Positions 1-64,000 of a stretch of 64,000 nucleotides of DNA are shown one piece after another. Below the pieces are notes generated by a model. That model was not told the origin of the DNA and made no database searches. It worked only from the letters and a program-made list of their open reading frames with translations. Position 1 is the first letter of the stretch; every line of letters begins with the position of its first letter. Source of the stretch: a virus; IMG/VR virus record IMGVR_UViG_3300025874_000005, positions 1 through 64,000 of that record, one strand, 5' to 3'. The translations under genes were made by a program, and so were the position numbers.

Positions 1-1
1 A

Positions 2-106
2 TCTTGGACAACATCAACAAGATCAAATTATAATACAGATTTCCCATATAGATCTAGAGTAGGAGATAATTGGACATATTTAATATTTACAGCACCCGCA
101 GAATAA
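2..106 (+). CDS. C-terminal end of a truncated gene, probable virion protein
   Basis: An open frame enters from the left edge and stops at 104-106, leaving 34 codons that end in ...FTAPAE. The next gene starts 2 bases after this stop, the tight spacing usual here. Too short to identify; the following gene looks structural, so a tail or baseplate protein is a guess. Confidence 0.5.
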   Translation, partial: SWTTSTRSNYNTDFPYRSRVGDNWTYLIFTAPAE

Positions 107-108
107 TT

Positions 109-789
109 ATGTATATACCAAAAAGTAGAATATTAACCAATCAATATAGTAATGATAACTCATTAGTATATAAATCAAATAAAGAAGTTTATACGGGATT
201 TTACTACAAAACCTTTGAAGGTAAATACTTTACAGGTAAAACCCAAAATGACCCACCTAATGAAGAATTAGAATTAATAGAAGATATAAATTCAATTCCT
301 ATTGTTGAGCAACCTCAAAATTCAATAGCTTATAGTGATGCACCTACTATATTTGAAGATATTAACACACCCGGATACTCAGAAAGTATGGTAGTAAAAT
401 ATGCTACTTTACAAAAAGTGGATTTATCTAAATCTACCTTAATAAATATGCCCACACAGGAATATCCTTCTCCAACAGAAGAAGACTATAAAGTTGGTAG
501 TTTTACTAGATATTTCTGTGTTAAAACAAACCAACCAATTTGGCTTGAAATATCATCAGATACCTTTGATAAACTTGAAAGTAGAAGCGGAGAATGGTTG
601 TGGCAACCTTACAAATTAGTAACTTTACAATGGGCTTTAGTAGGAAGTGAAAATTACGTAGCTACTACTAATAAAAATATTATAATATTAGCAGAAAGAA
701 GAAATAAAGTAATAGGGTTAAATGAATTTTTAAGAGGTAATTGGTTAAAATATTATAGAACTCCACTTGCCAATGCTTTAATAGGATAA
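109..789 (+). CDS. hypothetical protein, possibly virion structural
   Basis: 226 residues, soluble, no signal peptide or membrane segment. An in-frame TTG at 70 would add 13 residues, but ATG 109 is preferred because the preceding gene ends at 106. The protein is rich in Tyr, Asn and Thr, with an aromatic middle part (WLEISSDTF, GEWLWQPYK) of the kind common in phage tail or neck proteins. I do not recognise the family. It is followed by a promoter that starts the replication block, so it is probably the last gene of a structural operon. Confidence 0.7.
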   Translation: MYIPKSRILTNQYSNDNSLVYKSNKEVYTGFYYKTFEGKYFTGKTQNDPPNEELELIEDINSIPIVEQPQNSIAYSDAPTIFEDINTPGYSESMVVKYATLQKVDLSKSTLINMPTQEYPSPTEEDYKVGSFTRYFCVKTNQPIWLEISSDTFDKLESRSGEWLWQPYKLVTLQWALVGSENYVATTNKNIIILAERRNKVIGLNEFLRGNWLKYYRTPLANALIG

Positions 790-813
790 TGAGGTAATAA
801 ACTTTAATTTTAA

Positions 814-846
814 TTTGGCTAAACCCAAATTATTTCTTATATTACG
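814..846 (+). promoter_or_regulatory. Bacteroidetes-type promoter upstream of the family-A polymerase
   Basis: TTTG at 814-817 and TATATT at 838-843, exactly 24 bases apart start to start, followed by ACG. The -33 box lies in a 7-bp inverted repeat, AATTTGG (812-818) with CCAAATT (825-831). The ATG at 860 sits in the AAAGTT-ATG context. Confidence 0.65.
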
Positions 847-859
847 TTAAAATAAAGTT

Positions 860-2119
860 ATGTTTTGGTTAGTAGAATCTGAGGATCAAATAAAAAGGTT
901 TTTTCAAAGTAGTTATAAGGAAGCATTTGTAGAAATAATTCCATATAATGACACCGTACACCCCACACAAAACCAAGTTTGTGCCGTTTATATTCGTCCG
1001 TTAGTATCCACAAAAGGATTCATGTTGCCCATTTCGCATAGCGAAACGATTGATACTAGTATTGACAATATAAAACACATATTATCAAAATATGATGCAT
1101 TGTACGTGCGTGATAAAAAGGAATTTTTACATTATTTTCCTTTAAAAACTCTTTATGACATAACACTTAGTTCTCATACGTATATACGTGAAACAACACA
1201 AACCCACTCTTACTTCTACAGCAAGATGGGTGATAAAAAAGATTTAAACCGCATTATTCCAATAGTAAAACATTATGAATATTGTGAAAACCTATTTAAT
1301 GATTTAAAAGATAAAATAAATGAGCCAATCAACGAATTTTACAACACAAAAGCCTCAGTGGTATTCAACGCCGTGGAGCGAAGTGGTTTACGAATTGATA
1401 GAGAAAAATTCCAATCGCACTTTCACGATGTCGATGGAGAGTATGTCTACACACAATTCAACTTTAAAACCCTTACAGGAAGACCAAGTAATAAATTCAA
1501 AGGAGTAAATTATGCGGCGATACCCAAAGATGACGGTAGTAGAGACAGTTTTATCGCAAGTAATGATTGCTTGCTTGAGCTTGATATTGGTGCTTATCAT
1601 CCTACTTTGTTGGCTAAGTTGGTCGATTATGATTTTGGTGATGAGGATATTCATGCTGCCTTTGCTAAAATGTATGGGGTGGATTACCAAAAAGCTAAGG
1701 AGTTAACATTTAAACAACTATACGGAGGAGTATTTGATAAGTATAAAGATCTGGAATTCTTTAGAAAAGTAACGGCATATACGGATGATTTGTGGGATAC
1801 TTTTCAATATCAAGGCTACATTGAATGCCCTATCTCTAAAAAAATATTCAAAAGAGATGAATTAGATAATATGAAGCCTCAAAAGTTGTTAAATTATTTG
1901 CTTCAAAACTTGGAGACGTCATATAACATTCGTATATTGTGGGAAATATTTAAAACATTAAACGGTGCTAATACAAAATTAATACTATATACTTACGATT
2001 CTTTTTTGTTTGATTTAGATAGAAGTGAAAGGGTAAAAATGGTGGAGATATTAAATATATTTAAAGATTATAAATTAAACATAAAATTCAACTATGGCAA
2101 CACATACAATTTTAAATAA
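860..2119 (+). CDS. small family-A (Pol I-like) DNA polymerase
   Basis: 419 residues; a template-directed DNA polymerase by motif. The C-terminal half carries the three family-A palm and finger motifs: motif A as LLELDIGAYHPTLLA (usually DYSQIELR), motif B as AKELTFKQLYGG (Lys and YG kept) and motif C as YTYDSFLFD (Asp kept). The N-terminal 170 residues show no DxE 3'-5' exonuclease motif, and the protein is much shorter than T7 gp5 (about 700), so it is probably an exonuclease-free core. It opens the replication operon, although a complete T4-type family-B polymerase is also encoded at 26627-29238. Parts of the gene (about 1320-1480) are less AT-rich than neighbours. It could serve repair or lesion bypass. 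Confidence 0.75.
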   Translation: MFWLVESEDQIKRFFQSSYKEAFVEIIPYNDTVHPTQNQVCAVYIRPLVSTKGFMLPISHSETIDTSIDNIKHILSKYDALYVRDKKEFLHYFPLKTLYDITLSSHTYIRETTQTHSYFYSKMGDKKDLNRIIPIVKHYEYCENLFNDLKDKINEPINEFYNTKASVVFNAVERSGLRIDREKFQSHFHDVDGEYVYTQFNFKTLTGRPSNKFKGVNYAAIPKDDGSRDSFIASNDCLLELDIGAYHPTLLAKLVDYDFGDEDIHAAFAKMYGVDYQKAKELTFKQLYGGVFDKYKDLEFFRKVTAYTDDLWDTFQYQGYIECPISKKIFKRDELDNMKPQKLLNYLLQNLETSYNIRILWEIFKTLNGANTKLILYTYDSFLFDLDRSERVKMVEILNIFKDYKLNIKFNYGNTYNFK

Positions 2120-2582
2120 ACCTTCGCATATGTATAAGGTAGACGACTTTCAGGAGTTGGATAACTTAAACATTAGCGATTTGAATAATAAATTATTTTG
2201 CACCTTTACAACTTTAGAGGAATTAGATGGCCTTTTAGACCACATAACATCTAGTTATTCTATAATGTATAATAAGATATTTGTTTTACATATAAAAAGT
2301 AATGATGAATATGTTTGCACATATAACATAGATCAGGGAAACATATCTCATTTAGATAGAAATTCATTACCACCTAATACTATAATGGTGCATAGGAAAA
2401 AAGATACTAATACTTTATATACTATCAATGCCCTAAATGAATTAATTAAAAAATTAAATGGGGGAGTAGTTGATACTAAATTCCCAATTGATTGGCAACA
2501 TTACAGAAACACAGTTCTTCTTACCCAACATGATGAATTAAAGCAACTGAAAACAAAGATTTTCAAGATTATTGAACTTTAG
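2094..2582 (+). CDS. hypothetical protein
   Basis: 162 residues, starting inside the last 26 bases of the polymerase gene in another frame, which suggests translational coupling. A second ATG at 2130 would remove the overlap, so the start is uncertain. Soluble, acidic and Asn-rich, no cysteine cluster or nucleotide-binding motif. Its place between a polymerase and the SSB suggests a replication accessory role, but nothing in the sequence shows one. Confidence 0.65.
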   Translation: MATHTILNKPSHMYKVDDFQELDNLNISDLNNKLFCTFTTLEELDGLLDHITSSYSIMYNKIFVLHIKSNDEYVCTYNIDQGNISHLDRNSLPPNTIMVHRKKDTNTLYTINALNELIKKLNGGVVDTKFPIDWQHYRNTVLLTQHDELKQLKTKIFKIIEL

Positions 2583-2616
2583 GTTGGTTTACCCAAAAGA
2601 AGTTCTTATATTAACA
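2583..2616 (+). promoter_or_regulatory. Bacteroidetes-type promoter upstream of the SSB
   Basis: GTTG at 2583-2586 (one mismatch to TTTG) and TATATT at 2607-2612, 24 bases apart. A short TTGG...CCAA repeat follows the -33 box. Confidence 0.5.
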
Positions 2617-2649
2617 CAGTTATTAAATTAAAATTAAAAGTTATAAAAC

Positions 2650-3492
2650 ATGGATTTAAATGCAATTAAAAAGCGTCTGAATGATTTTCAAAATCAGACA
2701 AACAGTTCCGGAGGTCAACAAAAACAACTATTCTGGAAGCCAACAGTAGGTAAACAACTAATTAGAGTTGCACCTAACAAATACAACAAAGATTTTCCAT
2801 TTACGGAAATGAAATTCTACTATGGAATTGGTAGTAAACGAGTAATGGCATCTCCTTCAAATTGGGGTGAGAAAGATCCAATTATGGAATTTGCTAAACA
2901 ACTTCGTGGAACTAGTGATAGAGAAAATTGGAGACTAGCTAAAAAATTAGACCCAAAAACACGTATTTTTGCTCCTGTAGTTATTCGTGGGCAAGAAGAT
3001 GAAGGTGTTAAGCTGTGGCAGTTTGGTAAAGAAGTTTATCAAGAATTTTTGAATATGGCTGCTGATGATGAAATTGGTGATTTTACTGATATTGCTGGTG
3101 GTAGAGATATTAAACTATCTACAGTAGGACCAGAAACAACAGGTACTCCTTATAATAAAACATCAATTGGACCATCTTTAAAAACATCTCCACTTCATGA
3201 TGATGCTACATTAGTTGAAAGTTTGATGAATGATCAAGCAGATCCAATGAAGGTATTTAAACCACTTTCATATGATGAAATGAAAGTAGCCCTTCAAGAA
3301 TGGTTAGCCCCAGAGGGTAGTGAAGAAGAAGGAGAAATAACTTCAGAACCTGCAGTAGCGTTTGACAGTGATGAAAAAAAGTCTAATTACTCATTAGATA
3401 CAACATCTACCAATGTTAAAAAGTCAAAAGCCGCACAATTTGATGATTTGTTTTCAGATGATAAAAATAAATCAGACGATTTACCGTTTTAA
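2650..3492 (+). CDS. 32: single-stranded DNA-binding protein, gp32-like
   Basis: 280 residues. Coats ssDNA during replication and recombination. The core (30-150) has the gp32-like pattern with FPFTEMKFYYGIG and ENWRLAKKLDPKTRIFAPVV, followed by a long acidic Ser/Asp tail. Unlike T4 gp32 there is no cysteine in the protein, so the zinc site is absent. The last residues are DDLPF, like the protein-docking tip of bacterial (Bacteroidetes) SSB rather than the T4 gp32 tail. UvsX, its natural partner, follows 10 bases downstream. Confidence 0.88.
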   Translation: MDLNAIKKRLNDFQNQTNSSGGQQKQLFWKPTVGKQLIRVAPNKYNKDFPFTEMKFYYGIGSKRVMASPSNWGEKDPIMEFAKQLRGTSDRENWRLAKKLDPKTRIFAPVVIRGQEDEGVKLWQFGKEVYQEFLNMAADDEIGDFTDIAGGRDIKLSTVGPETTGTPYNKTSIGPSLKTSPLHDDATLVESLMNDQADPMKVFKPLSYDEMKVALQEWLAPEGSEEEGEITSEPAVAFDSDEKKSNYSLDTTSTNVKKSKAAQFDDLFSDDKNKSDDLPF

Positions 3493-3502
3493 TAAATAAT
3501 TT

Positions 3503-4579
3503 ATGGCTAGAAAGAAAAAATCACTATCGGAGGCAGTCTCCTCAGAAATACAGGCAAATTTTAACTTAGATGGGTTTAAATCTAAAAAAGGTTTAACATC
3601 CAAAGCTAAATTTAAGGATCAAGAATGGATTCCTCTATCACCAGCATACCAGGAAATAACGTCAGTACCTGGTATTCCTATGGGTCATATAGTTTTACTT
3701 AGAGGTCATTCTGACACTGGAAAAACTACAGCTCTATTAGAAACAGCAGTTGAAGCTCAAAAACGTAAAGTACTTCCGGTTTTTATCATTACAGAGATGA
3801 AATGGAATTGGGAGCATGCTATACAGATGGGTTTAAAAGTTAATGAAGTTGTTGATGAAGAAACAGGTGAAATAACTGATTATAATGGTAATTTTATTTA
3901 TGTAGACAGAGAAACTATCCATTCAATTGAAGATGTTTCTGGATTTATTCTTGATTTAATTGATGAGCAGAAAAATGGTAACTTACCTTATGATTTACTA
4001 TTTCTTTGGGATTCAATTGGTTCAGTACCATGTGAAATGTCTATTAAATCTAATAAAAATAATAATGAGTGGAATGCTGGAGCAATGTCAACACAGTTTG
4101 GAAATAGTGTAAACCAACGCATTACATTATCTCGTAAAGAATCATCTCCATATACTAATACTTTAGTTTGTATTAATAAAGTATGGACAGCAAAAGCAGA
4201 ATCACCAATGGGTAAACCAAAACTTATGAATAAAGGTGGATTTGCTATGTGGTTTGATTCAACATTTGTTGTAACCTTTGGTAATATTATGAATGCTGGA
4301 ACTTCTAAAATAAAAGCTATTAAAGGAGGAAAACAAGTAGAATTTGCTAAACGTGTAAATGTTCAGGTTGATAAAAACCACATTAATGGTATGACAACAA
4401 GAGGAAAACTTGTAATGACACCTCATGGGTTTATTTTGGATAATGATAAAGATTTGAAGAAATATAAAGAAGACCATGCAGAAGAATGGGCTGCTATATT
4501 AGGTGGAAGTGATTTCAAGATCGCAGAAGAAGATCAAGAATATCATGATATAACATCTCACACAGACGAGCCACAATAA
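3503..4579 (+). CDS. uvsX: UvsX-like RecA-family recombinase
   Basis: 358 residues. Strand-exchange ATPase of T4-type recombination-dependent replication. Walker A is GHSDTGKT (68-75), Walker B is around LLFLWDSIGS, and an Asn/Lys-rich stretch after it corresponds to the ssDNA-binding loops. Length fits UvsX (about 390) rather than bacterial RecA. The acidic C-terminus resembles the regulatory tail of the family. Lies directly after the SSB, the usual functional pair. Confidence 0.9.
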   Translation: MARKKKSLSEAVSSEIQANFNLDGFKSKKGLTSKAKFKDQEWIPLSPAYQEITSVPGIPMGHIVLLRGHSDTGKTTALLETAVEAQKRKVLPVFIITEMKWNWEHAIQMGLKVNEVVDEETGEITDYNGNFIYVDRETIHSIEDVSGFILDLIDEQKNGNLPYDLLFLWDSIGSVPCEMSIKSNKNNNEWNAGAMSTQFGNSVNQRITLSRKESSPYTNTLVCINKVWTAKAESPMGKPKLMNKGGFAMWFDSTFVVTFGNIMNAGTSKIKAIKGGKQVEFAKRVNVQVDKNHINGMTTRGKLVMTPHGFILDNDKDLKKYKEDHAEEWAAILGGSDFKIAEEDQEYHDITSHTDEPQ

Positions 4580-4581
4580 AC

Positions 4582-4614
4582 TTTGATACCCGGGATATCT
4601 TTCGTATATTCCGG
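4582..4614 (+). promoter_or_regulatory. promoter with spanning 8-bp inverted repeat
   Basis: TTTG at 4582-4585 and TATATT at 4605-4610 (23 apart). ATACCCGG (4586-4593) and CCGGGTAT (4611-4618) are perfect complements that bracket the -7 box, so the element is either an operator or an RNA hairpin. Precedes the 5' nuclease gene. Confidence 0.6.
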
Positions 4615-4632
4615 GTATATAAAAAAATCACA

Positions 4633-5661
4633 ATGAAACAAAAGGAATTATTAAATCTCCTCAACAATATTGAGGAGCATGGGGAAGAAACTGTAGAAGG
4701 GGAAAGAATTCTAATGATAGATGGATTAAATCTATTTTTTAGAAACTTTGCAATGATGAATATGGTAAACCCCGATGGGGTTCATATTGGGGGGTTAGGC
4801 GGATTTTTTAGATCTTTAGGAGCTGAAATTCGTAGAGTTGATCCTACTCAAGTTTATGTAATATTTGATGGTGCTGGGTCAGCTAATGCTAGGAAAAATC
4901 TCCTCCCTGAATATAAATCAGGTAGGGATTTACAACGTATTACTAATTGGGAAGCTTTTGATGATATAGAAGATGAACATGATGCTAAAGTGGATCAAAT
5001 GGTCAGGGTAATTCAATACCTAAAAACTTTACCTGTTAAAACTATAACATTACCTAAAGTTGAAGCTGATGATGTTATAGCATATTTGTCAGATATTATC
5101 CCTGAAAAACCAGAAGATAAAGTGTTTATAGTATCCTCAGATAAAGATTTTTTACAACTAATTAATAAAAATGTTATTGTATATCGCCCTATGGAAAAGG
5201 AATTTTATACTGAAGAAACAGTAGTTGAAAAATTTAATATGTCCCCTCATAATTTTATTTTATATAAAACCCTAATGGGAGACAATTCAGATAAAGTAAA
5301 AGGAGTTAAAGGGTTAGGTGAAAAGAAACTAAGAAAACTATTTCCTGAATTAAGTGAAAGAGATTTATCATTAGATGATATCTATAATATTTGTGAATCA
5401 AAATTTAAGGAAAATGTTATATATGCTAGGGTAATTCAACATATTGATGAATTAGAAAAGAATTACAAAATAATGGATTTATCTAACCCAATGTTAGATG
5501 AAAATGATAAAAAATACCTCACTCAGGTTGTGAAAACTAATGATTATCATTATCTTCCTGATCAATTCGTAGCATTCTACAATGAAGATAAATTAGGTGG
5601 AATGATAAGAAATGTTAATTTTTGGGTAAAGGAAATATTTGAATCATTGCAAATTAAATAA
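4633..5661 (+). CDS. rnh: 5'-3' exonuclease / RNase H (FEN family)
   Basis: 342 residues. Removes RNA primers and flaps on the lagging strand. Family acidic motifs are visible: ILMIDGLNLFFRNF near residue 26, VEADDVIAYL, SSDKDFLQLI, and the helix-hairpin-helix region GDNSDKVKGVKGLGEKKL. Length matches T4 RNase H (about 305) with a small extension. Sits between UvsX and the replicative helicase, with its own promoter. Confidence 0.9.
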   Translation: MKQKELLNLLNNIEEHGEETVEGERILMIDGLNLFFRNFAMMNMVNPDGVHIGGLGGFFRSLGAEIRRVDPTQVYVIFDGAGSANARKNLLPEYKSGRDLQRITNWEAFDDIEDEHDAKVDQMVRVIQYLKTLPVKTITLPKVEADDVIAYLSDIIPEKPEDKVFIVSSDKDFLQLINKNVIVYRPMEKEFYTEETVVEKFNMSPHNFILYKTLMGDNSDKVKGVKGLGEKKLRKLFPELSERDLSLDDIYNICESKFKENVIYARVIQHIDELEKNYKIMDLSNPMLDENDKKYLTQVVKTNDYHYLPDQFVAFYNEDKLGGMIRNVNFWVKEIFESLQIK

Positions 5662-5676
5662 ATTAAAATAAAAGTT

Positions 5677-7041
5677 ATGACATTAACCAGTTTAAATCAA
5701 TATGGAAACCATTTCCAAATAAAGGTACTATCTTCACTTTTAACCCATAAAGAATTCTTAACCAATATTCATGATATTTTGAGTGATGAATATTTTGATA
5801 ACCAAGCACATCAATGGGTTATTAATGAAATTCTTAGGTATTATGATAAATACCATACTACGCCTTCAATGGATACCCTTAAGGTAGAACTTCAAAAAAT
5901 TGAAAATGAAGTATTAAAACTATCAGTAAGAGAACAACTCAAATCAGCATATGAATCATCTGATGAAGATTTAGAGTATGTTCAAGAAGAATTTTCAACA
6001 TTTTGTAAAAATCAACAATTAAAAAAAGCCTTACTTAATAGTGTAGATTTACTTAAGGCTGGGGATTTTGATGGGATTAAATATCTAGTAGAATCTGCAT
6101 TAAAAGCAGGAAACGATAAAAATGTAGGTCATGAATATAATAAAGATATCGAATCACGTTTTAGAGAAGATTCAAGAACTACATTACCAACTCCTTGGGA
6201 AAATGTCAACGACATATTGCAAGGTGGATTGGGAAATGGAGATTTTGGTCTTATATTTGGCAATCCAGGAGGTGGTAAATCTTGGTCATTAGTTGCCTTA
6301 GGTGGGTATGCTGTAAGGATGGGATTTAATGTTTTACATTATACTCTTGAATTAGGCGAGCAGTATGTTGGTAGAAGATATGATGCTTTCTTCAGCAAAA
6401 TCCCAGTAGACCAAGTACTTAAAAATCGAGATAAAATTGAAGAAATTTTACCTCAACTTCCTGGAGAACTTATTATCAAAGAATTCCCTACAGGAAGAGC
6501 AACAATTTCAACAATTGAATCTCACATTCGTAAAGTAGAAGATTTGGGAACTAAAGCAGATTTAATTATAATTGATTATGTAGATCTTCTCTCAACAAAG
6601 AAAAGAACAGCTGATCGTAAAGGGGAAATTGATGATATTTATACAAGCACTAAAGGACTTGCTAGAGAATTAGATGTACCAATTTGGTCAGTTTCTCAAG
6701 TAAATCGTGCAGGTGCAAAAGATGATGTTATTGAAGGAGATAAAGCAGCAGGATCATATGATAAAATTATGATTACTGATTTTTGTATGTCTTTATCAAG
6801 AAAAAAACAAGATAAGGTAAATGGAACAGGAAGATTTCACATTATGAAGAATAGGTATGGTATGGATGGTTTAACATTTGGTGTAAAAGCTGATACATCT
6901 ACAGGACATTTCGAAGTTCATGATTACAATCCAGATGACTATGAATCAGATGAACCTACCCCACAAAATAAAGGTTATGGTGATTTTGATACCTTTGATA
7001 AGCAAGTATTAAAAAATAAATTTTTTGAATTAAATAAATAA
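5677..7041 (+). CDS. 41: replicative DNA helicase, DnaB/gp41-like
   Basis: 454 residues. Hexameric 5'-3' helicase that unwinds the fork. An N-terminal helical domain (1-150) precedes a RecA-fold motor with Walker A GNPGGGKS (195-202), Walker B-like LIIIDYVDLL and a C-terminal KNRYGMDG segment typical of DnaB motif 4. No zinc-binding primase domain is fused. The primase itself (gp61) is not in the window. Start ATG is in the AAAAGTT-ATG context. Confidence 0.92.
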   Translation: MTLTSLNQYGNHFQIKVLSSLLTHKEFLTNIHDILSDEYFDNQAHQWVINEILRYYDKYHTTPSMDTLKVELQKIENEVLKLSVREQLKSAYESSDEDLEYVQEEFSTFCKNQQLKKALLNSVDLLKAGDFDGIKYLVESALKAGNDKNVGHEYNKDIESRFREDSRTTLPTPWENVNDILQGGLGNGDFGLIFGNPGGGKSWSLVALGGYAVRMGFNVLHYTLELGEQYVGRRYDAFFSKIPVDQVLKNRDKIEEILPQLPGELIIKEFPTGRATISTIESHIRKVEDLGTKADLIIIDYVDLLSTKKRTADRKGEIDDIYTSTKGLARELDVPIWSVSQVNRAGAKDDVIEGDKAAGSYDKIMITDFCMSLSRKKQDKVNGTGRFHIMKNRYGMDGLTFGVKADTSTGHFEVHDYNPDDYESDEPTPQNKGYGDFDTFDKQVLKNKFFELNK

Positions 7042-7047
7042 AAATAA

Positions 7048-8034
7048 ATGGCAAAAACTTCCCTACTAAAAGAACGTATAGTATATAAACCTTTTGAATA
7101 TCAGGAGGCATCAGATTTTTGGTTACAACAACAACAAGCTCATTGGTTACATACAGAAGTTCCAATGATGAGTGATGTTAATGATTGGAAACAAAATTTA
7201 ACAGAGAATGAAAAAAATATAATTGGAACTATATTAAAAGGATTCGCTCAAACTGAAACAGTTGTAAATGATTATTGGTCAACTTTAGTTACAAAATGGT
7301 TTAGAAAACCTGAGATAATTAAAATGGCTGTTACATTTGGGGCTTTTGAAACTATTCATGCTGAAGCTTATTCTTTGTTAAATGAAGAATTAGGGTTAGA
7401 TGATTTTAGCGAATTTTTAGAGGATGAAGCAACAATGGCTAAAATTGATGCCTTAACAAAAGTAAGAGATTCACATGATGGTACTCCTAATTGGCATGAA
7501 AGAGCTAAATCATTAGCTATATTCTCAGCATTTACGGAAGGTGTTAATTTATTTTCTTCATTTGCTGTTTTATTATCTTTTAAATTAGATAATAAACTTA
7601 AGGGTGTAGGTCAAATAGTTGAGTGGAGTATTAGAGATGAATCATTACACTCAAATGCTGGGTGTTGGCTATTTAGAACCTTAATGCAAGAACACCCTGA
7701 ATTTAACACCCCAGAGTTGAAAACTGATATTGAAGAAGCAGCTAAATTATCTTTAAAATTAGAATTAGATTTTATTGATAAAGTTTATGAAATGGGGGAT
7801 TTAAAAGGATGTCCAAAATATGATTTAGTATCATTCATTAAACATAGAGTAAACACTAAAATGGGTGATTTAGGATATGGCGCAATTGTTAATGGTATAG
7901 ATAAAGACGCAGTACAAAGAATGAAATGGTTTGATAGTCTATCAGGTGGTAAACAACACACAGATTTCTTTGCGAATCGAGTTACTAACTATTCCAAAGG
8001 AGTTCAAGATTGGGATGCTAATTCAATATTTTAA
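7048..8034 (+). CDS. nrdB: class I ribonucleotide reductase, beta subunit
   Basis: 328 residues. Houses the di-metal centre and generates the radical used by NrdA. Metal ligands are visible in the E...ETIHAEAYS segment and in WSIRDESLHSNAGC. Length is typical of small NrdB (about 320-380). Starts 6 bases after the helicase and ends 3 bases before nrdA, so the B-before-A order is translationally linked. Confidence 0.93.
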   Translation: MAKTSLLKERIVYKPFEYQEASDFWLQQQQAHWLHTEVPMMSDVNDWKQNLTENEKNIIGTILKGFAQTETVVNDYWSTLVTKWFRKPEIIKMAVTFGAFETIHAEAYSLLNEELGLDDFSEFLEDEATMAKIDALTKVRDSHDGTPNWHERAKSLAIFSAFTEGVNLFSSFAVLLSFKLDNKLKGVGQIVEWSIRDESLHSNAGCWLFRTLMQEHPEFNTPELKTDIEEAAKLSLKLELDFIDKVYEMGDLKGCPKYDLVSFIKHRVNTKMGDLGYGAIVNGIDKDAVQRMKWFDSLSGGKQHTDFFANRVTNYSKGVQDWDANSIF

Positions 8035-8037
8035 GAT

Positions 8038-9753
8038 ATGGAAAATAACGCACTACAAGTAGATTATAGTAATTGGGAAGCTGGAAAGCAATACCCAGAA
8101 TGGATGGATGAAATATCTTTAGCTACAATTTCCAAAGGATACTTACTCCCAGGGGAAACCGTAAGAGTAGCTTATAAAAGAGTAGCCAATGCAGCTGCTA
8201 TAAGACTTAAAAAACCAGAATTATCTAATAAATTTTTTAAAATAATGTGGAATGGTTGGTTAGGATTAGCATCACCAGTATTATCAAATATGGGGACTGA
8301 TCGAGGTTTACCAATTTCATGTTTTGGTGTTGATACACCTGATTCTATACGTGGTATAGGCCTAACAAACGCAGAGCTAATGAAATTAACAGCATCCGGT
8401 GGTGGTGTTGGAATCTCATTATCTCGCATTAGACAACGTGGGGAAGAAATTACAGGAAATGGTAAAAGTGAGGGTGTAGTGCCTTGGGCTAAAATTTATG
8501 ATTCATCTATTATAGCTACTAACCAAGGAAATGTTAGAAGAGGAGCAGCATCCGTTAATTTAGATATTGAGCATGGAGACATAGATGAGTTTTTACAAAT
8601 TCGTAGACCTAAAGGAGACCCTAACAGACAGTGTTTAAATCTCCACCAATGTGTTGTTGTAGGTGATTCATTTATGAGAAAATTAGAAGCTAGAGACCCA
8701 GAATCAATGAATAGGTGGGCTACAGTTTTAAAATCAAGAATGGAAACTGGTGAACCTTATATTATGTATAAGGATAATGTTAATAAAGATAACCCAATTG
8801 CCTATAGACTAAATAATTTAGATGTAAGTATGACTAATATTTGCTCTGAAATTACTTTATTTACAGATGAAGAGCATTCATTTATTTGTTGTTTATCATC
8901 TTTAAACTTAGCTAAATATGAAGAGTGGAAAGATACAGATACTGTAGAATTAGCTACTTGGTTTTTAGATGGGGTAATGCAAGAATTTATTGATAAATCT
9001 AATGGTAAAGATTCGTTAAGGAGAACCCACCAACATGCCAAAAAAGGTAGAGCATTAGGTTTAGGTGTAATGGGTTGGCATTCATTTTTACAACAAAAAA
9101 GCTTACCATTTAATTCAATTGCTTCAACTGCTTGGACTCACACTATTTTTAGTGATATTAGAGGGAAAGCAGAAAAAGCATCTATGGATTTAGCTAAAGA
9201 ATATGGTGAACCTCTATGGTGTAAAGGTACAGGTATGAGAAATACCCACTTATTAGCAATTGCCCCAACAGTATCAAATTCAGTTATTGTAGGAGGTATC
9301 AGTGCAGGTATTGAACCATTACCAGCAAACATTTATACTTTTAATGGAGCAAAAGGTACATTTATTAGAAAAAATAAAGTACTACAAGCATTATTAAAGG
9401 AAAAAGGTGAAGATAAAGATGAATGGTGGGATCAAATGTTAGTTGATGGGGGTTCTGTAATGAATTTACCCGATACTATTCTAACACCAGATGAAAAAGA
9501 ATTATTTTTAACATTTCCGGAAGTAAACCAATTAGAATTAGTAAGACAAGCAGCTCTAAGACAAAGATATATAGATCAAACTCAATCTTTAAATTTATCT
9601 TTTGATGTAAATGATTCACCAAAATGGATTAATCAAGTGCATTTAGAAGGGTGGAAATTAGGAATTAAAACATTTTATTACCTAAGAACTGATTCAGTTA
9701 TTAAAGGAGATTTAGGAAGTAGAATGGCAGATTGTGTATCTTGTGATGGGTAA
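8038..9753 (+). CDS. nrdA: class I ribonucleotide reductase, alpha subunit, no ATP-cone
   Basis: 571 residues. Reduces ribonucleotides to deoxyribonucleotides with NrdB. The catalytic NICSE motif, the active-site region PISCFGVDTPDS and the C-terminal DCVSC redox pair are present. It is about 180 residues shorter than typical NrdA because the N-terminal ATP-cone (overall activity switch) is missing, which should make the enzyme insensitive to dATP shut-off. The thioredoxin at 20286 is a plausible reductant. This ends the replication operon. Confidence 0.93.
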   Translation: MENNALQVDYSNWEAGKQYPEWMDEISLATISKGYLLPGETVRVAYKRVANAAAIRLKKPELSNKFFKIMWNGWLGLASPVLSNMGTDRGLPISCFGVDTPDSIRGIGLTNAELMKLTASGGGVGISLSRIRQRGEEITGNGKSEGVVPWAKIYDSSIIATNQGNVRRGAASVNLDIEHGDIDEFLQIRRPKGDPNRQCLNLHQCVVVGDSFMRKLEARDPESMNRWATVLKSRMETGEPYIMYKDNVNKDNPIAYRLNNLDVSMTNICSEITLFTDEEHSFICCLSSLNLAKYEEWKDTDTVELATWFLDGVMQEFIDKSNGKDSLRRTHQHAKKGRALGLGVMGWHSFLQQKSLPFNSIASTAWTHTIFSDIRGKAEKASMDLAKEYGEPLWCKGTGMRNTHLLAIAPTVSNSVIVGGISAGIEPLPANIYTFNGAKGTFIRKNKVLQALLKEKGEDKDEWWDQMLVDGGSVMNLPDTILTPDEKELFLTFPEVNQLELVRQAALRQRYIDQTQSLNLSFDVNDSPKWINQVHLEGWKLGIKTFYYLRTDSVIKGDLGSRMADCVSCDG

Positions 9754-9764
9754 TATATTTATAA
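9754..9764 (+). promoter_or_regulatory. TATTTATA box, candidate late promoter
   Basis: TATATTTATAA begins right after the nrdA stop and 26 bases before the next ATG. The same box lies 8-35 bases before six other genes, mostly lysis or virion genes. Confidence 0.4.
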
Positions 9765-9789
9765 GGGTAAATCATAAAAATTAACAAAA

Positions 9790-10035
9790 ATGGCACGTAA
9801 AAAAGCAATTAAAAAAGAAGTAGTAGTTGAAAAAATCTCAGCTATTAAAAAAACAATCAACGCAGTAAAATCTTGGTTGGAAGGTAATGGAATTGAAGGT
9901 ATATTAGGTCTAGTTGCAGGTCTATTACTTTGGTCTTTTGGTTTTAAAATTTATGCTGGGTTTGCATTTGGTGTATTTGCTACACGAAATTGGGATTTAG
10001 CTAAAGCATGGGTATTAAGAGTACTTAATAAATAG
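9790..10035 (+). CDS. small membrane protein
   Basis: 81 residues. A lysine-rich, amphipathic N-terminal third (1-30) is followed by a glycine-rich hydrophobic hairpin (IEGILGLVAGLLLWSFGF and the next 20 residues), giving one or two membrane spans. Sits between a TATTTATA box and a strong terminator, so it is probably a single-gene late transcript. Function unknown; a virion or lysis-related membrane peptide is possible. Confidence 0.75.
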   Translation: MARKKAIKKEVVVEKISAIKKTINAVKSWLEGNGIEGILGLVAGLLLWSFGFKIYAGFAFGVFATRNWDLAKAWVLRVLNK

Positions 10036-10061
10036 TATAAAAATAATTTATTAAAACTTTG

Positions 10062-10090
10062 AAAAGGGGGTGCATCAGCACCTCCTTTTT
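10062..10090 (+). terminator. rho-independent terminator
   Basis: GAAAAGGGGGTGC, loop ATCA, GCACCTCCTTTTT: a strong GC stem followed by a T run. Ends the transcript of the small membrane gene. Confidence 0.85.
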
Positions 10091-10093
10091 ATG

Positions 10094-10101
10094 TATTTAT
10101 A
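10094..10101 (+). promoter_or_regulatory. TATTTATA box, candidate late promoter
   Basis: TATTTATA directly after the terminator and 34 bases before the next ATG. A fresh start site is needed here because the terminator precedes it. Confidence 0.45.
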
Positions 10102-10135
10102 ATTGAATAAGTTTTCATCTAAATCATGTTATATA

Positions 10136-10405
10136 ATGAACTATATTAAAGATAAATTAATGGCATTTAGAGATATATTTAAAGATAACAACGATATAAA
10201 CGAAAAAAGCGTTATAGGGTTTATGTCATTTGCAGTAATGGTAATATTTGCGGTAGCTGATTTAGTTACTGGTTACTTTAGTAAAGACTTAGTAATAAAT
10301 GAGTTTATATATGAATCGTTTTTAATAATAACTTTAGGTTGTTTTGGGATTGCGGGATTAGAAAAAATCTTTGTGGGGAAAAAGAACCCCAATAAAACAG
10401 AATAA
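10136..10405 (+). CDS. small two-span membrane protein, possible holin
   Basis: 89 residues from ATG 10136; an in-frame TTG at 10103 overlaps the promoter box and is rejected. Two hydrophobic segments (VIGFMSFAVMVIFAVADLVT and ESFLIITLGCFGIAGL) separated by a short polar loop, with a charged tail. The two-span layout in a lysis block fits a holin or holin-like protein, but another holin candidate is at 13255. Confidence 0.7.
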   Translation: MNYIKDKLMAFRDIFKDNNDINEKSVIGFMSFAVMVIFAVADLVTGYFSKDLVINEFIYESFLIITLGCFGIAGLEKIFVGKKNPNKTE

Positions 10406-10419
10406 CTTAAAATTAAAAA

Positions 10420-11622
10420 ATGAAAAAACTAATATTTATTGCTTTATTATTAATAGGAACCCAATCCCAAGCTCAGGGTTTATTAGATTCATTTTATCAA
10501 GACTTCCTAAAATATGGTACTATATATGGAGCTGGAGAAGTAAGAAATTCCATTGAGGCATCAGAACCAACATATTTTTTAAGAACTAACCCAGATGGCA
10601 GTCTTTATTCTATTCCTGATGTAGTAGATAATACTCCTATTTATCCATTTGATTATAGATTAGGATTTGGTATAAGAAAATTAGCTAGATTTAATTATGA
10701 AAGAAAACCTAAAAATTACTATGATGGTACTGAAGAACAATTAGTGTTTGGTGCCCCCACATCTGCAGTTACAGGTTTAGAATATCAATTTCATTTTGAA
10801 AAAGAAAGATGGAGAGGTGAAAATTTTACAAATTATAACTTTTTTATAAAACACACAGGAAAATATCATATTGTAAAAGTTCAATCTAGAGAAGTAGGTA
10901 AAATAAATTTAAATTTTAACTCTGCTGAAGTAAGAGGTAGATTACCAATTGGTGAAAAATTTAGTATATCAGCAGGTGCTATTTTAAGAGGACATGAAAG
11001 AGCATATGGTTATAATCCAGTAGAAATATGGTTAAATGAAACACAAATAATAGGTGGTCAAGAATACCCAGTTAATTATTGGTATGAGTTAGGCTATCAA
11101 TATGGTTATCAAGATGTTTTTTATACACAAACAAGTACTGATCCTAATACTGGAGAAGAAATAACAACCCAAGATTGGTGTTGGATTGATTCAAATGGTG
11201 CTGAAGTAGCTCATTCAGATTTAGATTTTAGAGAAACAATAATGCCTGGATTAATGAATCGTTTTAATGGTGAAGCTTGGGATTTATTAGATCCTTGGAT
11301 GGAAGTAGCTCCAATAGTAGGTATAGATTTTTATCATTATAAAAGAGATTTTTGGTTACATGCCTATGCAAATTATATTCTTCCATATCACAAATATATT
11401 GCTGGAGAAGAAGAATTTAGTTATCTTAATAGAAACAATTGGGGTAAAGGTGGATTAATACAAGACTCAGAACTAGAACAATGGAATGATTATTCAGCAG
11501 GAATTAGTTTTGGTTATAAATTTGGAAAAAACTTAGGAATTTTTGCAGAAGGTGAATTTTCAAAAATGTGGGATAGTAGATTATATCAAACTAGTTTTGG
11601 AATAAATTATACATTTAAGTAA
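10420..11622 (+). CDS. secreted protein, probable outer-membrane beta-barrel
   Basis: 400 residues. A clear signal peptide (MKKLIFIALLLIGTQSQAQ) ends in the AQ junction frequent in Bacteroidetes. The mature part alternates aromatic and polar residues and the chain ends in SFGINYTFK, a terminal aromatic strand as in outer-membrane barrels. Mid-region IVGIDFYHYKRDF and SYKFGKNLGIFAEGEF look like transmembrane strands. Gene context is lysis and membrane. Possible roles are masking a receptor against superinfection, outer-membrane disruption at lysis, or an acquired host gene; none is shown by the sequence. Confidence 0.75.
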   Translation: MKKLIFIALLLIGTQSQAQGLLDSFYQDFLKYGTIYGAGEVRNSIEASEPTYFLRTNPDGSLYSIPDVVDNTPIYPFDYRLGFGIRKLARFNYERKPKNYYDGTEEQLVFGAPTSAVTGLEYQFHFEKERWRGENFTNYNFFIKHTGKYHIVKVQSREVGKINLNFNSAEVRGRLPIGEKFSISAGAILRGHERAYGYNPVEIWLNETQIIGGQEYPVNYWYELGYQYGYQDVFYTQTSTDPNTGEEITTQDWCWIDSNGAEVAHSDLDFRETIMPGLMNRFNGEAWDLLDPWMEVAPIVGIDFYHYKRDFWLHAYANYILPYHKYIAGEEEFSYLNRNNWGKGGLIQDSELEQWNDYSAGISFGYKFGKNLGIFAEGEFSKMWDSRLYQTSFGINYTFK

Positions 11623-11625
11623 AAA

Positions 11626-11910
11626 ATGGCAAAACAAATAGGAGAAGAAACAAAAGTAACGTTAGATTTAAAAACTATCGGAATGGTACTAGTAGGAGTA
11701 GCTACTGTAGTAGGTATGTGGTTTGCTCTACAAGCTGATATACAAAAAGCTAAAGAACTCCCAGTACCCCCAATAGATCGTATAGAGTATGATTTAAAAG
11801 ATGAATTAATTCGCCAAACTATTATGGATACTCAAGATGATGTTGAATCAATATTAGAAGAATTAGAAAAAATTGATCAACGTCTTTATGAATTACAAAA
11901 ACAAAGATAA
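11626..11910 (+). CDS. single-span membrane protein with coiled coil (spanin-like layout)
   Basis: 94 residues. One transmembrane helix (TIGMVLVGVATVVGMWFAL, about 18-36) is followed by a charged heptad region (DVESILEELEKIDQRLYELQKQ). Inner-membrane anchor plus periplasmic coiled coil is the layout of an i-spanin, and the gene lies between an outer-membrane-type protein and the endolysin. It could equally be a tail or membrane scaffold. Starts 3 bases after the preceding stop. Confidence 0.7.
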   Translation: MAKQIGEETKVTLDLKTIGMVLVGVATVVGMWFALQADIQKAKELPVPPIDRIEYDLKDELIRQTIMDTQDDVESILEELEKIDQRLYELQKQR

Positions 11911-11911
11911 T

Positions 11912-12343
11912 ATGAGAAATCTATTAGTATTATTATTTTTATTTCCTATATTTATTTTTGCTCAAGATAGAATCCCTGAAAAATATTGGATTAATGATAA
12001 TACTTTTGAAGGTGTAATTTCTCCTAATGGAGGATTTGAAGATGATTATCATGAAGTTATTGTTATTGAGTTTTATGCAGATTTTAATAAAAGTAATGCA
12101 TTTAGTGATTGGAAAAAATTAGATGATTTAGAAGGGGTTAGTTATTATCGTATTGATATAGCAACCTCCCCTAAACTTAAAAAAGAATTAAGAATTCGAA
12201 TGGCCCCAACTATTTTACTTTATCTTAAAGGAGATGCATATATAAAATTCACAGCAAAAGCAGGATTAGATTTATTATGTCCTGTAGACTATCCTAAAAT
12301 GTTAAGAGCTATAGAAGTAGTTAAACAAGAATCAGCTTACTAA
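11912..12343 (+). CDS. exported thioredoxin-fold protein lacking the CxxC pair
   Basis: 143 residues from ATG 11912; a TTG at 11873 lies within the preceding gene and is rejected. The signal peptide MRNLLVLLFLFPIFIFAQ predicts export. The mature domain follows the thioredoxin pattern: VIVIEFYADF strand, helix, YYRIDIATSPKLKKEL, cis-Pro loop RMAPTILLYLKG. Where WCGPC should stand the sequence is NKSNAF, so it cannot perform disulfide exchange. It may be a binding or chaperone version of the fold. Confidence 0.72.
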   Translation: MRNLLVLLFLFPIFIFAQDRIPEKYWINDNTFEGVISPNGGFEDDYHEVIVIEFYADFNKSNAFSDWKKLDDLEGVSYYRIDIATSPKLKKELRIRMAPTILLYLKGDAYIKFTAKAGLDLLCPVDYPKMLRAIEVVKQESAY

Positions 12344-12351
12344 TATTTATA
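12344..12351 (+). promoter_or_regulatory. TATTTATA box, candidate late promoter
   Basis: TATTTATA immediately after a stop codon and 18 bases before the endolysin ATG. Lysis genes are expected to be late, which fits. Confidence 0.45.
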
Positions 12352-12369
12352 ATAAACAATTACTATAAA

Positions 12370-13251
12370 ATGGTATTAAAATTAGGATCAAAAGGTTTAG
12401 AAGTTAAAAAATTACAAGAATTTTTAAATATTTTAGCTGATGGTAAATTTGGTAAAGGAACTGAAAAAGCAGTTAAAAAATATCAATCACAAAATAATTT
12501 AATTTCTGATGGGATAGTAGGCCCTGTTACTTTAGATTATATGGGGTTAATAAGTACAGACAATTCAGAATCAGTATACACTACATTTAATGATTTATTA
12601 ATCCATAAACATTACTTACCTAAAGGTGAATATAAAGAAGGTAATATTGAACCTGAATTTTTATTCCTTCACCATACTGCAGGGTGGAATAATCCTTACA
12701 GAACAATTGATCATTGGGGGAGAGATAATAGGGGGGCAGTAGCAACAGAATTTGTATTAGGAGGACAATCAATAAAAGGAAATGATGATGAATATGATGG
12801 AGAAGTTGTTCAAGCTTTTCCTGAAGGATGCTTTGGGTGGCATTTAGGTAAAAATGGCTCACAACACATGCATGTTTATTCTGTTGGTATCGAAGTAAAC
12901 AACTTTGGATACTTAAAAAATGGTAAAACATATGCAGGAACTACAGCAAATGAATCACAAATCGTTACATTAGATAAACCATTCAGAGGATATAAAACAT
13001 GGCACAAATATTCAGATAAACAAATAGAATCTTTACGTAAATTAATTTTACACATTGCAGATAGAGATAATATAGATGTAAGAGCAGGTCTTCCTGCTTT
13101 AATTAAAGAAAAAGGGGCTAAAGCCTTTGAGTTTAATCCAGATGCTTATTATGGTAAAGTAAAAGGATTATGGACACACACCAACACACGTAAAGATAAA
13201 TTTGATATGTTTCCACAACCAGAACTTTTAGAAATGTTAATAAATTTATAA
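12370..13251 (+). CDS. endolysin: peptidoglycan-binding domain plus N-acetylmuramoyl-L-alanine amidase
   Basis: 293 residues. Residues 1-58 are a PG_binding_1 repeat (LGSKGLEVKKLQEFLN ... ADGKFGKGTEKAVKKYQ ... DGIVGPVT). From about 95 an amidase_2 (T7 lysozyme-like) domain begins with FLFLHHTAGWNNP, whose His is a zinc ligand, and continues with GWHLGKNGSQHMHVYSVGIE. There is no signal peptide, so release depends on a holin. The next gene, 3 bases on, is a holin-family protein. Confidence 0.9.
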   Translation: MVLKLGSKGLEVKKLQEFLNILADGKFGKGTEKAVKKYQSQNNLISDGIVGPVTLDYMGLISTDNSESVYTTFNDLLIHKHYLPKGEYKEGNIEPEFLFLHHTAGWNNPYRTIDHWGRDNRGAVATEFVLGGQSIKGNDDEYDGEVVQAFPEGCFGWHLGKNGSQHMHVYSVGIEVNNFGYLKNGKTYAGTTANESQIVTLDKPFRGYKTWHKYSDKQIESLRKLILHIADRDNIDVRAGLPALIKEKGAKAFEFNPDAYYGKVKGLWTHTNTRKDKFDMFPQPELLEMLINL

Positions 13252-13254
13252 ACA

Positions 13255-13668
13255 ATGCAAACTAAATTATCAATAGTGGGAATAACATCATTTTGTACAT
13301 ATCTTTGTACGTACTTTCTAAACTTATCAATGGAAAATATGGAACAGTATTTAGCTGTAGTAGCAGTATTATGGTTAGATGGCATATTCGGTATTTGGGC
13401 TGGAATAAAAAGAGAAGGATTTAAAACATATAAAGCTCTAAAAATAACAAAAAATACATTTGTGTGGTTAGCTATTTTAACAGTTATTTTAATGGTAGAA
13501 AAAGGATTTACAGGAGCAGGTTGGCTATCTGAAGTAATTATTGTACCGTTCATGGTATTACAGCTAATAAGCGCTCTTAAAAATGCATCTATGGCAGGTT
13601 TAATTAAAGTTAAAGAATTAAATAAAATTTTAGACCGAATAGATAAGCATAAGGGTTTTAGAAGCTAA
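13255..13668 (+). CDS. phage holin (Phage_holin_4-like)
   Basis: 137 residues. Hydrophobic spans at about 5-25, 32-52, 68-85 and 90-105, with the DGIFGIWAGIKREGF turn and a KALKITKNTF segment characteristic of the Bacteroidetes/Firmicutes phage holin 4 family. The tail is short and basic. Three bases after the endolysin stop, forming the classic holin-lysin pair in reversed order. Confidence 0.82.
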   Translation: MQTKLSIVGITSFCTYLCTYFLNLSMENMEQYLAVVAVLWLDGIFGIWAGIKREGFKTYKALKITKNTFVWLAILTVILMVEKGFTGAGWLSEVIIVPFMVLQLISALKNASMAGLIKVKELNKILDRIDKHKGFRS

Positions 13669-13679
13669 AACTTTTTATT

Positions 13680-14792
13680 ATGTTTGAAAAAATCAAAGAA
13701 AGAATATTCCCTTTCATTATAGCACTTTCTGCTTTATCAGTAAGTGCATCTGCTGCTTTTTATTCAATAAGTGGCCTTAGTAAACTATTTGCAGGAGCAA
13801 CCTTTGCTGTTATCGTAATGGCAACATCTTTAGAAATAGCAAAACTAGTAATTGCATCTCTTTTATATCAATATAGAAAAGGATTACCTAAATTTTTAAA
13901 ATATTATCTATCAGTAGCTTGTATAATATTAATTCTTATTACATCAATGGGAATTTATGGATTTCTTTCATCAGCATATCAAGAAACAGCAGCAAAAGCC
14001 GGAAATATAGATTCCCAAATTGCATTAGTTGAAACCAGAAGAGATAATACTAAGGGGCAACTTGACGTATATAACGACGAAAAAGAAAATATCAATAAAG
14101 CCGTTGCCGATTTACGTACTGGACTAGCAAACAACGTTATACAATATACAAACGCCGAAGGTGTATTGATTACTACAACTTCAAGAGCAACTCGTAATGC
14201 TTTAGAAAAACAATTAGATCAAGCTATTGATAGACAAACTAAGATTAATGATAAGGTAGATATTTTAAATGAGAAATTATTTAATTATGAAACAGAAATA
14301 GTCGAAATAAAAACAAGTAGTTCTGTCGCTAGTGAATTAGGCCCTTTAAAATATCTATCAGGATTAACAGGTTTACCTATGGATCAAATTATTAATTATT
14401 TACTATTAACTATTATATTTGTATTTGATCCTTTAGCAATTGCTTTAGTAATAGCTGCTAACTACGCATTTGAAAGAATACGCCCTATTACAAAAAAAAA
14501 CCTTTATGGTGAAAAAGTTATAGTTAAACCAAAAGATAATGAAGAAAACATTGATGATGATAAATTTACTGATATTTATGATTACGAAATTGATAAGGAA
14601 CCCACAAGCCATACAGAAGAATCGGCATTCCCACAAGGGTACTCATCAGAAATAGAACAATTAGAAAAACAAATTCAAAATACCTCAAAAAATCGAAAAA
14701 GAGGTCCTAGAGGTTTAGCAGCTTTAAACAAAAAGTTGAATAAACTCAAAGGAAAAAATAATGATGATGACGACTTAGTCATTCGTTATTAA
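13680..14792 (+). CDS. multi-span membrane protein with coiled-coil domain
   Basis: 370 residues. Three spans in the first 105 residues, a long helical coiled-coil stretch (about 108-220) that probably lies on one side of the membrane, then a fourth span containing IIFVFDPLAIALVIAANYA. The C-terminal 110 residues are highly charged, with a basic RKRGPRG patch and an Asp-rich end. I do not recognise a named family. Position after the holin suggests a late membrane function, such as lysis control or superinfection immunity. Confidence 0.75.
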   Translation: MFEKIKERIFPFIIALSALSVSASAAFYSISGLSKLFAGATFAVIVMATSLEIAKLVIASLLYQYRKGLPKFLKYYLSVACIILILITSMGIYGFLSSAYQETAAKAGNIDSQIALVETRRDNTKGQLDVYNDEKENINKAVADLRTGLANNVIQYTNAEGVLITTTSRATRNALEKQLDQAIDRQTKINDKVDILNEKLFNYETEIVEIKTSSSVASELGPLKYLSGLTGLPMDQIINYLLLTIIFVFDPLAIALVIAANYAFERIRPITKKNLYGEKVIVKPKDNEENIDDDKFTDIYDYEIDKEPTSHTEESAFPQGYSSEIEQLEKQIQNTSKNRKRGPRGLAALNKKLNKLKGKNNDDDDLVIRY

Positions 14793-14810
14793 AGAATATC
14801 CAATTCTGTT

Positions 14811-14899
14811 ACTTTAGGTTGGATATATTGGTCAATTTTATTATCGTTCCGGTTCGACATTTGAATAATGTATATAGGTCACGATAAGTTATCCAAAGT
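14811..14899 (+). ncRNA. candidate structured RNA between two genes
   Basis: The 160-base gap 14793-14952 contains nested perfect helices: TTGGATA (14819-14825) with TATCCAA (14890-14896), TTATCGT (14841-14847) with ACGATAA (14881-14887), and an inner ACATT (14857-14861) with AATGT (14867-14871). The two outer helices abut on the 3' side with only 2 bases between them. No open frame with good context covers it. It could be a leader of the next gene or a small RNA; chance pairing in AT-rich DNA is not excluded. Confidence 0.35.
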
Positions 14900-14952
14900 A
14901 GCTGGCCACTACGTTTTCAAATATTAATTATTTATTAACCAAAATCAAAAAA

Positions 14953-15378
14953 ATGAAAAAGATGATTTTAACACTAGCTTTAGGACTGTTTATTGCAGTT
15001 GGAGCTAACGCACAAGAAGTGCAAAACGCAAAAGGTGATTGGTACGTTGGTACTGGTAACATTGCAGATGTATCATGGACTGAATGGTCTTTAAGCCCAA
15101 CAGTGGGATATGCTATAACAGATGACCTTATGATAGGGGCAAATGTTTCTCAAGCAGATTCTTCTAAGGATGTAAGTTTAGATCTACATGCAAGATATTT
15201 CTATAAAGGATATTTCGCATATGTAGCTACAGACGGACTAGACACAGATGGTATGAAATTAGGAGTTGGTAGAATGTTTGCCTTTCATAAAGGTGGAATG
15301 TTCCTAGATCCGAAAGTTGTGTACGATACACAAGCTAAAACTACTAACTTACAGTTAGGGTTTGGTTTGAAGTTTTAA
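14953..15378 (+). CDS. small outer-membrane beta-barrel protein
   Basis: 141 residues. Signal peptide MKKMILTLALGLFIAVGANAQ, cleavage before E or Q. The mature chain reads as short amphipathic strands with turns (SPTVGYAITDDLMIGANVS, LDLHARYFYKGYFAYVATDG) and ends LQLGFGLKF, the aromatic C-terminal strand of eight-stranded barrels. Strongly resembles host flavobacterial porin-like proteins, suggesting acquisition. It follows a possibly structured 160-base leader and may have its own control. Confidence 0.8.
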   Translation: MKKMILTLALGLFIAVGANAQEVQNAKGDWYVGTGNIADVSWTEWSLSPTVGYAITDDLMIGANVSQADSSKDVSLDLHARYFYKGYFAYVATDGLDTDGMKLGVGRMFAFHKGGMFLDPKVVYDTQAKTTNLQLGFGLKF

Positions 15379-15405
15379 TTATTGTTTAACTTAAATTAAA
15401 TTAAA

Positions 15406-15633
15406 ATGGAAAATGTAATTAAGTATGTAACTGGATTTTTTGGAGGTTTGTTATCAATTATGATGGCAGTTCTTCCAGTAGCGATCCTATGGAATGTTTT
15501 AACTGGTCAAACTATATTCGGAATGGATGTAGTTGGTAACTTAACAGGTTTAATCTCAAGCTTTGGTGAGGGTGGATTTGTTGGTTTAGTAGCACTAGTT
15601 ATTTTAGCTCAATTCTTTATTAATAAGAAATAA
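15406..15633 (+). CDS. small two-span membrane protein
   Basis: 75 residues with two hydrophobic segments (GLLSIMMAVLPVAILWNVL and GFVGLVALVILAQFFI) joined by a Gly-rich loop, ending in NKK. Last gene before a strong terminator. Unknown; could be a holin-type or virion membrane peptide. Confidence 0.75.
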   Translation: MENVIKYVTGFFGGLLSIMMAVLPVAILWNVLTGQTIFGMDVVGNLTGLISSFGEGGFVGLVALVILAQFFINKK

Positions 15634-15653
15634 GCTTAATCTATATAGTAGAG

Positions 15654-15680
15654 AAAGGCGCCTTAATTGGCGCCTTTTTT
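15654..15680 (+). terminator. rho-independent terminator closing the lysis block
   Basis: AAAGGCGCC, loop TTAATT, GGCGCC and six T's. The promoter of the next block starts 18 bases on. Confidence 0.9.
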
Positions 15681-15697
15681 CTTTCTATGCGAAAAAA

Positions 15698-15731
15698 TTT
15701 GGAGAAGCGGAAGAGGGTTCGTATATTTACG
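15698..15731 (+). promoter_or_regulatory. Bacteroidetes-type promoter with full TTTGGAGAAGC element
   Basis: TTTGGAGAAGC (15698-15708) and TATATT at 15722-15727, 24 apart, then TACG. Directly follows the terminator, which is strong positional support. A GGC-GTTAA-GCC mini-hairpin lies at 15742-15752. Confidence 0.75.
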
Positions 15732-15741
15732 TATAAATAAG

Positions 15742-15752
15742 GGCGTTAAGCC
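15742..15752 (+). promoter_or_regulatory. 5'-leader mini-hairpin
   Basis: GGC, loop GTTAA, GCC, about 15 bases after the -7 box and thus near the predicted transcript start. Same position as in six other leaders. Confidence 0.4.
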
Positions 15753-15774
15753 AAGTATAAATTAAATAAAAGTT

Positions 15775-16101
15775 ATGTCAAAAGAAATTAAAGAAACATT
15801 AAAGAAAGGTAAAGTTGATTTTACAGTCACAGGTATTACTACTTATTGTAAAGGTGATGATGGTAAGTGGGGGATGAATCCAAAAGTATTTACTGTAAGT
15901 GAAAAAGGTGATTCAATTAATTGTGATTGGAATGGAATGAATGTTACTAAATGGGGTCCTACCTGTGTTACATTATATACATTTGATATGTTAGGTAAAA
16001 AATCAGTAGGGAAAATTAATTATAAAGACATTACACTAAAAGAAATAAAAGTAGAATGTTCAGCAGCATTAGATAATGAATGGGCTAACGAAAGTATTTA
16101 A
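15775..16101 (+). CDS. hypothetical protein
   Basis: 108 residues, soluble, mixed charge, with GKVDFTVTGITTY and a run of beta-strand-like segments. First gene after the promoter, with ATG in the AAAAGTT context. Four cysteines do not form a CxxC pair. No family recognised; promoter-proximal position suggests early expression. Confidence 0.75.
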   Translation: MSKEIKETLKKGKVDFTVTGITTYCKGDDGKWGMNPKVFTVSEKGDSINCDWNGMNVTKWGPTCVTLYTFDMLGKKSVGKINYKDITLKEIKVECSAALDNEWANESI

Positions 16102-16116
16102 TTAAAAAATAAAATT

Positions 16117-16254
16117 ATGTTTATAGACATTGAAGTATTAGCAGATCAATGGGAATTAGAACAAGAACTAATAACCCAACTCCAAGAAGAATTATTAGAA
16201 AACCCAGGAATTTTCCTTACTGAAGAAGGGGAAGAAGATGATTTACCATTCTGA
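16117..16254 (+). CDS. 45-residue acidic protein ending in DDLPF (SSB-tail mimic)
   Basis: Small ORF, start ATG 16117, 15 bases after the preceding stop; the next gene follows with TGATATG spacing. The protein is a short amphipathic helix (QWELEQELITQLQEELLE) followed by an acidic tail EEGEEDDLPF. The last five residues match the end of the phage gp32-like SSB and the conserved tip of Bacteroidetes SSB, which docks repair and replication proteins. A role in competing for or recruiting those proteins is an inference. Confidence 0.7.
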   Translation: MFIDIEVLADQWELEQELITQLQEELLENPGIFLTEEGEEDDLPF

Positions 16255-16255
16255 T

Positions 16256-16651
16256 ATGAAAGTTCCAAATAATTTATATGTAAAGTGGACTGATAAAAAA
16301 GGCTATGGAGTCTTCACAGACACACCTATTAAAAAGGGAGAACTTATTGAAAGATGCTATTGTATAAAAACTGGTAGTCCAAAAGACCATGTTAATGGTA
16401 CTTTAATGGATTATGTATTTAATTATCCTAGAGGTACTAGTATGGATAATGGAGCAGAACATGTATTACCTTTAGGTTTTGGTTGTATATACAACCATAG
16501 TAATGATAATAGTAATGCAATGTGGGATAATACTAAAGATATACCTTACCATTTTGATTTTATTGCTTTAAAAAATATTGAAGTTGGGGAAGAAATTTGC
16601 ACTTATTATGGAGATGAATATTGGCCAACTAAAGACATATCACCAATATAA
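16256..16651 (+). CDS. SET-domain protein, probable protein lysine methyltransferase
   Basis: 131 residues from ATG 16256 (an ATG at 16238 overlaps the previous gene). SET-domain hallmarks in order: KKGYGVFTDTPIKKGELI (14-31), the NHSNDN pseudoknot motif (80-85, family NHS/CxxPN) and GEEICTYYG (111-119) with the catalytic Tyr region. The family transfers methyl from SAM to protein lysines. Single-domain, no post-SET cysteines beyond a few scattered ones. The target could be host or virion proteins; not determinable here. Confidence 0.82.
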   Translation: MKVPNNLYVKWTDKKGYGVFTDTPIKKGELIERCYCIKTGSPKDHVNGTLMDYVFNYPRGTSMDNGAEHVLPLGFGCIYNHSNDNSNAMWDNTKDIPYHFDFIALKNIEVGEEICTYYGDEYWPTKDISPI

Positions 16652-16652
16652 C

Positions 16653-17153
16653 ATGAAAACCCCTAAAAAACCAAGTGGAAGAAGAGCTTTACCTTTTTAT
16701 TGGTGGAGGCGTTTTAGAACTCATAAATCTTTACCTTATAAATTTTCCCTTTTAGATAAAATTAGAAACGGGGATTTTGAATACCCAGAATACTTCCAAC
16801 AAGCAGAATGGGAGTTAAAGTGGATGAAGGATGAACAAAAAGAATTTATTGATAATTACCAAGGTCGAGAACCAGAGCAAGATAGACTTTATCTTGAAAT
16901 TGAGTTGCGTGCTAGGAAACGCTATAATAAATTGTTTGAAGATGGTATGAAAACCGAGTATGAAAGAATGGATGATTTAAAACAAAAATTGGGTAAAGTA
17001 TTTAAAATTAGTAAACAAGAAGTTCAAGATATTATGGAACAATTTGGAGGTACTACTGAAGAGTTGTATTTTCACATAGCAAAGATTAAAAATTATAACA
17101 TAGACACTTTAAATAAATTAAATGCAAGTAAAACTATTAAACATTACTCCTAA
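16653..17153 (+). CDS. hypothetical basic/helical protein
   Basis: 166 residues from ATG 16653, one base after the SET gene stop. The N-terminus is basic and aromatic (KKPSGRRALPFYWWRRFR), the rest predicted helical and highly charged (DRLYLEIELRARKRYNKL). Its end overlaps the thyX start by 32 bases, implying coupling. No family recognised; nucleic-acid binding is possible from the basic N-terminus. Confidence 0.7.
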   Translation: MKTPKKPSGRRALPFYWWRRFRTHKSLPYKFSLLDKIRNGDFEYPEYFQQAEWELKWMKDEQKEFIDNYQGREPEQDRLYLEIELRARKRYNKLFEDGMKTEYERMDDLKQKLGKVFKISKQEVQDIMEQFGGTTEELYFHIAKIKNYNIDTLNKLNASKTIKHYS

Positions 17154-17778
17154 TGCTGAAGAGCATATTGTGGAGATTGCACGTGTATCTAGTTCACGTA
17201 AGGATAAGAAGACTAATGCAGCAGGCCTTCTCAAATACCTTGTACGCCACAAGCACTGGTCGCCGTTTGAACATAGTCACGCGACGTTCGAAATTGAAAC
17301 TTCCAAAGCAATCGGAATCCAGCTCATCCGCCACCGTTCGTTTTCTTTTCAAGAGTTTAGCCAACGATATCAAGATGTTAATAAAGTTGGATCCATTTTT
17401 GAACCCATCGAGCTTCGAGAACAATGCGAAGACAACAGACAAAGCTCAACCAAAGTAGTTAATCCTATTATAAAGGGAGTAGACCTAAAAACCATTCAAA
17501 CTACAGCTTTAAACGCTATCAACGGACTTTTAAATAACTCCCATATTCTTTATAATCAACTTTTAGAAGCGGGAGTTGCTAGGGAGCAAGCTAGAATGAT
17601 TTTACCATTAACTACTACTACTAAAATTCAAATGACTGGATCGATTCGTTCTTGGGTTCATTTTCTTGAATTAAGAGATGATGAGCACGCCCAAAAAGAA
17701 ATACAACTAATAGCAAAAGAAATTAAAAAACAACTAAAAACAAACCTTCCAGTAATATCGGAAGCCTTAAATTTTTAA
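17122..17778 (+). CDS. thyX: flavin-dependent thymidylate synthase
   Basis: 218 residues. Makes dTMP from dUMP using FAD, NADPH and methylene-THF. The diagnostic RHRxxSxxxxSxR motif is RHRSFSFQEFSQR (70-82). The length is normal (about 220-250). The first 350 bases are visibly richer in G+C (for example around 17240-17340) than surrounding genes, suggesting recent transfer. Fits with NrdAB and the other nucleotide enzymes. Confidence 0.95.
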   Translation: MQVKLLNITPNAEEHIVEIARVSSSRKDKKTNAAGLLKYLVRHKHWSPFEHSHATFEIETSKAIGIQLIRHRSFSFQEFSQRYQDVNKVGSIFEPIELREQCEDNRQSSTKVVNPIIKGVDLKTIQTTALNAINGLLNNSHILYNQLLEAGVAREQARMILPLTTTTKIQMTGSIRSWVHFLELRDDEHAQKEIQLIAKEIKKQLKTNLPVISEALNF

Positions 17779-17779
17779 A

Positions 17780-17959
17780 ATGATAGAATTTTTTAAACAT
17801 GCTTTAGGATTATGTGGTGAACATTGGCACCCAAACATTTTTACAATTATCTTAGGTGGGCTTGGATTATCCGCTCCATTTTCGTATATTAAATACAAAT
17901 TAAACAGTTATGGCAATAAAAATAAGTCACGAAACACCCCTATGTCTATTAAACGATAG
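17780..17959 (+). CDS. small membrane protein overlapping the next gene
   Basis: 59 residues, ATG 17780, one base after the thyX stop. The core EHWHPNIFTIILGGLGLSAP contains one hydrophobic span. The frame runs 50 bases into the next gene and contains the promoter at 17861-17894. Good start spacing and a sensible protein argue it is real, but it could be a by-product of the promoter region. Confidence 0.55.
   Translation: MIEFFKHALGLCGEHWHPNIFTIILGGLGLSAPFSYIKYKLNSYGNKNKSRNTPMSIKR
17861..17894 (+). promoter_or_regulatory. promoter upstream of the TGT/DpdA-like gene, inside a small ORF
   Basis: CTTG at 17861-17864 and TATATT at 17885-17890 (24 apart), TTTTCG before the -7 box as elsewhere. 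The spacer has a GGAT-T-ATCC repeat. Confidence 0.55.
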
Positions 17960-18701
17960 TAGACGATTTAATGATTATGACTATTGTCTTCCCCATTTAT
18001 TGGATGAAGAACCAGGTTATTTAGAATATTTTTTAGAATCTAAAAGACAAGGTCGTTATATTATAATGGATAATTCTCTTCATGAATTAGGCGAAGCCTA
18101 TAACCATGAACGTCTTGTATATTGGGTTAATGAATTAGAACCTAATGAATTTATAGTACCAGATGTTTGGGAAAATTGTGTAGAATCTATTCAAAATGCT
18201 GAAATATGGAATATTTATGATTTTCCTGAAGGAGTTGAGAAAGTTGCTGTAGTTCAAGCAAAAACAATTCATGAAGCTTCACAATGTGTTAAAGCTTATA
18301 AAAATTTAGGTTACGGTAAAATTTGTTTTTCATATGGGGCTTCTTATTATAATGATGTTTGTCCTCACCCAAATAAGGATTTAGGTAAAGCTTTAGGAAG
18401 ACTTTATGTAATTTCAGCTTTAATGAAAATGGGAGATATTAAACAAGATGATAGAATTCATTTATTAGGATGTGCTGTACCCCAAGAGTTTGGGTGGTAT
18501 GAAGGTATTAATTGCATAGAATCAATTGATACATCAAACCCAGTTATGGCGACATTAGAAGATGTTCAATATAGAAATTATGGTTTATATCAAAAACCAA
18601 AAGCAAATATGAATGATTATTTTTATATGTTAAATGATCAAGTTGATTATGATCTTTTAACTTACAATTTAGATGTGTTTAAAATGATAAATAATTTATA
18701 A
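17910..18701 (+). CDS. tRNA-guanine transglycosylase-like (DpdA-type) DNA modification enzyme
   Basis: 263 residues. TGT-fold signals appear in the right order: RYIIMDNSLHELGEA (49-63) at the place of TGT DSGGFQ with general-base Asp54, VVQ (114-116) at the VVQG position, HLLGCAVPQEF (184-194) matching RYLMGVG-P-D and SIDTSNP (205-211) matching the FDCVxPTR nucleophile region with Asp207. TGT-fold DpdA proteins insert 7-deazaguanine bases into DNA. QueC, QueD, QueE and FolE are all encoded within the next 7.5 kb, which supports that role. It is shorter than bacterial TGT (about 375) and lacks its zinc site. Confidence 0.7.
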   Translation: MAIKISHETPLCLLNDSRRFNDYDYCLPHLLDEEPGYLEYFLESKRQGRYIIMDNSLHELGEAYNHERLVYWVNELEPNEFIVPDVWENCVESIQNAEIWNIYDFPEGVEKVAVVQAKTIHEASQCVKAYKNLGYGKICFSYGASYYNDVCPHPNKDLGKALGRLYVISALMKMGDIKQDDRIHLLGCAVPQEFGWYEGINCIESIDTSNPVMATLEDVQYRNYGLYQKPKANMNDYFYMLNDQVDYDLLTYNLDVFKMINNL

Positions 18702-18702
18702 A

Positions 18703-18897
18703 ATGGCAAAACTAACAAGAAATGTAAATTACGCAAATTACAGATGGGAAGAATATGTGTTAACCGAAGAAGAATTAACACAGTGGAAAACGGGTGATGA
18801 AGATATCCAACAAGAGATTATAGATAATGCAGATTGGGATCTAGTAAGAGATAAACCAATTGATGATTACAGTGAACCAGAATTTATAGAAGAATAA
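18703..18897 (+). CDS. hypothetical protein
   Basis: 64 residues, acidic, starting one base after the TGT-like gene. Contains NYRWEEYVLTEEELTQW and an acidic C-terminus (YSEPEFIEE). No motif recognised. Confidence 0.7.
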   Translation: MAKLTRNVNYANYRWEEYVLTEEELTQWKTGDEDIQQEIIDNADWDLVRDKPIDDYSEPEFIEE

Positions 18898-18901
18898 AGA
18901 T

Positions 18902-19126
18902 ATGTTAAAAAAACAATCAATAAGGTCTAATCAGACCATTTTTATCAATAATAATGATAAATCAGCAAGTAAAGATGAAATTCTAGCACTTAGTGAATTT
19001 TGGACTGATAGAGAAGAAGGATTATTTCGAAAACTTCTTAAACAAGGTGGAAGTACAAAAATACAAGGTACTCATTTTAAAGTGGTTGTTGAAGAAAAAC
19101 AACTTAAATTACGTGACATGCAATAG
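18902..19126 (+). CDS. hypothetical protein
   Basis: 74 residues, basic N-terminus (MLKKQSIRSNQT), soluble. Four bases after the preceding stop. Its stop codon overlaps the 5' strand of a possible pseudoknot before queC (19125-19158). Confidence 0.65.
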   Translation: MLKKQSIRSNQTIFINNNDKSASKDEILALSEFWTDREEGLFRKLLKQGGSTKIQGTHFKVVVEEKQLKLRDMQ

Positions 19127-19158
19127 CGTTTGCCTATACGCTTAAAATACCTGGCAAA
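19125..19158 (+). promoter_or_regulatory. candidate H-type pseudoknot leader of queC
   Basis: AGCG (19125-19128) pairs with CGCT (19139-19142), and the loop bases TTTGCC (19129-19134) pair with GGCAAA (19153-19158) across an A-rich linker. This is the crossing order of an H-type pseudoknot, the fold of preQ1-I riboswitches, 15 bases before the queC ATG. No known riboswitch consensus was matched, and the first connecting loop would be zero to one base, which is tight. Confidence 0.35.
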
Positions 19159-19173
19159 TATAAATAAATAAAA

Positions 19174-20046
19174 ATGACACAATTGGAATTAAATTTTAAG
19201 GACTCACGACGTCCGAAACACGCAGTAGTATCACTTTCAGGTGGTATGGATTCAAGTACATTATTGCTTAAATGTCTTGATAAATTTGAAACAGTAACAG
19301 CTTTATCCTTTGACTATGGTCAAAAACATAAGGTTGAACTAAAAAGAGCAAGAGCATTAGTTGATTATTTAAATAGACAATGTACTGACAATAATTGTTA
19401 TGGTGGTTGTAGAATTAAATATCAGGTTATTAAATTAGATGGATTAGTTGATTTACTAGATTCAGCATTAGTTGAAGGTGGTGAAGAAGTACCAGAAGGG
19501 CATTACGCAGCTGAAAATATGAAAGCTACTGTAGTACCTAATAGAAATAAAATATTTGCTTCTATAACTCAGGCAGTTGCTTTATCAGTAGCAAATAGAA
19601 CAGAAGAAGGAACATCAATTGCTTTAGGAATTCATGCCGGGGATCATGATATTTACCCTGATTGTAGACAAGAATTTAGAGATGCTGATGATCATGCTTT
19701 TAGAGAAGGTAATTGGGATGCTGAAAGAGTAGGTTATTATACTCCTTATCTTAAAGGTGATAAATTTACTATTCTTCAAGATGGAGAAGTATTATGTGAA
19801 AAATTAGGTATTGATTTTGATGAAGTTTATGCTAGAACAAACACTTCATATAAACCAACACCTGAAGGGTGGTCTGATTACAAATCAGCATCATCTGTAG
19901 AACGTATTGAAGCGTTCATTAAATTAGGAAGACCTGATCCAGTACAATATGCCGATGAAACAGGTCCTGTTGATTATGAAACGGCAAGAATATATGTTGA
20001 ACAAGTTCTTTCAGAATACGAAAAAGAACAATTAAAAATTAAATAA
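19174..20046 (+). CDS. queC: 7-cyano-7-deazaguanine synthase, QueC-like, lacking the C-terminal zinc cysteines
   Basis: 290 residues. The QueC family converts CDG through ADG to preQ0 using ATP. The PP-loop SLSGGMDSST (20-29), the FDYGQKH segment and GDHDIYPDCR are present. In typical QueC the end carries CxxxxxxxCGxCxxC that binds zinc; here residues 222-248 keep the frame (TNTSYKP ... SSVERIEAF) but contain no cysteine. A separate CxxxxCxxxC cluster appears at 70-79. Altered zinc use or a changed end product is possible. Confidence 0.85.
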   Translation: MTQLELNFKDSRRPKHAVVSLSGGMDSSTLLLKCLDKFETVTALSFDYGQKHKVELKRARALVDYLNRQCTDNNCYGGCRIKYQVIKLDGLVDLLDSALVEGGEEVPEGHYAAENMKATVVPNRNKIFASITQAVALSVANRTEEGTSIALGIHAGDHDIYPDCRQEFRDADDHAFREGNWDAERVGYYTPYLKGDKFTILQDGEVLCEKLGIDFDEVYARTNTSYKPTPEGWSDYKSASSVERIEAFIKLGRPDPVQYADETGPVDYETARIYVEQVLSEYEKEQLKIK

Positions 20047-20047
20047 A

Positions 20048-20269
20048 ATGGAAAATAAAGAATTAAATAAAGAAGTAGATAAAATAGTTAACCAATTAGC
20101 AGGTGCTAATATAAAAGAATTACCTGATGCTTACATGCACCAAAAAATCAGTTTTATTAAATCTGGTGTAAGAATTTTAGGTTATTGTTTTATCCCATTT
20201 AGCTTGGGTTGGGCAACTGCTTTTCTTATATTGAGTGAAGTAATAGGTATAATCGAAGAATTAGTATAA
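20048..20269 (+). CDS. small membrane protein
   Basis: 73 residues. N-terminal 35 residues are charged and helical, followed by a hydrophobic C-terminal half (ILGYCFIPFSLGWATAFLIL). One base after queC. Unknown function. Confidence 0.65.
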   Translation: MENKELNKEVDKIVNQLAGANIKELPDAYMHQKISFIKSGVRILGYCFIPFSLGWATAFLILSEVIGIIEELV

Positions 20270-20285
20270 ATTAAATAAATAAAAA

Positions 20286-20543
20286 ATGAATAGAGGAATT
20301 TTGTATTTCAGCGCACCATGGTGCGGACCTTGTAAAGTAATGTCTCCTTTGATGGAACAAATGGAAAAACAAGGAAAAATTAAGATGAAAAAAATTAATG
20401 TTGATTATGATGCTTCAATGCCTCAAAAATATAACATTAAAAGTGTACCTACTATGGTCTTAACAGATTTAGATGGTAATGAAATTAAAAGAACAACAGG
20501 AAATATGTCTGAGGTTCAAATAATGGAGTTTTACAATGGGTAA
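20286..20543 (+). CDS. trx: thioredoxin
   Basis: 85 residues, a compact thioredoxin with active site WCGPC (12-16 region of FSAPWCGPCKVM) and cis-Pro loop SVPTMVL. Short compared with bacterial thioredoxin (about 105). A natural electron donor for the phage NrdA. Its last 8 bases overlap the queD start. Confidence 0.92.
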   Translation: MNRGILYFSAPWCGPCKVMSPLMEQMEKQGKIKMKKINVDYDASMPQKYNIKSVPTMVLTDLDGNEIKRTTGNMSEVQIMEFYNG

Positions 20544-21000
20544 ATTTTCATCAAGTAAAGTATTTGACGGGTTTAGTACAGTGTTTCGTCAATGGAAAGC
20601 TGAAGATACACATTGTAGATTTTTACATGGATATGGTATTAGTTTCAAAGTATATTTTGAAGGTGATTTAGATGATAGAAACTGGGTTTGGGATTTTGGT
20701 GGTATGAAGCGTGCTAAAACCCAAATTGAGGGTAAATCACCTAAGGAATGGATGGATTATATGTTTGACCATACTGTTATCATTGCAGAAGATGACCCAG
20801 GTATGAAAGGTTGGGAAACTATGAATCAACTAGGAGTAATTCAATTAAGAGTAATTGAAGCTACAGGTGCAGAAAAATTTGCAGAATATATTTATAATAA
20901 GCTCAATGATTTTGTATTTGAAGAAACAGATAATAGAGTTAGAGTAACAAAAGTTAAATTTATGGAGCATGGAAAAAATGCTGCATATTATAGTGAATAA
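20536..21000 (+). CDS. queD: 6-carboxytetrahydropterin synthase-like, QueD family with altered zinc site
   Basis: 154 residues. QueD makes CPH4 from dihydroneopterin triphosphate. The catalytic Cys and following His are in THCRFLHGYG (25-34: Cys27, His31), with WDFGGMK and FDHTVII matching the DFG and LDHT motifs. The second His of the family HGH is Tyr33, and the upstream FxxxH ligand reads FSTVF, so two of three usual zinc ligands are missing; His26 may substitute. Neighbours queC and queE support the assignment. Confidence 0.82.
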   Translation: MGKFSSSKVFDGFSTVFRQWKAEDTHCRFLHGYGISFKVYFEGDLDDRNWVWDFGGMKRAKTQIEGKSPKEWMDYMFDHTVIIAEDDPGMKGWETMNQLGVIQLRVIEATGAEKFAEYIYNKLNDFVFEETDNRVRVTKVKFMEHGKNAAYYSE

Positions 21001-21021
21001 AAAACCACTTAAAAAAATTGT

Positions 21022-21798
21022 ATGTTAAAAAGAATAGAAGATTATAATAAAAATCTACCTGTTGTAGAAATTTATACAGCAGTTCAGTCAGAAGGATCAA
21101 GAGCAGGTTACCCAACAGTAGTTATTAGAACAACAGGTTGTACTCATCGATGTTATTTTGGAGAAGGTGGTTGGTGTGACTCTTGGTATACTAGTATTCA
21201 TCCTGAAAAAGGACATTTTAATTTCAAAGACATTATTGAAATGTATGAGAAAAATCCTCATATAAAAGAAATGATGTTAACTGGAGGCTCACCTACTATG
21301 CATCCTGCTTTGGTAAATGAATTAACACATTTTGCACATGAAAATGATATTTTTATTACTATCGAAACTGAGGGATCTCATTTCCTCCCCACAGACTATC
21401 CTATTAATTTATTATCTATTAGCCCTAAGTTTAGTAATTCTGTACCAGTTGTAGGTGTTTTAACTCCCCAAGGTAAAGAAACGGATGAAAAAATGATTAA
21501 AACTCATAATAGGCTTAGACTTAATTATGATGCAATGAAACAATCAATTGAATATCATTCTGATTATCATATCAAACCAGTATGGGACGGTAAGGATGAA
21601 GGAGCATTAGCTGAGATTATGGAATGTATTAAAACATTAGAAGTACCTCAACATAAAGTATGGTTTATGCCTGCTGGAGATTCAAGAGAAGCATTATTTA
21701 AGTCATACCCAGTATTATTTGATTGGGTTAGGGACAATGGTTATAGAATGACATGGAGACCTCACATTATTGCCTTTGAAGACAAAAGAGAAGTATAA
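21022..21798 (+). CDS. queE: 7-carboxy-7-deazaguanine synthase, QueE-like radical SAM enzyme
   Basis: 258 residues. Converts CPH4 to CDG. The N-terminus VVEIYTAVQSEGSRAGYP is the QueE signature and the cluster cysteines are Cys40, Cys44 and Cys52, giving CxxxCx7C instead of CxxxCxxC. MLTGGSPTMHP and the downstream ETEGSHFLP are the glycine-rich and substrate motifs. Sits two genes after queC, as the third enzyme of the module. Confidence 0.9.
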   Translation: MLKRIEDYNKNLPVVEIYTAVQSEGSRAGYPTVVIRTTGCTHRCYFGEGGWCDSWYTSIHPEKGHFNFKDIIEMYEKNPHIKEMMLTGGSPTMHPALVNELTHFAHENDIFITIETEGSHFLPTDYPINLLSISPKFSNSVPVVGVLTPQGKETDEKMIKTHNRLRLNYDAMKQSIEYHSDYHIKPVWDGKDEGALAEIMECIKTLEVPQHKVWFMPAGDSREALFKSYPVLFDWVRDNGYRMTWRPHIIAFEDKREV

Positions 21799-21932
21799 TG
21801 TCTAAAGAAGAAGCACTTGAAATACTGGAAGAAATATCAGAAAATGTTAGTGTTTGTTGTGCTATAACAATGGAACCAGATGAAGTTTTACTATTAATAG
21901 ATAAATTAAAGAAATACTTAGAAAATGTATAA
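21798..21932 (+). CDS. hypothetical 44-residue protein
   Basis: ATG 21798 overlaps the queE stop by one base (TAATG) and the frame ends 8 bases into the nuclease gene. A predicted all-helical, acidic peptide with a Cys-Cys pair (VSVCCAIT). Chained overlaps support translation; function unknown. Confidence 0.6.
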   Translation: MSKEEALEILEEISENVSVCCAITMEPDEVLLLIDKLKKYLENV

Positions 21933-22263
21933 ATACAATGCAAAATTAGATAGAGTTGTTGATGGAGATACTGTTGATGCCCTTGTAGATTTAGGATTTA
22001 ATACTTGGAAAAAAGTAAGAATTAGAATGGTAGGGATGAATGCCCCAGAGTCAAGAACTAGAGATTTAGAAGAAAAAGCAAGAGGAATTGCTGCTAAAAT
22101 TAGATTAGAAGAATTACTAGAAAAAGGATCATTTATTTTAGAATCTCAAGGTGTAGGTAAATACGGTAGATGTTTAGGAATTATATTTGTTAATGAAGTA
22201 AATGTAAATAAACAATTAATAACTGAAGGACATGCTGTAGAGTATAATGGAGGGAAAAGATAA
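21925..22263 (+). CDS. staphylococcal nuclease-like protein (SNase)
   Basis: 112 residues. The nuclease core is complete: VVDGDTVDALVD with the metal-binding Asp, RIRMVGMNAPESR with the first catalytic Arg, EEKARG with the Glu, and GKYGRCLGI with the second Arg. No signal peptide, so it acts in the cytoplasm, perhaps in host DNA breakdown or nucleotide recycling. Shorter than the S. aureus enzyme (149) but all key residues are kept. Confidence 0.88.
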   Translation: MYKYNAKLDRVVDGDTVDALVDLGFNTWKKVRIRMVGMNAPESRTRDLEEKARGIAAKIRLEELLEKGSFILESQGVGKYGRCLGIIFVNEVNVNKQLITEGHAVEYNGGKR

Positions 22264-22264
22264 A

Positions 22265-22651
22265 ATGCATTATATAACCCAACACCCAATTAAAAAATCA
22301 GATTTAGGATTCCATGGAAATTTATTTGGAGGAAAATTACTAGCTTGGTTAGATGCAGCAGCTGCTTCTTATGCTTCTGAGTTTTGTGATACCCCACGAA
22401 TGGTAACTAAGAGTATAGATAAATGCATTTTTAATAAACCTGCTAAAGAAGGTCAGTTATTAAAAATATATGGTGATGTAAAAAAAATTGGAACTACTTC
22501 TTTAACATTATATATGGAAGCACGTTCACATAATGTTTATAATGGAAAGCAAAATGTTATTTTAGCAACAAATATTACATTTGTTAGAATAGATGAAATG
22601 GGAGATGCTATCCCAATATCAGATAGAGTTAAATCAAAATTAAAAATATGA
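22265..22651 (+). CDS. hot-dog-fold acyl-CoA thioesterase
   Basis: 128 residues from ATG 22265; an in-frame ATG at 22247 lies inside the previous gene. The YciA/BFIT-type signature NLFGGKLLAWLDAAAASYA includes the catalytic Asp, and TNITFVRID closes the sheet. Family members hydrolyse acyl-CoA. Unusual in a phage, and no lipid genes are nearby, so its substrate is open. Confidence 0.82.
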   Translation: MHYITQHPIKKSDLGFHGNLFGGKLLAWLDAAAASYASEFCDTPRMVTKSIDKCIFNKPAKEGQLLKIYGDVKKIGTTSLTLYMEARSHNVYNGKQNVILATNITFVRIDEMGDAIPISDRVKSKLKI

Positions 22652-23151
22652 ATCAATTAATTAGTGCTAAAGATATAGATATCCAAACAAAAATAGTTGC
22701 AAAACAAATATCAGATGAACATAAAGGTGATAAAACTCCTGTAGTAATGGTTGGGTTACTTAATGGTTGTTTTGCGTTTTATGCTGATTTAGTACGGGCT
22801 ATGCCAATTGATGTGGAATGTGATTTTATGCGCGTTAAATCGTATATAAATCGTAAACAAGGCGATATAGTTATTGCTAAAGACCTTGAGACTCCTATTA
22901 AAGGTAAGCATGTTTATATTGTAGATGACATTTATGACACTGGAAATACTATGAAAGTTGTTATTGATTATTTAAATGTTAAAAAACCAGCTTCTATTTC
23001 AATTGTAAGTTTAGTTACTAGAAAATCATCCCCAACACCTCCAGTTAAAATGTTTAATGCTTTTAAGATTGATAATGAGTGGTTAGTTGGATTTGGGATG
23101 GATAATGAAAAAGGTTATTTAAGAAATTTACCTGCTATTTATTCTCTATAA
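22648..23151 (+). CDS. hpt: hypoxanthine/purine phosphoribosyltransferase
   Basis: 167 residues. PRPP-binding motif VDDIYDTGNT (92-101), upstream GLLNGCFAF loop (36-44) and ending LPAIYSL as in bacterial Hpt. Salvages purine bases to nucleotides. With the 7-deazaguanine pathway nearby, it may recover guanine or hypoxanthine released by base exchange, which is inference. Overlaps the thioesterase by 4 bases (ATGA). Confidence 0.9.
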   Translation: MNQLISAKDIDIQTKIVAKQISDEHKGDKTPVVMVGLLNGCFAFYADLVRAMPIDVECDFMRVKSYINRKQGDIVIAKDLETPIKGKHVYIVDDIYDTGNTMKVVIDYLNVKKPASISIVSLVTRKSSPTPPVKMFNAFKIDNEWLVGFGMDNEKGYLRNLPAIYSL

Positions 23152-23159
23152 TATTTATA
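23152..23159 (+). promoter_or_regulatory. TATTTATA box, candidate late promoter
   Basis: TATTTATA right after the hpt stop and 10 bases before the ATG of a probable virion protein. Confidence 0.4.
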
Positions 23160-23169
23160 ATAAAATACT

Positions 23170-24642
23170 ATGGGAAGACCTCTTAAACACGCTACATCAA
23201 AACCTGCAAGATCTATGAGGCAGGGGAATATTGCTGCTCGAGTAGGAAAAGGAAATATTGGCCCTACATCTGCAACAGGATATTATAATGCAATTGAACC
23301 TACAGAAATTGGTAAGTATGTAGTTTATAAAATGTTAGGAGCTTCCCAAGCACCTTTATCTTTTACTCCTCAAAATGATAATGAATTTTTAAGATTAGCT
23401 AATCAAGAAGGAGCAGGAGTTTCTGATGTCACATCAGCTTTAGAATGGTTTGCTACGCAAAATAATTTTACAGTAGCAGCAATAATTAATTCTACAGGAA
23501 GCTTGAACGTTGATCCTTTTTGTATTTTTGATGCATTAGGTAATAACCCATCACCTCAAGGCAAATGGTTTAATTCAGTTGCTCCTTTAGATAATATGAA
23601 TGTAGATAATAGAGAGCATGCTTTATCTGAAATTGTATGTATGGAAAATACTACTGCTTATTGGGGTGCCCCCTATACTGGTACTATTATTTATGAAATA
23701 AATGGAAGTAGTATTACTACAAAGGTATCAGCTACATCAGCCCCTTCTAATGGCTCATTTGCAGCTATTGCTGGTCGTCGCTATGTAGGTAATAAACCAA
23801 TATCAATTAAAGGTGTAAGTAATGGTCATGCTTTTTGTCCTATTTCTTATTATGGTAAAGAGTGGGGGTATTACTATTCTAGATATCAACCCCCAATAGT
23901 ATTTTTCTATTGTCTTAAAGATAATACATCTATACAAATTTTTGTAGCTAATTCCTCATCAAGTGGTGGTAGAACCGGAATGGCGAATACTACATTACTT
24001 ACAACTATTACTGGAAATGAAAATGATGTAGTAAATTATACATTTCCATCCTCACCAGATTATAGAAATTATTATATTACAATTAAATCAAATGAGCCTG
24101 TAGTAATGACTGCTAGAGGCACCTTAGGAGATAAATCAATTGGAGCTTTAGCAGGTGAGTATAATTATAGAAGAAGAAATGCATATGAAGCAACTGCTGA
24201 AAATACATCACCTTCTACTCAAGCTACTAATGTAGTTTATGATAATTCTTATAATTCTTGGGCATTATCTATTGCAGATGGTTCAGGTGGGGATAATGAA
24301 GTAAGTATGCCTTTAGATATGTTAACTAAAAATTATACTTTTGGAGAACGTTTAAATTCTTATTATATTGTAAGTCCTTATGCTAGTAATAATATTACAA
24401 TTTCTTCTTGGAATGGTGGTAGTTGGGAAATATTCTCAACTCACACAGTTAATGGAACAATAACTAGCCCTGCTTTTGCTGAAAGTGGATCACAAAGTGG
24501 TGGTGGGGGTAATTTTAATGGTAACAGATTATGGAAGTTTACAGGTGATGATCCCTTTTACATTGTTGTTAACGATAATGGTAGAGATGAAGAAATGTTA
24601 TTAGGATGGAATACCGGAGAAGTAGATACATTTTTTATGTAA
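23170..24642 (+). CDS. large probable virion or adhesin protein
   Basis: 490 residues. Rich in Gly, Ser, Asn, Thr and aromatic residues with repeated beta-type segments (TGTIIYEINGSSITTK, YYITIKSNEPVVMTARG, Gly/Ser linker ESGSQSGGGGNFNG). The basic N-terminus (MGRPLKHATSKPARSMRQ) may anchor it to the particle. No enzyme motif. Composition fits a tail-associated fibre or decoration protein. It is placed alone inside a nucleotide-metabolism block and has a late-type box, consistent with separate late expression. Confidence 0.65.
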   Translation: MGRPLKHATSKPARSMRQGNIAARVGKGNIGPTSATGYYNAIEPTEIGKYVVYKMLGASQAPLSFTPQNDNEFLRLANQEGAGVSDVTSALEWFATQNNFTVAAIINSTGSLNVDPFCIFDALGNNPSPQGKWFNSVAPLDNMNVDNREHALSEIVCMENTTAYWGAPYTGTIIYEINGSSITTKVSATSAPSNGSFAAIAGRRYVGNKPISIKGVSNGHAFCPISYYGKEWGYYYSRYQPPIVFFYCLKDNTSIQIFVANSSSSGGRTGMANTTLLTTITGNENDVVNYTFPSSPDYRNYYITIKSNEPVVMTARGTLGDKSIGALAGEYNYRRRNAYEATAENTSPSTQATNVVYDNSYNSWALSIADGSGGDNEVSMPLDMLTKNYTFGERLNSYYIVSPYASNNITISSWNGGSWEIFSTHTVNGTITSPAFAESGSQSGGGGNFNGNRLWKFTGDDPFYIVVNDNGRDEEMLLGWNTGEVDTFFM

Positions 24643-24656
24643 AAATTTATATTTAG

Positions 24657-24690
24657 TTTGGAGTTAACCAAACATATTCGTATATTAAAT
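24657..24690 (+). promoter_or_regulatory. Bacteroidetes-type promoter upstream of folE
   Basis: TTTG (24657-24660) and TATATT (24681-24686), 24 apart. TTTGG-AGTTAA-CCAAA repeat at 24657-24672. Confidence 0.65.
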
Positions 24691-24709
24691 CAAATAAAAA
24701 GTTATATTA

Positions 24710-25405
24710 ATGGAAAACAAACGAAGAAAAATTCACGAAGAATTAGAAGTAGTACAAACAGGTTTTGCAAATGGAGTTGCTGAAGGATTTCCCCTAGAAC
24801 AATCTGAAAAAGATAAAATGATTGATGAAGCAGAAGTAGCTTATGGTCAATTTTTAGATGCTTTAAAATGTGATTGGAGAAATGATCCAAACTCAATGGA
24901 AACCCCAAGACGTGTAGCTAAAGCATATGTAAATGATTTATGGGCAGGTAGATATACTGCAATGTCTCCTATTACATCATTTCCTTCTGATGGTTATGAT
25001 GGAATTATTATTGAAAGAAATATTCCTTTAACATCAATGTGTTCACACCACCACCAAACAATTGGGGGGGTAGTTCATATTGGTTACATAGCAGGAGAAG
25101 GTGGTCAAGTAATTGGTTTAAGTAAACTAAATAGAATCGTTGAGTTATTTGGTCGTAGAGGAGCTATCCAAGAACAATTAACATCAGCTATTCATAATGC
25201 AGTATGTAAAATTACTGAAGGTAATAAAGGTGTTATTGTTACTATTGTTGGTACTCATAATTGTGTGAGTTGTAGAGGTGTAAAACACCAAGGAGCAGCT
25301 ATGGTTACAACCAAAGCATCAGGAGTATTTAGAGATAATGATAATTTAGCAAGGAAAGAATTTTTTGACAGTCTGAAGATTAACAACGGAGGACATAATA
25401 TTTAA
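24710..25405 (+). CDS. folE: GTP cyclohydrolase I
   Basis: 231 residues. Converts GTP to dihydroneopterin triphosphate, the first step toward 7-deazaguanines (and folate). Zinc ligands are Cys111, His114 and Cys185 (MCSHHHQTIGG and GTHNCVSCRG); VIGLSKLNRIVELFGRR and QEQLTSAI complete the signature. Size is normal (about 190-230). It supplies QueD; it has its own promoter 3 kb from the queCDE genes. Confidence 0.95.
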   Translation: MENKRRKIHEELEVVQTGFANGVAEGFPLEQSEKDKMIDEAEVAYGQFLDALKCDWRNDPNSMETPRRVAKAYVNDLWAGRYTAMSPITSFPSDGYDGIIIERNIPLTSMCSHHHQTIGGVVHIGYIAGEGGQVIGLSKLNRIVELFGRRGAIQEQLTSAIHNAVCKITEGNKGVIVTIVGTHNCVSCRGVKHQGAAMVTTKASGVFRDNDNLARKEFFDSLKINNGGHNI

Positions 25406-25418
25406 AATAATAATAGTT

Positions 25419-25916
25419 ATGAGTAAAAGTAATGTACCATTTGTAAATGAAGTAGAGGAATTTAATTCCACTATGGGTAAACCAAACAATTATGAACCTA
25501 CAATCCCTGAAAAAAAGGAGTGGCAATTTGTTTATGATTTCATCCTCGAAGAACTCGAGGAATATAAACATGCTTGTGAAACAGGAGATATTGTTGAGAT
25601 TCTTGATGCTTTATGTGATATTGCCTACGTTTCGTTGGGTAATGGAACTATGCTACATGGTCTTAAGGATAAGATATGGCCAGCATATCAAGAAGTACAA
25701 GGGTCGAATATGTCAAAGGCTTGCTCAAGCGAAGAGGATGCACAAGCGACCGTGGAGCTTAGATCAAAAGAGCAAGAGGAACCATGTCACTATGAGAAGG
25801 TTGGAAAATATTATATTGTCTATAGAACACGTGATAGAAAAGTGATGAAAAATATTAATTACTACCGCCCGGACCTTAAACAATTCTTTACTAAGGAAGA
25901 AATTAAAAATTCATAA
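25419..25916 (+). CDS. MazG-like all-alpha NTP pyrophosphohydrolase
   Basis: 165 residues. The metal-binding helices read FILEELEEYKHAC and EILDALCDIAYV, the ExxE(x12-28)ExxD pattern of the MazG/HisE superfamily. These enzymes hydrolyse (d)NTPs to monophosphates. The second half contains no recognised domain. Part of the gene (about 25690-25800) has higher G+C than neighbours. Start is in the AATAGTT-ATG context, 13 bases after folE. Confidence 0.8.
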   Translation: MSKSNVPFVNEVEEFNSTMGKPNNYEPTIPEKKEWQFVYDFILEELEEYKHACETGDIVEILDALCDIAYVSLGNGTMLHGLKDKIWPAYQEVQGSNMSKACSSEEDAQATVELRSKEQEEPCHYEKVGKYYIVYRTRDRKVMKNINYYRPDLKQFFTKEEIKNS

Positions 25917-25989
25917 TTTTTATTAAATTGTGGATATGTATAATCGTATACAAATTTTCAATTATTAATTAATAAAAAACAAAAAAATT

Positions 25990-26544
25990 ATGGCATTTAA
26001 TCAACCAACGTCTAGCGCAAGAGCTACACAAAACTTCAATTACACCGCAGGAATAAACCCCTCTGATGTAGTAGGAGGAAGACTTAACGACATCGCTGCT
26101 TACTTAGGCGAAGTACAAAGAGCAAAATCATCAGCTACAATTACCATCCCATCCGGTATTGCAACAACTAATTTTGAATTAGCTAGTTTCATACCAGCAG
26201 GATCTTTAGTATCATCTTTAGGTATTTTCTTTACTGAAAATGTTGCTACGGCTGCAGGTACATTAGCAGTAGGATTTGGTAACGTCTCAGGAGATGTATC
26301 AATTGTAGCATCAACAGTATTAAATGGTCCAGGTGACAATTTTAATATTAACTCATTTACATCTACTTCAAGTAAACATAAAGTAGAACCTTCAGGTAAT
26401 GCAATTGAATTTGCTGCTGGGTCAGAATTATGGTTTGGTAATGCATCATCATTATGGTTCCAATCAATAGTAGCTACAGGTGCATTAGATACACCAGTTG
26501 ATGTTAAAATAGTAATGGAATATTTAGCAGTTTCAAACGTATAA
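25990..26544 (+). CDS. probable virion structural protein
   Basis: 184 residues, almost free of Lys and Cys, rich in Ala, Ser, Gly and Thr with beta-strand pattern (TLAVGFGNVSGDVSIVAST). N-terminus MAFNQPTSSARATQNFNYTAG resembles small capsid-decoration or fibre proteins. Sits alone between two transcription units and is followed by a 9-bp hairpin. A 73-base leader precedes it, in which I see only a weak TTGTGG...GTATAC promoter-like string. Confidence 0.6.
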   Translation: MAFNQPTSSARATQNFNYTAGINPSDVVGGRLNDIAAYLGEVQRAKSSATITIPSGIATTNFELASFIPAGSLVSSLGIFFTENVATAAGTLAVGFGNVSGDVSIVASTVLNGPGDNFNINSFTSTSSKHKVEPSGNAIEFAAGSELWFGNASSLWFQSIVATGALDTPVDVKIVMEYLAVSNV

Positions 26545-26568
26545 TATAACATTTCTTTAAAATAATTA

Positions 26569-26596
26569 GGGCTTAACTTGGAGACGGGTTAAGCCC
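26569..26596 (+). terminator. 9-bp hairpin overlapping the next promoter
   Basis: GGGCTTAAC (26569-26577), loop TTGGAGACGG, GTTAAGCCC (26588-26596), perfect. There is no clear T run, so it may protect or process the upstream 3' end, or act as an operator. Confidence 0.55.
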
Positions 26597-26610
26597 TCAT
26601 TATATTTACG
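26577..26610 (+). promoter_or_regulatory. promoter of the split DNA polymerase operon
   Basis: CTTG (26577-26580) and TATATT (26601-26606) at the standard 24-base distance, followed by TACG. The -33 box lies in the loop of the hairpin above. Confidence 0.65.
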
Positions 26611-26626
26611 TCTAAATAGGTTATAG

Positions 26627-28309
26627 ATGTATAAAAAATGTTTTGCACAACGAAAAAAAGGAAATCAATTTTTGATTCACCTTTGGGAAGATACAGGTTA
26701 TAGTAAAGTTGAATGGACTAATCAAGCTTATGTCGAGTGTGATGATAATCAATCTACTCACACAGGTCTAAATGGAGAATCTTTAAAGAAAATAGCAAAT
26801 TGGAAGTCAGATAATTCTAAACTTCACTTCCATGATATGACCCCATACCAGAAATTTTTAGTAGAAAAATATGGGGTTAATGATGAACCTTCTACTACCC
26901 AAAAAGAATTTTTCTTTGATATTGAAACAGAAATGGGTGATGCTCTTACTGAAGATTATATCAAATCAGCTCCTAAAAAAGTAACATCAATTGCTTGGTA
27001 CGATAAACAAGTAGATGAATGGGTTATTTTAATTTTAGACCCAAAATCTAAATTAAAACGAACAAAGGCTAAAACAAAGGAAATTATACCTTGTGCTACT
27101 GAAGAAGAGTTATTACTTAAATTTTTAGAACGATTTAGAGAAATTGATCCTGATATTGTGGTAGGATGGAATAGTGATTATTTTGATATTCCATATTTGT
27201 ATTATAGAATGTGTAATGTATTAGGGCAAGATGTAGCACGTTATTTATCCCCAATAGGCTATGTTCGAGAAACCCCTTGGTTTAAGGATCAATATATCCA
27301 AATTGCAGGAGTTGAATCTTTAGATTATATGAGACTACATAAAAAGTTTAGTTGGAAAGATGAGCCATCTTTTAAATTAGATGTTATTGGTGAAAAATAT
27401 GCAGGTTTAAATAAAATTGAATATGATGGGAATTTAGATAAATTATTTGAAGATGATCCACTTAAATTTATTCAATATAACTTTCGAGATGTTGAAATAT
27501 TAAAAGTATTAGATGAAAAATTAGAATATTTATCATTAGTAAAAAACTTAGCTCATAAAGGTAAACATAATTATAGTGAAGTTTATGCTAATACAAAAAC
27601 TCAAGATGGAGCAATTTCAGCTTACTTACTAAGTAAAAAAATAGTTCCACCTGCTAAAGATCGTAATCCCCTATCTAAAAAGAATTATGCTGGTGGTTAT
27701 TTATTCTGTCCTAAGGCTGGTATTTACAATTATGTATTTGATGAGGATTTAACTTCACTATACCCTTCAATTATAATGACTATTAATATTGGTAAAGAAA
27801 CTATGGTTGGTAGGATTATAGATGCTGACGACAGAAATAATCGTTTAGGGTTAAATGATTTAAAACGTAGGGATCCTGAAGAAGAATTTATAGTAGAGAA
27901 TATTAAAAGAAGTAGAACAAAAGTTAATGTTGGTCGATTAATTTCTATGATAGAACAAAATGAACTATCAGTATCAGCTAATGGGGTATTATTTAACACA
28001 AATCGTGAATCAGTACTATCAACCATATTAAAGAAATGGTTTGATGAAAGGGTTTTATATAAAAACAAAATGAAAAAAGCATATAAAGCCGGGGATAAAG
28101 AGGCAGGTGCTGGTTTTCATATGAAACAATATACTATGAAGATTTTACTTAATTCATTATATGGCGCTACGGCTTTAGGGTCATTCCGTTATGGGAATGT
28201 TATATTATCTGAAGCTATAACGCTTAGTGGACAGCGAATTATACAGGAATCTGCACTAGCAGCTAATAGACATATGAATAAAGTAATGAAAAATGAAATA
28301 AAATTATGA
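26627..28309 (+). CDS. 43A: family-B DNA polymerase, N-terminal part (gp43A)
   Basis: 560 residues. Replicative polymerase half with the 3'-5' exonuclease and most of the palm. Exo I FFDIETE (Asp98, Glu100), Exo II VGWNSDYFDIPY, Exo III YNFRDVEI, motif A DEDLTSLYPSIIM and motif B KILLNSLYGATA are present. Motif C is missing and found in the next gene. The stop overlaps the next start as ATGA, so the halves are co-translated. Start ATG is 16 bases after the -7 region, with no other good candidate. Confidence 0.93.
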   Translation: MYKKCFAQRKKGNQFLIHLWEDTGYSKVEWTNQAYVECDDNQSTHTGLNGESLKKIANWKSDNSKLHFHDMTPYQKFLVEKYGVNDEPSTTQKEFFFDIETEMGDALTEDYIKSAPKKVTSIAWYDKQVDEWVILILDPKSKLKRTKAKTKEIIPCATEEELLLKFLERFREIDPDIVVGWNSDYFDIPYLYYRMCNVLGQDVARYLSPIGYVRETPWFKDQYIQIAGVESLDYMRLHKKFSWKDEPSFKLDVIGEKYAGLNKIEYDGNLDKLFEDDPLKFIQYNFRDVEILKVLDEKLEYLSLVKNLAHKGKHNYSEVYANTKTQDGAISAYLLSKKIVPPAKDRNPLSKKNYAGGYLFCPKAGIYNYVFDEDLTSLYPSIIMTINIGKETMVGRIIDADDRNNRLGLNDLKRRDPEEEFIVENIKRSRTKVNVGRLISMIEQNELSVSANGVLFNTNRESVLSTILKKWFDERVLYKNKMKKAYKAGDKEAGAGFHMKQYTMKILLNSLYGATALGSFRYGNVILSEAITLSGQRIIQESALAANRHMNKVMKNEIKL

Positions 28310-29238
28310 AGCATTTAGAAGATACTCCTTGGTGGATTTGTGATCCTGAAGATACAAATTATGTTGCATACTCTGATACCGATTCAATCTATATACATGC
28401 AGAACCATTACTTAGACATTTATACCCTAACTTTGAAGAAATGTCAAGTGAAGAAAAAGATGATGTTTTAGAAGAAGCAGCTTTAAAATACCAAGATATT
28501 ATTACTGACTCCTATAGTGATCTAGCATCAGATTGTTTTAATGCTAGAGGTAAACATAGACTTGAAATGAAAACTGAATGTGTGATCAGATCAGCTTATT
28601 TTAGAGCTACAAGAAGATATGCTCAGTGGATTACTAAACAAGAAGGAATTGTAAAAGAATCACTTGATGTAAAAGGTCTTGAATTTAAAAAAGCAAATTT
28701 CCCTCCAGTGTTGGGTAAATTTTTTCACAAGACCTTAGTTGATGTTTTGAAAGGAGAACAACAAGAAGAGATAGATAAAAGGTTAAAAAAATTCAAAACC
28801 CAAATATTAGATGGTACAATTCCTCTTACCGAATTAGGTAACCCAACATCCGTAAAAACATTAAATAAATATACTGAACGAAAAGCAAGGGCAGGAGAAA
28901 TGTTTACAGTAGTAGCTAAAGGAGCTCCAGCAGCTGTAAGGGCAGTTATAAGATATAATGATTTACTTAATTTTTGGGGGTTAAACAAAACCCACCGTCA
29001 AATTGCTCAAGGTGATAAAATTAAATGGATTTACTTAAAACCAAACCCATACCAAATTGACGCAATTGCCTTTTTAGAGTGGGATTTGCCAGAAAAAATT
29101 CGTATGTTTATTGAGCAAAATGCAGATAGGAAAAAGATTTTCGAATCAATACTGCTTAATAAACTAGAAGGATTTTATAATGATTTAGGGTGGACTTTAA
29201 ATTTAAACCCTTATAAAGAAATGTTTTTTAAATTTTAA
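28306..29238 (+). CDS. 43B: family-B DNA polymerase, C-terminal part (gp43B)
   Basis: 310 residues. Begins 30 residues before motif C (YSDTDSIYIHAE) and continues with palm, thumb (KGLEFKKANFP) and the conserved tail up to YKEMFFKF. Together the parts give about 870 residues, matching T4 gp43 (898), so nothing is lost at the junction. The two chains must assemble to give a catalytic site. Start ATG shares ATGA with the upstream stop. A sequencing frameshift is an alternative, but the ATGA junction is a typical gene boundary. Confidence 0.92.
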   Translation: MKHLEDTPWWICDPEDTNYVAYSDTDSIYIHAEPLLRHLYPNFEEMSSEEKDDVLEEAALKYQDIITDSYSDLASDCFNARGKHRLEMKTECVIRSAYFRATRRYAQWITKQEGIVKESLDVKGLEFKKANFPPVLGKFFHKTLVDVLKGEQQEEIDKRLKKFKTQILDGTIPLTELGNPTSVKTLNKYTERKARAGEMFTVVAKGAPAAVRAVIRYNDLLNFWGLNKTHRQIAQGDKIKWIYLKPNPYQIDAIAFLEWDLPEKIRMFIEQNADRKKIFESILLNKLEGFYNDLGWTLNLNPYKEMFFKF

Positions 29239-29240
29239 AT

Positions 29241-29975
29241 ATGATAAATAAATTAACTGTACAAAGTATAATAGATAAATATTATCTAGGAACAAATGAA
29301 TCCGTAAAATGGGTTATTGAAAATAACTCACTTAGTATTGATTTTATGACACCTACTAAAGATGTTATTGGTAAAGTAACTTGTAAAGATTTTGAATTAG
29401 AAGATAGTAACTTAGCAATTTACGATACTAAAAAACTAAACAGTTTAATTAGTATTTGTAATGGAGATTTACTTTTAGAACTAGAAAAAAGAAATGCAAT
29501 TTATACTAAGCTAAAAATATCAGATCTTAATTTTAATCTCAATTATGCATTATCCGACCCTTTACTAATTGGTAAAGTTGGTGAAGTAAATGAAGCTGAG
29601 TGGGTTGTTAAACTAGATTTAACTCAAGAAGACGTAGTTAATATTATTAAAGCAAAAAGTGCATTAGCACAAATTGATAATATGTTAGTAACAACCACAA
29701 CTAATTTAGATGGTGAAAATGTTGTTGAATTTGTATTTGGGGATGAATCAGGACATAATAATAAAATCACATATCAAGTATTAGGGGATGTAAAAGAAAC
29801 AGATTTAAAACTACCATTTAATTCAGACACATTTAAAACAATCCTACAAGCTAACAAAGATATGGATGGTGGACAATTACTATTAAGCAGTATGGGATTA
29901 ATGAGATTAAATTTTGATTTAGATAATATTTCTTCAAATTACTTTATGGTAAGGAAAGCAGAAACTGAATTTTAA
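29241..29975 (+). CDS. 45: sliding clamp, gp45-like
   Basis: 244 residues. Trimeric processivity ring for the DNA polymerase. No short motif exists for the family, but length (T4 gp45 is 228), acidic character, LPFNSDTFKTILQANKDM and LMRLNFDLDNISSNYFMV near the end, and position right after the polymerase support it. Two bases separate it from gp43B. Confidence 0.88.
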   Translation: MINKLTVQSIIDKYYLGTNESVKWVIENNSLSIDFMTPTKDVIGKVTCKDFELEDSNLAIYDTKKLNSLISICNGDLLLELEKRNAIYTKLKISDLNFNLNYALSDPLLIGKVGEVNEAEWVVKLDLTQEDVVNIIKAKSALAQIDNMLVTTTTNLDGENVVEFVFGDESGHNNKITYQVLGDVKETDLKLPFNSDTFKTILQANKDMDGGQLLLSSMGLMRLNFDLDNISSNYFMVRKAETEF

Positions 29976-30056
29976 CATATGTATAATAAATTGACCTAAG
30001 GGCGCACGTTTTATTTTATTAATCGGTGATCGAAAGACACCACAAAACCAAATGAT

Positions 30057-30476
30057 ATGAGTACATTATTTTATGAACACACCCCATTCGATATTTTATA
30101 TCGAAATTTTTTCAAAGCAGATGAGCAATATGCCCCTGCATTAAATTCCAAACAACCACATCCTCTAGACATCTACTACGATCAAGAAGGCATTTACTTC
30201 GAGATTGCGTGTACTGGTCTTACTAAAGAAGATATTAACATTGAGATTGAATCTGATGTTTTACGTATTTCTTATGATAAACCAAAAGATGAGGAACCAA
30301 AAGATCTATCAGGGTATATTTACCATGGTTTATCTAGAAAGTCATTTAGTTTAGGATATAAAATTGCTCCTAAATTTGACTTAACAAAAATAAATGCTGA
30401 AATGGAAGATGGATTATTAAAAATTGATATCCCACTTTCAAAAGAAGCAAAACCAAAAGCAATTAAAATCAAGTAA
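30057..30476 (+). CDS. small heat-shock protein, Hsp20/alpha-crystallin
   Basis: 139 residues. The alpha-crystallin domain spans about 35-130 with YFEIACTGLTKEDINIEIE, the LSRKSFSLGYKI segment, the A-x-x-x-DGLL motif (AEMEDGLLKIDIP) and a C-terminal KAIKIK tail. An ATP-independent holdase. The 81-base leader (29976-30056) has a GGTG...CACC stem at about 30024-30040 but no obvious standard promoter. Small heat-shock genes also occur in cyanophages. Confidence 0.9.
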   Translation: MSTLFYEHTPFDILYRNFFKADEQYAPALNSKQPHPLDIYYDQEGIYFEIACTGLTKEDINIEIESDVLRISYDKPKDEEPKDLSGYIYHGLSRKSFSLGYKIAPKFDLTKINAEMEDGLLKIDIPLSKEAKPKAIKIK

Positions 30477-30496
30477 CCTAAATGCGCCTTTAGGTT
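30475..30496 (+). terminator. 8-bp hairpin at the end of the hsp20 unit
   Basis: AACCTAAA (30475-30482), loop TGCGCC, TTTAGGTT (30489-30496), perfect. Overlaps the following -33 box; weakly T-rich downstream. Confidence 0.5.
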
Positions 30497-30527
30497 GGTT
30501 TATATTGATTCTCTTCGTATATTCACG
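30494..30527 (+). promoter_or_regulatory. promoter upstream of the GroES/GroEL operon
   Basis: GTTG (30494-30497) and TATATT (30518-30523), 24 apart, followed by CACG. A T4-late-like TATAAATA is seen at 30529-30536, possibly by chance. Confidence 0.6.
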
Positions 30528-30548
30528 TTATAAATAAAAAATAGTTAT

Positions 30549-30844
30549 ATGTCAAAAATTACAGATCCAAGGATGAAGCCCTATTACATAGGCAAAGATT
30601 CACACTGTTACACAGTATATGAAGTAGTAACTCCACAAGAAAAATATTTAGAAAAAGGTAGTGAAGGTAAAGATTATGAAAAACCTGTAGCCCACTATTC
30701 TAGCTTTGGTAATGCTTTGAAAAAAGTTATGAAAGAAAAACTTCATAATGAAACAGAAGAGTATACAAGTATCAAGGATTATATTGAACGATGGGAACAG
30801 TTACAAAATGAAATTACAGAAATTTTAACACAAAAACAATTATA

Positions 30845-30845
<1 letters not shown>
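30549..30845 (+). CDS. hypothetical protein
   Basis: 98 residues, charged, soluble. First gene of the chaperonin operon; its stop overlaps the groES start by one base (TAATG). Contains a YTVYEVV strand and an AHYSSFGNALKKVMKEKL helix. No recognised family. Confidence 0.75.
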
Positions 30846-32780
<1,935 letters not shown>

Positions 32781-32783
32781 ACT

Positions 32784-33056
32784 ATGGAAAAGAAAGTTGT
32801 TGAACACAATGAGTTGATTGCTACTAGAGTACCTCCTGGAGACAGGTGGTCTCTAGTTGGTGATCCAACTAAAGAAGTTTTTAATACTTTAACAGATGCC
32901 TTAGAAGCATTTTTCCATCAAACAAATTTTAATGGAGCTTTTAGATTAGATCCTATGAATAGTAAATTATATGCTATCCAATCATCAGAAATTGAGGTTA
33001 AAAAAGAAGCACCAAAAGTCTATGGAATGTATGGAGAATTTAGACAGGGAGTTTAA
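32784..33056 (+). CDS. hypothetical protein
   Basis: 90 residues, soluble. Three bases after groEL. Has a helical segment FNTLTDALEAFFHQTNF followed by GAFRLDPMNSKLYAIQ, a small beta-type element. No family recognised. Confidence 0.72.
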   Translation: MEKKVVEHNELIATRVPPGDRWSLVGDPTKEVFNTLTDALEAFFHQTNFNGAFRLDPMNSKLYAIQSSEIEVKKEAPKVYGMYGEFRQGV

Positions 33057-33057
33057 A

Positions 33058-33091
33058 TTTGGTTTTTTAAATAAAAGTTATTATATTCACG
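33058..33091 (+). promoter_or_regulatory. promoter upstream of the clamp loader
   Basis: TTTG (33058-33061) and TATATT (33082-33087), 24 apart, followed by CACG. The ATG of the clamp-loader gene is only about 6 bases after the -7 box, so the transcript would be nearly leaderless. Confidence 0.55.
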
Positions 33092-33092
33092 T

Positions 33093-34001
33093 ATGAATAA
33101 GAATCATAGTTTATTAGTAGAAAAGTATCGCCCCATTAATTTAGAAAATTATGTTGGGAATGAACATATTAAAAAAAGTATTAAACAATATCTAGGACAA
33201 AATGATATTCAAAATCTAATTTTTTATGGGCCTGCAGGAACAGGAAAAACAACTCTTGCTAAACTTATTGTTAAAAACCTTGATTGTGAGCATCTTTATA
33301 TTAATGCCTCAGATGAACGTGGTATTGAAACGATTAGAGATAAAGTGTCAGGGTTTGCGTCATCAGCTAGTTTTAAACCACTTAAAGTGGTCATTTTGGA
33401 TGAAGCTGATTTTCTTACTATACAAGCGCAAGCTTCTCTCCGTAATGTTATTGAAACGTTTTCGCGTACTACTAGGTTTATCTTAACTTGTAATTATGTA
33501 GAACGTATTATTGATCCGTTACAATCAAGGTGTCAAACCCTAAAAATTGTACCACCTAGTAAAGTAGATGTTGTTAGACATTTACAAAAAATTACTGAAA
33601 AAGAAAATATTAAATATCAGACTGTAAATGATTTAGCAATAATAGTTAATCAATTCTACCCAGATTTACGTAAATGTCTTAATACAATTCAGTTATCAAC
33701 TCAAGATAATGAATTAAAGATTGATAAATCTATATTAGTATCATCTAACTATATGTCTGAAGTAGTTAGTGAACTATCAGGTAAAAAATCATGGAAAGGT
33801 ATTAGACAAATTATAGCAGATGCTAATGTTCAAGATTTTGAAGAACTATATCGTTATCTTTATGATAATGCTGATAAATTTGCTCCTGGTAAAGAAGGAA
33901 TGGTAGCTTATTATGTTAATGAATATTCATACCAATCTAACTTTAGAATTGATAAAGAAATTAATTGTATGGCCTTAATAAACCAACTGATTACTTTATA
34001 A
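33093..34001 (+). CDS. 44: clamp loader large subunit, gp44-like AAA+ ATPase
   Basis: 302 residues. Loads gp45 onto primed DNA. Walker A FYGPAGTGKTTLAK (44-57), Walker B VVILDEADFLT, sensor 1 ILTCNY and the SRC arginine-finger motif (LQSRCQTL) are visible, followed by the helical lid. Length matches T4 gp44 (319). The small subunit gp62 is four genes downstream. Confidence 0.93.
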   Translation: MNKNHSLLVEKYRPINLENYVGNEHIKKSIKQYLGQNDIQNLIFYGPAGTGKTTLAKLIVKNLDCEHLYINASDERGIETIRDKVSGFASSASFKPLKVVILDEADFLTIQAQASLRNVIETFSRTTRFILTCNYVERIIDPLQSRCQTLKIVPPSKVDVVRHLQKITEKENIKYQTVNDLAIIVNQFYPDLRKCLNTIQLSTQDNELKIDKSILVSSNYMSEVVSELSGKKSWKGIRQIIADANVQDFEELYRYLYDNADKFAPGKEGMVAYYVNEYSYQSNFRIDKEINCMALINQLITL

Positions 34002-34630
34002 TGTACCCCAACAAAGAATACCATAACGAAAAACTTACATACACAAAACAAGGAGATTTACTAGATAGTAAAGGTTTACCTGTTATGATGGAGTGGGAAA
34101 GAGATATTATGGAACATGATGCTAGTATTATTTGTAAAAATGGTGGTGATATTCTTAATGTAGGTTTTGGATTAGGTATAATTGATAATTATATTCAATC
34201 TTATAACCCAAATTCACATTGGATTATAGAATCTCATCCTGACGTTTATAATAAAATAGTAAAAGATGGATGGTTAGATAAACCTAATGTAAATGTTATT
34301 TTTAAAACATGGCAGGAAGTATTAGAAGATTTACCAAAATTTGATGGTATTTATTTTGATACTTGGAATGAAGACCAATTCTTATTTGATGCGTATGCTA
34401 ATAGAATTTTAAAAGAGGGAGGTATTTATTCATTTTTTAATAACCCAAGAACATCAGATAAAAAGTTAAACCCTTTAACCCAACAAATATTAAATGAAAA
34501 CTTTGACATAATAACAAACCCTGTAGAAATTAAAGGACCTATAAAAAATGCTGAATCATATTTTGATAAGGACATTAAAACTTATTGGAGTCCTGAGTGT
34601 AGATTAAAAAAGAATGAAAAGATTTATTGA
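34001..34630 (+). CDS. SAM-dependent methyltransferase, RMT2/GAMT-like
   Basis: 209 residues from ATG 34001 (TAATG overlap with the clamp loader). VMMEWERDIMEHDASII and ILNVGFGLGIIDNYIQ form motif I, HWIIESHPDVY motif II, and YFDTW motif IV. This is the pattern of protein-arginine methyltransferase RMT2 and guanidinoacetate methyltransferase. The substrate cannot be read from sequence. Note the SET-type methyltransferase at 16256. Confidence 0.78.
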   Translation: MYPNKEYHNEKLTYTKQGDLLDSKGLPVMMEWERDIMEHDASIICKNGGDILNVGFGLGIIDNYIQSYNPNSHWIIESHPDVYNKIVKDGWLDKPNVNVIFKTWQEVLEDLPKFDGIYFDTWNEDQFLFDAYANRILKEGGIYSFFNNPRTSDKKLNPLTQQILNENFDIITNPVEIKGPIKNAESYFDKDIKTYWSPECRLKKNEKIY

Positions 34631-34814
34631 ATTTGCTCTTATTTGGTATAGTCAACAGATGGCTATTCCATTTTGGATGATTGGACACGTTCATTTATCT
34701 TTGAATACATATCAAGACTTACATGAAATAATCGCTAGTGTAGGTTTAAATATTTTAGTAGCGATTGGATTTATAATAGATTTTAAACAAAATAGTAATA
34801 ATAAAAAAAAGTAA
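34614..34814 (+). CDS. small membrane protein
   Basis: 66 residues; two hydrophobic stretches (LIWYSQQMAIPFWMIG and ASVGLNILVAIGFII), basic tail. Starts 17 bases inside the previous gene. Unknown function. Confidence 0.62.
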   Translation: MKRFIEFALIWYSQQMAIPFWMIGHVHLSLNTYQDLHEIIASVGLNILVAIGFIIDFKQNSNNKKK

Positions 34815-34815
34815 A

Positions 34816-35061
34816 ATGGCAGAACAACAACAACAAATGAATGTAGATGTTAAAAACACTACAATTATCCAAACCCCAGAAGGTGGGGTAGTTTTTCAAC
34901 AAGGAGTATTACTTCGTAAAGTATCCAAATTTGTAGTAGGTGCTGATGAAGATGCATTAATGCCAATTCCAGTATTTTTTGATCCTTCAACCGGTAAAAT
35001 ACTTGAATCAACAGTACCAGCTGAACTTAGAGAAGAGTATAAAGATTATACACTTGCCTAA
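34816..35061 (+). CDS. hypothetical protein
   Basis: 81 residues, Gln-rich start (MAEQQQQMNVDVKNTTI), then beta-type segments GGVVFQQGVLLRKVSKFVVG and VFFDPSTGKILE. One base before the gp62-like start (TAATG). Lies between the two clamp-loader subunits, which hints at a replication role without proof. Confidence 0.7.
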   Translation: MAEQQQQMNVDVKNTTIIQTPEGGVVFQQGVLLRKVSKFVVGADEDALMPIPVFFDPSTGKILESTVPAELREEYKDYTLA

Positions 35062-35474
35062 TGAAGCTTTGGGATTGGTTAGATGAAATAACCGTTAAGA
35101 AAACACCAGCATCTCAATTCTCATCTGAGGATTGGGATAGCTGGAATTCTTACATGGTTCATAGATTTATGTCTATGGGGAAGAATAATATAGAAATATC
35201 TAACATGGCACAAAGATTCTTACCTACAGATAAAATAGGAATTTATAATTTTTATTGTAATATGATTCCTAGAAAAAAAGTATGGAATAAGTATATTAAA
35301 TCTGGAGTTAAGGGTAAAAATAAAGAATTAGTTGAAGTAATAGCTAATTATTTTGAAGTTGGATCCCACGAAGCAGATGATTATATTGATGTTATAGGTA
35401 AGGATGAAGTTAAAAATATCCTTAAATCTATAGGAATAGAAAAAAAGGAAATAACTAAATTATTTAAAACATGA
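35061..35474 (+). CDS. 62: clamp loader small subunit, gp62-like
   Basis: 137 residues. Assigned from the gp62-type layout: MKLWDWLDEI start, then YMVHRFMSM, NMAQRFLP, FYCNMIPRKKVWNKYIK and a C-terminal helical part. T4 gp62 is 187 residues. Close to gp44, as in most T4-like phages. The family is fast-evolving, so identification is moderately secure. Confidence 0.72.
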   Translation: MKLWDWLDEITVKKTPASQFSSEDWDSWNSYMVHRFMSMGKNNIEISNMAQRFLPTDKIGIYNFYCNMIPRKKVWNKYIKSGVKGKNKELVEVIANYFEVGSHEADDYIDVIGKDEVKNILKSIGIEKKEITKLFKT

Positions 35475-35692
35475 CAACAGAACTATTTAATATGCTTAAA
35501 ACATCAGCTGAAGCTGATAGAGCTAAAGCATTATTATCACTAGATTTATTAGGAAACAAAGCAACAGGTATTGGAGACCATTCAACAGAAGATTTTTATA
35601 AAAATGCTGAAGAAGCACTTATAAAATTAGTAGATGCTGATGATCGACTTAATACTTTAAAAATTTACTTTAACAACAAAACAGTAATATAA
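35471..35692 (+). CDS. hypothetical helical protein
   Basis: 73 residues, predicted all-helical and acidic (LFNMLKTSAEADRAKALLSL, EDFYKNAEEALIKL). Overlaps gp62 by 4 bases and the next gene by 1 base. No recognised family. Confidence 0.7.
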   Translation: MTTELFNMLKTSAEADRAKALLSLDLLGNKATGIGDHSTEDFYKNAEEALIKLVDADDRLNTLKIYFNNKTVI

Positions 35693-36099
35693 TGGGAAGT
35701 ACAGTAGAAAAATATTATGACCAAAAGTCTGCAGAAAAATCTACAATTACTACGGAAACAACAAATACTATAGAGATATTTCAAAGTGAGTATCCTGAAC
35801 TATCTGATGAGTTTATTAGAATTCAAGCAGAAATGTATGAAATGTTTGCTCGTAAACATATGGATTATGGTTTAAACAATATTGCCTTAGGTGGTGACAT
35901 ATTAAATAATAATGATGATAAAAAGTTTTCATTAACAGGTTTAGCTATTAGACTTACAGATAAAATATCACGTTTGAAAAATCTTTTAGTTAATGGAAGA
36001 AATTTTGTAAAAGGTGAAGGAATGGAAGATACATTCATTGATATAGCAAATTACGGTATAATTGGTCTATTAGTAGGCCGCGATAAGTGGAAAAAATAA
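35692..36099 (+). CDS. nucleotide-modification-associated domain protein (DUF1599-like)
   Basis: 135 residues. The segment HMDYGLNNIALGGD, then LAIRLTDKISRLKNLL, then MEDTFIDIANYGIIGLL matches the DUF1599 / Nmad1 pattern, a MazG-related all-alpha fold found near modified-nucleotide genes. Fits a phage that modifies bases. A first 40 residues Thr-rich stretch is not conserved. Confidence 0.72.
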   Translation: MGSTVEKYYDQKSAEKSTITTETTNTIEIFQSEYPELSDEFIRIQAEMYEMFARKHMDYGLNNIALGGDILNNNDDKKFSLTGLAIRLTDKISRLKNLLVNGRNFVKGEGMEDTFIDIANYGIIGLLVGRDKWKK

Positions 36100-36100
36100 C

Positions 36101-36817
36101 ATGGCTAGAAATACAAGATTAGTTAGTATAAAAGGGTGTCCTATGGTAATATTTGAAGCACCTGAATGCATTTCAGATGAAATTGTTAAGTACAACAATT
36201 TTTGGGAATATGAAGTATTTGATAAATGGAAACAACACTTTCCAAAAGAAGGATTAATGTTAGATATAGGAGCTAATATTGGAGGACATTGTATACAATT
36301 TCACCACCATTTCCCTAATTTAAAAATATGGGGTTTTGAACCGTATCCTCCTAATTATGAATTATTAAGAGTAAATGTTGAAAATCTTCAAAATGTTCAT
36401 AGTTTTTCTTTAGGAGTTGGAAGTGGAAATTCTATGGTTCACTTTGGAAATGAATATTCTAAAAATTGTGGATCTGTAATGGTAGTAAATCCGGATGAAA
36501 ATTGCTTTACTAAACCTTACTCTAATTTTGTTATAGCTTTAGATACCATTAAATTCCCAGAGCCTGTCAAATTTATTAAAATTGATATTGAAGGTCATGA
36601 ATATTCAGCTTTTGAAGGTGCTAAAGAATTATTATTAAGAGATAAACCTTTAGTATGGTTAGAAGATCATGGTCAACCTTTAGGTGAAGGAGATTCAATT
36701 AAATATCTAGAAGGATTAGGATATAAAATGTTAGATAGTTATTTAGAAAGAGACGATAAATCGTCAACATCCTCAGACTTTTTAATGTACCATCCAGACA
36801 ATGTTTGGTATAAATAA
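36101..36817 (+). CDS. FkbM-family methyltransferase
   Basis: 238 residues. Motif I LMLDIGANIGGHCIQF, IWGFEPYPPNYELL (SAM acidic residue) and FIKIDIEGHEYSAFEGA are diagnostic for FkbM. Family members methylate sugars or small molecules, which fits the sugar cluster starting 2 kb downstream. One base after the previous stop. Confidence 0.88.
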   Translation: MARNTRLVSIKGCPMVIFEAPECISDEIVKYNNFWEYEVFDKWKQHFPKEGLMLDIGANIGGHCIQFHHHFPNLKIWGFEPYPPNYELLRVNVENLQNVHSFSLGVGSGNSMVHFGNEYSKNCGSVMVVNPDENCFTKPYSNFVIALDTIKFPEPVKFIKIDIEGHEYSAFEGAKELLLRDKPLVWLEDHGQPLGEGDSIKYLEGLGYKMLDSYLERDDKSSTSSDFLMYHPDNVWYK

Positions 36818-36851
36818 TTAGGATACTCAATAATATTTTCGTATATTTACG
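36818..36851 (+). promoter_or_regulatory. promoter upstream of the Cas4/RecB-like nuclease
   Basis: TATATT (36842-36847) with TTTTCG before and TACG after. The -33 position reads TTAG, one mismatch. Confidence 0.5.
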
Positions 36852-36869
36852 TCAATAAAATACATAGTT

Positions 36870-37826
36870 TTGGCTAAAAAAAAATTACCTGTAATAGTTA
36901 GAGATATAAGAGAAAATCCCCCAACACCCGTTAATTTTGGTGTTGAAAAAAATATCTCATATTCTCAATTATCAATGTTTACTCAATGTCCTAAAAAATG
37001 GTCTCTACAATATAGAGATGGTCATAAAATAAGTGAACAAAGTATTCATATGACTTTTGGTACAGCCCTACATGAGGTTTTACAACATTATTTAGATGTA
37101 ATGTATGCCAAAAGTGGTGCAGAAGCAGATAGGATTGATATTAATGAATTATTTGAAGATACCTTAAGAGAATGTTATGCTAAAGACTATAAAAAAAACA
37201 AAAATCAACATTTTAGCACACCTGAGGAGTTAAGAGAATTCTATGAAGATGGGAAAGCTATATTAGATAATTTTAAAAAGAAAAAAGGTGGTTATTTTTC
37301 TAAAAAAGGGTGGTATTTAGTAGGTTGTGAAATACCAATAGTTATGGCGCCTAATTTACGTCTTAACCGCGTTAAATACATGGGTTATTTAGATATCGTA
37401 ATGTATCATGAACCAACGAATACATTTAAAATAATCGACATAAAAACGAGTACAAAAGGTTGGAATAAGTACACTAAAAAGGATGAATCCAAACAATTCC
37501 AATTAATACTTTATAAGTACTTTTTTAGTAAACAATATAATATTCCAATTGAAAATATAGAAATTGAATTTTTTATTGTTAGAAGGAAAGTTTATTTAGA
37601 TGGTGAATATCCTCAAAAACGTATACAAACATTTGTACCTGCTTCTGGTAGAAATAAAGTAAACAAAGCTACTAAAAATTTAGATGATTTTATAAATAGA
37701 GCATTTAATTTGGATGGCTCATATAAAGATACTACATTTATGGCAAAACCAAGCAAATGGAATTGTACATTTTGTCCTTATAAAGAAAATAAAGAACTAT
37801 GTAGCGCAGTTGGTAAATCTTTATAA
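36870..37826 (+). CDS. PD-(D/E)XK nuclease, Cas4/RecB-like with Fe-S cysteines
   Basis: 318 residues; TTG start at 36870 because the context ATAGTT-TTG-GCT matches the usual AGTT-ATG pattern and no nearby ATG fits. SYSQLSMFTQCPKKW (N-terminal Cys), GTALHEVLQHYLD, YLDIVMYHE, FKIIDIKTS with the D-x-K, and KQFQLILYKYF give the nuclease core. C-terminal WNCTFCPYKENKELC supplies three more cysteines, so a 4Fe-4S cluster as in Cas4/AddB is likely. Probably end-processing in recombination or DNA packaging; no CRISPR genes are nearby. Confidence 0.86.
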   Translation: MAKKKLPVIVRDIRENPPTPVNFGVEKNISYSQLSMFTQCPKKWSLQYRDGHKISEQSIHMTFGTALHEVLQHYLDVMYAKSGAEADRIDINELFEDTLRECYAKDYKKNKNQHFSTPEELREFYEDGKAILDNFKKKKGGYFSKKGWYLVGCEIPIVMAPNLRLNRVKYMGYLDIVMYHEPTNTFKIIDIKTSTKGWNKYTKKDESKQFQLILYKYFFSKQYNIPIENIEIEFFIVRRKVYLDGEYPQKRIQTFVPASGRNKVNKATKNLDDFINRAFNLDGSYKDTTFMAKPSKWNCTFCPYKENKELCSAVGKSL

Positions 37827-37868
37827 TCTGCATATATGTATAGACAAATATATTAAAAAATAATAATT

Positions 37869-38063
37869 ATGTCACAAACAAAAGAAATGACACTTACGAG
37901 TGTAAAAGTAAAAAGCAATTTATTCGAAAATTTTAAAATAGAATGTGTAAAACGGAAATTTAGTTTCCAAAAACTTGCTGATCGAGCTATATTCTTATAT
38001 CTTACAGATGAAGATTTTAGGAAAAAAATTAATAATCAAACTAACTTAGAAATTAAAGACTAA
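37869..38063 (+). CDS. ribbon-helix-helix DNA-binding protein
   Basis: 64 residues. MTLTSVKVKSNLFENFKIEC then FSFQKLADRAIFLYL fits the Arc/MetJ-type strand-helix-helix fold that binds operators as a dimer. The 42-base gap before it has no clear promoter. It heads the sugar cluster and may autoregulate it or act on the inverted-repeat promoters; that is inference. Confidence 0.72.
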   Translation: MSQTKEMTLTSVKVKSNLFENFKIECVKRKFSFQKLADRAIFLYLTDEDFRKKINNQTNLEIKD

Positions 38064-38070
38064 AACAAAA

Positions 38071-39501
38071 ATGAAAGAAGGTTATATTAAACAAGATAAT
38101 AGAAAGAAAATTCTATTGTTAACTGATGATATTAGAGTACATTCAGGTGTTGCGCAGATTGGTAGAGAAATTATTTCAAAAACTTCTCATCGTTATAATT
38201 GGTGTCAATTAGCAGGATCAGTCCAACATCCAGAAAAGGGAAAAGTACAAGATATATCAGCAGATATTAACAAACAAGAAGGGATTGAAGATACTTATTG
38301 TAAGTTATATCCCGTAGATGGTTATGGAACTAGTGATATTTTAAGGGAAGTTATTAAAATAGAAAAACCAGATGCAATTCTTTTAATTACAGATCCAAGA
38401 TATTTTAATTGGGTTTTTCAAATGGAAGATGAAATTAGAACTAAAATTCCAATTGCTTATCTTAACATTTGGGATGATATGCCTGCCCCCCAATATAATG
38501 AGGAATTTTATGAATCTTGTGATGCTTTATTTGGTATTTCAAAACAAACTACAGCAATTAATAAAATTGTTTTAGGAGATAAAGCTAAAGATAAAATTAT
38601 TGAATACATCCCTCATGGTTTAGATAATAAAAAATTCTTCCCAATGGTAGAAAAAGATGAGGAGTTTACAAAGTTTAAAAATCTACTAACTAAGGGTGTA
38701 GAAAAAGACTTTATTTTACTTTTTAATTCAAGAAACATTAGAAGAAAATCTATCCCAGACGCTATTGCAGCTTGGAAATTATTTGTAGATACATTAACTA
38801 AAAAAGAAAAAGAAAAAGTACAATTTATTTTACATACAGACCCTGTAAGTGATGCTGGAACAGATCTACCAGCAGTAATAGATTATATAATGGGTGAAGA
38901 TGATGAAACTGTAGTAATTTCAAACCAAAAACTCCCACATACTCATATGAATTATCTTTATAATATGGCTGATGGGGTTATATTATTATCTTCAGCTGAG
39001 GGTTGGGGATTAGCATTAACTGAATCTTTACTTACAGGAACACCTATTATTGCTAATGTAACTGGAGGTATGCAAGACCAAATGAGATTTGTTGATGAAA
39101 ATGGAAATTGGTATACTAATTCAAAAGAAATACCATCAAATCAATTTGGTACATATAAAGAGCATGGAATATGGGCACTACCAGTTTTTCCAAAAGCAGT
39201 AGGTATGGTAGGTTCACCTATGACACCTTATATTTGGGATAGTAGATGTGATTTTAGAGATGCTAAAGATAGAATTATTGAATTATACAAAATGCCTAAA
39301 GAACAAAGATTTACGCAAGGTAATGCTGGTAGAGAATGGGCTTTAAGTGATGAAGCTGGGTTTACAGCTGAACATATGGGTAATAGATTTATTGATGGAA
39401 TGGAAAAATTATTTTCAACTTGGATGCCTAGAGAAAATTTCACATTTTGGAAAGATACAGATTACAAATCAAGAAAACTTAATCATAAATTAGAATATTA
39501 A
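38071..39501 (+). CDS. glycosyltransferase, GT-B fold (GT4-like)
   Basis: 476 residues. N-terminal Rossmann half (ILLLTDDIRVHSGVAQIG) and C-terminal donor-binding half with LLSSAEGWGLALTESLLTG, the E-x7-E motif of GT4 enzymes. First enzyme of the sugar cluster. A second GT-B enzyme follows with no gap. Confidence 0.87.
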   Translation: MKEGYIKQDNRKKILLLTDDIRVHSGVAQIGREIISKTSHRYNWCQLAGSVQHPEKGKVQDISADINKQEGIEDTYCKLYPVDGYGTSDILREVIKIEKPDAILLITDPRYFNWVFQMEDEIRTKIPIAYLNIWDDMPAPQYNEEFYESCDALFGISKQTTAINKIVLGDKAKDKIIEYIPHGLDNKKFFPMVEKDEEFTKFKNLLTKGVEKDFILLFNSRNIRRKSIPDAIAAWKLFVDTLTKKEKEKVQFILHTDPVSDAGTDLPAVIDYIMGEDDETVVISNQKLPHTHMNYLYNMADGVILLSSAEGWGLALTESLLTGTPIIANVTGGMQDQMRFVDENGNWYTNSKEIPSNQFGTYKEHGIWALPVFPKAVGMVGSPMTPYIWDSRCDFRDAKDRIIELYKMPKEQRFTQGNAGREWALSDEAGFTAEHMGNRFIDGMEKLFSTWMPRENFTFWKDTDYKSRKLNHKLEY

Positions 39502-40806
39502 ATGAAGAATACATTTGTTATAAGCGCTCCAGTTGATACTTACTCAGGTTACGGAGCCCGAAGTAGAGATTTTGTGAAAGCATTAATTGAGTCAGATAAA
39601 TATGATATTAAAATTATCCCTCAAAGATGGGGAGATACTAGAAAAGGATTTTTAGATGATTTTCCAGAATGGAACTTTATGAGAGAATATCTCACCCCTC
39701 AACTAACGTCAAAACCCGATATTTGGTGTCAAGTAACAGTACCCAATGAATTCCAAGCTGTAGGCATATATAACATTGGTCTAACGGCAGGTATCGAAAC
39801 TACAGCATGTGCCCCTCAATGGATTGAAGGGTGTAATAGAATGGATATGATACTTACATCCTCAAACCATTCTAAACAAGTATTCGAAAATACTTCATTT
39901 GAGATACAAGATAAAAATACAGGTAAAAAAGGTGAATTAAAATGTACTACCCCAGTAAACGTATTGTTTGAGGGAGCTAATTTAGAAATTTATAAACCGG
40001 TTAAAGAATTCACAAATAAAAAGTTATATGATCATATTAAGGATATTCCTGAGAAATTTGCTTATTTATTTGTTGGTCATTGGTTACAAGGAAGTTTAGG
40101 GCATGATAGAAAAAATGTAGGTTTATTAATTAAAGCTTTTTATGAAGTATATAAAAATAAAAAAAATTCACCGGCATTAATTTTAAAAACCTCAATAGGG
40201 AAGGGATCACATATGGATAGGAGAGAAATACTTAAAAGAATGAAAAGTATTAGAGATACTCTCCCAAAAACAGACAGATTACCTTCAATTTATTTAATTC
40301 ATGGGGATCTATCAGATGCTGAAATTAATGAATTATACCACAACCCAAAAGTAAAAGCTATGATTAGTGCTACTAAAGGTGAGGGATTTGGAAGACCATT
40401 ATTAGAGTTTGCTTTAACAGGTAAACCCACAATAGCAACAGCTTGGTCAGGCCATATTGATTTTTTAAATCCTAAATTAGCACCTTTAATGGGGGGTAAA
40501 TTAAATAACTTAGATCAATCATCAATACAGAAAGATGTACTTATTGAAGGTTCACAATGGTTTGATGTAGACCATCAACATTTGGGTCACTTCTTAACAG
40601 ATGTTAAGAAAAATTATAAAACTTGGAATCAAAAATCAAAAACATTAGCTGGTAGATTAAAGAAAAACTTTAGTTATGAAGCTATGAAATCTTTATTAAT
40701 TGAGATTTTAGATGATAATGTTAGTGTTCCAACACAAATTCAATTAAACCTCCCAGAAGTTAAAAAATCTGGATTACCTAAATTAGAATTACCAATACTA
40801 AAATAA
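39502..40806 (+). CDS. glycosyltransferase, GT-B fold (GT4-like)
   Basis: 434 residues. Starts right after the previous gene. SAPVDTYSGYGARSRDFVK is the acceptor-side glycine-rich loop; EGFGRPLLEFALTGKPTIA has the E-x7-E donor motif. Tandem GT-B genes suggest consecutive sugar additions. Substrate unknown. Confidence 0.87.
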   Translation: MKNTFVISAPVDTYSGYGARSRDFVKALIESDKYDIKIIPQRWGDTRKGFLDDFPEWNFMREYLTPQLTSKPDIWCQVTVPNEFQAVGIYNIGLTAGIETTACAPQWIEGCNRMDMILTSSNHSKQVFENTSFEIQDKNTGKKGELKCTTPVNVLFEGANLEIYKPVKEFTNKKLYDHIKDIPEKFAYLFVGHWLQGSLGHDRKNVGLLIKAFYEVYKNKKNSPALILKTSIGKGSHMDRREILKRMKSIRDTLPKTDRLPSIYLIHGDLSDAEINELYHNPKVKAMISATKGEGFGRPLLEFALTGKPTIATAWSGHIDFLNPKLAPLMGGKLNNLDQSSIQKDVLIEGSQWFDVDHQHLGHFLTDVKKNYKTWNQKSKTLAGRLKKNFSYEAMKSLLIEILDDNVSVPTQIQLNLPEVKKSGLPKLELPILK

Positions 40807-40807
40807 A

Positions 40808-41269
40808 ATGGACGATTTAAAAACGTGTGATAGATGTGGCTCAGATGCTTGCTATGTACAAGAAGTAAATGAAAAAATAAAAAATTACCAATGCTATGGT
40901 TGTGGTTTTATTACTAATAGCTTATTAGTAAAAGATACTGAATTTTTTGAAGAACAAATGGAATTACTCCCAAATCTTTATAAAGAATTAATGGGTGAGG
41001 ATGATGATGGTAAAATTTGGATGCCTTCAACAGTTAATATGCCTACAAAAGGAATGATATTTGCTAATGGTAAAAGTATTGAAAATTGGAAGTGGGCTGC
41101 TGTATTAGCTATACCCGTAAAGGACGAAGAAAAAGAAAAATATCCAATACCAAATAAGGAAGGGGAATTTTATGAGTGGAGAATGGATATGAATAATGTA
41201 AAGGAATTCCCAGAAACAGATTATATAGAAGCTTTAGATTATATTGGAATTTTTAACCCTGAGAATTAA
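40808..41269 (+). CDS. zinc-ribbon protein of unknown function
   Basis: 153 residues. N-terminal zinc ribbon CDRCGSDACYV ... YQCYGCGF (two CxxC knuckles, residues 7-37), followed by an acidic domain without a known motif. Overlaps the next gene by one base. Lies within the sugar operon. Confidence 0.72.
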   Translation: MDDLKTCDRCGSDACYVQEVNEKIKNYQCYGCGFITNSLLVKDTEFFEEQMELLPNLYKELMGEDDDGKIWMPSTVNMPTKGMIFANGKSIENWKWAAVLAIPVKDEEKEKYPIPNKEGEFYEWRMDMNNVKEFPETDYIEALDYIGIFNPEN

Positions 41270-42150
41270 TGAAAGTATTAGTAACAGGTGGTGCAGGTTT
41301 TATTGGTCACAATTTAGTATGGAGACTTTTAGATGAAGGGCATGAAGTTCAATCATTAGATAATTATTCTACAGGTACAGTTAAAAATGAAGTTGATGGT
41401 TGCAAATATTGGCATGGTGACATTTCAACAATAACTAATCTTAATAAAGATTTTGATTTAATATTCCACTTAGCTGCTCAATCTAGAGTACAACCTTCAT
41501 TTGATAATCCAACTAAAACGTTTAGGGTAAATGTAGAAGGAACTGAAACTGTGTGTAAATTTGCTCTTGATATAGGAGCAAAAGTAGTATATGCGGGTTC
41601 ATCTTCAAAACACCATAATCCAGCAACTTCACCCTATGCTATGTACAAATACTTAGGTGAGGGAGTATGTAATTTATATAAAGAATCATTTGGGGTAAAT
41701 ATTGAGGTTTGTAGATTTTACAATGTATATGGTCCCGGTGAAGCATTAGATGAAAAAAATGGCAATGTAATTGGTATTTGGAGATCTAGGATATCAAGGG
41801 AATCTCATATTGAGATTGTTGGGGATGGAGAACAAAAAAGAGATTTTACTCATGTGGATGATATTGTAGATGGATTATATAGAATTGGTTTATCTAATTT
41901 TTATACAGGTGAAGCTGATTTTCAAAGGCCATCATCAATTAAAGCTTGGGAATTAGGGACTGGAGTTAATTATTCTATTAAAGAATTAGCAGAAACTTTC
42001 CAAAATAAAACAGGCTGCGCCATTAAATTTACTACAGACCAACCAGGTAATTATAGAAAAACTTTATGTACTGATACTACAGCACAGGATATTTTAGGTT
42101 GGAAACCTAAAGACCAATTATTATATTATATTAATAATTTAAAATTCTAA
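41269..42150 (+). CDS. NAD-dependent sugar epimerase/dehydratase
   Basis: 293 residues. Extended SDR: VTGGAGFIGHNLVWRL (Rossmann), SSSKHHNPATSPYAMYK (Ser and YxxxK catalytic residues), RFYNVYGPGE. Resembles UDP-glucose 4-epimerase. Probably prepares an activated sugar for the neighbouring glycosyltransferases. Confidence 0.9.
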   Translation: MKVLVTGGAGFIGHNLVWRLLDEGHEVQSLDNYSTGTVKNEVDGCKYWHGDISTITNLNKDFDLIFHLAAQSRVQPSFDNPTKTFRVNVEGTETVCKFALDIGAKVVYAGSSSKHHNPATSPYAMYKYLGEGVCNLYKESFGVNIEVCRFYNVYGPGEALDEKNGNVIGIWRSRISRESHIEIVGDGEQKRDFTHVDDIVDGLYRIGLSNFYTGEADFQRPSSIKAWELGTGVNYSIKELAETFQNKTGCAIKFTTDQPGNYRKTLCTDTTAQDILGWKPKDQLLYYINNLKF

Positions 42151-42774
42151 ATGAAAATAAGCTACGCTATAACAGTTTGTAATGAAGCTGTAGAAATACA
42201 AAGATTAATATCATTTCTCCTAGAAAATAAAAGAAGTGAAGATGAAGTAGTAGTACTATTTGATTCTAAAAACGGAACTAACACTGTTGAAGAATATTTA
42301 AGATCTCATTCTATTAATGGTGAATTTATTTGGCATAAAAAAGAATTTGAAGGACATTTTGCTGATTGGAAAAATTATTTAACTTCTTTATGTGATGGTG
42401 ATTTTATATTTCAAATTGATGCTGATGAAATACCCCATCAAACTTTAATTGAATACCTCCCAGAAATTATTGATAGTAATCCTAAAAATGAAGTAATCAG
42501 AGTACCAAGGGTAAATACAGTACATGGTTTAACTGAAGAATATGAAAGACAGTGGGGTTGGAGAGTAAATGCTTTAGGTTGGGTTAATTGGCCTGATTTT
42601 CAATGGAGAATTTATAAAAATCACCCTAAAATTAAATGGGTTAATAAAGTACATGAAGTATTAGAAGGTTATGATACATGGTCTAACCTAAATGAAGTTG
42701 AAGAATTTGCTTTATACCACCCAAAAGATATAGAAAGACAAGTAAAACAAAATAATTATTATAATACCCTCTAA
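42151..42774 (+). CDS. glycosyltransferase, GT-A fold (GT2-like)
   Basis: 207 residues. Start MKISYAITVCNEAVEIQRL is the usual GT2 opening, and FIFQIDADEIPH holds the DxD metal motif. The family transfers sugars from nucleotide donors. The following gene starts one base later. Confidence 0.85.
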   Translation: MKISYAITVCNEAVEIQRLISFLLENKRSEDEVVVLFDSKNGTNTVEEYLRSHSINGEFIWHKKEFEGHFADWKNYLTSLCDGDFIFQIDADEIPHQTLIEYLPEIIDSNPKNEVIRVPRVNTVHGLTEEYERQWGWRVNALGWVNWPDFQWRIYKNHPKIKWVNKVHEVLEGYDTWSNLNEVEEFALYHPKDIERQVKQNNYYNTL

Positions 42775-42775
42775 T

Positions 42776-43600
42776 ATGAAAATAGGAATAATAGGACAAG
42801 GTTTTGTTGGTAATGCAATTTATCAAAAGTTTAGTAAATATTATGATGTTAAAACATATGATATTAAAGGTATGATTCATTGTAATAGTAGTGAACAAGA
42901 AACATTAGATAACGAAATAGTATTTATATGTTTACCAACACCAATGAGTGCAGAAGGTAATTGCCATACAGATATCGTTGAAGCAGCTATTAAACGTGTA
43001 TTTGAATTTGGAGTTGCTAAAACAGTAGTTATTAAATCAACTGTACCCCCAGGTACGTGTGCAAAATGGAATAAGCAATTTAATTCACTTGATGTTGTAT
43101 TTAATCCTGAGTTTTTAACTGAAGCAAATGCTGTGCAGGATTTTGAAAACCAAACTAGAATTATATTAGGAGGACCAAGACCTGCTACTACTAAATTAAA
43201 ACAACTATATTCTAAAGTATTTCCTAAAGCAGCTATTGTTAAAACAGATTCATCATATGCTGAAATGGTCAAATATGTTACTAATAGTTTTCTAGCAACT
43301 AAAGTATCATTTGCAAATGAAATGTATCAAATATGCGGTGCTTTAGATATTGATTATGATAAAGTTGTAGAATATGCTACATATGATGAAAGATTAGGTA
43401 AATCACATTGGAATACACCAGGACCTGATGGAGACTTTGGATATGGTGGGCATTGTTTCCCAAAGGATGTTAAAGCATTAATTCATTTAGCAGAAGAATT
43501 GGAATTGCATCCAACTATGTTAAGAGCCACCGATAAGAAAAACAATGTGGTTCGAAAAAATAGGGATTGGGAAAAAATGAAAGGAAGAGCAATTATATAA
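42776..43600 (+). CDS. UDP-sugar dehydrogenase, lacking the C-terminal domain
   Basis: 274 residues. Oxidises UDP-hexose to uronate. NAD-binding GIIGQGFVGNAIYQKF, VVIKSTVPPGT, FNPEFLTEANAV and the catalytic Cys in YGGHCFPKD are all present. Usual members have about 390-450 residues; the C-terminal UDP-binding domain is missing. It may pair with another protein or use a different substrate-binding mode. Confidence 0.87.
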   Translation: MKIGIIGQGFVGNAIYQKFSKYYDVKTYDIKGMIHCNSSEQETLDNEIVFICLPTPMSAEGNCHTDIVEAAIKRVFEFGVAKTVVIKSTVPPGTCAKWNKQFNSLDVVFNPEFLTEANAVQDFENQTRIILGGPRPATTKLKQLYSKVFPKAAIVKTDSSYAEMVKYVTNSFLATKVSFANEMYQICGALDIDYDKVVEYATYDERLGKSHWNTPGPDGDFGYGGHCFPKDVKALIHLAEELELHPTMLRATDKKNNVVRKNRDWEKMKGRAII

Positions 43601-43611
43601 TTATTAAAAAA

Positions 43612-44640
43612 ATGGACAAACAAAAAACAGTATTAATTACAGGAGTAGCAGGACTACTAGGAAGTAGATTAGCAGATTGGATTATTGAAAACAAACCAGA
43701 ATATAAAGTAGTAGGTATTGATGATTTAAGTGGTGGTTTTGAAGAAAACATTAACCCAAAAGTAGATTTTTGGACAATGAACCTTACAGAACATCCAATT
43801 GAAAATTGTTTTGAAGTAAATAATTTTGATTATGTATTTCATTTTGCTGCTTATGCTGCTGAAGGATTATCTCCATTTATTCGTTGCTACAACTATGATA
43901 ATAACTTAAAATCTACAGCCCGCATAGTTAATGAGTGTATAAAACACGACGTTAAAAGACTGGTATTCACGTCAACTCTCGCAGTATATGGGCATGGTGA
44001 TGGTGGAATATTTGATGAATCCCAAAGACAATCTCCAATTGATCCTTATGGTGTAGCTAAATATGCTTGTGAAATGGATATTCAAATTGCTGGAGAACAG
44101 CATGGTTTAGATTGGTGTATTGTTAGACCCCACAATGTATATGGTATTAAACAAAATATTTGGGATAAGTATAGAAATGTATTAGGTATTTGGATGTATC
44201 AACATTTAAATGGTATGCCTATGACCATATTTGGTGATGGTGAACAAACACGAGCCTTTAGTTTTATAGACGATTCTCTTGAACCTTTATTTAATGCTGC
44301 TGTTAGACCCGAAGCTAGTAATGAAATTATTAATTTAGGGGGTATTGAAGAAATTTCAATAAATGATGCTAATAAGCTTTTATGTAAAGTAATAGGTGAA
44401 GATGCTGAAGTTCAACATTTAGAGGGTAGACATGAAGTAAAACACTCAATTCCAACTTACCAAAAATCAATAGATATATTAGGGTTTAAATACAAAACCT
44501 CAATGATTGATGGTTTAACCCAAATGTGGGAATGGGCTAAAGAACAACCTATGAGAAATAGATTTGTATGGCCAAGTTATGAATTAGAAAAAGGAATATA
44601 TAGTTTTTGGAAAAATGAAACTAAAAAATCTAATAAATAA
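43612..44640 (+). CDS. NAD-dependent sugar epimerase
   Basis: 342 residues from ATG 43612; an ATG at 43567 lies inside the preceding gene and is rejected. Rossmann motif ITGVAGLLGSRLADWI, VFTSTLAVYG and YGVAKYACEM with YxxxK. UDP-glucose/galacturonate-epimerase-like, so it could act on the uronate from the dehydrogenase just upstream. Confidence 0.9.
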   Translation: MDKQKTVLITGVAGLLGSRLADWIIENKPEYKVVGIDDLSGGFEENINPKVDFWTMNLTEHPIENCFEVNNFDYVFHFAAYAAEGLSPFIRCYNYDNNLKSTARIVNECIKHDVKRLVFTSTLAVYGHGDGGIFDESQRQSPIDPYGVAKYACEMDIQIAGEQHGLDWCIVRPHNVYGIKQNIWDKYRNVLGIWMYQHLNGMPMTIFGDGEQTRAFSFIDDSLEPLFNAAVRPEASNEIINLGGIEEISINDANKLLCKVIGEDAEVQHLEGRHEVKHSIPTYQKSIDILGFKYKTSMIDGLTQMWEWAKEQPMRNRFVWPSYELEKGIYSFWKNETKKSNK

Positions 44641-45406
44641 AAGCCATTATTGTACTATAGGCCATATAGGCAGTGAAAGCGATCTACAACTCCATGAAAG
44701 GTACATACTATACAATCTCCCAGTACTAAAAGAGTACAAGGGTCATATAGTAGTAACTAACTATTCAGGAAATTTCCGAAAAGAAAATAATACTTTGTGG
44801 AAAAAGTACTTCCCAGATTGTATAATTTTAGATTTGGGAATGAATAGGGGCCATTCATTTGGGATAGCAGACCAGGAAAATGCTATAATTGATTATTGTC
44901 ACGCTAAAGATATAAAATGGATATGTAAATCTTCTTATGATGTAGTATTCCAACCTACCATATTAGATATTGAAATTGATGATAGTGAATTTTATTATAT
45001 GAATGGTATTGGTTTTGGGGGAATGGAAAAATATAATTTTGATTTAGATAAAATAGCTAAAGAAGATTTTTATCCACAAACAAACTTTTATTTTATAGAT
45101 ACGACTAAAGTAGATTATCTCTACGATAAAGAATATGTTGATGATACTTACAATTTTATTCAAAATTTAGAAAATTATAGTGGTAGAGTCTGGGAATATA
45201 TTGAAGGATGGACTTGTGAAGATTTTCTAAAAGAATGTGTAATTAGAAATAATCTTTCAAAATATCATTTGGTTTCTAATAAAAGTTATCGTATATTATT
45301 GGAAACAATAAAAAAACAACAAATACACGATTGTAGTCACAAAAACATCATGATAGAAGGAATATGTCATTTCCAACATCTTAACCAAAATATTTTAATT
45401 ATATGA
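44615..45406 (+). CDS. putative glycosyltransferase-like protein
   Basis: 263 residues, starting 26 bases inside the preceding gene. GHIVVTNYSGNFRKE, a mid DVVFQPTILDIEIDDSEFYY strand and aromatic-rich C-terminus suggest a GT-A-type fold, but no clear DxD-plus-donor pattern. Context within the sugar cluster is the main support. Confidence 0.6.
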   Translation: MKLKNLINKSHYCTIGHIGSESDLQLHERYILYNLPVLKEYKGHIVVTNYSGNFRKENNTLWKKYFPDCIILDLGMNRGHSFGIADQENAIIDYCHAKDIKWICKSSYDVVFQPTILDIEIDDSEFYYMNGIGFGGMEKYNFDLDKIAKEDFYPQTNFYFIDTTKVDYLYDKEYVDDTYNFIQNLENYSGRVWEYIEGWTCEDFLKECVIRNNLSKYHLVSNKSYRILLETIKKQQIHDCSHKNIMIEGICHFQHLNQNILII

Positions 45407-46002
45407 TAGTAAATTTAGAACAACTAGTAAATGATCTTTACAGAACCCCATCGGATATTAATGAACATATCCCTACAATAATCAAATTATCTCAAGAATG
45501 TGACCATATTACAGAAATGGGTGTAAGAGGAATTTTTTCAACTTGGGGGTGGTTAGCAGGTATGCCCAAAAAAGGTTTATATTGTTATGATCTTTTAAAT
45601 CCTGATAAATGGGGGGGAGATATTAATAATGTTTATGATACTGCTGAAGCATTAAATATTCCTTTTAAATTTACACAAGCTGATGTATTGGAAATTGATA
45701 TTGAAGAAACAGATTTATTATTTATTGATACCTGGCATCGTTATGAACAATTAACAGAAGAACTAAAAACACACTCAGATAAAGTAAAAAAATATATCTG
45801 TTTTCATGATACTACAACTTATGCTCATCGAGGAGAAGCAATGTCTTCTGAAGGTGGTGAAAATTGGCATGGTAAGCCTTTATCAAAAGATAAAGGTTTA
45901 TGGGATGCTGTTACTGAATTTTTAGATAATAATAAAGATAGTTGGGAATTAGTTAAAAGATATGAAAATAATAATGGGTTTACAATTATAAAACGTAAAT
46001 GA
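45403..46002 (+). CDS. SAM methyltransferase-like protein (CmcI/Methyltransf_24 type)
   Basis: 199 residues. ITEMGVRGIFSTWGWLAGM resembles motif I, LLFIDTWHRYEQLTEEL motif IV, and ICFHDTTTYAH follows as in cephalosporin-hydroxylase-like O-methyltransferases. Could methylate a sugar. Overlaps both neighbours by 4 bases (ATGA). Confidence 0.72.
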   Translation: MIVNLEQLVNDLYRTPSDINEHIPTIIKLSQECDHITEMGVRGIFSTWGWLAGMPKKGLYCYDLLNPDKWGGDINNVYDTAEALNIPFKFTQADVLEIDIEETDLLFIDTWHRYEQLTEELKTHSDKVKKYICFHDTTTYAHRGEAMSSEGGENWHGKPLSKDKGLWDAVTEFLDNNKDSWELVKRYENNNGFTIIKRK

Positions 46003-46697
46003 AAGTAATATATAGAATATCAGACGCAGGCTATAATAAAATAAAACCAGACTATATCAATAATGAAAAATGTTTGGCAAATGCTATAAAAGTATTTAAA
46101 GATGCTGAGTGGTCTGTAATTGCAGACAATATATCAGAAGAGACTAATAGTATGATTCAACAATATATACCCCGCAGTTATATTTACTATGTTAATGAAG
46201 GTAATGGTGCCCGTACATTTAATATAGCTTTAGATGAAGCTATAATGAGTGATGATGATGATGAAATTATTTATTTTTTAGAGAATGATTATTTACATAA
46301 ACTAGATTCACAAAAAATATTAGAAGAAGGATTTAAGTTAGGGGCATCATTTGTATCACTATATGACCACCCAGATAAATATTTACCGCCTAATAAAGGA
46401 GGAAATCCTTATTGTGAGGGTGGAGCTGAAGACACAAGAGTATATTTAACTGATAGTTGTCATTGGAAGATTACAAATAGTACAACAATGACATTTGCTG
46501 CTAAAGTATCTACTTTAAGGGTTAATGAAGATATTATACGCAAACATACTAATACTGCTCACCCTAATGACTTTGGTATGTTTTTAGAATTAAGAGAAAA
46601 AAATCAACTATTAATAACTTCAATCCCGGGTTATTCAACTCATGGTGAAACACAGTGGTTATCACCATTAAATGATTGGAAAAAAACATCAATTTAG
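45999..46697 (+). CDS. putative glycosyltransferase
   Basis: 232 residues. IIYFLENDYLHKLDS stands where a GT-A enzyme has its DxD, and the N-terminal AIKVFKDAEWSVIADN region reads as a donor-binding fold. Later CHWKITNSTTMTFAAKV suggests an acceptor part. Moderately supported by location. Confidence 0.68.
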   Translation: MKVIYRISDAGYNKIKPDYINNEKCLANAIKVFKDAEWSVIADNISEETNSMIQQYIPRSYIYYVNEGNGARTFNIALDEAIMSDDDDEIIYFLENDYLHKLDSQKILEEGFKLGASFVSLYDHPDKYLPPNKGGNPYCEGGAEDTRVYLTDSCHWKITNSTTMTFAAKVSTLRVNEDIIRKHTNTAHPNDFGMFLELREKNQLLITSIPGYSTHGETQWLSPLNDWKKTSI

Positions 46698-46705
46698 AAT
46701 AAAAT

Positions 46706-47500
46706 ATGATCAGCATAATAATACCAACTTACAGGAATCCTGCTTACTTAGATCTATGTCTATTTTCAGCAATCGATCAACAAGGTTTTGATAATGAAAT
46801 AATTGTTGTTGTAGATGGTTTTATTGAAGAAAGTCAAGAAGTACTAGACAAATACAAAGATAATATTAAAGTATTGGATTTGGGTGAAAACCAAGGAATG
46901 CAACAGGCCCTTAATTTAGGGGTTATGAATGCTACCAATGAACTTATTTTAATAGTAAATGATGATAATGTTTTTTGTAAAGATTATGATTTAGCTGTAT
47001 TAACTATATCTGATAAAGAAAAAACAGTATTGACTTTAAACCAAATTGAACCTATAGGACCCGGTATATTTCATTTCCCAGTTAATAACTTTGGAAGAAA
47101 CCCCAGTGAATTTGAATATGATGAATTTATTAAGTATGAAAATGTAATTAAAAAAGATGAATTAACTCTTGATGGGGGTATTTTTCCATTCGCGATGCAT
47201 AAAAAATATTATATGGCAGCTGGAGGATTTGATACAATGTATCAATCCCCATTTATATGTGATTGGGATTTCTTTCTAAAATTAGATTTGATGGGTTTAG
47301 GATTTGTTAGAACTCATAATGCTCATTTATATCATTTTGGAAGTACAGCGACTAAAAATGGTAAAGAAAGTGAAAAATTTAGAGCAACAGAAAACCCAGC
47401 TGCTGAAATGTTTAAATATAAATGGGGAATGGTTCCTAACCTATATGAAAACAATTCTCACCGTCCTAAAGGTGTTCGTATTAAAGGAATTATATTTTAA
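46706..47500 (+). CDS. glycosyltransferase family 2
   Basis: 264 residues. MISIIIPTYRNPAYLDLCL with LILIVNDDNVF (DD metal motif) and LDGGIFPFAMHKK plus CDWDFFLKLD are the standard GT2 elements. Last gene of the sugar cluster. The stop is followed immediately by a TATTTATA box. Confidence 0.9.
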   Translation: MISIIIPTYRNPAYLDLCLFSAIDQQGFDNEIIVVVDGFIEESQEVLDKYKDNIKVLDLGENQGMQQALNLGVMNATNELILIVNDDNVFCKDYDLAVLTISDKEKTVLTLNQIEPIGPGIFHFPVNNFGRNPSEFEYDEFIKYENVIKKDELTLDGGIFPFAMHKKYYMAAGGFDTMYQSPFICDWDFFLKLDLMGLGFVRTHNAHLYHFGSTATKNGKESEKFRATENPAAEMFKYKWGMVPNLYENNSHRPKGVRIKGIIF

Positions 47501-47501
47501 A

Positions 47502-47509
47502 TATTTATA
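47502..47509 (+). promoter_or_regulatory. TATTTATA box, candidate late promoter
   Basis: TATTTATA right after the sugar cluster and 17 bases before the next ATG. Confidence 0.38.
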
Positions 47510-47526
47510 ATCGAACCTATAAAACC

Positions 47527-47871
47527 ATGCTAAAGATGAAAGAAAAAGATAAAATGGATAAAGTAGTTAAAAGAGAGGTTGTAAATATAGAATTAGATTG
47601 GGATAATGAACAGGATTTAATTGAGTTGGGGGATAACGAAGTATTTGTTGATTTTATACTAGAAGAAAGTTTAAAAGCAATAGTTGATGCTTTAAAAAAT
47701 AATAAAGAGAAGGCAGAATTATTTAATGTGTTTAATATGTCTGTTATTATAGAATTAAAAAAACCCCAATTTAAAACAGTTTTGGAAAAAGTCAACCGTA
47801 TGCTTATTAAAAATGAAGAATACGAAAGATGTAATGAGTTGAAAAAATTAATAAAAAAACATAACTTATGA
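47527..47871 (+). CDS. acidic protein with UVR-like C-terminal motif
   Basis: 114 residues. The last 30 residues (LEKVNRMLIKNEEYERCNELKKLI) match the UVR helical pattern seen in UvrB/UvrC/ClpC, usually a protein-protein contact. An ATG at 47536 is an alternative start. Overlaps the next gene by 4 bases. Confidence 0.65.
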   Translation: MLKMKEKDKMDKVVKREVVNIELDWDNEQDLIELGDNEVFVDFILEESLKAIVDALKNNKEKAELFNVFNMSVIIELKKPQFKTVLEKVNRMLIKNEEYERCNELKKLIKKHNL

Positions 47872-48026
47872 AAAAATACAAATATTACTCTTTAAACGAT
47901 AAAACTAAAGAAAAAATAGGAAGTTGTTGGGCTGAAGATATAAATGAAGCATTTTTAATAGCTAGTAGAATGAAAAAATTACCTTTAGACCAATTCAAAA
48001 AATTATTCACAGTCGAATTAATATAA
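47868..48026 (+). CDS. hypothetical 52-residue protein
   Basis: ATG 47868 overlaps the previous stop (ATGA) and the stop is one base before the next ATG. Predicted alpha/beta: MKKYKYYSLNDKTKEKIGSC then AFLIASRMKKLPLDQFKKLF. Tight coupling at both ends supports it. Confidence 0.65.
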   Translation: MKKYKYYSLNDKTKEKIGSCWAEDINEAFLIASRMKKLPLDQFKKLFTVELI

Positions 48027-48027
48027 T

Positions 48028-48417
48028 ATGAATACAGGGAATGATGGATTAAAAAAACTATTTAAAATAGTTCTGGGTACAGAAGTTAATATTAAAGATA
48101 ATATTGATGTAACTGAAGAATTAGTATTTATAGGATTAATTACAAGGTTAGAAGAATCCGAAAAAATGGAACATACCGTGTTTCAAACTAGCGGTATAGA
48201 TTTAAGTAAAGTAACAGATGGGTTATGGTTTGTTATAGAAAATCAAATGAGAATGTTATATGGTCCTGAAGCATCAGAATTGATTCAATGGTACATATAT
48301 GACAGATTTAACCCTGATGGTAGTATAGTACCTTTAGAAGGTCCCCATGAAAAATTATTTATACTTAAGGAGCCAAAAGATTTATGGTCTTACATAAGAT
48401 ACAAATCCATAAAATAA
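48028..48417 (+). CDS. hypothetical protein
   Basis: 129 residues, soluble. Has ELVFIGLITRLEESEKM and a segment LWFVIENQMRMLYGPEASEL. No recognised family. Followed by a canonical promoter. Confidence 0.72.
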   Translation: MNTGNDGLKKLFKIVLGTEVNIKDNIDVTEELVFIGLITRLEESEKMEHTVFQTSGIDLSKVTDGLWFVIENQMRMLYGPEASELIQWYIYDRFNPDGSIVPLEGPHEKLFILKEPKDLWSYIRYKSIK

Positions 48418-48451
48418 TTTGGATATCTAACATCCTTTTCGTATATTTACA
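48418..48451 (+). promoter_or_regulatory. Bacteroidetes-type promoter
   Basis: TTTG (48418-48421), TATATT (48442-48447), 24 apart, with TTTTCG before and TACACG after. Spacer repeat GGAT-ATCTAAC-ATCC. Confidence 0.68.
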
Positions 48452-48494
48452 CGTAAATAGTTTATAATTATAGTGTAAATTAAATATAACTTTA

Positions 48495-48746
48495 ATGAAA
48501 TTAAAAATGATATCATGCATCGCATGTAAAGAACCTATGCCTGAATTAAGGTTAACTAAATATGGGTATAAATCATGCGTAGAATGCTCGACTGTAGGCG
48601 CATATAAGGCAGTAAGCATGCAACACGGCAAAGGTGACCACACATGGAATGATATCCAAATTATGACACCTGAACAAATGGAAAGGTATAGTAAAGTTGA
48701 AAAACAAAAAGCAAAATTAGATTCATATAATAATTTAGATGCCTAA
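48495..48746 (+). CDS. small zinc-finger protein
   Basis: 83 residues. CIACKEPMPELRLTKYGYKSC ends in CVEC, a Cys4 zinc site (8-32), followed by a basic and acidic tail. Overlaps the HTH/HNH gene by 8 bases. Could be a small regulator, for example of transcription, but that is not shown. Confidence 0.72.
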   Translation: MKLKMISCIACKEPMPELRLTKYGYKSCVECSTVGAYKAVSMQHGKGDHTWNDIQIMTPEQMERYSKVEKQKAKLDSYNNLDA

Positions 48747-49365
48747 AGCAAGACCACTTACTAAAGAACTTATTCTAGCTGCAATGGCTAAGACAAAATC
48801 AAACATGGCAGCTGCTAGATATTTGAATTGTTCTTACCAGCATTATAAAAAATGGGCTAAGTTCTATGAAAGTGAAACTCATGATAGTTTATTTGAACAA
48901 CATAAAAACCAATCAGGTAAAGGCATACCTAAATTTTTAAGAATTGGTGGGAAAGAACCGGCATTGTTAGATATCATTGAAGGGAGAGCAAACGCATCAT
49001 CTTTCACTCCAGCTAAGATTAAATATAGACTTATTACTGAGGGGTATTTGGAAGAAAAATGTGCTAATTGTGGTTTTGAAGAACGTAGGGTATTAGATTA
49101 TAAAATGCCTTTATTATTACATTTTAAAGATAATAATAAAAAAAATTATAAGTTAGATAATATAGAATTGTTATGTTACAATCATTACTTTTTAACAGTG
49201 GGTGATATTTTTAGTGATAAACAGGTAGAAGGTATTGAAGATCATAAACCAGTAAATCAAGGGAAGGTGGAATGGGAAGTTGATGATTATCATCTTCAAC
49301 GTTTAAAAGAATTAGGGTTAGACCCAAATGATGAGGATGAATATGATATAATTTCAAGAATATAA
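48739..49365 (+). CDS. HTH and HNH-like zinc-finger protein
   Basis: 208 residues. An N-terminal helix-turn-helix (KSNMAAARYLNCSYQHYKKW, 15-37) precedes a degenerate HNH/zinc module (CANCGFEERR ... LLLHFKDNN ... LDNIELLCYNHYF). The HNH His-Asn-His pattern is partly kept, so it may be a nicking nuclease or a DNA-binding regulator. The acidic C-terminus is unrecognised. Confidence 0.7.
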   Translation: MPKARPLTKELILAAMAKTKSNMAAARYLNCSYQHYKKWAKFYESETHDSLFEQHKNQSGKGIPKFLRIGGKEPALLDIIEGRANASSFTPAKIKYRLITEGYLEEKCANCGFEERRVLDYKMPLLLHFKDNNKKNYKLDNIELLCYNHYFLTVGDIFSDKQVEGIEDHKPVNQGKVEWEVDDYHLQRLKELGLDPNDEDEYDIISRI

Positions 49366-49541
49366 TGGCTAAAAAAACAAGAAATATTAAAAGGTCAAAA
49401 CATGACAAACTTGTTAATGACTATGATAAACAAAAAGAAAAACATCTAGAACGTTTAGCAAATAAAATGTTAAAAGATGAAGATAAAAAGGAGAGATTAA
49501 GAAGTAAAACAATTAAAGGAGATTTTTTAAACAAATTTTAA
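49365..49541 (+). CDS. small highly charged basic protein
   Basis: 58 residues, ATG 49365 overlapping the previous stop by one base. Over 45 percent Lys/Arg/Asp/Glu, predicted as one long helix (NDYDKQKEKHLERLANKML). Possibly nucleic-acid binding. Function unknown. Confidence 0.65.
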   Translation: MAKKTRNIKRSKHDKLVNDYDKQKEKHLERLANKMLKDEDKKERLRSKTIKGDFLNKF

Positions 49542-49544
49542 GTT

Positions 49545-50105
49545 ATGAAACTATTTAAGTACAATGAAAGCCAATTGAAGTATGAACCTTTTAGTTCAAC
49601 ATCAATATTTTTAAAATTAGCAATAATATTTTTTAGTGCCTTCCTATTTTTAGGATTAGCTAATTCCCCTGTAGTAGAATATGTAATTGAAACTGAAGAT
49701 ATACTTTTAGTAGAGACAACAGATGAATTTAGTGAGGACAAATTAATAGAAAATATTCAAAAATTAAATTTCAAATTTCCTCATATTGTGTTAGCTCAGT
49801 CAATTCTAGAAACAGGACACTATGATTCAAAAATATTTAAAGAGAATCATAATTTATTTGGTATGAAAGAAGCACGAGTTAGACTTAATTTAGCTAAAGG
49901 TACTCAATTTGGTCATGCTTATTATGAAAGTTGGGAAGAGTCACTTACAGATTATGCTTTATGGTATTCAACATATGCTTATAAATGTAAAACAGAAAAA
50001 CAATTATATAAATTATTAGATAAGCAATATGCTGAAGCCGCGGCATATGTATCAATGTTACAAGAAATAGTATTGATTAATAACTTAAAAGAAAAATTCG
50101 AATAA
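49545..50105 (+). CDS. glucosaminidase, N-terminal membrane anchor
   Basis: 186 residues. A hydrophobic span (about 21-42, IFLKLAIIFFSAFLFLGLAN) is followed by a glucosaminidase (FlgJ/LytG-type) domain: HIVLAQSILETGHYDSKIF with the catalytic Glu, NLFGMKEAR, and a SLTDYALWYSTYAY helix. Cleaves glycan strands of peptidoglycan. A second wall enzyme besides the amidase at 12370, perhaps used at entry or virion assembly rather than lysis. Confidence 0.85.
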   Translation: MKLFKYNESQLKYEPFSSTSIFLKLAIIFFSAFLFLGLANSPVVEYVIETEDILLVETTDEFSEDKLIENIQKLNFKFPHIVLAQSILETGHYDSKIFKENHNLFGMKEARVRLNLAKGTQFGHAYYESWEESLTDYALWYSTYAYKCKTEKQLYKLLDKQYAEAAAYVSMLQEIVLINNLKEKFE

Positions 50106-50106
50106 A

Positions 50107-50244
50107 ATGGCTAAAATGGTATCATTCACCCACAGGGGGAGTGCAAAGAAAAAGCGTCCAGGTGTTCACGCTAAAACAAAAACATCAAAATCAAAAAATA
50201 GTGTTAATTATAGAAAGGCCTATAGAGGGCAAGGTAAAATTTAA
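50107..50244 (+). CDS. small basic protein
   Basis: 45 residues, strongly basic (KKKRPGVHAKTKTSKSKN, YRKAYRGQG). Starts one base after the glucosaminidase stop. The sequence seems familiar from small conserved phage proteins of unknown function; could bind nucleic acid. Confidence 0.7.
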   Translation: MAKMVSFTHRGSAKKKRPGVHAKTKTSKSKNSVNYRKAYRGQGKI

Positions 50245-50259
50245 AAATGTAGAAAGATT

Positions 50260-50382
50260 ATGTCAAAGAATTCAATGAAACAAACAGTAGACCAGAGTAT
50301 GTTGTGGAGAAACTGGATGATTAATAAAGGAAGTCTGAAAATTGTAAAAAAATCTAAACCACTATATACTGTAAACAGATAA
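50260..50382 (+). CDS. hypothetical 40-residue protein
   Basis: ATG 50260, 15 bases after the previous stop, ending directly before the next ATG. Basic and aromatic (MLWRNWMINKGSLKIVKKS). Supported by spacing only. Confidence 0.55.
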   Translation: MSKNSMKQTVDQSMLWRNWMINKGSLKIVKKSKPLYTVNR

Positions 50383-50562
50383 ATGTTAAAAACACCAACC
50401 AACCATTTTGAACACTTTGATGATGAAATATTATTGGAAATGGCAATGTTTTATCCAATACAGTTAAGAAAAATGTGTGTATTAATTAGTTTAGACCAAC
50501 AATTGGAAAAGGAAAGTTATGAAAAAGTTAAAAGTAGTAGTAGTAGGGGAAACTTGTGTTGA
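50383..50562 (+). CDS. hypothetical 59-residue protein
   Basis: ATG 50383 follows the previous stop directly and the frame ends 44 bases inside the next gene. Helical middle (DDEILLEMAMFYPIQLRKMC). The C-terminal part read from the overlap (KVKSSSSRGNLC) looks unselected, so the true protein may be functional only in its first 48 residues. Confidence 0.55.
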   Translation: MLKTPTNHFEHFDDEILLEMAMFYPIQLRKMCVLISLDQQLEKESYEKVKSSSSRGNLC

Positions 50563-51265
50563 TAAATTTATCTATTGTAAAATTAATAGATTATCTCCTG
50601 AAGCACCTGTACCAGTTTTAATACCAACCCACACTGAAGTAAACCCAGGCATGTCAGGAAATACTTGTGCTAATATTAAGGCATTAGATCCAAGCTCACA
50701 AGTTATACATTTTTCAAACTTAAAACAAATAACTAAAACTAGGTATGTTGAAGGGAAAACAAACCATATGTTTTTAAGAGTTGATGAAGGTGATAGTAAA
50801 ATTGAATCTTTTAAGTGGAGTAATGACTATAAACATTTTATTAAAGAAGCTGATGTTGTTATCGTAAGTGATTATGATAAGGGATATTTAACAGATTTAG
50901 ATTTAATAAAAATTGCTACACATTCAAGACTATCTATCCTAGACAGCAAACGTAAACTTACAGATAAAGTTATAAATTCTTTTAATTTTGTTAAACTAAA
51001 TGAAGAAGAATGGGAAAACAATTATGGATTAGATGATAAAAATATTATTGTAACTTTAGGTGCTAAGGGTTCAATGTACATGGGAGAAATATTCCCATCT
51101 AATAACCCACAAGAAACAATTGATGTTAGTGGTGCTGGTGACACATTTACAGCTGCATTTGCTATATCATATGTAACAGCCCCATCTGTTCCTAATGCTA
51201 TTAAATATGCTAATACAGTGGCGTCTAAAGTCGTTAGTAAACGAGGAGTAAAGACTCCCGCATAA
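50519..51265 (+). CDS. PfkB-family sugar kinase, HldE kinase-domain-like
   Basis: 248 residues. VVVVGETCVDKFIYC, then RLSPEAPVPV (the HldE/RfaE kinase hallmark) and IDVSGAGDTFTAAFA (ATP/catalytic Asp motif). HldE phosphorylates heptose-7-phosphate in LPS heptose synthesis. The protein is about 70 residues shorter than the HldE kinase half. Might change host surface sugars or build a phage glycan. Confidence 0.83.
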   Translation: MKKLKVVVVGETCVDKFIYCKINRLSPEAPVPVLIPTHTEVNPGMSGNTCANIKALDPSSQVIHFSNLKQITKTRYVEGKTNHMFLRVDEGDSKIESFKWSNDYKHFIKEADVVIVSDYDKGYLTDLDLIKIATHSRLSILDSKRKLTDKVINSFNFVKLNEEEWENNYGLDDKNIIVTLGAKGSMYMGEIFPSNNPQETIDVSGAGDTFTAAFAISYVTAPSVPNAIKYANTVASKVVSKRGVKTPA

Positions 51266-51268
51266 ATA

Positions 51269-51302
51269 TTTGGAGAAGCAAAAGAAGGTTCGTATATTTA
51301 GG
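51269..51302 (+). promoter_or_regulatory. Bacteroidetes-type promoter
   Basis: TTTGGAGAAGC at 51269-51279 and TATATT at 51293-51298. Spacer repeat TTTG-GAGAAG-CAAA. Confidence 0.7.
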
Positions 51303-51322
51303 TATAAATAAAGGTAACGCAT

Positions 51323-51763
51323 ATGGCACTCTGGAAATTTTCAAATTTAAATAAATACGGAAACATTAGGTCTAGGATTATTTATAGACCTGATGGTGAA
51401 GCATTTGGTTTTAATCCTAAAGGATTTGGTCCCTTTGTTAATGTACAAAGGTTCAAATATGAACATAAACATGAAATTATACCTCCGTCATTAGTAGAAT
51501 CAAATGGTAAAATGTATATTGTACCAACATGGAAAGAAGTTGATCCAAACACTACTTTAAATGATATTCAGTGGATTAGACCAAAAGTTAAAGTAACTAA
51601 ATCTGAAACTGTAGTTAAAATATCTAAAAGTAGTAGTAGTGATGCTGAGTATACTACGAAATACTACCCAGATTCAGGTAAATATCATTGTGATTGTCCT
51701 GGTACTTGGAGAACTAGAGGAAATTGTAAACACGTAAAACAAATGAGAAATGAGCAGGGGTAG
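51323..51763 (+). CDS. SWIM zinc-finger protein
   Basis: 146 residues. C-terminal YHCDCPGTWRTRGNCKHVKQ is a SWIM finger (CxCx(n)CxH), a DNA or protein-binding module. The N-terminal part is a basic beta-type domain. Overlaps the next gene by 14 bases. Confidence 0.82.
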   Translation: MALWKFSNLNKYGNIRSRIIYRPDGEAFGFNPKGFGPFVNVQRFKYEHKHEIIPPSLVESNGKMYIVPTWKEVDPNTTLNDIQWIRPKVKVTKSETVVKISKSSSSDAEYTTKYYPDSGKYHCDCPGTWRTRGNCKHVKQMRNEQG

Positions 51764-52172
51764 ACCATCAGAACAAACAGAACGTAGAACAAAATATGTT
51801 CTAGAATTTATTGATGTACCATCTAAACCAGAATTAGGTGGTAGACAGTTATGGCATTTTGATGATGCCAAACATAAAAATGGTCCTTGGAAAGTAGAAA
51901 ATTTTGAAGGTCCTGAAGAAAAAAAACTAAATAGTAAATTTAAACCAAAGATTCAAAAAGGTAAACCATATGGTAAACTACCAGTGGTTATGGTGTTTAA
52001 ATCATCAAATCGCTCAAATGCCGTAACTAAAATGAAAATTTGGAATAATGAAAATATAGATTATATTAACTCTGCTAAAAAACTCCCAGGTGTACCTGAT
52101 ACATCTATTATATTAGAATTGGGGGTAGGTAAAAACCTTATTAAAAAATGGCAATTAGAATATAATTTGTAA
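51750..52172 (+). CDS. hypothetical protein
   Basis: 140 residues, basic (MSRGRPSEQTERRTKY; LNSKFKPKIQKGKPYGK), soluble. Short overlap with the SWIM gene suggests joint expression. No motif known. Confidence 0.72.
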   Translation: MSRGRPSEQTERRTKYVLEFIDVPSKPELGGRQLWHFDDAKHKNGPWKVENFEGPEEKKLNSKFKPKIQKGKPYGKLPVVMVFKSSNRSNAVTKMKIWNNENIDYINSAKKLPGVPDTSIILELGVGKNLIKKWQLEYNL

Positions 52173-52180
52173 TATTTATC
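52173..52180 (+). promoter_or_regulatory. TATTTATC box, weak candidate late promoter
   Basis: TATTTATC (one mismatch to TATTTATA) right after the stop and 21 bases before the next ATG. Confidence 0.3.
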
Positions 52181-52201
52181 AACGAATATAAATTAAACAA
52201 C

Positions 52202-52834
52202 ATGGCAACACGAGCACTTATAGGTTATTTAGACGAAGACAGAAACTTCACATGCACATATAACCACTATGATGGTTACCCAGAAGGTTTAGGTAAAGCA
52301 TTACTAGACCATTACGATACTGATGAACAAGCTAAAAAAATAGCAAATACAGGATATATCTCATCTGTAGATGAAGATGGTACTATTGATTCAAAATATG
52401 ATGAACCTGCTGACAAAATGGTTCTTGATGAGGATGTAATAGAAGCAGGATTACAAATCGGTGAGAAAGTAGATGAGTATGGTGGTGATTATGGTTATGT
52501 ATGGTTTGGTAATGAATGGATGACACTTAAAAATAATGGTATTCGTTCAATTGCAGATCAATTTGAATTTAAAATGCCAGCTGACGGTGCAGGAATATTT
52601 AGAGTAGAAGAAAATTTAAACGAAAAAGAAAAAGAAGATATGGCAGAAAGTTACAAAGCAAAATGGAATGAATTTATTACTGAAAATAAAGTAATTGATG
52701 ATCAATGGACAGTATATGTAAAATCATTAGTTAATTCTATTAGATTAAATGGTGTTGATGATTATGTTAATTTTAGTGAAGATGATTTCAAAGAAGATTT
52801 TGATAATTATATAGCAGATAAAATGGATCTCTAG
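52202..52834 (+). CDS. conserved-type phage hypothetical protein
   Basis: 210 residues, acidic. N-terminal MATRALIGYLDEDRNFTC followed by YNHYDGYPEGLGKALLDHY resembles a widespread phage protein of unknown role. Later part is charged and helical (EKEKEDMAESYKAKWNEF). Ends before a strong terminator, so it is a single-gene unit. Confidence 0.78.
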   Translation: MATRALIGYLDEDRNFTCTYNHYDGYPEGLGKALLDHYDTDEQAKKIANTGYISSVDEDGTIDSKYDEPADKMVLDEDVIEAGLQIGEKVDEYGGDYGYVWFGNEWMTLKNNGIRSIADQFEFKMPADGAGIFRVEENLNEKEKEDMAESYKAKWNEFITENKVIDDQWTVYVKSLVNSIRLNGVDDYVNFSEDDFKEDFDNYIADKMDL

Positions 52835-52861
52835 TATTATTTCCCCTCTGATCCTAAGATT

Positions 52862-52887
52862 GAGGCACCTAACGGTGCCTCTTTTTT
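52862..52887 (+). terminator. rho-independent terminator
   Basis: GAGGCACC, loop TAAC, GGTGCCTC and six T's. The next promoter starts 11 bases on. Confidence 0.92.
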
Positions 52888-52897
52888 ATGTTAAAAA

Positions 52898-52931
52898 TTT
52901 GGATAAGCCAAAAACTATTCGTATATTCACC
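52898..52931 (+). promoter_or_regulatory. Bacteroidetes-type promoter
   Basis: TTTG (52898-52901), TATATT (52922-52927), 24 apart. TTTGG-ATAAG-CCAAA repeat at 52898-52912. Directly after a terminator; the next ATG (52934) is only 6 bases after the -7 box, so the mRNA is almost leaderless. Confidence 0.7.
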
Positions 52932-52933
52932 CC

Positions 52934-53332
52934 ATGAATAAAGAGAGCATTCAGTCTATAATAAATAAATCTTACCCAAAGATAGAAAAATATTATGGAC
53001 ATTCAAAATATCACAATTGTACTCCCTATATTGAAATTCACCACAACATTTATATAAGAATAACAGGTGATGAGTATGACCAAGATATACTATCAGAAAC
53101 AGAATGTAATCCTGATGCTGAATATGATAAAGTTGATAATACTATTATAATTTATTGGCCTAAAATGATTAATAAAGAGACTATTATAAAATCCCTAATA
53201 CACGAATACCAACATTATTTACAGTCTCCATCATGGATGAAAAGATATTACAATATGGGTTATGATTATAATAACCATCCTTATGAAATAGCAGCAACTC
53301 AAGAAGAAAGTAATTGGAAGATATTCGCGTAA
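52934..53332 (+). CDS. putative zinc metalloprotease (zincin)
   Basis: 132 residues. LIHEYQHYL gives the HExxH zinc motif, and HPYEIAATQEE supplies a probable third ligand Glu about 30 residues downstream. Resembles small phage or anti-restriction-type zincins. No signal peptide, so cytoplasmic. Target unknown. Confidence 0.75.
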   Translation: MNKESIQSIINKSYPKIEKYYGHSKYHNCTPYIEIHHNIYIRITGDEYDQDILSETECNPDAEYDKVDNTIIIYWPKMINKETIIKSLIHEYQHYLQSPSWMKRYYNMGYDYNNHPYEIAATQEESNWKIFA

Positions 53333-53334
53333 AA

Positions 53335-53368
53335 TTTGGAGAAGCAAGGAAGCCTTCGTATATTTACG
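53335..53368 (+). promoter_or_regulatory. Bacteroidetes-type promoter, full consensus
   Basis: TTTGGAGAAGC and TATATTTACG at exactly 24 bases (TATATT 53359). Nearly identical over 30 bases to the copy at 53605. Confidence 0.75.
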
Positions 53369-53378
53369 GGGTAAATGA

Positions 53379-53389
53379 GGCATGAAGCC
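53379..53389 (+). promoter_or_regulatory. 5'-leader mini-hairpin
   Basis: GGC-ATGAA-GCC, in the same position relative to the promoter as in the other leaders. An ATG at 53376 is out of frame with the gene. Confidence 0.4.
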
Positions 53390-53418
53390 AATAGAACACA
53401 AATAAAAATAAAGGTTAT

Positions 53419-53601
53419 ATGAAAAAAGTAAATTTAAATCCGTCAAATTCAAAAGTTATTAATGGTACTGTATTTGTTACTGCATTAAAAGCATTAGCAA
53501 TGTCTAAGGTGCTATCAGACCAATTAGAACATGGTAATAACATCACTCACCCTACATTAGGAATTATGTATCAATATAATGGTCCTTATTCTCGCGCATA
53601 A
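53419..53601 (+). CDS. hypothetical 60-residue protein
   Basis: Start ATG in AAAGGTT-ATG context, own promoter. Helical segment TALKALAMSKVLSDQLEHG. Followed by a near-duplicate of its own promoter. Function unknown; likely early. Confidence 0.7.
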   Translation: MKKVNLNPSNSKVINGTVFVTALKALAMSKVLSDQLEHGNNITHPTLGIMYQYNGPYSRA

Positions 53602-53604
53602 AAA

Positions 53605-53638
53605 TTTGGAGAAGCAAGGAAGCCTTCGTATATTTACA
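53605..53638 (+). promoter_or_regulatory. Bacteroidetes-type promoter, near-duplicate of the previous one
   Basis: TTTGGAGAAGCAAGGAAGCC plus TTCGTATATTTAC, with TATATT at 53629. Confidence 0.75.
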
Positions 53639-53647
53639 GGGTAAAAC

Positions 53648-53659
53648 GGGTGCAAACCC
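53648..53659 (+). promoter_or_regulatory. 5'-leader hairpin with GNRA loop
   Basis: GGGT-GCAA-ACCC, a perfect 4-bp stem with a GCAA tetraloop. Confidence 0.5.
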
Positions 53660-53682
53660 AATTATTAATAAAAATAAAAGTT

Positions 53683-53868
53683 ATGTTGAAGAAAATTGAT
53701 TTTAAGTATTTAGTAGGAGCAGTAAGTGCATTTATGCTTAGTATAGGAACAATGCATGGTGCCGTTCAGAATTATATCCCTTTTGAGGGTATTGATAATG
53801 AAATGGCATTTTGTGTTATGTCCTTTATGCTTGGTGGGATATGTTTAATGTGTATTAAAAAATCATAA
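53683..53868 (+). CDS. small two-span membrane protein
   Basis: 61 residues from ATG 53683 (AAAAGTT-ATG); a GTG at 53650 overlaps the leader hairpin and is rejected. Two hydrophobic spans (YLVGAVSAFMLSIGTMHG and MAFCVMSFMLGGICLMCI). Unknown function. Confidence 0.7.
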   Translation: MLKKIDFKYLVGAVSAFMLSIGTMHGAVQNYIPFEGIDNEMAFCVMSFMLGGICLMCIKKS

Positions 53869-53871
53869 GGT

Positions 53872-54102
53872 ATGAAAATTAAAACAATACATGATGGTTG
53901 GGATTGCGTCCCAGAATTAAAAGATGTTACCTATGAATTAAGCACGGTGAATGATTACATTTATGAAATCAAAAATTGTGTAAGAAATTCAGATTTAGAG
54001 AGTATGGTAAATGATATGAGGGAGATTATGGATAATGTTAAATACCATTTAGATAAAATAGACACTACTAAAGAGTTTATTACAGTAGATATAGAAGATT
54101 AA
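53872..54102 (+). CDS. hypothetical helical protein
   Basis: 76 residues, acidic, predicted helical (LESMVNDMREIMDNVKYHLDKI cut to fit: helix about 40-62). Three bases after the previous stop. No motif. Confidence 0.68.
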   Translation: MKIKTIHDGWDCVPELKDVTYELSTVNDYIYEIKNCVRNSDLESMVNDMREIMDNVKYHLDKIDTTKEFITVDIED

Positions 54103-54121
54103 TTAATTAAAAATAAAAGTT

Positions 54122-54499
54122 ATGGCAAAAATTGAAAAAAGTTTTTTAACCCCCAAGTGGTTAGTAGTTAAAGAAATGTATGAAACTGGAACTAATGGTT
54201 CTGATAAGTTTGGTGATAATTTCCCAGTTGATGGTGAGTTAAATGAATTAGCAAGTGAGTTTGTTGATATTTTAGGTGAATTTACTAGGCAATTTGGTTA
54301 TGAAAGTACCATTGAAGGAGTTCATATGAATTTATGGAAAGAAAGAATTTGGTCATTAATTGAAAACGCAGGTTTACTTCCAGAAATTGCTTGGAGAGAT
54401 GATTTAGAAACAGATCGTTTAAACCAAATGGAGGTAGAAGAAGATGATATCTACGAGGTGGATTTAGATGAATTAGAAAAAGAAATTTATAACTCATAA
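54122..54499 (+). CDS. hypothetical acidic protein
   Basis: 125 residues, strongly acidic towards the end (EEDDIYEVDLDELEKEI). Start in AAAAGTT-ATG context. WLVVKEMYETG and FTRQFGYESTIEG segments; no family recognised. Confidence 0.7.
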   Translation: MAKIEKSFLTPKWLVVKEMYETGTNGSDKFGDNFPVDGELNELASEFVDILGEFTRQFGYESTIEGVHMNLWKERIWSLIENAGLLPEIAWRDDLETDRLNQMEVEEDDIYEVDLDELEKEIYNS

Positions 54500-54500
54500 T

Positions 54501-54719
54501 ATGGCAAATACAAAACAATACACAGGTGAATATATTTCACTATTCGACCATTTAGGTAGAGCTGCTGGTGGCGAATTAGGTACAAAAGTAGCTTATGCCG
54601 CTGCTAAAGCAGGCATTAAACATGGTACTAGACAACTGGAAGAAAGTTATTATACTGGTGAGGTTTATACTTACCCAAGTGACTTTTTAACAGATTACTT
54701 TAATGTAACACTAAAATAA
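54501..54719 (+). CDS. hypothetical protein
   Basis: 72 residues, one base after the previous stop. Ala/Gly-rich helix GELGTKVAYAAAKAGIKHG. Unrecognised. Confidence 0.68.
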   Translation: MANTKQYTGEYISLFDHLGRAAGGELGTKVAYAAAKAGIKHGTRQLEESYYTGEVYTYPSDFLTDYFNVTLK

Positions 54720-54724
54720 ACAAA

Positions 54725-54859
54725 ATGGATAAACTAGAAAAGGAAAATCTATATCGAAAATTAAATTTAATACTTCAATTAGTAGAAGATCGTAACAATA
54801 GCGAAGCAATGCAACATTTAGAAGAATTAATTCATAGAATTCAATTTAATAAAATTTAA
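54725..54859 (+). CDS. hypothetical 44-residue helical protein
   Basis: ATG 54725, 5 bases after the previous stop, ending 4 bases before the next ATG. Almost entirely helical and charged (YRKLNLILQLVEDRN, LEELIHRIQF), likely a coiled coil. Function unknown. Confidence 0.62.
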   Translation: MDKLEKENLYRKLNLILQLVEDRNNSEAMQHLEELIHRIQFNKI

Positions 54860-54863
54860 AGTT

Positions 54864-55214
54864 ATGTTGTATAAGGATATGCTAATTGGAATATTCATGT
54901 TTAGTATAGCTCATGTGCTAACATTCTTCCAATTAAACGGACAATTTTTTAAAACAGATTGGTTTAGAAAGAATGAACTGTTAGTAGCAGCAGCGGGTAT
55001 AATTCTATCATTTTTCTATATTTGGGGAACTAAATATACTGTTAGTGGATTTGAAGGTTTATTATGGCCTGCTAGGTTTGTAGGATTTGGGGTTGGGATG
55101 ATAATTTATGCTGTTGGTGTTAATTATTTTTTCGGTGAAACTTTAAATCCTAAAACAATTGTTAGTTTATGTCTATCATTAATTTTAATTTGTATCCAAG
55201 TATTATGGAAGTAA
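54864..55214 (+). CDS. four-span membrane protein
   Basis: 116 residues with four hydrophobic helices (about 5-22, 38-56, 64-84, 95-114) and short loops; looks like a small drug/metabolite-transporter-type or DMT-like fold. Function not readable. Overlaps the next gene by 10 bases. Confidence 0.75.
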   Translation: MLYKDMLIGIFMFSIAHVLTFFQLNGQFFKTDWFRKNELLVAAAGIILSFFYIWGTKYTVSGFEGLLWPARFVGFGVGMIIYAVGVNYFFGETLNPKTIVSLCLSLILICIQVLWK

Positions 55215-55387
55215 ATAAAAGAAAATATTTACTAGAAAATGGATGGTGGGCTCACTACCATGATGATTGTTGGTTTGATGGTAAACTAGATGAATTAGAT
55301 GTTGATGAAAAAGGATTTATGGTTGGGTTTAGGCCCGAAAGTGAAGGAATAACATTAGAAGAAGCATATGAAAAAGCGAGAATATAG
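55205..55387 (+). CDS. hypothetical protein
   Basis: 60 residues from ATG 55205; an earlier start at 55169 would overlap the membrane gene by 46 bases. Contains WWAHYHDDCWFDGKLDELD, aromatic and acidic. Overlaps the next small gene by 20 bases. Confidence 0.6.
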   Translation: MEVNKRKYLLENGWWAHYHDDCWFDGKLDELDVDEKGFMVGFRPESEGITLEEAYEKARI

Positions 55388-55499
55388 AGGTTGTGAATGG
55401 AATAGTCCAATCTATAGACAAATTGTAGCAGAAAAAAATAAAAAAGAAGGCAAAGCAACAATAAATGAATATAAAACAAAACGTGGAAAAAGAAGCTAA
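55368..55499 (+). CDS. small basic protein
   Basis: 43 residues, ATG 55368, rich in Lys/Arg (AEKNKKEGKATINEYKTK). Overlaps the previous gene. Possibly nucleic-acid binding; weakly supported. Confidence 0.5.
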   Translation: MKKREYRGCEWNSPIYRQIVAEKNKKEGKATINEYKTKRGKRS

Positions 55500-55542
55500 A
55501 AAGCTTTTTATACAAATAATATCCAGTTAATACGTATATACG

Positions 55543-55770
55543 ATGATAACCGATTACTTAAAATATGTAAATGACAATGCTTACATTGTAAAGCGTGAGG
55601 TACCAACCCACGTATTTGAAGTTAAAGGTCAAAATAAATTAAACATGCAACTCTTACAAGACTATAGAGATTACCTTGGGTGCGATCACGTTCTTAGATC
55701 TCAAACCCATTTCCTAATGTGTGAAACCATTGAAGAAGCAGAAATTCTAGAAGAAAATGTCAAAAGTTAA
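55543..55770 (+). CDS. hypothetical protein
   Basis: 75 residues. TDYLKYVNDNAYIVKREV and THFLMCETIEEAEILEEN. A promoter-like CGTATATACG at 55533-55542 lies directly before the ATG but without a -33 box. Overlaps the next gene by 14 bases. Confidence 0.65.
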   Translation: MITDYLKYVNDNAYIVKREVPTHVFEVKGQNKLNMQLLQDYRDYLGCDHVLRSQTHFLMCETIEEAEILEENVKS

Positions 55771-55963
55771 TTATGGCGATTGGATTGAAGAAGATCCATT
55801 CCACCCCTGTTTGAAGTGTGGGGGAAATGATTTTAGTATAAACATGATAACCGACTTATACACATGCGATAATTGTGGTGAGGTTTTGGTTGCGCCAAAA
55901 GAAGCGCATAAAAAGAAGAGGCCTACGAAAGCTCGTCCTCGCCTTGAGGAAGACTGGGAATAA
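55757..55963 (+). CDS. zinc-ribbon protein
   Basis: 68 residues. CLKCGGNDFSINMI then LYTCDNCGEVLV: two CxxC knuckles 18 residues apart, the pattern of transcription-factor or rubredoxin-type ribbons, then a basic tail (HKKKRPTKARPR). The tail codons are more GC-rich than surroundings. May be a small transcription regulator. Confidence 0.75.
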   Translation: MSKVNYGDWIEEDPFHPCLKCGGNDFSINMITDLYTCDNCGEVLVAPKEAHKKKRPTKARPRLEEDWE

Positions 55964-55978
55964 GAGTTGTAGGCTCAA

Positions 55979-55986
55979 TATTTATA
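55979..55986 (+). promoter_or_regulatory. TATTTATA box, candidate late promoter
   Basis: TATTTATA 7 bases before the ATG of a probable virion protein. The distance is short for a promoter of this gene, so its role is uncertain. Confidence 0.35.
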
Positions 55987-55993
55987 ATCAAAA

Positions 55994-57130
55994 ATGAGAA
56001 AATGGAATGATTGGAAGTCACATGGTGTAGCAAGTGTTTTTCAAGTAGCAGAAGGCTTTAGACCTATGTCGGTTCATAATGGAAATCAATTTTCAGGCTT
56101 GCGTTTGTATACACAAACACCTCGTGTTGATATTAATGATGTTGCTAATCCAAATAATTGGACTTGGGTTAGTCATCAAGGTGGGTTAGGTGCTGGAGCA
56201 AATACAAGCCCAGATGGAGATCCACAAATGGTGTTTTGTTGTCATGATATTTTATCAAGAGAAAATCCTGAAAATATAATAAATTTTTGGGAAGGTGATC
56301 ATTTAGATGTAGATTGGTTACTCTCGCTTCCATATTTTACTACATTAGGTAACACACCAGATTCAACTACAGATTGGAATACTATTGTACTACAGCTTTA
56401 TAGAGTAGGTGGTTGGTTTTGGACTGAAGGTGGTTGGCCTCCAATAAAAGGACCAGGTACTGAAAGTATTGATTTACGACCTGTACATAATTATGAGTTT
56501 CACATGGATGAGTGTTGGGATGGGACCACATTAACGTCTTATGTAGATAGTCATAATCAATCAGCAAATACAATTAGTGGTACTGCACCCTCTGAAACTG
56601 CTGCTTACACTTCATGGCCTTGGGATGCTACATTTAATTTTAATAATGCTGCTGGAATTACAAATACTTCAGATCCAGCAATTACCGGGCAACTTACTTA
56701 TGAGTATATAGGAAACACTAATAATGTTACTGATGATCAATATTTGTGTGATGGTAGGAATGATGGTGGAACTTGGAATTATATGGGCTATCAAGGGTTT
56801 AGGTGGAATTGGTCGGCAAGACTTCAATATAATGGAAGTGATAGTAGTATTAGACATCATGGTGTTATGACTGGGAATTCTTCAACCAATACTAGTAAAT
56901 TATATTATGGTAGTGGGAATGGGTACACTGCTGGTCCAGTTGCCAGTGGAACTTGTTCTACAGCAATGACTACACTTGGGGATAATTTTACTATTGGGAT
57001 GAGGTTTACCAATACTCAGAAATGGAGAGGACAAATGTCAATGTTTAGAGTTTGGGGGTTTGAATTTGATGATGATATGGCTGAAATAGCATGGTTACAT
57101 AACCAAGCACGGATGCCGCTTTATATTTAA
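55994..57130 (+). CDS. probable virion adhesin, lectin-like C-terminal domain
   Basis: 378 residues, Gly/Asn/Trp/Thr-rich with few charges. The C-terminal 150 residues (LSKLYYGSGNG-type strands, then MSMFRVWGFEFDDDMAEIAWLHNQ) look like a LamG/concanavalin-type jelly roll, whose final F-R-V-x-x-F-x-D segment is typical. No signal peptide. Probably a particle-surface carbohydrate binder. Comparable in style to the protein at 23170. Confidence 0.65.
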   Translation: MRKWNDWKSHGVASVFQVAEGFRPMSVHNGNQFSGLRLYTQTPRVDINDVANPNNWTWVSHQGGLGAGANTSPDGDPQMVFCCHDILSRENPENIINFWEGDHLDVDWLLSLPYFTTLGNTPDSTTDWNTIVLQLYRVGGWFWTEGGWPPIKGPGTESIDLRPVHNYEFHMDECWDGTTLTSYVDSHNQSANTISGTAPSETAAYTSWPWDATFNFNNAAGITNTSDPAITGQLTYEYIGNTNNVTDDQYLCDGRNDGGTWNYMGYQGFRWNWSARLQYNGSDSSIRHHGVMTGNSSTNTSKLYYGSGNGYTAGPVASGTCSTAMTTLGDNFTIGMRFTNTQKWRGQMSMFRVWGFEFDDDMAEIAWLHNQARMPLYI

Positions 57131-57146
57131 GACTTCTGCAAAAATA

Positions 57147-57180
57147 TGTGGAGAAGCAAGAAATTATTCGTATATTTATG
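57147..57180 (+). promoter_or_regulatory. promoter with altered -33 box
   Basis: TGTGGAGAAGC in place of TTTGGAGAAGC (57147-57157) and TATATT at 57171-57176. Confidence 0.6.
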
Positions 57181-57190
57181 GTATAAATGA

Positions 57191-57200
57191 GGCGCACGCC
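57191..57200 (+). promoter_or_regulatory. 5'-leader mini-hairpin
   Basis: GGC-GCAC-GCC. The ATG at 57187 just before it is in frame with the next gene but lies in this conserved leader, so it is not taken as the start. Confidence 0.4.
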
Positions 57201-57210
57201 CAATACAGTT

Positions 57211-57702
57211 ATGAAACAAAAAATATTATATTTACATGGTTTAGAAAGTCCACAGGGTGGTGATAAGGTTGATTTCTTAGCAACTAAAGCATTTGTTCAT
57301 GCACCTGAGTTAGATTATACAAGGAGTGATATATTTCCATTCCTTATTAGCACAGTTGAGGAGTTTAAACCTGATGTAATTATAGGTTCATCAATGGGTG
57401 GTTATTCTGCATTCGTTTTAGGAGCGCTTTATAAAATTCCAGTTGTTGCTTTTAATCCTGCTTTGCATTCTAGAAGAATTGAGCCTAATTTCCCTAAATT
57501 TGTAAAAGAGCATGTTCCTGATAACTTTCATTTGGTGTTGGGTGAAAAAGACACCGTTATTGATGGTAGTAAAACGTTAGATTACCTTAAAGACCATGTT
57601 GCCGGTAAGTATATGCAATCTCAAATTCATCGCGTTAAAACAATGGGACATAGAGTGCCACTTGATGTGTTTTGCGATATGTATAATAAAACAATTAAAT
57701 AA
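57211..57702 (+). CDS. YqiA-like alpha/beta-hydrolase esterase
   Basis: 163 residues from ATG 57211 (AGTT-ATG). ILYLHGLESPQGGDK, DVIIGSSMGGYSAFVLG with the nucleophile Ser (GxSxG), LVLGEKDTVID with the Asp and TMGHRVP with the His form the triad, as in the UPF0227/YqiA family. Substrate unknown. Head of the operon that continues with the internal head proteins. Confidence 0.84.
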   Translation: MKQKILYLHGLESPQGGDKVDFLATKAFVHAPELDYTRSDIFPFLISTVEEFKPDVIIGSSMGGYSAFVLGALYKIPVVAFNPALHSRRIEPNFPKFVKEHVPDNFHLVLGEKDTVIDGSKTLDYLKDHVAGKYMQSQIHRVKTMGHRVPLDVFCDMYNKTIK

Positions 57703-57703
57703 G

Positions 57704-58063
57704 ATGAAGGAATTAAATAATTTTAGAGAATATCTTAACGAAGCTAAATTTAAAGTTGGTGATAAAGTAACCATGAATAATGGTGGTCCAGAAATGGAGA
57801 TTACTAAAACACGTAGGATGTTTGGGTCTGATCTTAATGCTTACTCAGTTAAAAAAGCTGATGGAGAAGAAATGGAGTATGATGAAAAGCAATTGAGATT
57901 AGCTGAAATAAGCTTTGGTGCTGCGGGTACAGATAAAAGATCTGGCCAAGTAATAGGTGAAATAATTCAAATGATTAGAGATACAGGAATAGACCCATCA
58001 GATGTATTAGAAGAAGTAGGCCAAGAGTTTGGTATTGCTTTTGAATTTGGAAGAGGTCAATAA
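57704..58063 (+). CDS. probable internal head protein (capsid-targeting N-terminus)
   Basis: 119 residues from ATG 57704, one base after the esterase stop. N-terminus MKELNNFREYLNEAKF closely mimics T4 internal-protein capsid-targeting sequences (MKTYQEFIAE followed by A), with a likely prohead-protease site after LNE. Then VGDKVTMNNGGPEMEI resembles a small SH3-like fold and the rest is helical. If cleaved and packaged, it would be ejected with DNA. Confidence 0.62.
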   Translation: MKELNNFREYLNEAKFKVGDKVTMNNGGPEMEITKTRRMFGSDLNAYSVKKADGEEMEYDEKQLRLAEISFGAAGTDKRSGQVIGEIIQMIRDTGIDPSDVLEEVGQEFGIAFEFGRGQ

Positions 58064-58086
58064 AAATAAAAATAAAATAAAATAAA

Positions 58087-58401
58087 ATGGATAAATTTAA
58101 CTTGAAAAAATTTCTTGGTGAAAAATCACTATTAAATGAAAACTCACCTGGGTATGATACTAGAAAGACAGGTGAAGCACTACCAACACTAGAAAGTGTT
58201 AAAGCAGCTTATGAAGCTAAACAAGATAAAGAAGAAATTAAAGAAGGTGTTTGGAATATGCCTTCAGCAGATGAAGTAATGGAATTTGTTGCTTATATGG
58301 AAGATGCTAAAGAAAAATTTTATCATATAGGTAGTGATGATGTACATGATGGTTTAGAACAAGCAATTATTAGTGCTAAAGATTTAGTAACTGGAGAATA
58401 A
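58087..58401 (+). CDS. probable internal head protein
   Basis: 104 residues, acidic. N-terminus MDKFNLKKFLGEKSLLNE has the same amphipathic helix and an LNE site, followed by NSPGYD. The remainder is helical and acidic. Same operon and same type of N-terminus as its two neighbours. Confidence 0.58.
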   Translation: MDKFNLKKFLGEKSLLNENSPGYDTRKTGEALPTLESVKAAYEAKQDKEEIKEGVWNMPSADEVMEFVAYMEDAKEKFYHIGSDDVHDGLEQAIISAKDLVTGE

Positions 58402-58402
58402 T

Positions 58403-58954
58403 ATGAGTTTTAATCTACAAAAATACTTTAAAAATCAATACCTGCTAGAAGGGGATTGGGATAAATTAAGTTCTACAGAAGCTTCTGATGAAGCTGATGA
58501 TATTATAGAGTTAATTAAATCTGCTTATGCCTACATTGGAGGTCATAGTAATTTTAAAAGTGTTGGTGACGTAGATAAAGAAACAGGCAGAGGTGCTGAG
58601 TATGAAGTGATTGATTTAGATGATGATGGAGATATTGATGCAGTTAACGTATCTAAACGTAAAGCTGCTGGTGAAAAGTTCGTTGCTACAGGCCATGATG
58701 GTTCTCGTGAAGCTAAAAGAGCTGTTATTACACATAAAATAGATAGGTTAAAAAAACCAGGTTTTTATGTTGAAGTATCAGGAAAAATAAAAGATATCTT
58801 ACTTAAAGCAGGTGTACCTCAGGTAACTGACCAAGCTACTATTGAGAAAGCATTGGCTGGTAAAGATATTATTATGAACGATGATGGTTCATATACAAGG
58901 AGCATTGCTGGTACAAAGCATGAAAAAATAATGCTAGGAACTCCGCTAGTATAA
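58403..58954 (+). CDS. probable internal head protein with calcium-binding-like loop
   Basis: 183 residues. N-terminus MSFNLQKYFKNQYLLEGDW has an LLE-G site at the right place. The body contains VIDLDDDGDIDAVNVS, a DxDxDG loop as in EF-hand or dockerin-type calcium binders, and a basic middle. No enzyme motif recognised. One base after the previous stop. Confidence 0.6.
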   Translation: MSFNLQKYFKNQYLLEGDWDKLSSTEASDEADDIIELIKSAYAYIGGHSNFKSVGDVDKETGRGAEYEVIDLDDDGDIDAVNVSKRKAAGEKFVATGHDGSREAKRAVITHKIDRLKKPGFYVEVSGKIKDILLKAGVPQVTDQATIEKALAGKDIIMNDDGSYTRSIAGTKHEKIMLGTPLV

Positions 58955-58959
58955 AATGT

Positions 58960-59295
58960 ATGAAAGAATCTTTAGTAGTATTAGTACTCTTATCTATAAT
59001 AAGTTGTGCTTCTTACCAACCTTCAACAGAGTATAATTTTGTTAAAGTATTAGGTGTCACTCCTCAGGGTGATACAATTCTTATTGATGTCAATTCATTA
59101 AGACCAAAAGTTTATAACAACTATTATTATGATAATGGGATTAATAGATATCCTTACAACTACAATTATTATAATACACCTCCAGTAATTATAAGACCTG
59201 TAAATCCAAAGCCAAGACCTACAAAACCTGTAGTAACCCCACCTTCGTTTACAGCTCCTAAACCAATTACTAAACCCACAAAAGACAAACAGTAA
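58960..59295 (+). CDS. proline-rich lipoprotein (Rz1/o-spanin-like layout)
   Basis: 111 residues. N-terminus LVVLVLLSIISCASYQ is a lipobox with the modified Cys at position 16. The C-terminal 45 residues are Pro/Lys-rich (NPKPRPTKPVVTPPS). A proline-rich outer-membrane lipoprotein is the layout of Rz1, though it lies far from the lysis block. Confidence 0.75.
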   Translation: MKESLVVLVLLSIISCASYQPSTEYNFVKVLGVTPQGDTILIDVNSLRPKVYNNYYYDNGINRYPYNYNYYNTPPVIIRPVNPKPRPTKPVVTPPSFTAPKPITKPTKDKQ

Positions 59296-59316
59296 ATTTA
59301 TTAAAGACTCATGCGA

Positions 59317-59341
59317 GGGGATTTGGCTTAGCCAGATCCCC
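59317..59341 (+). terminator. hairpin overlapping promoter
   Basis: GGGGAT (59317-59322) pairs with ATCCCC (59336-59341), with inner GGCT/AGCC. Probable 3'-end hairpin of the lipoprotein unit that also contains the next -33 box. Confidence 0.55.
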
Positions 59342-59355
59342 TTCGTATATTTACA
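59322..59355 (+). promoter_or_regulatory. Bacteroidetes-type promoter inside a hairpin
   Basis: TTTG (59322-59325) and TATATT (59346-59351), 24 apart, with CCTTCG before. Confidence 0.7.
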
Positions 59356-59364
59356 AGGTAAATG

Positions 59365-59376
59365 GGGTGCGAGCCC
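59365..59376 (+). promoter_or_regulatory. 5'-leader hairpin with GNRA loop
   Basis: GGGT-GCGA-GCCC (one G-U pair), GCGA tetraloop. The ATG at 59362 is in the leader and not used as the start. Confidence 0.5.
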
Positions 59377-59391
59377 AAAATAAAAATAAAA

Positions 59392-59574
59392 ATGGAAAAG
59401 TTTGAAGAAAAGATATTCTGGAAAGATGGTTTCGATGGGGAAGCATTAAGTGGTATCATGTTTAGATCGTTTGATTTGAATAAGTTCATCAAAAAAGTAG
59501 AAGTTGATAATGGACATGAAGTTGTTGGTATCAAATTTGAAGATAATAATTTAGAATTAATAATTAAAAAATAA
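59392..59574 (+). CDS. hypothetical 60-residue protein
   Basis: Start ATG 59392 follows an A-rich leader; in-frame ATG 59362 rejected. Alternating strand/turn pattern (FWKDGFDGEALSGIMFRSFD). No motif. Confidence 0.68.
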   Translation: MEKFEEKIFWKDGFDGEALSGIMFRSFDLNKFIKKVEVDNGHEVVGIKFEDNNLELIIKK

Positions 59575-59579
59575 AGGTT

Positions 59580-59906
59580 ATGAGTAAATTTGTTAGTACA
59601 TTTAATAAAGGGTTTAATATGACCTTTGAAAACGGGTTTGGTATATCAGTTCAATGGGGTGTAGGTAACTACTGTAGCAGGAAAAATGATGGTTCGTTTG
59701 ATGAATCTATGAAGGGTGAATTTTGGGAAGCCACATCTGCTGAGATTATGATTACAGGTAACAATAAGGATGTTGTTTTAGGTAATGGTGATCAAGTTGC
59801 AGGTTGGTTATCAACTGATAAAGTTGCTGAAGTGATTAGAATGTGTTCAACTGCTAGAAACACAGCTCATCTCAACCAAATGTTAAAGAATTCCACATTA
59901 AGTTAA
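59580..59906 (+). CDS. hypothetical protein
   Basis: 108 residues, GISVQWGVGNYCSRKND and a strand-rich N-terminal half, helical C-terminal quarter. AAAGGTT-ATG start, 5 bases after the previous stop. Unrecognised. Confidence 0.72.
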   Translation: MSKFVSTFNKGFNMTFENGFGISVQWGVGNYCSRKNDGSFDESMKGEFWEATSAEIMITGNNKDVVLGNGDQVAGWLSTDKVAEVIRMCSTARNTAHLNQMLKNSTLS

Positions 59907-59923
59907 AAATAATGCGCAAAATA

Positions 59924-59957
59924 TGTGGAGAAGCGAGGAAGCGTTCGTATATTTACG
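59924..59957 (+). promoter_or_regulatory. promoter with altered -33 box
   Basis: TGTGGAGAAGC (59924-59934) and TATATT (59948-59953), followed by TACGGGG. Confidence 0.6.
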
Positions 59958-59967
59958 GGGTAAATGA

Positions 59968-59977
59968 GGTGAGAGCC
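59968..59977 (+). promoter_or_regulatory. 5'-leader hairpin with GNRA loop
   Basis: GGT-GAGA-GCC (one G-U pair), GAGA tetraloop. The ATG at 59965 is out of frame with the gene. Confidence 0.45.
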
Positions 59978-60007
59978 CAGAAATGTTAAATTAATTAAAT
60001 AAAGGTT

Positions 60008-60808
60008 ATGGTAAATAAAGTTAAAAGAGGTCGTCCGAGTAAGAAAGTTGTTAACAACCCAACACAAAGTGTTGTTGTTAAAACAGTTAAAATGGATAAT
60101 ATGGAATTCAACAAGAAATTGTTTGAGCCAATGAAAACAGGTACAAAGGTTGATCCATTCTTCAGTATGGAAGGTGGAGTAATGCCTGGTACAAATGTTG
60201 TAGTTACTGGTGATCCAGGTGTTGGTAAAACAACAGTATTGTTAGATGTTCTTGCTGATCTTAATCAGAAAGGTAAAAAATGTTTGTTCATTTCAGGTGA
60301 AATGAATGCTATTGACATGGTTGGTTATGTTAAGCGATTCCCAAAATTTGGAGATTTAGATATCTTGTTTATGGGTGATTATAGTGAAGTTAATCCTGAT
60401 GTTGTTCTTCGAACTGCACTTAAAGAGGGTTATGATTGTGTATTAATTGATTCGCTTGCTGAGATTTCAGATAATTATGTTGATTATTTTGGTGGTACTG
60501 GTAAGTCAAATACCAACCGAATTTTGCAGTTGCTTGATGAGCATAACCAAGCAAATAATGATGATAAAATTAATAGCACGTTTTTGATCATTCAACAAGT
60601 TACTAAAGGTGGAACGTTTGTTGGGTCAAATAAGATTAAGCATATGACAACAGCAATGGGTCATTTAAAATTTGACGGTGATGGTCAGCGTTTTTTCCAT
60701 TTCAGTAAAAACCGTCGAGGTGGTAGTGGAAATAAATTGTTCTTCAACTTGAACAGTAAAAATAAAGTTAACTGGTTATTTGATGAGCCGATAAACATGA
60801 CAGCATAA
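60008..60808 (+). CDS. RadA/Sms-like RecA-fold ATPase
   Basis: 266 residues. Basic N-terminus KRGRPSKKV, then FSMEGGVMPGTNVVVTGDPG, Walker A GDPGVGKT, FISGEMNA, Walker B VLIDSLAEIS and KNRRG near the end, in the place of the RadA KNRFG motif. Unlike RadA it lacks the N-terminal zinc finger and Lon-like domain. May help branch migration beside UvsX. Confidence 0.83.
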   Translation: MVNKVKRGRPSKKVVNNPTQSVVVKTVKMDNMEFNKKLFEPMKTGTKVDPFFSMEGGVMPGTNVVVTGDPGVGKTTVLLDVLADLNQKGKKCLFISGEMNAIDMVGYVKRFPKFGDLDILFMGDYSEVNPDVVLRTALKEGYDCVLIDSLAEISDNYVDYFGGTGKSNTNRILQLLDEHNQANNDDKINSTFLIIQQVTKGGTFVGSNKIKHMTTAMGHLKFDGDGQRFFHFSKNRRGGSGNKLFFNLNSKNKVNWLFDEPINMTA

Positions 60809-60984
60809 TGTATATTTTAATTTACATAGTAATAGGATCAGCTCTCACTTCATTGTGGGACTGGTTGCTATTTGGGACTAAGAATCAATTTTCAAATATA
60901 GAAAGAGCTGTTTGTATATTAGTTTGGCCTGCAGCTTTAGGTTTATATTTGTATAATTTATATAATACATTTAAAAAAAAGTAA
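60808..60984 (+). CDS. two-span membrane protein
   Basis: 58 residues, ATG 60808 overlapping the previous stop by one base and its own stop overlapping the next ATG. Two spans (MYILIYIVIGSALTSLWDWL and AVCILVWPAALGLYLYNLY) and a basic end. Unknown. Confidence 0.68.
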   Translation: MYILIYIVIGSALTSLWDWLLFGTKNQFSNIERAVCILVWPAALGLYLYNLYNTFKKK

Positions 60985-61223
60985 TGATGGGTAAAGAAGA
61001 AAAAAGATACGTTGTAAAGATGGATATGTATGTTTATGCTGAAAATGATTATATGGCTCGTAAACGAGCTCATCAAATGAAGAAAGAAATTGATAGTAAA
61101 TATGGTGGTGGAGTTGGTATATTAGAATTAGGTGAACAACCTTTTGCTTCTTTTAATTATAGAAAATTAGAAGACCATTCTGAACCTATTAGTAAACAAA
61201 AACAAGAAGAATTACCATTTTAA
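60984..61223 (+). CDS. hypothetical protein ending in EELPF (SSB-tail-like)
   Basis: 79 residues. First half basic and helical (MARKRAHQMKKEIDSKYGG), last residues KQEELPF. The EELPF end resembles the SSB tip and the two other LPF-ending phage proteins (2650-3492, 16117-16254). Starts one base before the end of the previous gene. May bind the same host or phage partners. Confidence 0.68.
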   Translation: MMGKEEKRYVVKMDMYVYAENDYMARKRAHQMKKEIDSKYGGGVGILELGEQPFASFNYRKLEDHSEPISKQKQEELPF

Positions 61224-61225
61224 AT

Positions 61226-62368
61226 ATGAAGGGAGAAAGAATTAATTTTACGGTTAATACATCATTCTATAAACGAAGTGATTGGGTAGACCATATTTAT
61301 GAAGGTTTAAAAGCTCAAACTTACAAATATTGGGAATGGGTTGTAACTGATGATTTTTCTCCCGATAAAAATGCTGAAGAGCGTTTAAAAGAGATAGCTA
61401 AAAATGACCATAGGGTAGTTTATTACACTCAGTCTAGAAAAAAAGAATTATTTTATAATCCTAATTATGGTGCTAGTGGTAATGTTATCTTCCAGATGGA
61501 TAGTGATGACACAATGTACCCTAATATACTTGAAGTTTACGCTAAACATTTTATGGAAGATCCTTCATTGATTGGGATATGTTGTGGTGCTTTAAAAAAT
61601 AAAAATGGTGTTGAGTTGTTTGAGTGGACTGCTCCTAATTTAGAGGCGCAGAGTAATTTTATTATGACTTATGGCCGAGCTTGGAGAAATGTAATACCAC
61701 ATTTTGATTATGATGGTAAATTAGATTATTTTCAAAATGATCTTAATATTTGGAGACATATTGAAGCTAGGGGTAAAGTAATGTTTTTACCTAGAGAATT
61801 ATATAAATACAATTATGCTAGTCAAGGTAGTTTCTCACACAGACAATTTGATGGTTATGATAATGAATCAGAGCGATTAATTGAGGAAGAAAGATGTAGG
61901 ATTGAAGAAAAGTATAGTACTATTTGGAAAGATGATGATGAGTGTACTTTTGATTTAAAATATTTACCAATTAATAAGTTAGCCTGGGCTTTTTATGAAG
62001 CTGATTTTCATAAAACATCACATAATAGTAGAGTTAATTTTATAAAAACAGATATAAAGCCTTATGAAAAACAACTATTGAATGAGTTGTATTATGATAA
62101 TACTATAATTTATAATGGTAGTGTTGAGGAGGAATATGATGAAGTTATTATTTATGTAAGTAATCAAGAAACATTAGATATAATGTATGAAAATTATGAA
62201 AAGTGGAAAGTTAATAAAGTAAGATTTCACATTAATAAACAAATATTTGATTGTAATATTGATAATGCACCTCATAATTATTTTGGGTTTGGACACATAT
62301 TGAATGGATGGTATGGATATATTAGTTATAATGGAGATGATGTTTTAAAAATTAGTGATGAGTACTGA
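61226..62368 (+). CDS. glycosyltransferase family 2
   Basis: 380 residues. VNTSFYKRSDWVDHIYEGL, WVVTDDFSPD and FQMDSDDTMYP (DxD motif) are the GT2 core. The C-terminal 150 residues contain no known domain and may bind the acceptor. Located apart from the main sugar cluster (37869-47500). Confidence 0.85.
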   Translation: MKGERINFTVNTSFYKRSDWVDHIYEGLKAQTYKYWEWVVTDDFSPDKNAEERLKEIAKNDHRVVYYTQSRKKELFYNPNYGASGNVIFQMDSDDTMYPNILEVYAKHFMEDPSLIGICCGALKNKNGVELFEWTAPNLEAQSNFIMTYGRAWRNVIPHFDYDGKLDYFQNDLNIWRHIEARGKVMFLPRELYKYNYASQGSFSHRQFDGYDNESERLIEEERCRIEEKYSTIWKDDDECTFDLKYLPINKLAWAFYEADFHKTSHNSRVNFIKTDIKPYEKQLLNELYYDNTIIYNGSVEEEYDEVIIYVSNQETLDIMYENYEKWKVNKVRFHINKQIFDCNIDNAPHNYFGFGHILNGWYGYISYNGDDVLKISDEY

Positions 62369-62528
62369 AAAGGATAAAAATAAAAAATTAGAGAAAGTAA
62401 CACTCACTCAACAAGAAATTTGGCAGGCTATGCGAGGTAATATTCATAAGAGTAAAAAAGATTATAAACGTAAACCTAAACATAAGGGTGGTGATGATTA
62501 TAATTGGCATCCTGATAGACAAATTTGA
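62358..62528 (+). CDS. small highly charged protein
   Basis: 56 residues, ATG 62358, overlapping the previous gene by 11 bases. Basic and polar (KDYKRKPKHKGGDDYNWHPD). Followed by a promoter. Unknown. Confidence 0.58.
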   Translation: MSTEKDKNKKLEKVTLTQQEIWQAMRGNIHKSKKDYKRKPKHKGGDDYNWHPDRQI

Positions 62529-62544
62529 AACTCCCGGTGAATTG

Positions 62545-62578
62545 CTTGGAGAAGCAAGAGAGGGTTCGTATATTTACG
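62545..62578 (+). promoter_or_regulatory. Bacteroidetes-type promoter
   Basis: CTTG (62545-62548) and TATATT (62569-62574), 24 apart, TACG after. TTGCTT-GGAG-AAGCAA repeat at 62542-62557. Confidence 0.7.
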
Positions 62579-62587
62579 TATAAATGA

Positions 62588-62598
62588 GGCGCGAAGCC
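62588..62598 (+). promoter_or_regulatory. 5'-leader mini-hairpin
   Basis: GGC-GCGAA-GCC at the standard place after the promoter. The ATG at 62584 lies in this leader and is in frame with the next gene but not used as its start. Confidence 0.42.
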
Positions 62599-62625
62599 GA
62601 ATTAATAATTAAAAAAATAAAGGTT

Positions 62626-62850
62626 ATGATTAGAAAAAAACAAGATTTAAAACCGTCAACTCCAATGATAATTGACTTGACAGGTCCCGATGGTAATGCG
62701 TTTGCATTACTAGGCTTTGCTAAAAACTTTGCCAACCAACTCAAATTAGATTTTAGTAAGATAAGTGATGAAATGACTTCAGGTGATTATGAGAATCTAA
62801 TTGAAGTATTTGATAAGTATTTTGGTTCATTTGTAATATTAGAAAGATAA
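62626..62850 (+). CDS. hypothetical 74-residue protein
   Basis: Start ATG 62626 in AAAGGTT-ATG context. Contains MIIDLTGPDGNAFALLGFAK and an acidic helical C-terminus. Just upstream of the DNA ligase. Not recognised. Confidence 0.7.
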   Translation: MIRKKQDLKPSTPMIIDLTGPDGNAFALLGFAKNFANQLKLDFSKISDEMTSGDYENLIEVFDKYFGSFVILER

Positions 62851-62855
62851 TGGTT

Positions 62856-64000
62856 ATGACTGAATTAGAAGATTTTATAAATGAAATGCGAAGTACGAGC
62901 AGTGCTACGGACAAAATAGACATTATTAAGCGTAGTTCTGCGTTTATTCATGATGTACTTGAAGCGACATATAACCCCTACAAACAATACTATGTCACCA
63001 GTAAAACGTGTAAGAAAAATAAAGGGAAATTCAAATATAACACACATAAGGATGTTTTTAGTTTGTTAAATGACCTAACTAATAGAGTTTACACAGGACA
63101 TGATGCAATTCATCAAGTAAATGGGTTTGAAATGGCTACTGCTTATGGACATAATGTTTATAAAATTATTGATAAAGATTTAGGTATTAGGGCTGGAGCT
63201 AAAGTTATTAATAAAGCAGTACCAGGTCTTATTCCTGAGTTTAACGTAGTGTTGGCTCAAGAGTATAAAGGTAAATGTGAATGGAGTGATGAATGGTATG
63301 TTTCTAGAAAATTAGATGGAGTTAGATGTATAGCTAGAGTTGATAGTGAGGGTAATTGCTCATTATTTAGTAGAACAGGTAAAGAATTTACCACATTAAA
63401 TAAAGTTAAAGAAGCTATTGAAGATACTGGTATTATTAGTACTACATTTGATGGTGAGATTTGTTTAGTTGATGAAGATGGTAATGAAGATTTTCAAGGT
63501 GTAATGAAGCAATTGAGACGTAAAGATCATCAAATTAAAAACCCAGCATATATGGTATTTGATATGTTGAGAAATGATGAATTTGATAGTGGTAAAGGTA
63601 CAGAGCCATTAAAAACACGTTTGCTTAAATGTAGGTCTTGGGTTAGAAATAATTTAGATAAGCCAATGATAGAAAGTAAATGTGATATTTTACGTTTTAC
63701 AGATCAAACATTAATTACAGGTGAGGATCATTTTGAATATTGGAGAAATATTGAATGTAAAGATAATTGGGAAGGTTTAATGTTACGTAAGAATTGTGGT
63801 TATGAAGGTAAGCGTACTAAAAACTTGGTTAAGGTAAAGAAATTCCATGATGCTGAGTATGAAGTGTTAGGGTGGGATAATGATACACATGAGGTAGTTA
63901 GAGATGGTAAGTCTGAGTCGATGACGATGTTGGCTCAGGTTTGGATTGAACATAAAGGACATATTGTGAAGGTAGGTAGTGGATTTACCCAAGAGCAGCG
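62856..64000 (+). CDS. ATP-dependent DNA ligase, 3' end outside the window
   Basis: 381 codons visible, running off the right edge. Seals nicks using ATP. Motif I SRKLDGVRC with the nucleophile Lys152, FDGEICLVDE (motif III), EGLMLRKNCGYEGKR (motif IV) and NLVKVKKF (motif V) are clear. An N-terminal 130-residue helical extension precedes the adenylation domain, as in T4 ligase. Start ATG 62856 fits GGTT-ATG; 62850 is an alternative. Belongs functionally to the replication set. Confidence 0.93.
   Translation, partial: MTELEDFINEMRSTSSATDKIDIIKRSSAFIHDVLEATYNPYKQYYVTSKTCKKNKGKFKYNTHKDVFSLLNDLTNRVYTGHDAIHQVNGFEMATAYGHNVYKIIDKDLGIRAGAKVINKAVPGLIPEFNVVLAQEYKGKCEWSDEWYVSRKLDGVRCIARVDSEGNCSLFSRTGKEFTTLNKVKEAIEDTGIISTTFDGEICLVDEDGNEDFQGVMKQLRRKDHQIKNPAYMVFDMLRNDEFDSGKGTEPLKTRLLKCRSWVRNNLDKPMIESKCDILRFTDQTLITGEDHFEYWRNIECKDNWEGLMLRKNCGYEGKRTKNLVKVKKFHDAEYEVLGWDNDTHEVVRDGKSESMTMLAQVWIEHKGHIVKVGSGFTQEQ

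Follow-up and report, generated by a model that had tools for sequence, protein, structure and literature searches.

Three consecutive small genes in a 64,000-nucleotide stretch of virus DNA (the window, positions 1-64000 of a 164,118-base virus record, the remaining genome of which was also analysed) raise the question of what the short tag-like N termini of their products are for. An initial annotation had placed three consecutive genes at 57704-58954, where all three open reading frames, P1, P2 and P3, are indeed found on the plus strand (Table 1), and had read their N termini as T4-type capsid-targeting sequences. In T4, the prohead protease gp21 cleaves after L/I-X-E, and the function of the capsid-targeting sequence (CTS) has been described (PMC9026906). 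Our best explanation as a whole, to which we assign a probability of about 0.8, is that P1 to P3 would be packaged, cut by gp21 and injected.

Table 1. Features of the P1-P3 locus and of the head module (positions in the virus record)
Feature	Position	Strand	Description
Late-promoter-like element TATTTATAA	55979..55987	+	nearest upstream of the P1-P3 run; 26 more genome sites
Repeat CGTATATTTATGGTATAAATGAGG	57169..57192	+	directly upstream of the hydrolase-P1-P2-P3 run
UPF0227/YqiA-like alpha/beta hydrolase	57208..57702	+	Pfam PF05728, 5.4e-12; directly upstream of P1
P1 MKELNNFREYLNEAKF	57704-58063	+	ORF, 119 aa; MKEL-type tag, SH3-like body (predicted), C-terminal helical module
P1 tag MKELNNFREYLNE	57704..57742	+	predicted cut after E13 (between YLNE and A)
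P2 MDKFNLKKFLGEKSLLNENS	58087-58401	+	ORF, 104 aa; FDLKKFL-type tag, short body without known family
P2 tag MDKFNLKKFLGEKSLLNE	58087..58140	+	predicted cut after E18 (between LLNE and N), possibly also after E12 (between FLGE and K)
P3 MSFNLQKYFKNQYLLEGDW	58403-58954	+	ORF, 183 aa; FDLKKFL-type tag, body kept in distant phages
P3 tag MSFNLQKYFKNQYLLE	58403..58450	+	predicted cut after E16 (between YLLE and G)
Terminase	114707		T4-type head module
Portal gp20	116300		PF07230, 5.8e-64
gp21 prohead protease, S77	121287-121889		Pfam PF03420, 2.1e-30
Scaffold gp22	122080		T4-type head module
gp23	123284		PF07068, 3.9e-75

The P1, P2 and P3 genes and their setting

The 164-kb record is a T4-type phage encoding gp20, gp21 (the S77 protease) and gp23, and the gp21-like protease that the initial annotation had suggested looking for elsewhere in the genome is present in its head module. 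Judged by gp23, the closest cultured phages are the Flavobacterium phages immuto (60% identity), and in six genomes the gp23 propeptide terminates in LVME, LVTE, IVSE, IIKE or LIVE. Directly before gp21 lies an L/I-x-E-rich gene (120112-121278) whose product starts MKTLQEQYNQI...FLKE and whose immuto counterpart at 123578 has FIAEA in place of FLKE; it probably encodes a component of the prohead core that has a site resembling the T4 CTS. The window also encodes QueC, QueD, QueE and a DpdA-like protein (17910-21798; the last 37% identical to an immuto protein annotated as DpdA), probably a 7-deazaguanine DNA modification cassette, which suggests 7-deazaguanine in the phage DNA.

The body of P1 matched DUF2158 in Pfam at E=0.015, short of the cut-off, and PHROG 3261 at 4.6e-6. 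Its AlphaFold2 model has a mean pLDDT of 65 (about 81-87 in residues 21-60), and Foldseek returned SH3-like matches to this model (best 1.5e-3); we assign an SH3-like small barrel with moderate confidence, and the C-terminal helical module (GIDPSDVLEEVGQEFGIAFEFGRG) is conserved. Unannotated homologues of P3 occur in Tenacibaculum phage pT24 and in huge phages, and the earlier statement that the bodies match nothing comes close to the truth, these homologues and the small SH3-like body of P1 being the exceptions. A GNAT-like fold for P3, at which the order of its elements hinted, is not claimed because Foldseek found no match with E<0.4 for its AlphaFold2 model (mean pLDDT 52). A near-identity search of the region against cultured phages gave no match, and searches of cultured phages with the P1 and P2 proteins found no homologue. 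The hydrolase upstream of P1 and the P3 family are adjacent in pT24 (BPT24_056/057) and in a 635-kb huge phage (LR745206, L258; 1483 and 2059), the loci with this pairing being L257, L258 and L264-L267. Because the two are neighbours in very distant phages, they may work together as a conserved pair.

The sequence ATATTTATAAYAAA lies about 22 nt ahead of the portal, tape-measure and other structural genes in this genome and ahead of the terminase, portal, sheath, hub and tape-measure genes in immuto, and it is common to immuto and many uncultured relatives. Of 179 tagged genes (described below), 45 have TATTTATA in the 70 nt ahead of them, compared with 1.8% of background windows, and we infer that ATATTTATAAYAAA/TATTTATA is a late-promoter-like element. 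None stands directly upstream of P1-P3; the nearest, TATTTATAA, precedes the gene at 55994, and since the gene at 57208 separates it from P1, its control of P1-P3 is only possible. A non-coding repeat, CGTATATTTAYGGNRTAAATGAGG, has four plus-strand copies in the window (53357-53380, 57169-57192, 59344-59367 and 59946-59969; chance expectation 0), each located a short distance ahead of a gene; the repeat had no match in Rfam and is possibly a promoter class or an RNA element.

A modular tag on bodies that avoid the protease motif

The tags of P2 and P3 share one modular form, F-D/N-L-x-K-Y/F-L-x-E...L-x-E, whereas P1 has the form MKEL..FR.YLxE, which is nearer to the T4 leader MKTYQEFIAE. The N termini of P2 and P3 are similar (p=0.0085 against shuffled N termini), and that of P1 showed no significant similarity to either (p=0.18 and 0.20, shuffles), so the likeness described for all three starts holds for P2 and P3, with P1 as a separate type. 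In an all-against-all comparison, P2 and P3 are each nearer to a genome-mate than to each other, namely P2 to 108688 (MNNFDLTKYLAEGKLLNE) and P3 to 99810 (MDNFNITKWNRNRYLNEG), both with a score of 50 and 0/2000 shuffles; the P2 tag is also similar to an immuto tag (0/2000 shuffles). MKEL-type N termini like that of P1 are found on other bodies in relatives.

All three leaders, within the range of 10-20 residues, close in L/I-x-E (YLNE at 13, LLNE at 18, YLLE at 16) and thus carry the T4 gp21 consensus, as had been annotated (PMC9026906), with a middle residue that varies in orthologues. P1-type tags of relatives end in FLNE, FLYE, FLTE or YLAE and those of P3 orthologues in YLLE, YLAE, YLKE or PLLE, with L and E constant and the middle residue free; the P2 tag has the orthologues KKFISNKTLLNE and KKFVSEKTLLNE, and FDLKKYLANNPLLE in L267 connects the P3 tag to the main tag family. 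The T4 internal proteins do start with MKTYQEFIAE followed by A, as read from the IPII/IPIII sequences in the T4 record, and P1 shares with them aromatic residues at -6 and -3, I/L at -2 and E at 0. Likeness to MKTYQEFIAE gave p=0.007 for P1 (one among several comparisons), 0.049 for P2, 0.58 for P3 and above 0.1 for the FDLKKYLAE type.

A degenerate DNA pattern for FDLKKFLxEN and two related patterns, with no start codon required, were searched in IMG/VR and gave at least 120 stretches for the first and 53 and 26 for the others, while a scrambled pattern of equal composition gave 0 matches. Among the matches listed, 229 of 230 are no more than 12 codons away from a start (138/139, 63/63 and 28/28 by pattern), and at least 176 unique complete tagged proteins fall into at least 80 body clusters at E<1e-3, 55 of them singletons, counts that are not independent events because the tags are related by descent (several long records are, in addition, near-identical phages). 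The tagged proteins are 55-445 aa long, and Pfam, PHROGs and PADLOC gave almost nothing beyond weak or unnamed matches for 86 tagged representatives. Searched against cellular genomes (257 Gb), the first pattern matched 12 stretches, one of which has the tag form and lies on a phage-like contig that itself encodes an S77 protease. These exact DNA patterns and non-iterated statistics replaced an iterated HMM of the tag, which had drifted into a RecA/UvsX-like family in iterations 1-3.

Tags are exchanged between bodies. The P2 body bears a P1-type tag in L264, in L277 and L278 an FDLRKYLAE tag precedes the conserved C-terminal part of P1, and the MKEL tag sits upon different bodies in L265 and L278; several of these swap loci adjoin homologues of the late-region genes 106729 and 110057. 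Tagged genes often stand in rows (L033, L053; five in G004), and in immuto the start FDLKKFLVENKLTxNSKLLKE, or one like it, is found on at least five proteins. The wobble codons of the tag core vary (TTT/TTC 65/15, GAA/GAG 49/31), which indicates selection on the peptide and not on a nucleic-acid signal.

Other arrangements were seen beside these. Two tagged genes are fused in frame, with the complete tag MENFDLKKFLVENKLTTNSRMVNE mid-protein (G002 36342-37934; also the first tagged ORF of L252), as in a polyprotein that could be split by the protease. An N terminus of the form MKKS[EQ]L..[IL]I[KR]E.. recurs on different bodies in this genome (78299, 102231, 113758) and in immuto (102294, 102880, 113188), and the C terminus of 102231 is also gp22-like (RFAKLAGLEK). 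In LR745206, the neighbouring genes 2582-3106 and 3106-3531 start with MKYLKKYKAFE and MKYLKTFES, perhaps a further tag shared by N termini in huge phages.

The first L-x-E, which closes the tag core, is partly fixed by the search patterns, and the second site was therefore counted with patterns that do not demand it. Among the matches listed, a second [LI]xE at offsets 9-28 is present in 66 of 73 body clusters, compared with 60 of 343 equal-size body windows; its spacing is near-fixed (offsets 11-12 or 17-18), and 12 different residues occupy its middle position. Within the tagged bodies [LI]xE is rarer than in shuffled versions (observed/expected ratio [O/E] 0.81, bootstrap 95% 0.66-0.97), as expected if the proteins meet the protease and must survive. 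The O/E is 1.15 in untagged proteins of related phages, and it reaches 2.0 and 2.2 in gp22 and the 120112 product, for both of which digestion is expected. No such depletion is seen in tagged bodies for the control motifs [LI]xD, [LI]xK, [LI]E and Ex[LI], and [LI]xxE is mildly lower (0.84 versus 0.99). The bodies of P1, P2 and P3 keep three, one and one L/I-x-E, respectively, and the avoidance is thus a family trend, not a strict rule.

Of the 20 tag-bearing records that reach 96 kb or more, 19 encode the protease itself (PF03420); the lone exception, G008, lacks gp23 too and is hence a fragment, and in the shorter tag-bearing records without S77, gp23 is also missing or the record ends beside gp23. 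S77 was found in 0 of 20 random contigs, a weak control since these are shorter than the tag-bearing records. The aromatic-L-x-E grammar by itself is enriched just 1.9-fold at N termini genome-wide and is therefore no usable predictor.

Modular and N-terminal, the tag peptide is under selection at the protein level and is carried by unrelated bodies that avoid the protease motif. The original designation of T4-type capsid-targeting N termini is supported by the S77 gene, the L/I-x-E sites, the tag swaps and the avoidance of the motif in the bodies, and has to be amended in that there are two tag types and that such tags extend far beyond these three genes. On this sequence evidence, the tags are probably head-targeting propeptides cut by gp21.

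A candidate scaffold-derived tag and alternative explanations

The gp22 C terminus reads R-M/F/W-Q/K-K/Q-LAGI(I) in six of six genomes. In IMG/VR the RMQKLAGI pattern was found in 39 distinct contexts, 13 of them C-terminal (gp22-like), 23 near the N terminus and 3 others. The N-terminal form is MKKQILSEEFxRMQKLAGIITE, with an [LI]xE within eight residues past the RMQKLAGI core in 22 of 22 complete cases and an additional one ahead of the core in 18; the former is absent from 12 of the 13 C-terminal cases. The 22 bodies so tagged form 20 clusters, their [LI]xE O/E of 0.81 (z -1.4) is not significant alone, S77 is present in 5 of 5 records of at least 99 kb that carry this tag, and one tagged protein closes with the gp22 C-terminal motif RMKKLAGLIK. 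This tag is apparently the gp22 C-terminal peptide re-used at the N terminus, which connects the tag logic with the prohead scaffold.

The resemblance to gp22 bears on an unlikely alternative, namely, that the tagged proteins are accessories of the prohead core or scaffold that enter by the tag, help assembly, and are then degraded or expelled, never injected. The cleavage motif is common to gp22 and the 120112 product (FLKE; FIAEA in immuto), one tagged protein ends like gp22, and the bodies are acidic, like core proteins; however, the digested core proteins are rich in L/I-x-E, whereas the tagged bodies are depleted of it, and an assembly role leaves 80 unrelated bodies and their fast turnover unexplained. 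It is improbable that the N-terminal peptide does some other job, in membrane or compartment targeting, stability or translation start context, and that its likeness to the CTS is coincidental. Although the tag, a predicted short helix, could bind many partners, the varying wobble codons speak against a nucleic-acid signal, and the S77 association, the spacing of the protease motif and its avoidance in the bodies would be left without explanation.

The rows of tagged genes resemble tandem duplicates, as if the tagged proteins were diverged paralogues of one ancestor in which the N terminus is the best-conserved part, but the 80 clusters at E<1e-3, the range of lengths and the tag-body recombination observed in orthologous loci render this highly improbable. 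That the amphipathic starts are alike by chance is hardly conceivable: the comparison of P1 with P2 or P3 alone is not significant, yet the scrambled control gave nothing against at least 120 matches, and the pairwise p-values also argue against it; for P2 and P3, chance resemblance is refuted by the scrambled control, the proximity to starts and the shuffle p-values.

Proposed route and comparison with known systems

By analogy with T4, the N-terminal propeptides of P1-P3 would carry their bodies into the assembling prohead in the manner of the T4 CTS; the gp21-type S77 protease in the prohead would cut after L/I-x-E, so that the tag is removed and the body freed, and the latter would stay beside the packaged DNA and then be injected into the host. 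Core targeting, cleavage, virion retention and injection are all inferred from T4. Injected proteins work ahead of any phage gene expression, and the likely purpose of the bodies would be counter-defence, on the model of T4 Ip1-3; whether P1-P3 are injected counter-defence proteins we regard as an even question. Because QueC, QueD, QueE and a DpdA-like protein are encoded, modification-dependent restriction enzymes are reasonable first candidates for the target. T4 Ip1, Ip2 and Ip3 have the leader alone in common, and the GmrSD type IV enzyme that is blocked differs among the three, so that three of three T4 injected proteins tested block type IV restriction enzymes (PMC12373910).

Since the bodies share nothing, the injected class cannot be found by homology, and it is the recognisable tag that makes it searchable. 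Three DNA patterns and one scaffold-derived pattern led to at least about 100 body families, of which hardly any belongs to a Pfam or PHROGs family, and with the tags one can list proteins of such phages that are probably borne in the virion and injected. The scaffold-mimic tag makes cargo recognition by the core a testable question. More broadly, several interchangeable head-entry tags (FDLKKFL/FDLKKYLAE, MKEL and the scaffold mimic MKKQILSEEF.RMQKLAGI..E) may constitute a general import code, in which 5'-end recombination would convert almost any small gene into one for a packaged, injected protein, and most of the hundreds of orphan bodies would be injected counter-defence or takeover factors; we hold the chances of this to be evenly balanced. 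The T4 capsid-targeting principle is already known. The tag strings gave no match in a literature search, which found no description of such tags outside T-evens and phiKZ-like phages, and these tag families and their scale are absent from the literature searched.

The tags resemble the T4 CTS (IPI, IPII and IPIII) in being short N-terminal peptides with aromatic positions and a terminal L/I-x-E, and P1-P3 resemble the T4 internal proteins in having small unrelated bodies, in a phage with gp21, gp22 and gp23, and in gene positions distant from the head genes and amid metabolic genes. Unlike the T4 CTS, the tags here are of FDLKKFL/FDLKKYLAE (18-25 aa, usually with two L/I-x-E sites), MKEL and RMQKLAGI types; there are tens of body families, and the phages that carry them are of the immuto (Flavobacterium) lineage and uncultured relatives, not Tevenvirinae. 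The tagged bodies are mostly acidic (family median pI 4.7), whereas the T4 internal proteins are basic, a basic mature body being a typical, not a defining, property of the latter. T4 Alt (with an LFDE-type propeptide) and gp67/gp68 are likewise gp21 substrates located in the core, gp67/gp68 differing in that they are degraded; no homology of these proteins to P1-P3 was found in any search made. DarA/Hdf of bacteriophage P1, a myophage, are defence-against-restriction proteins that are packaged in the head and injected, and are alike by this description. In SPN3US/phiKZ, a gp21-related S77 protease removes N-terminal propeptides from ejected head proteins, and the diverged paralogues gp53/gp54 have identical N termini (PMC5694885). 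Those propeptides differ in being mostly longer than 100 residues, in their cut motif, A/S-x-E, and in having no common interchangeable tag.
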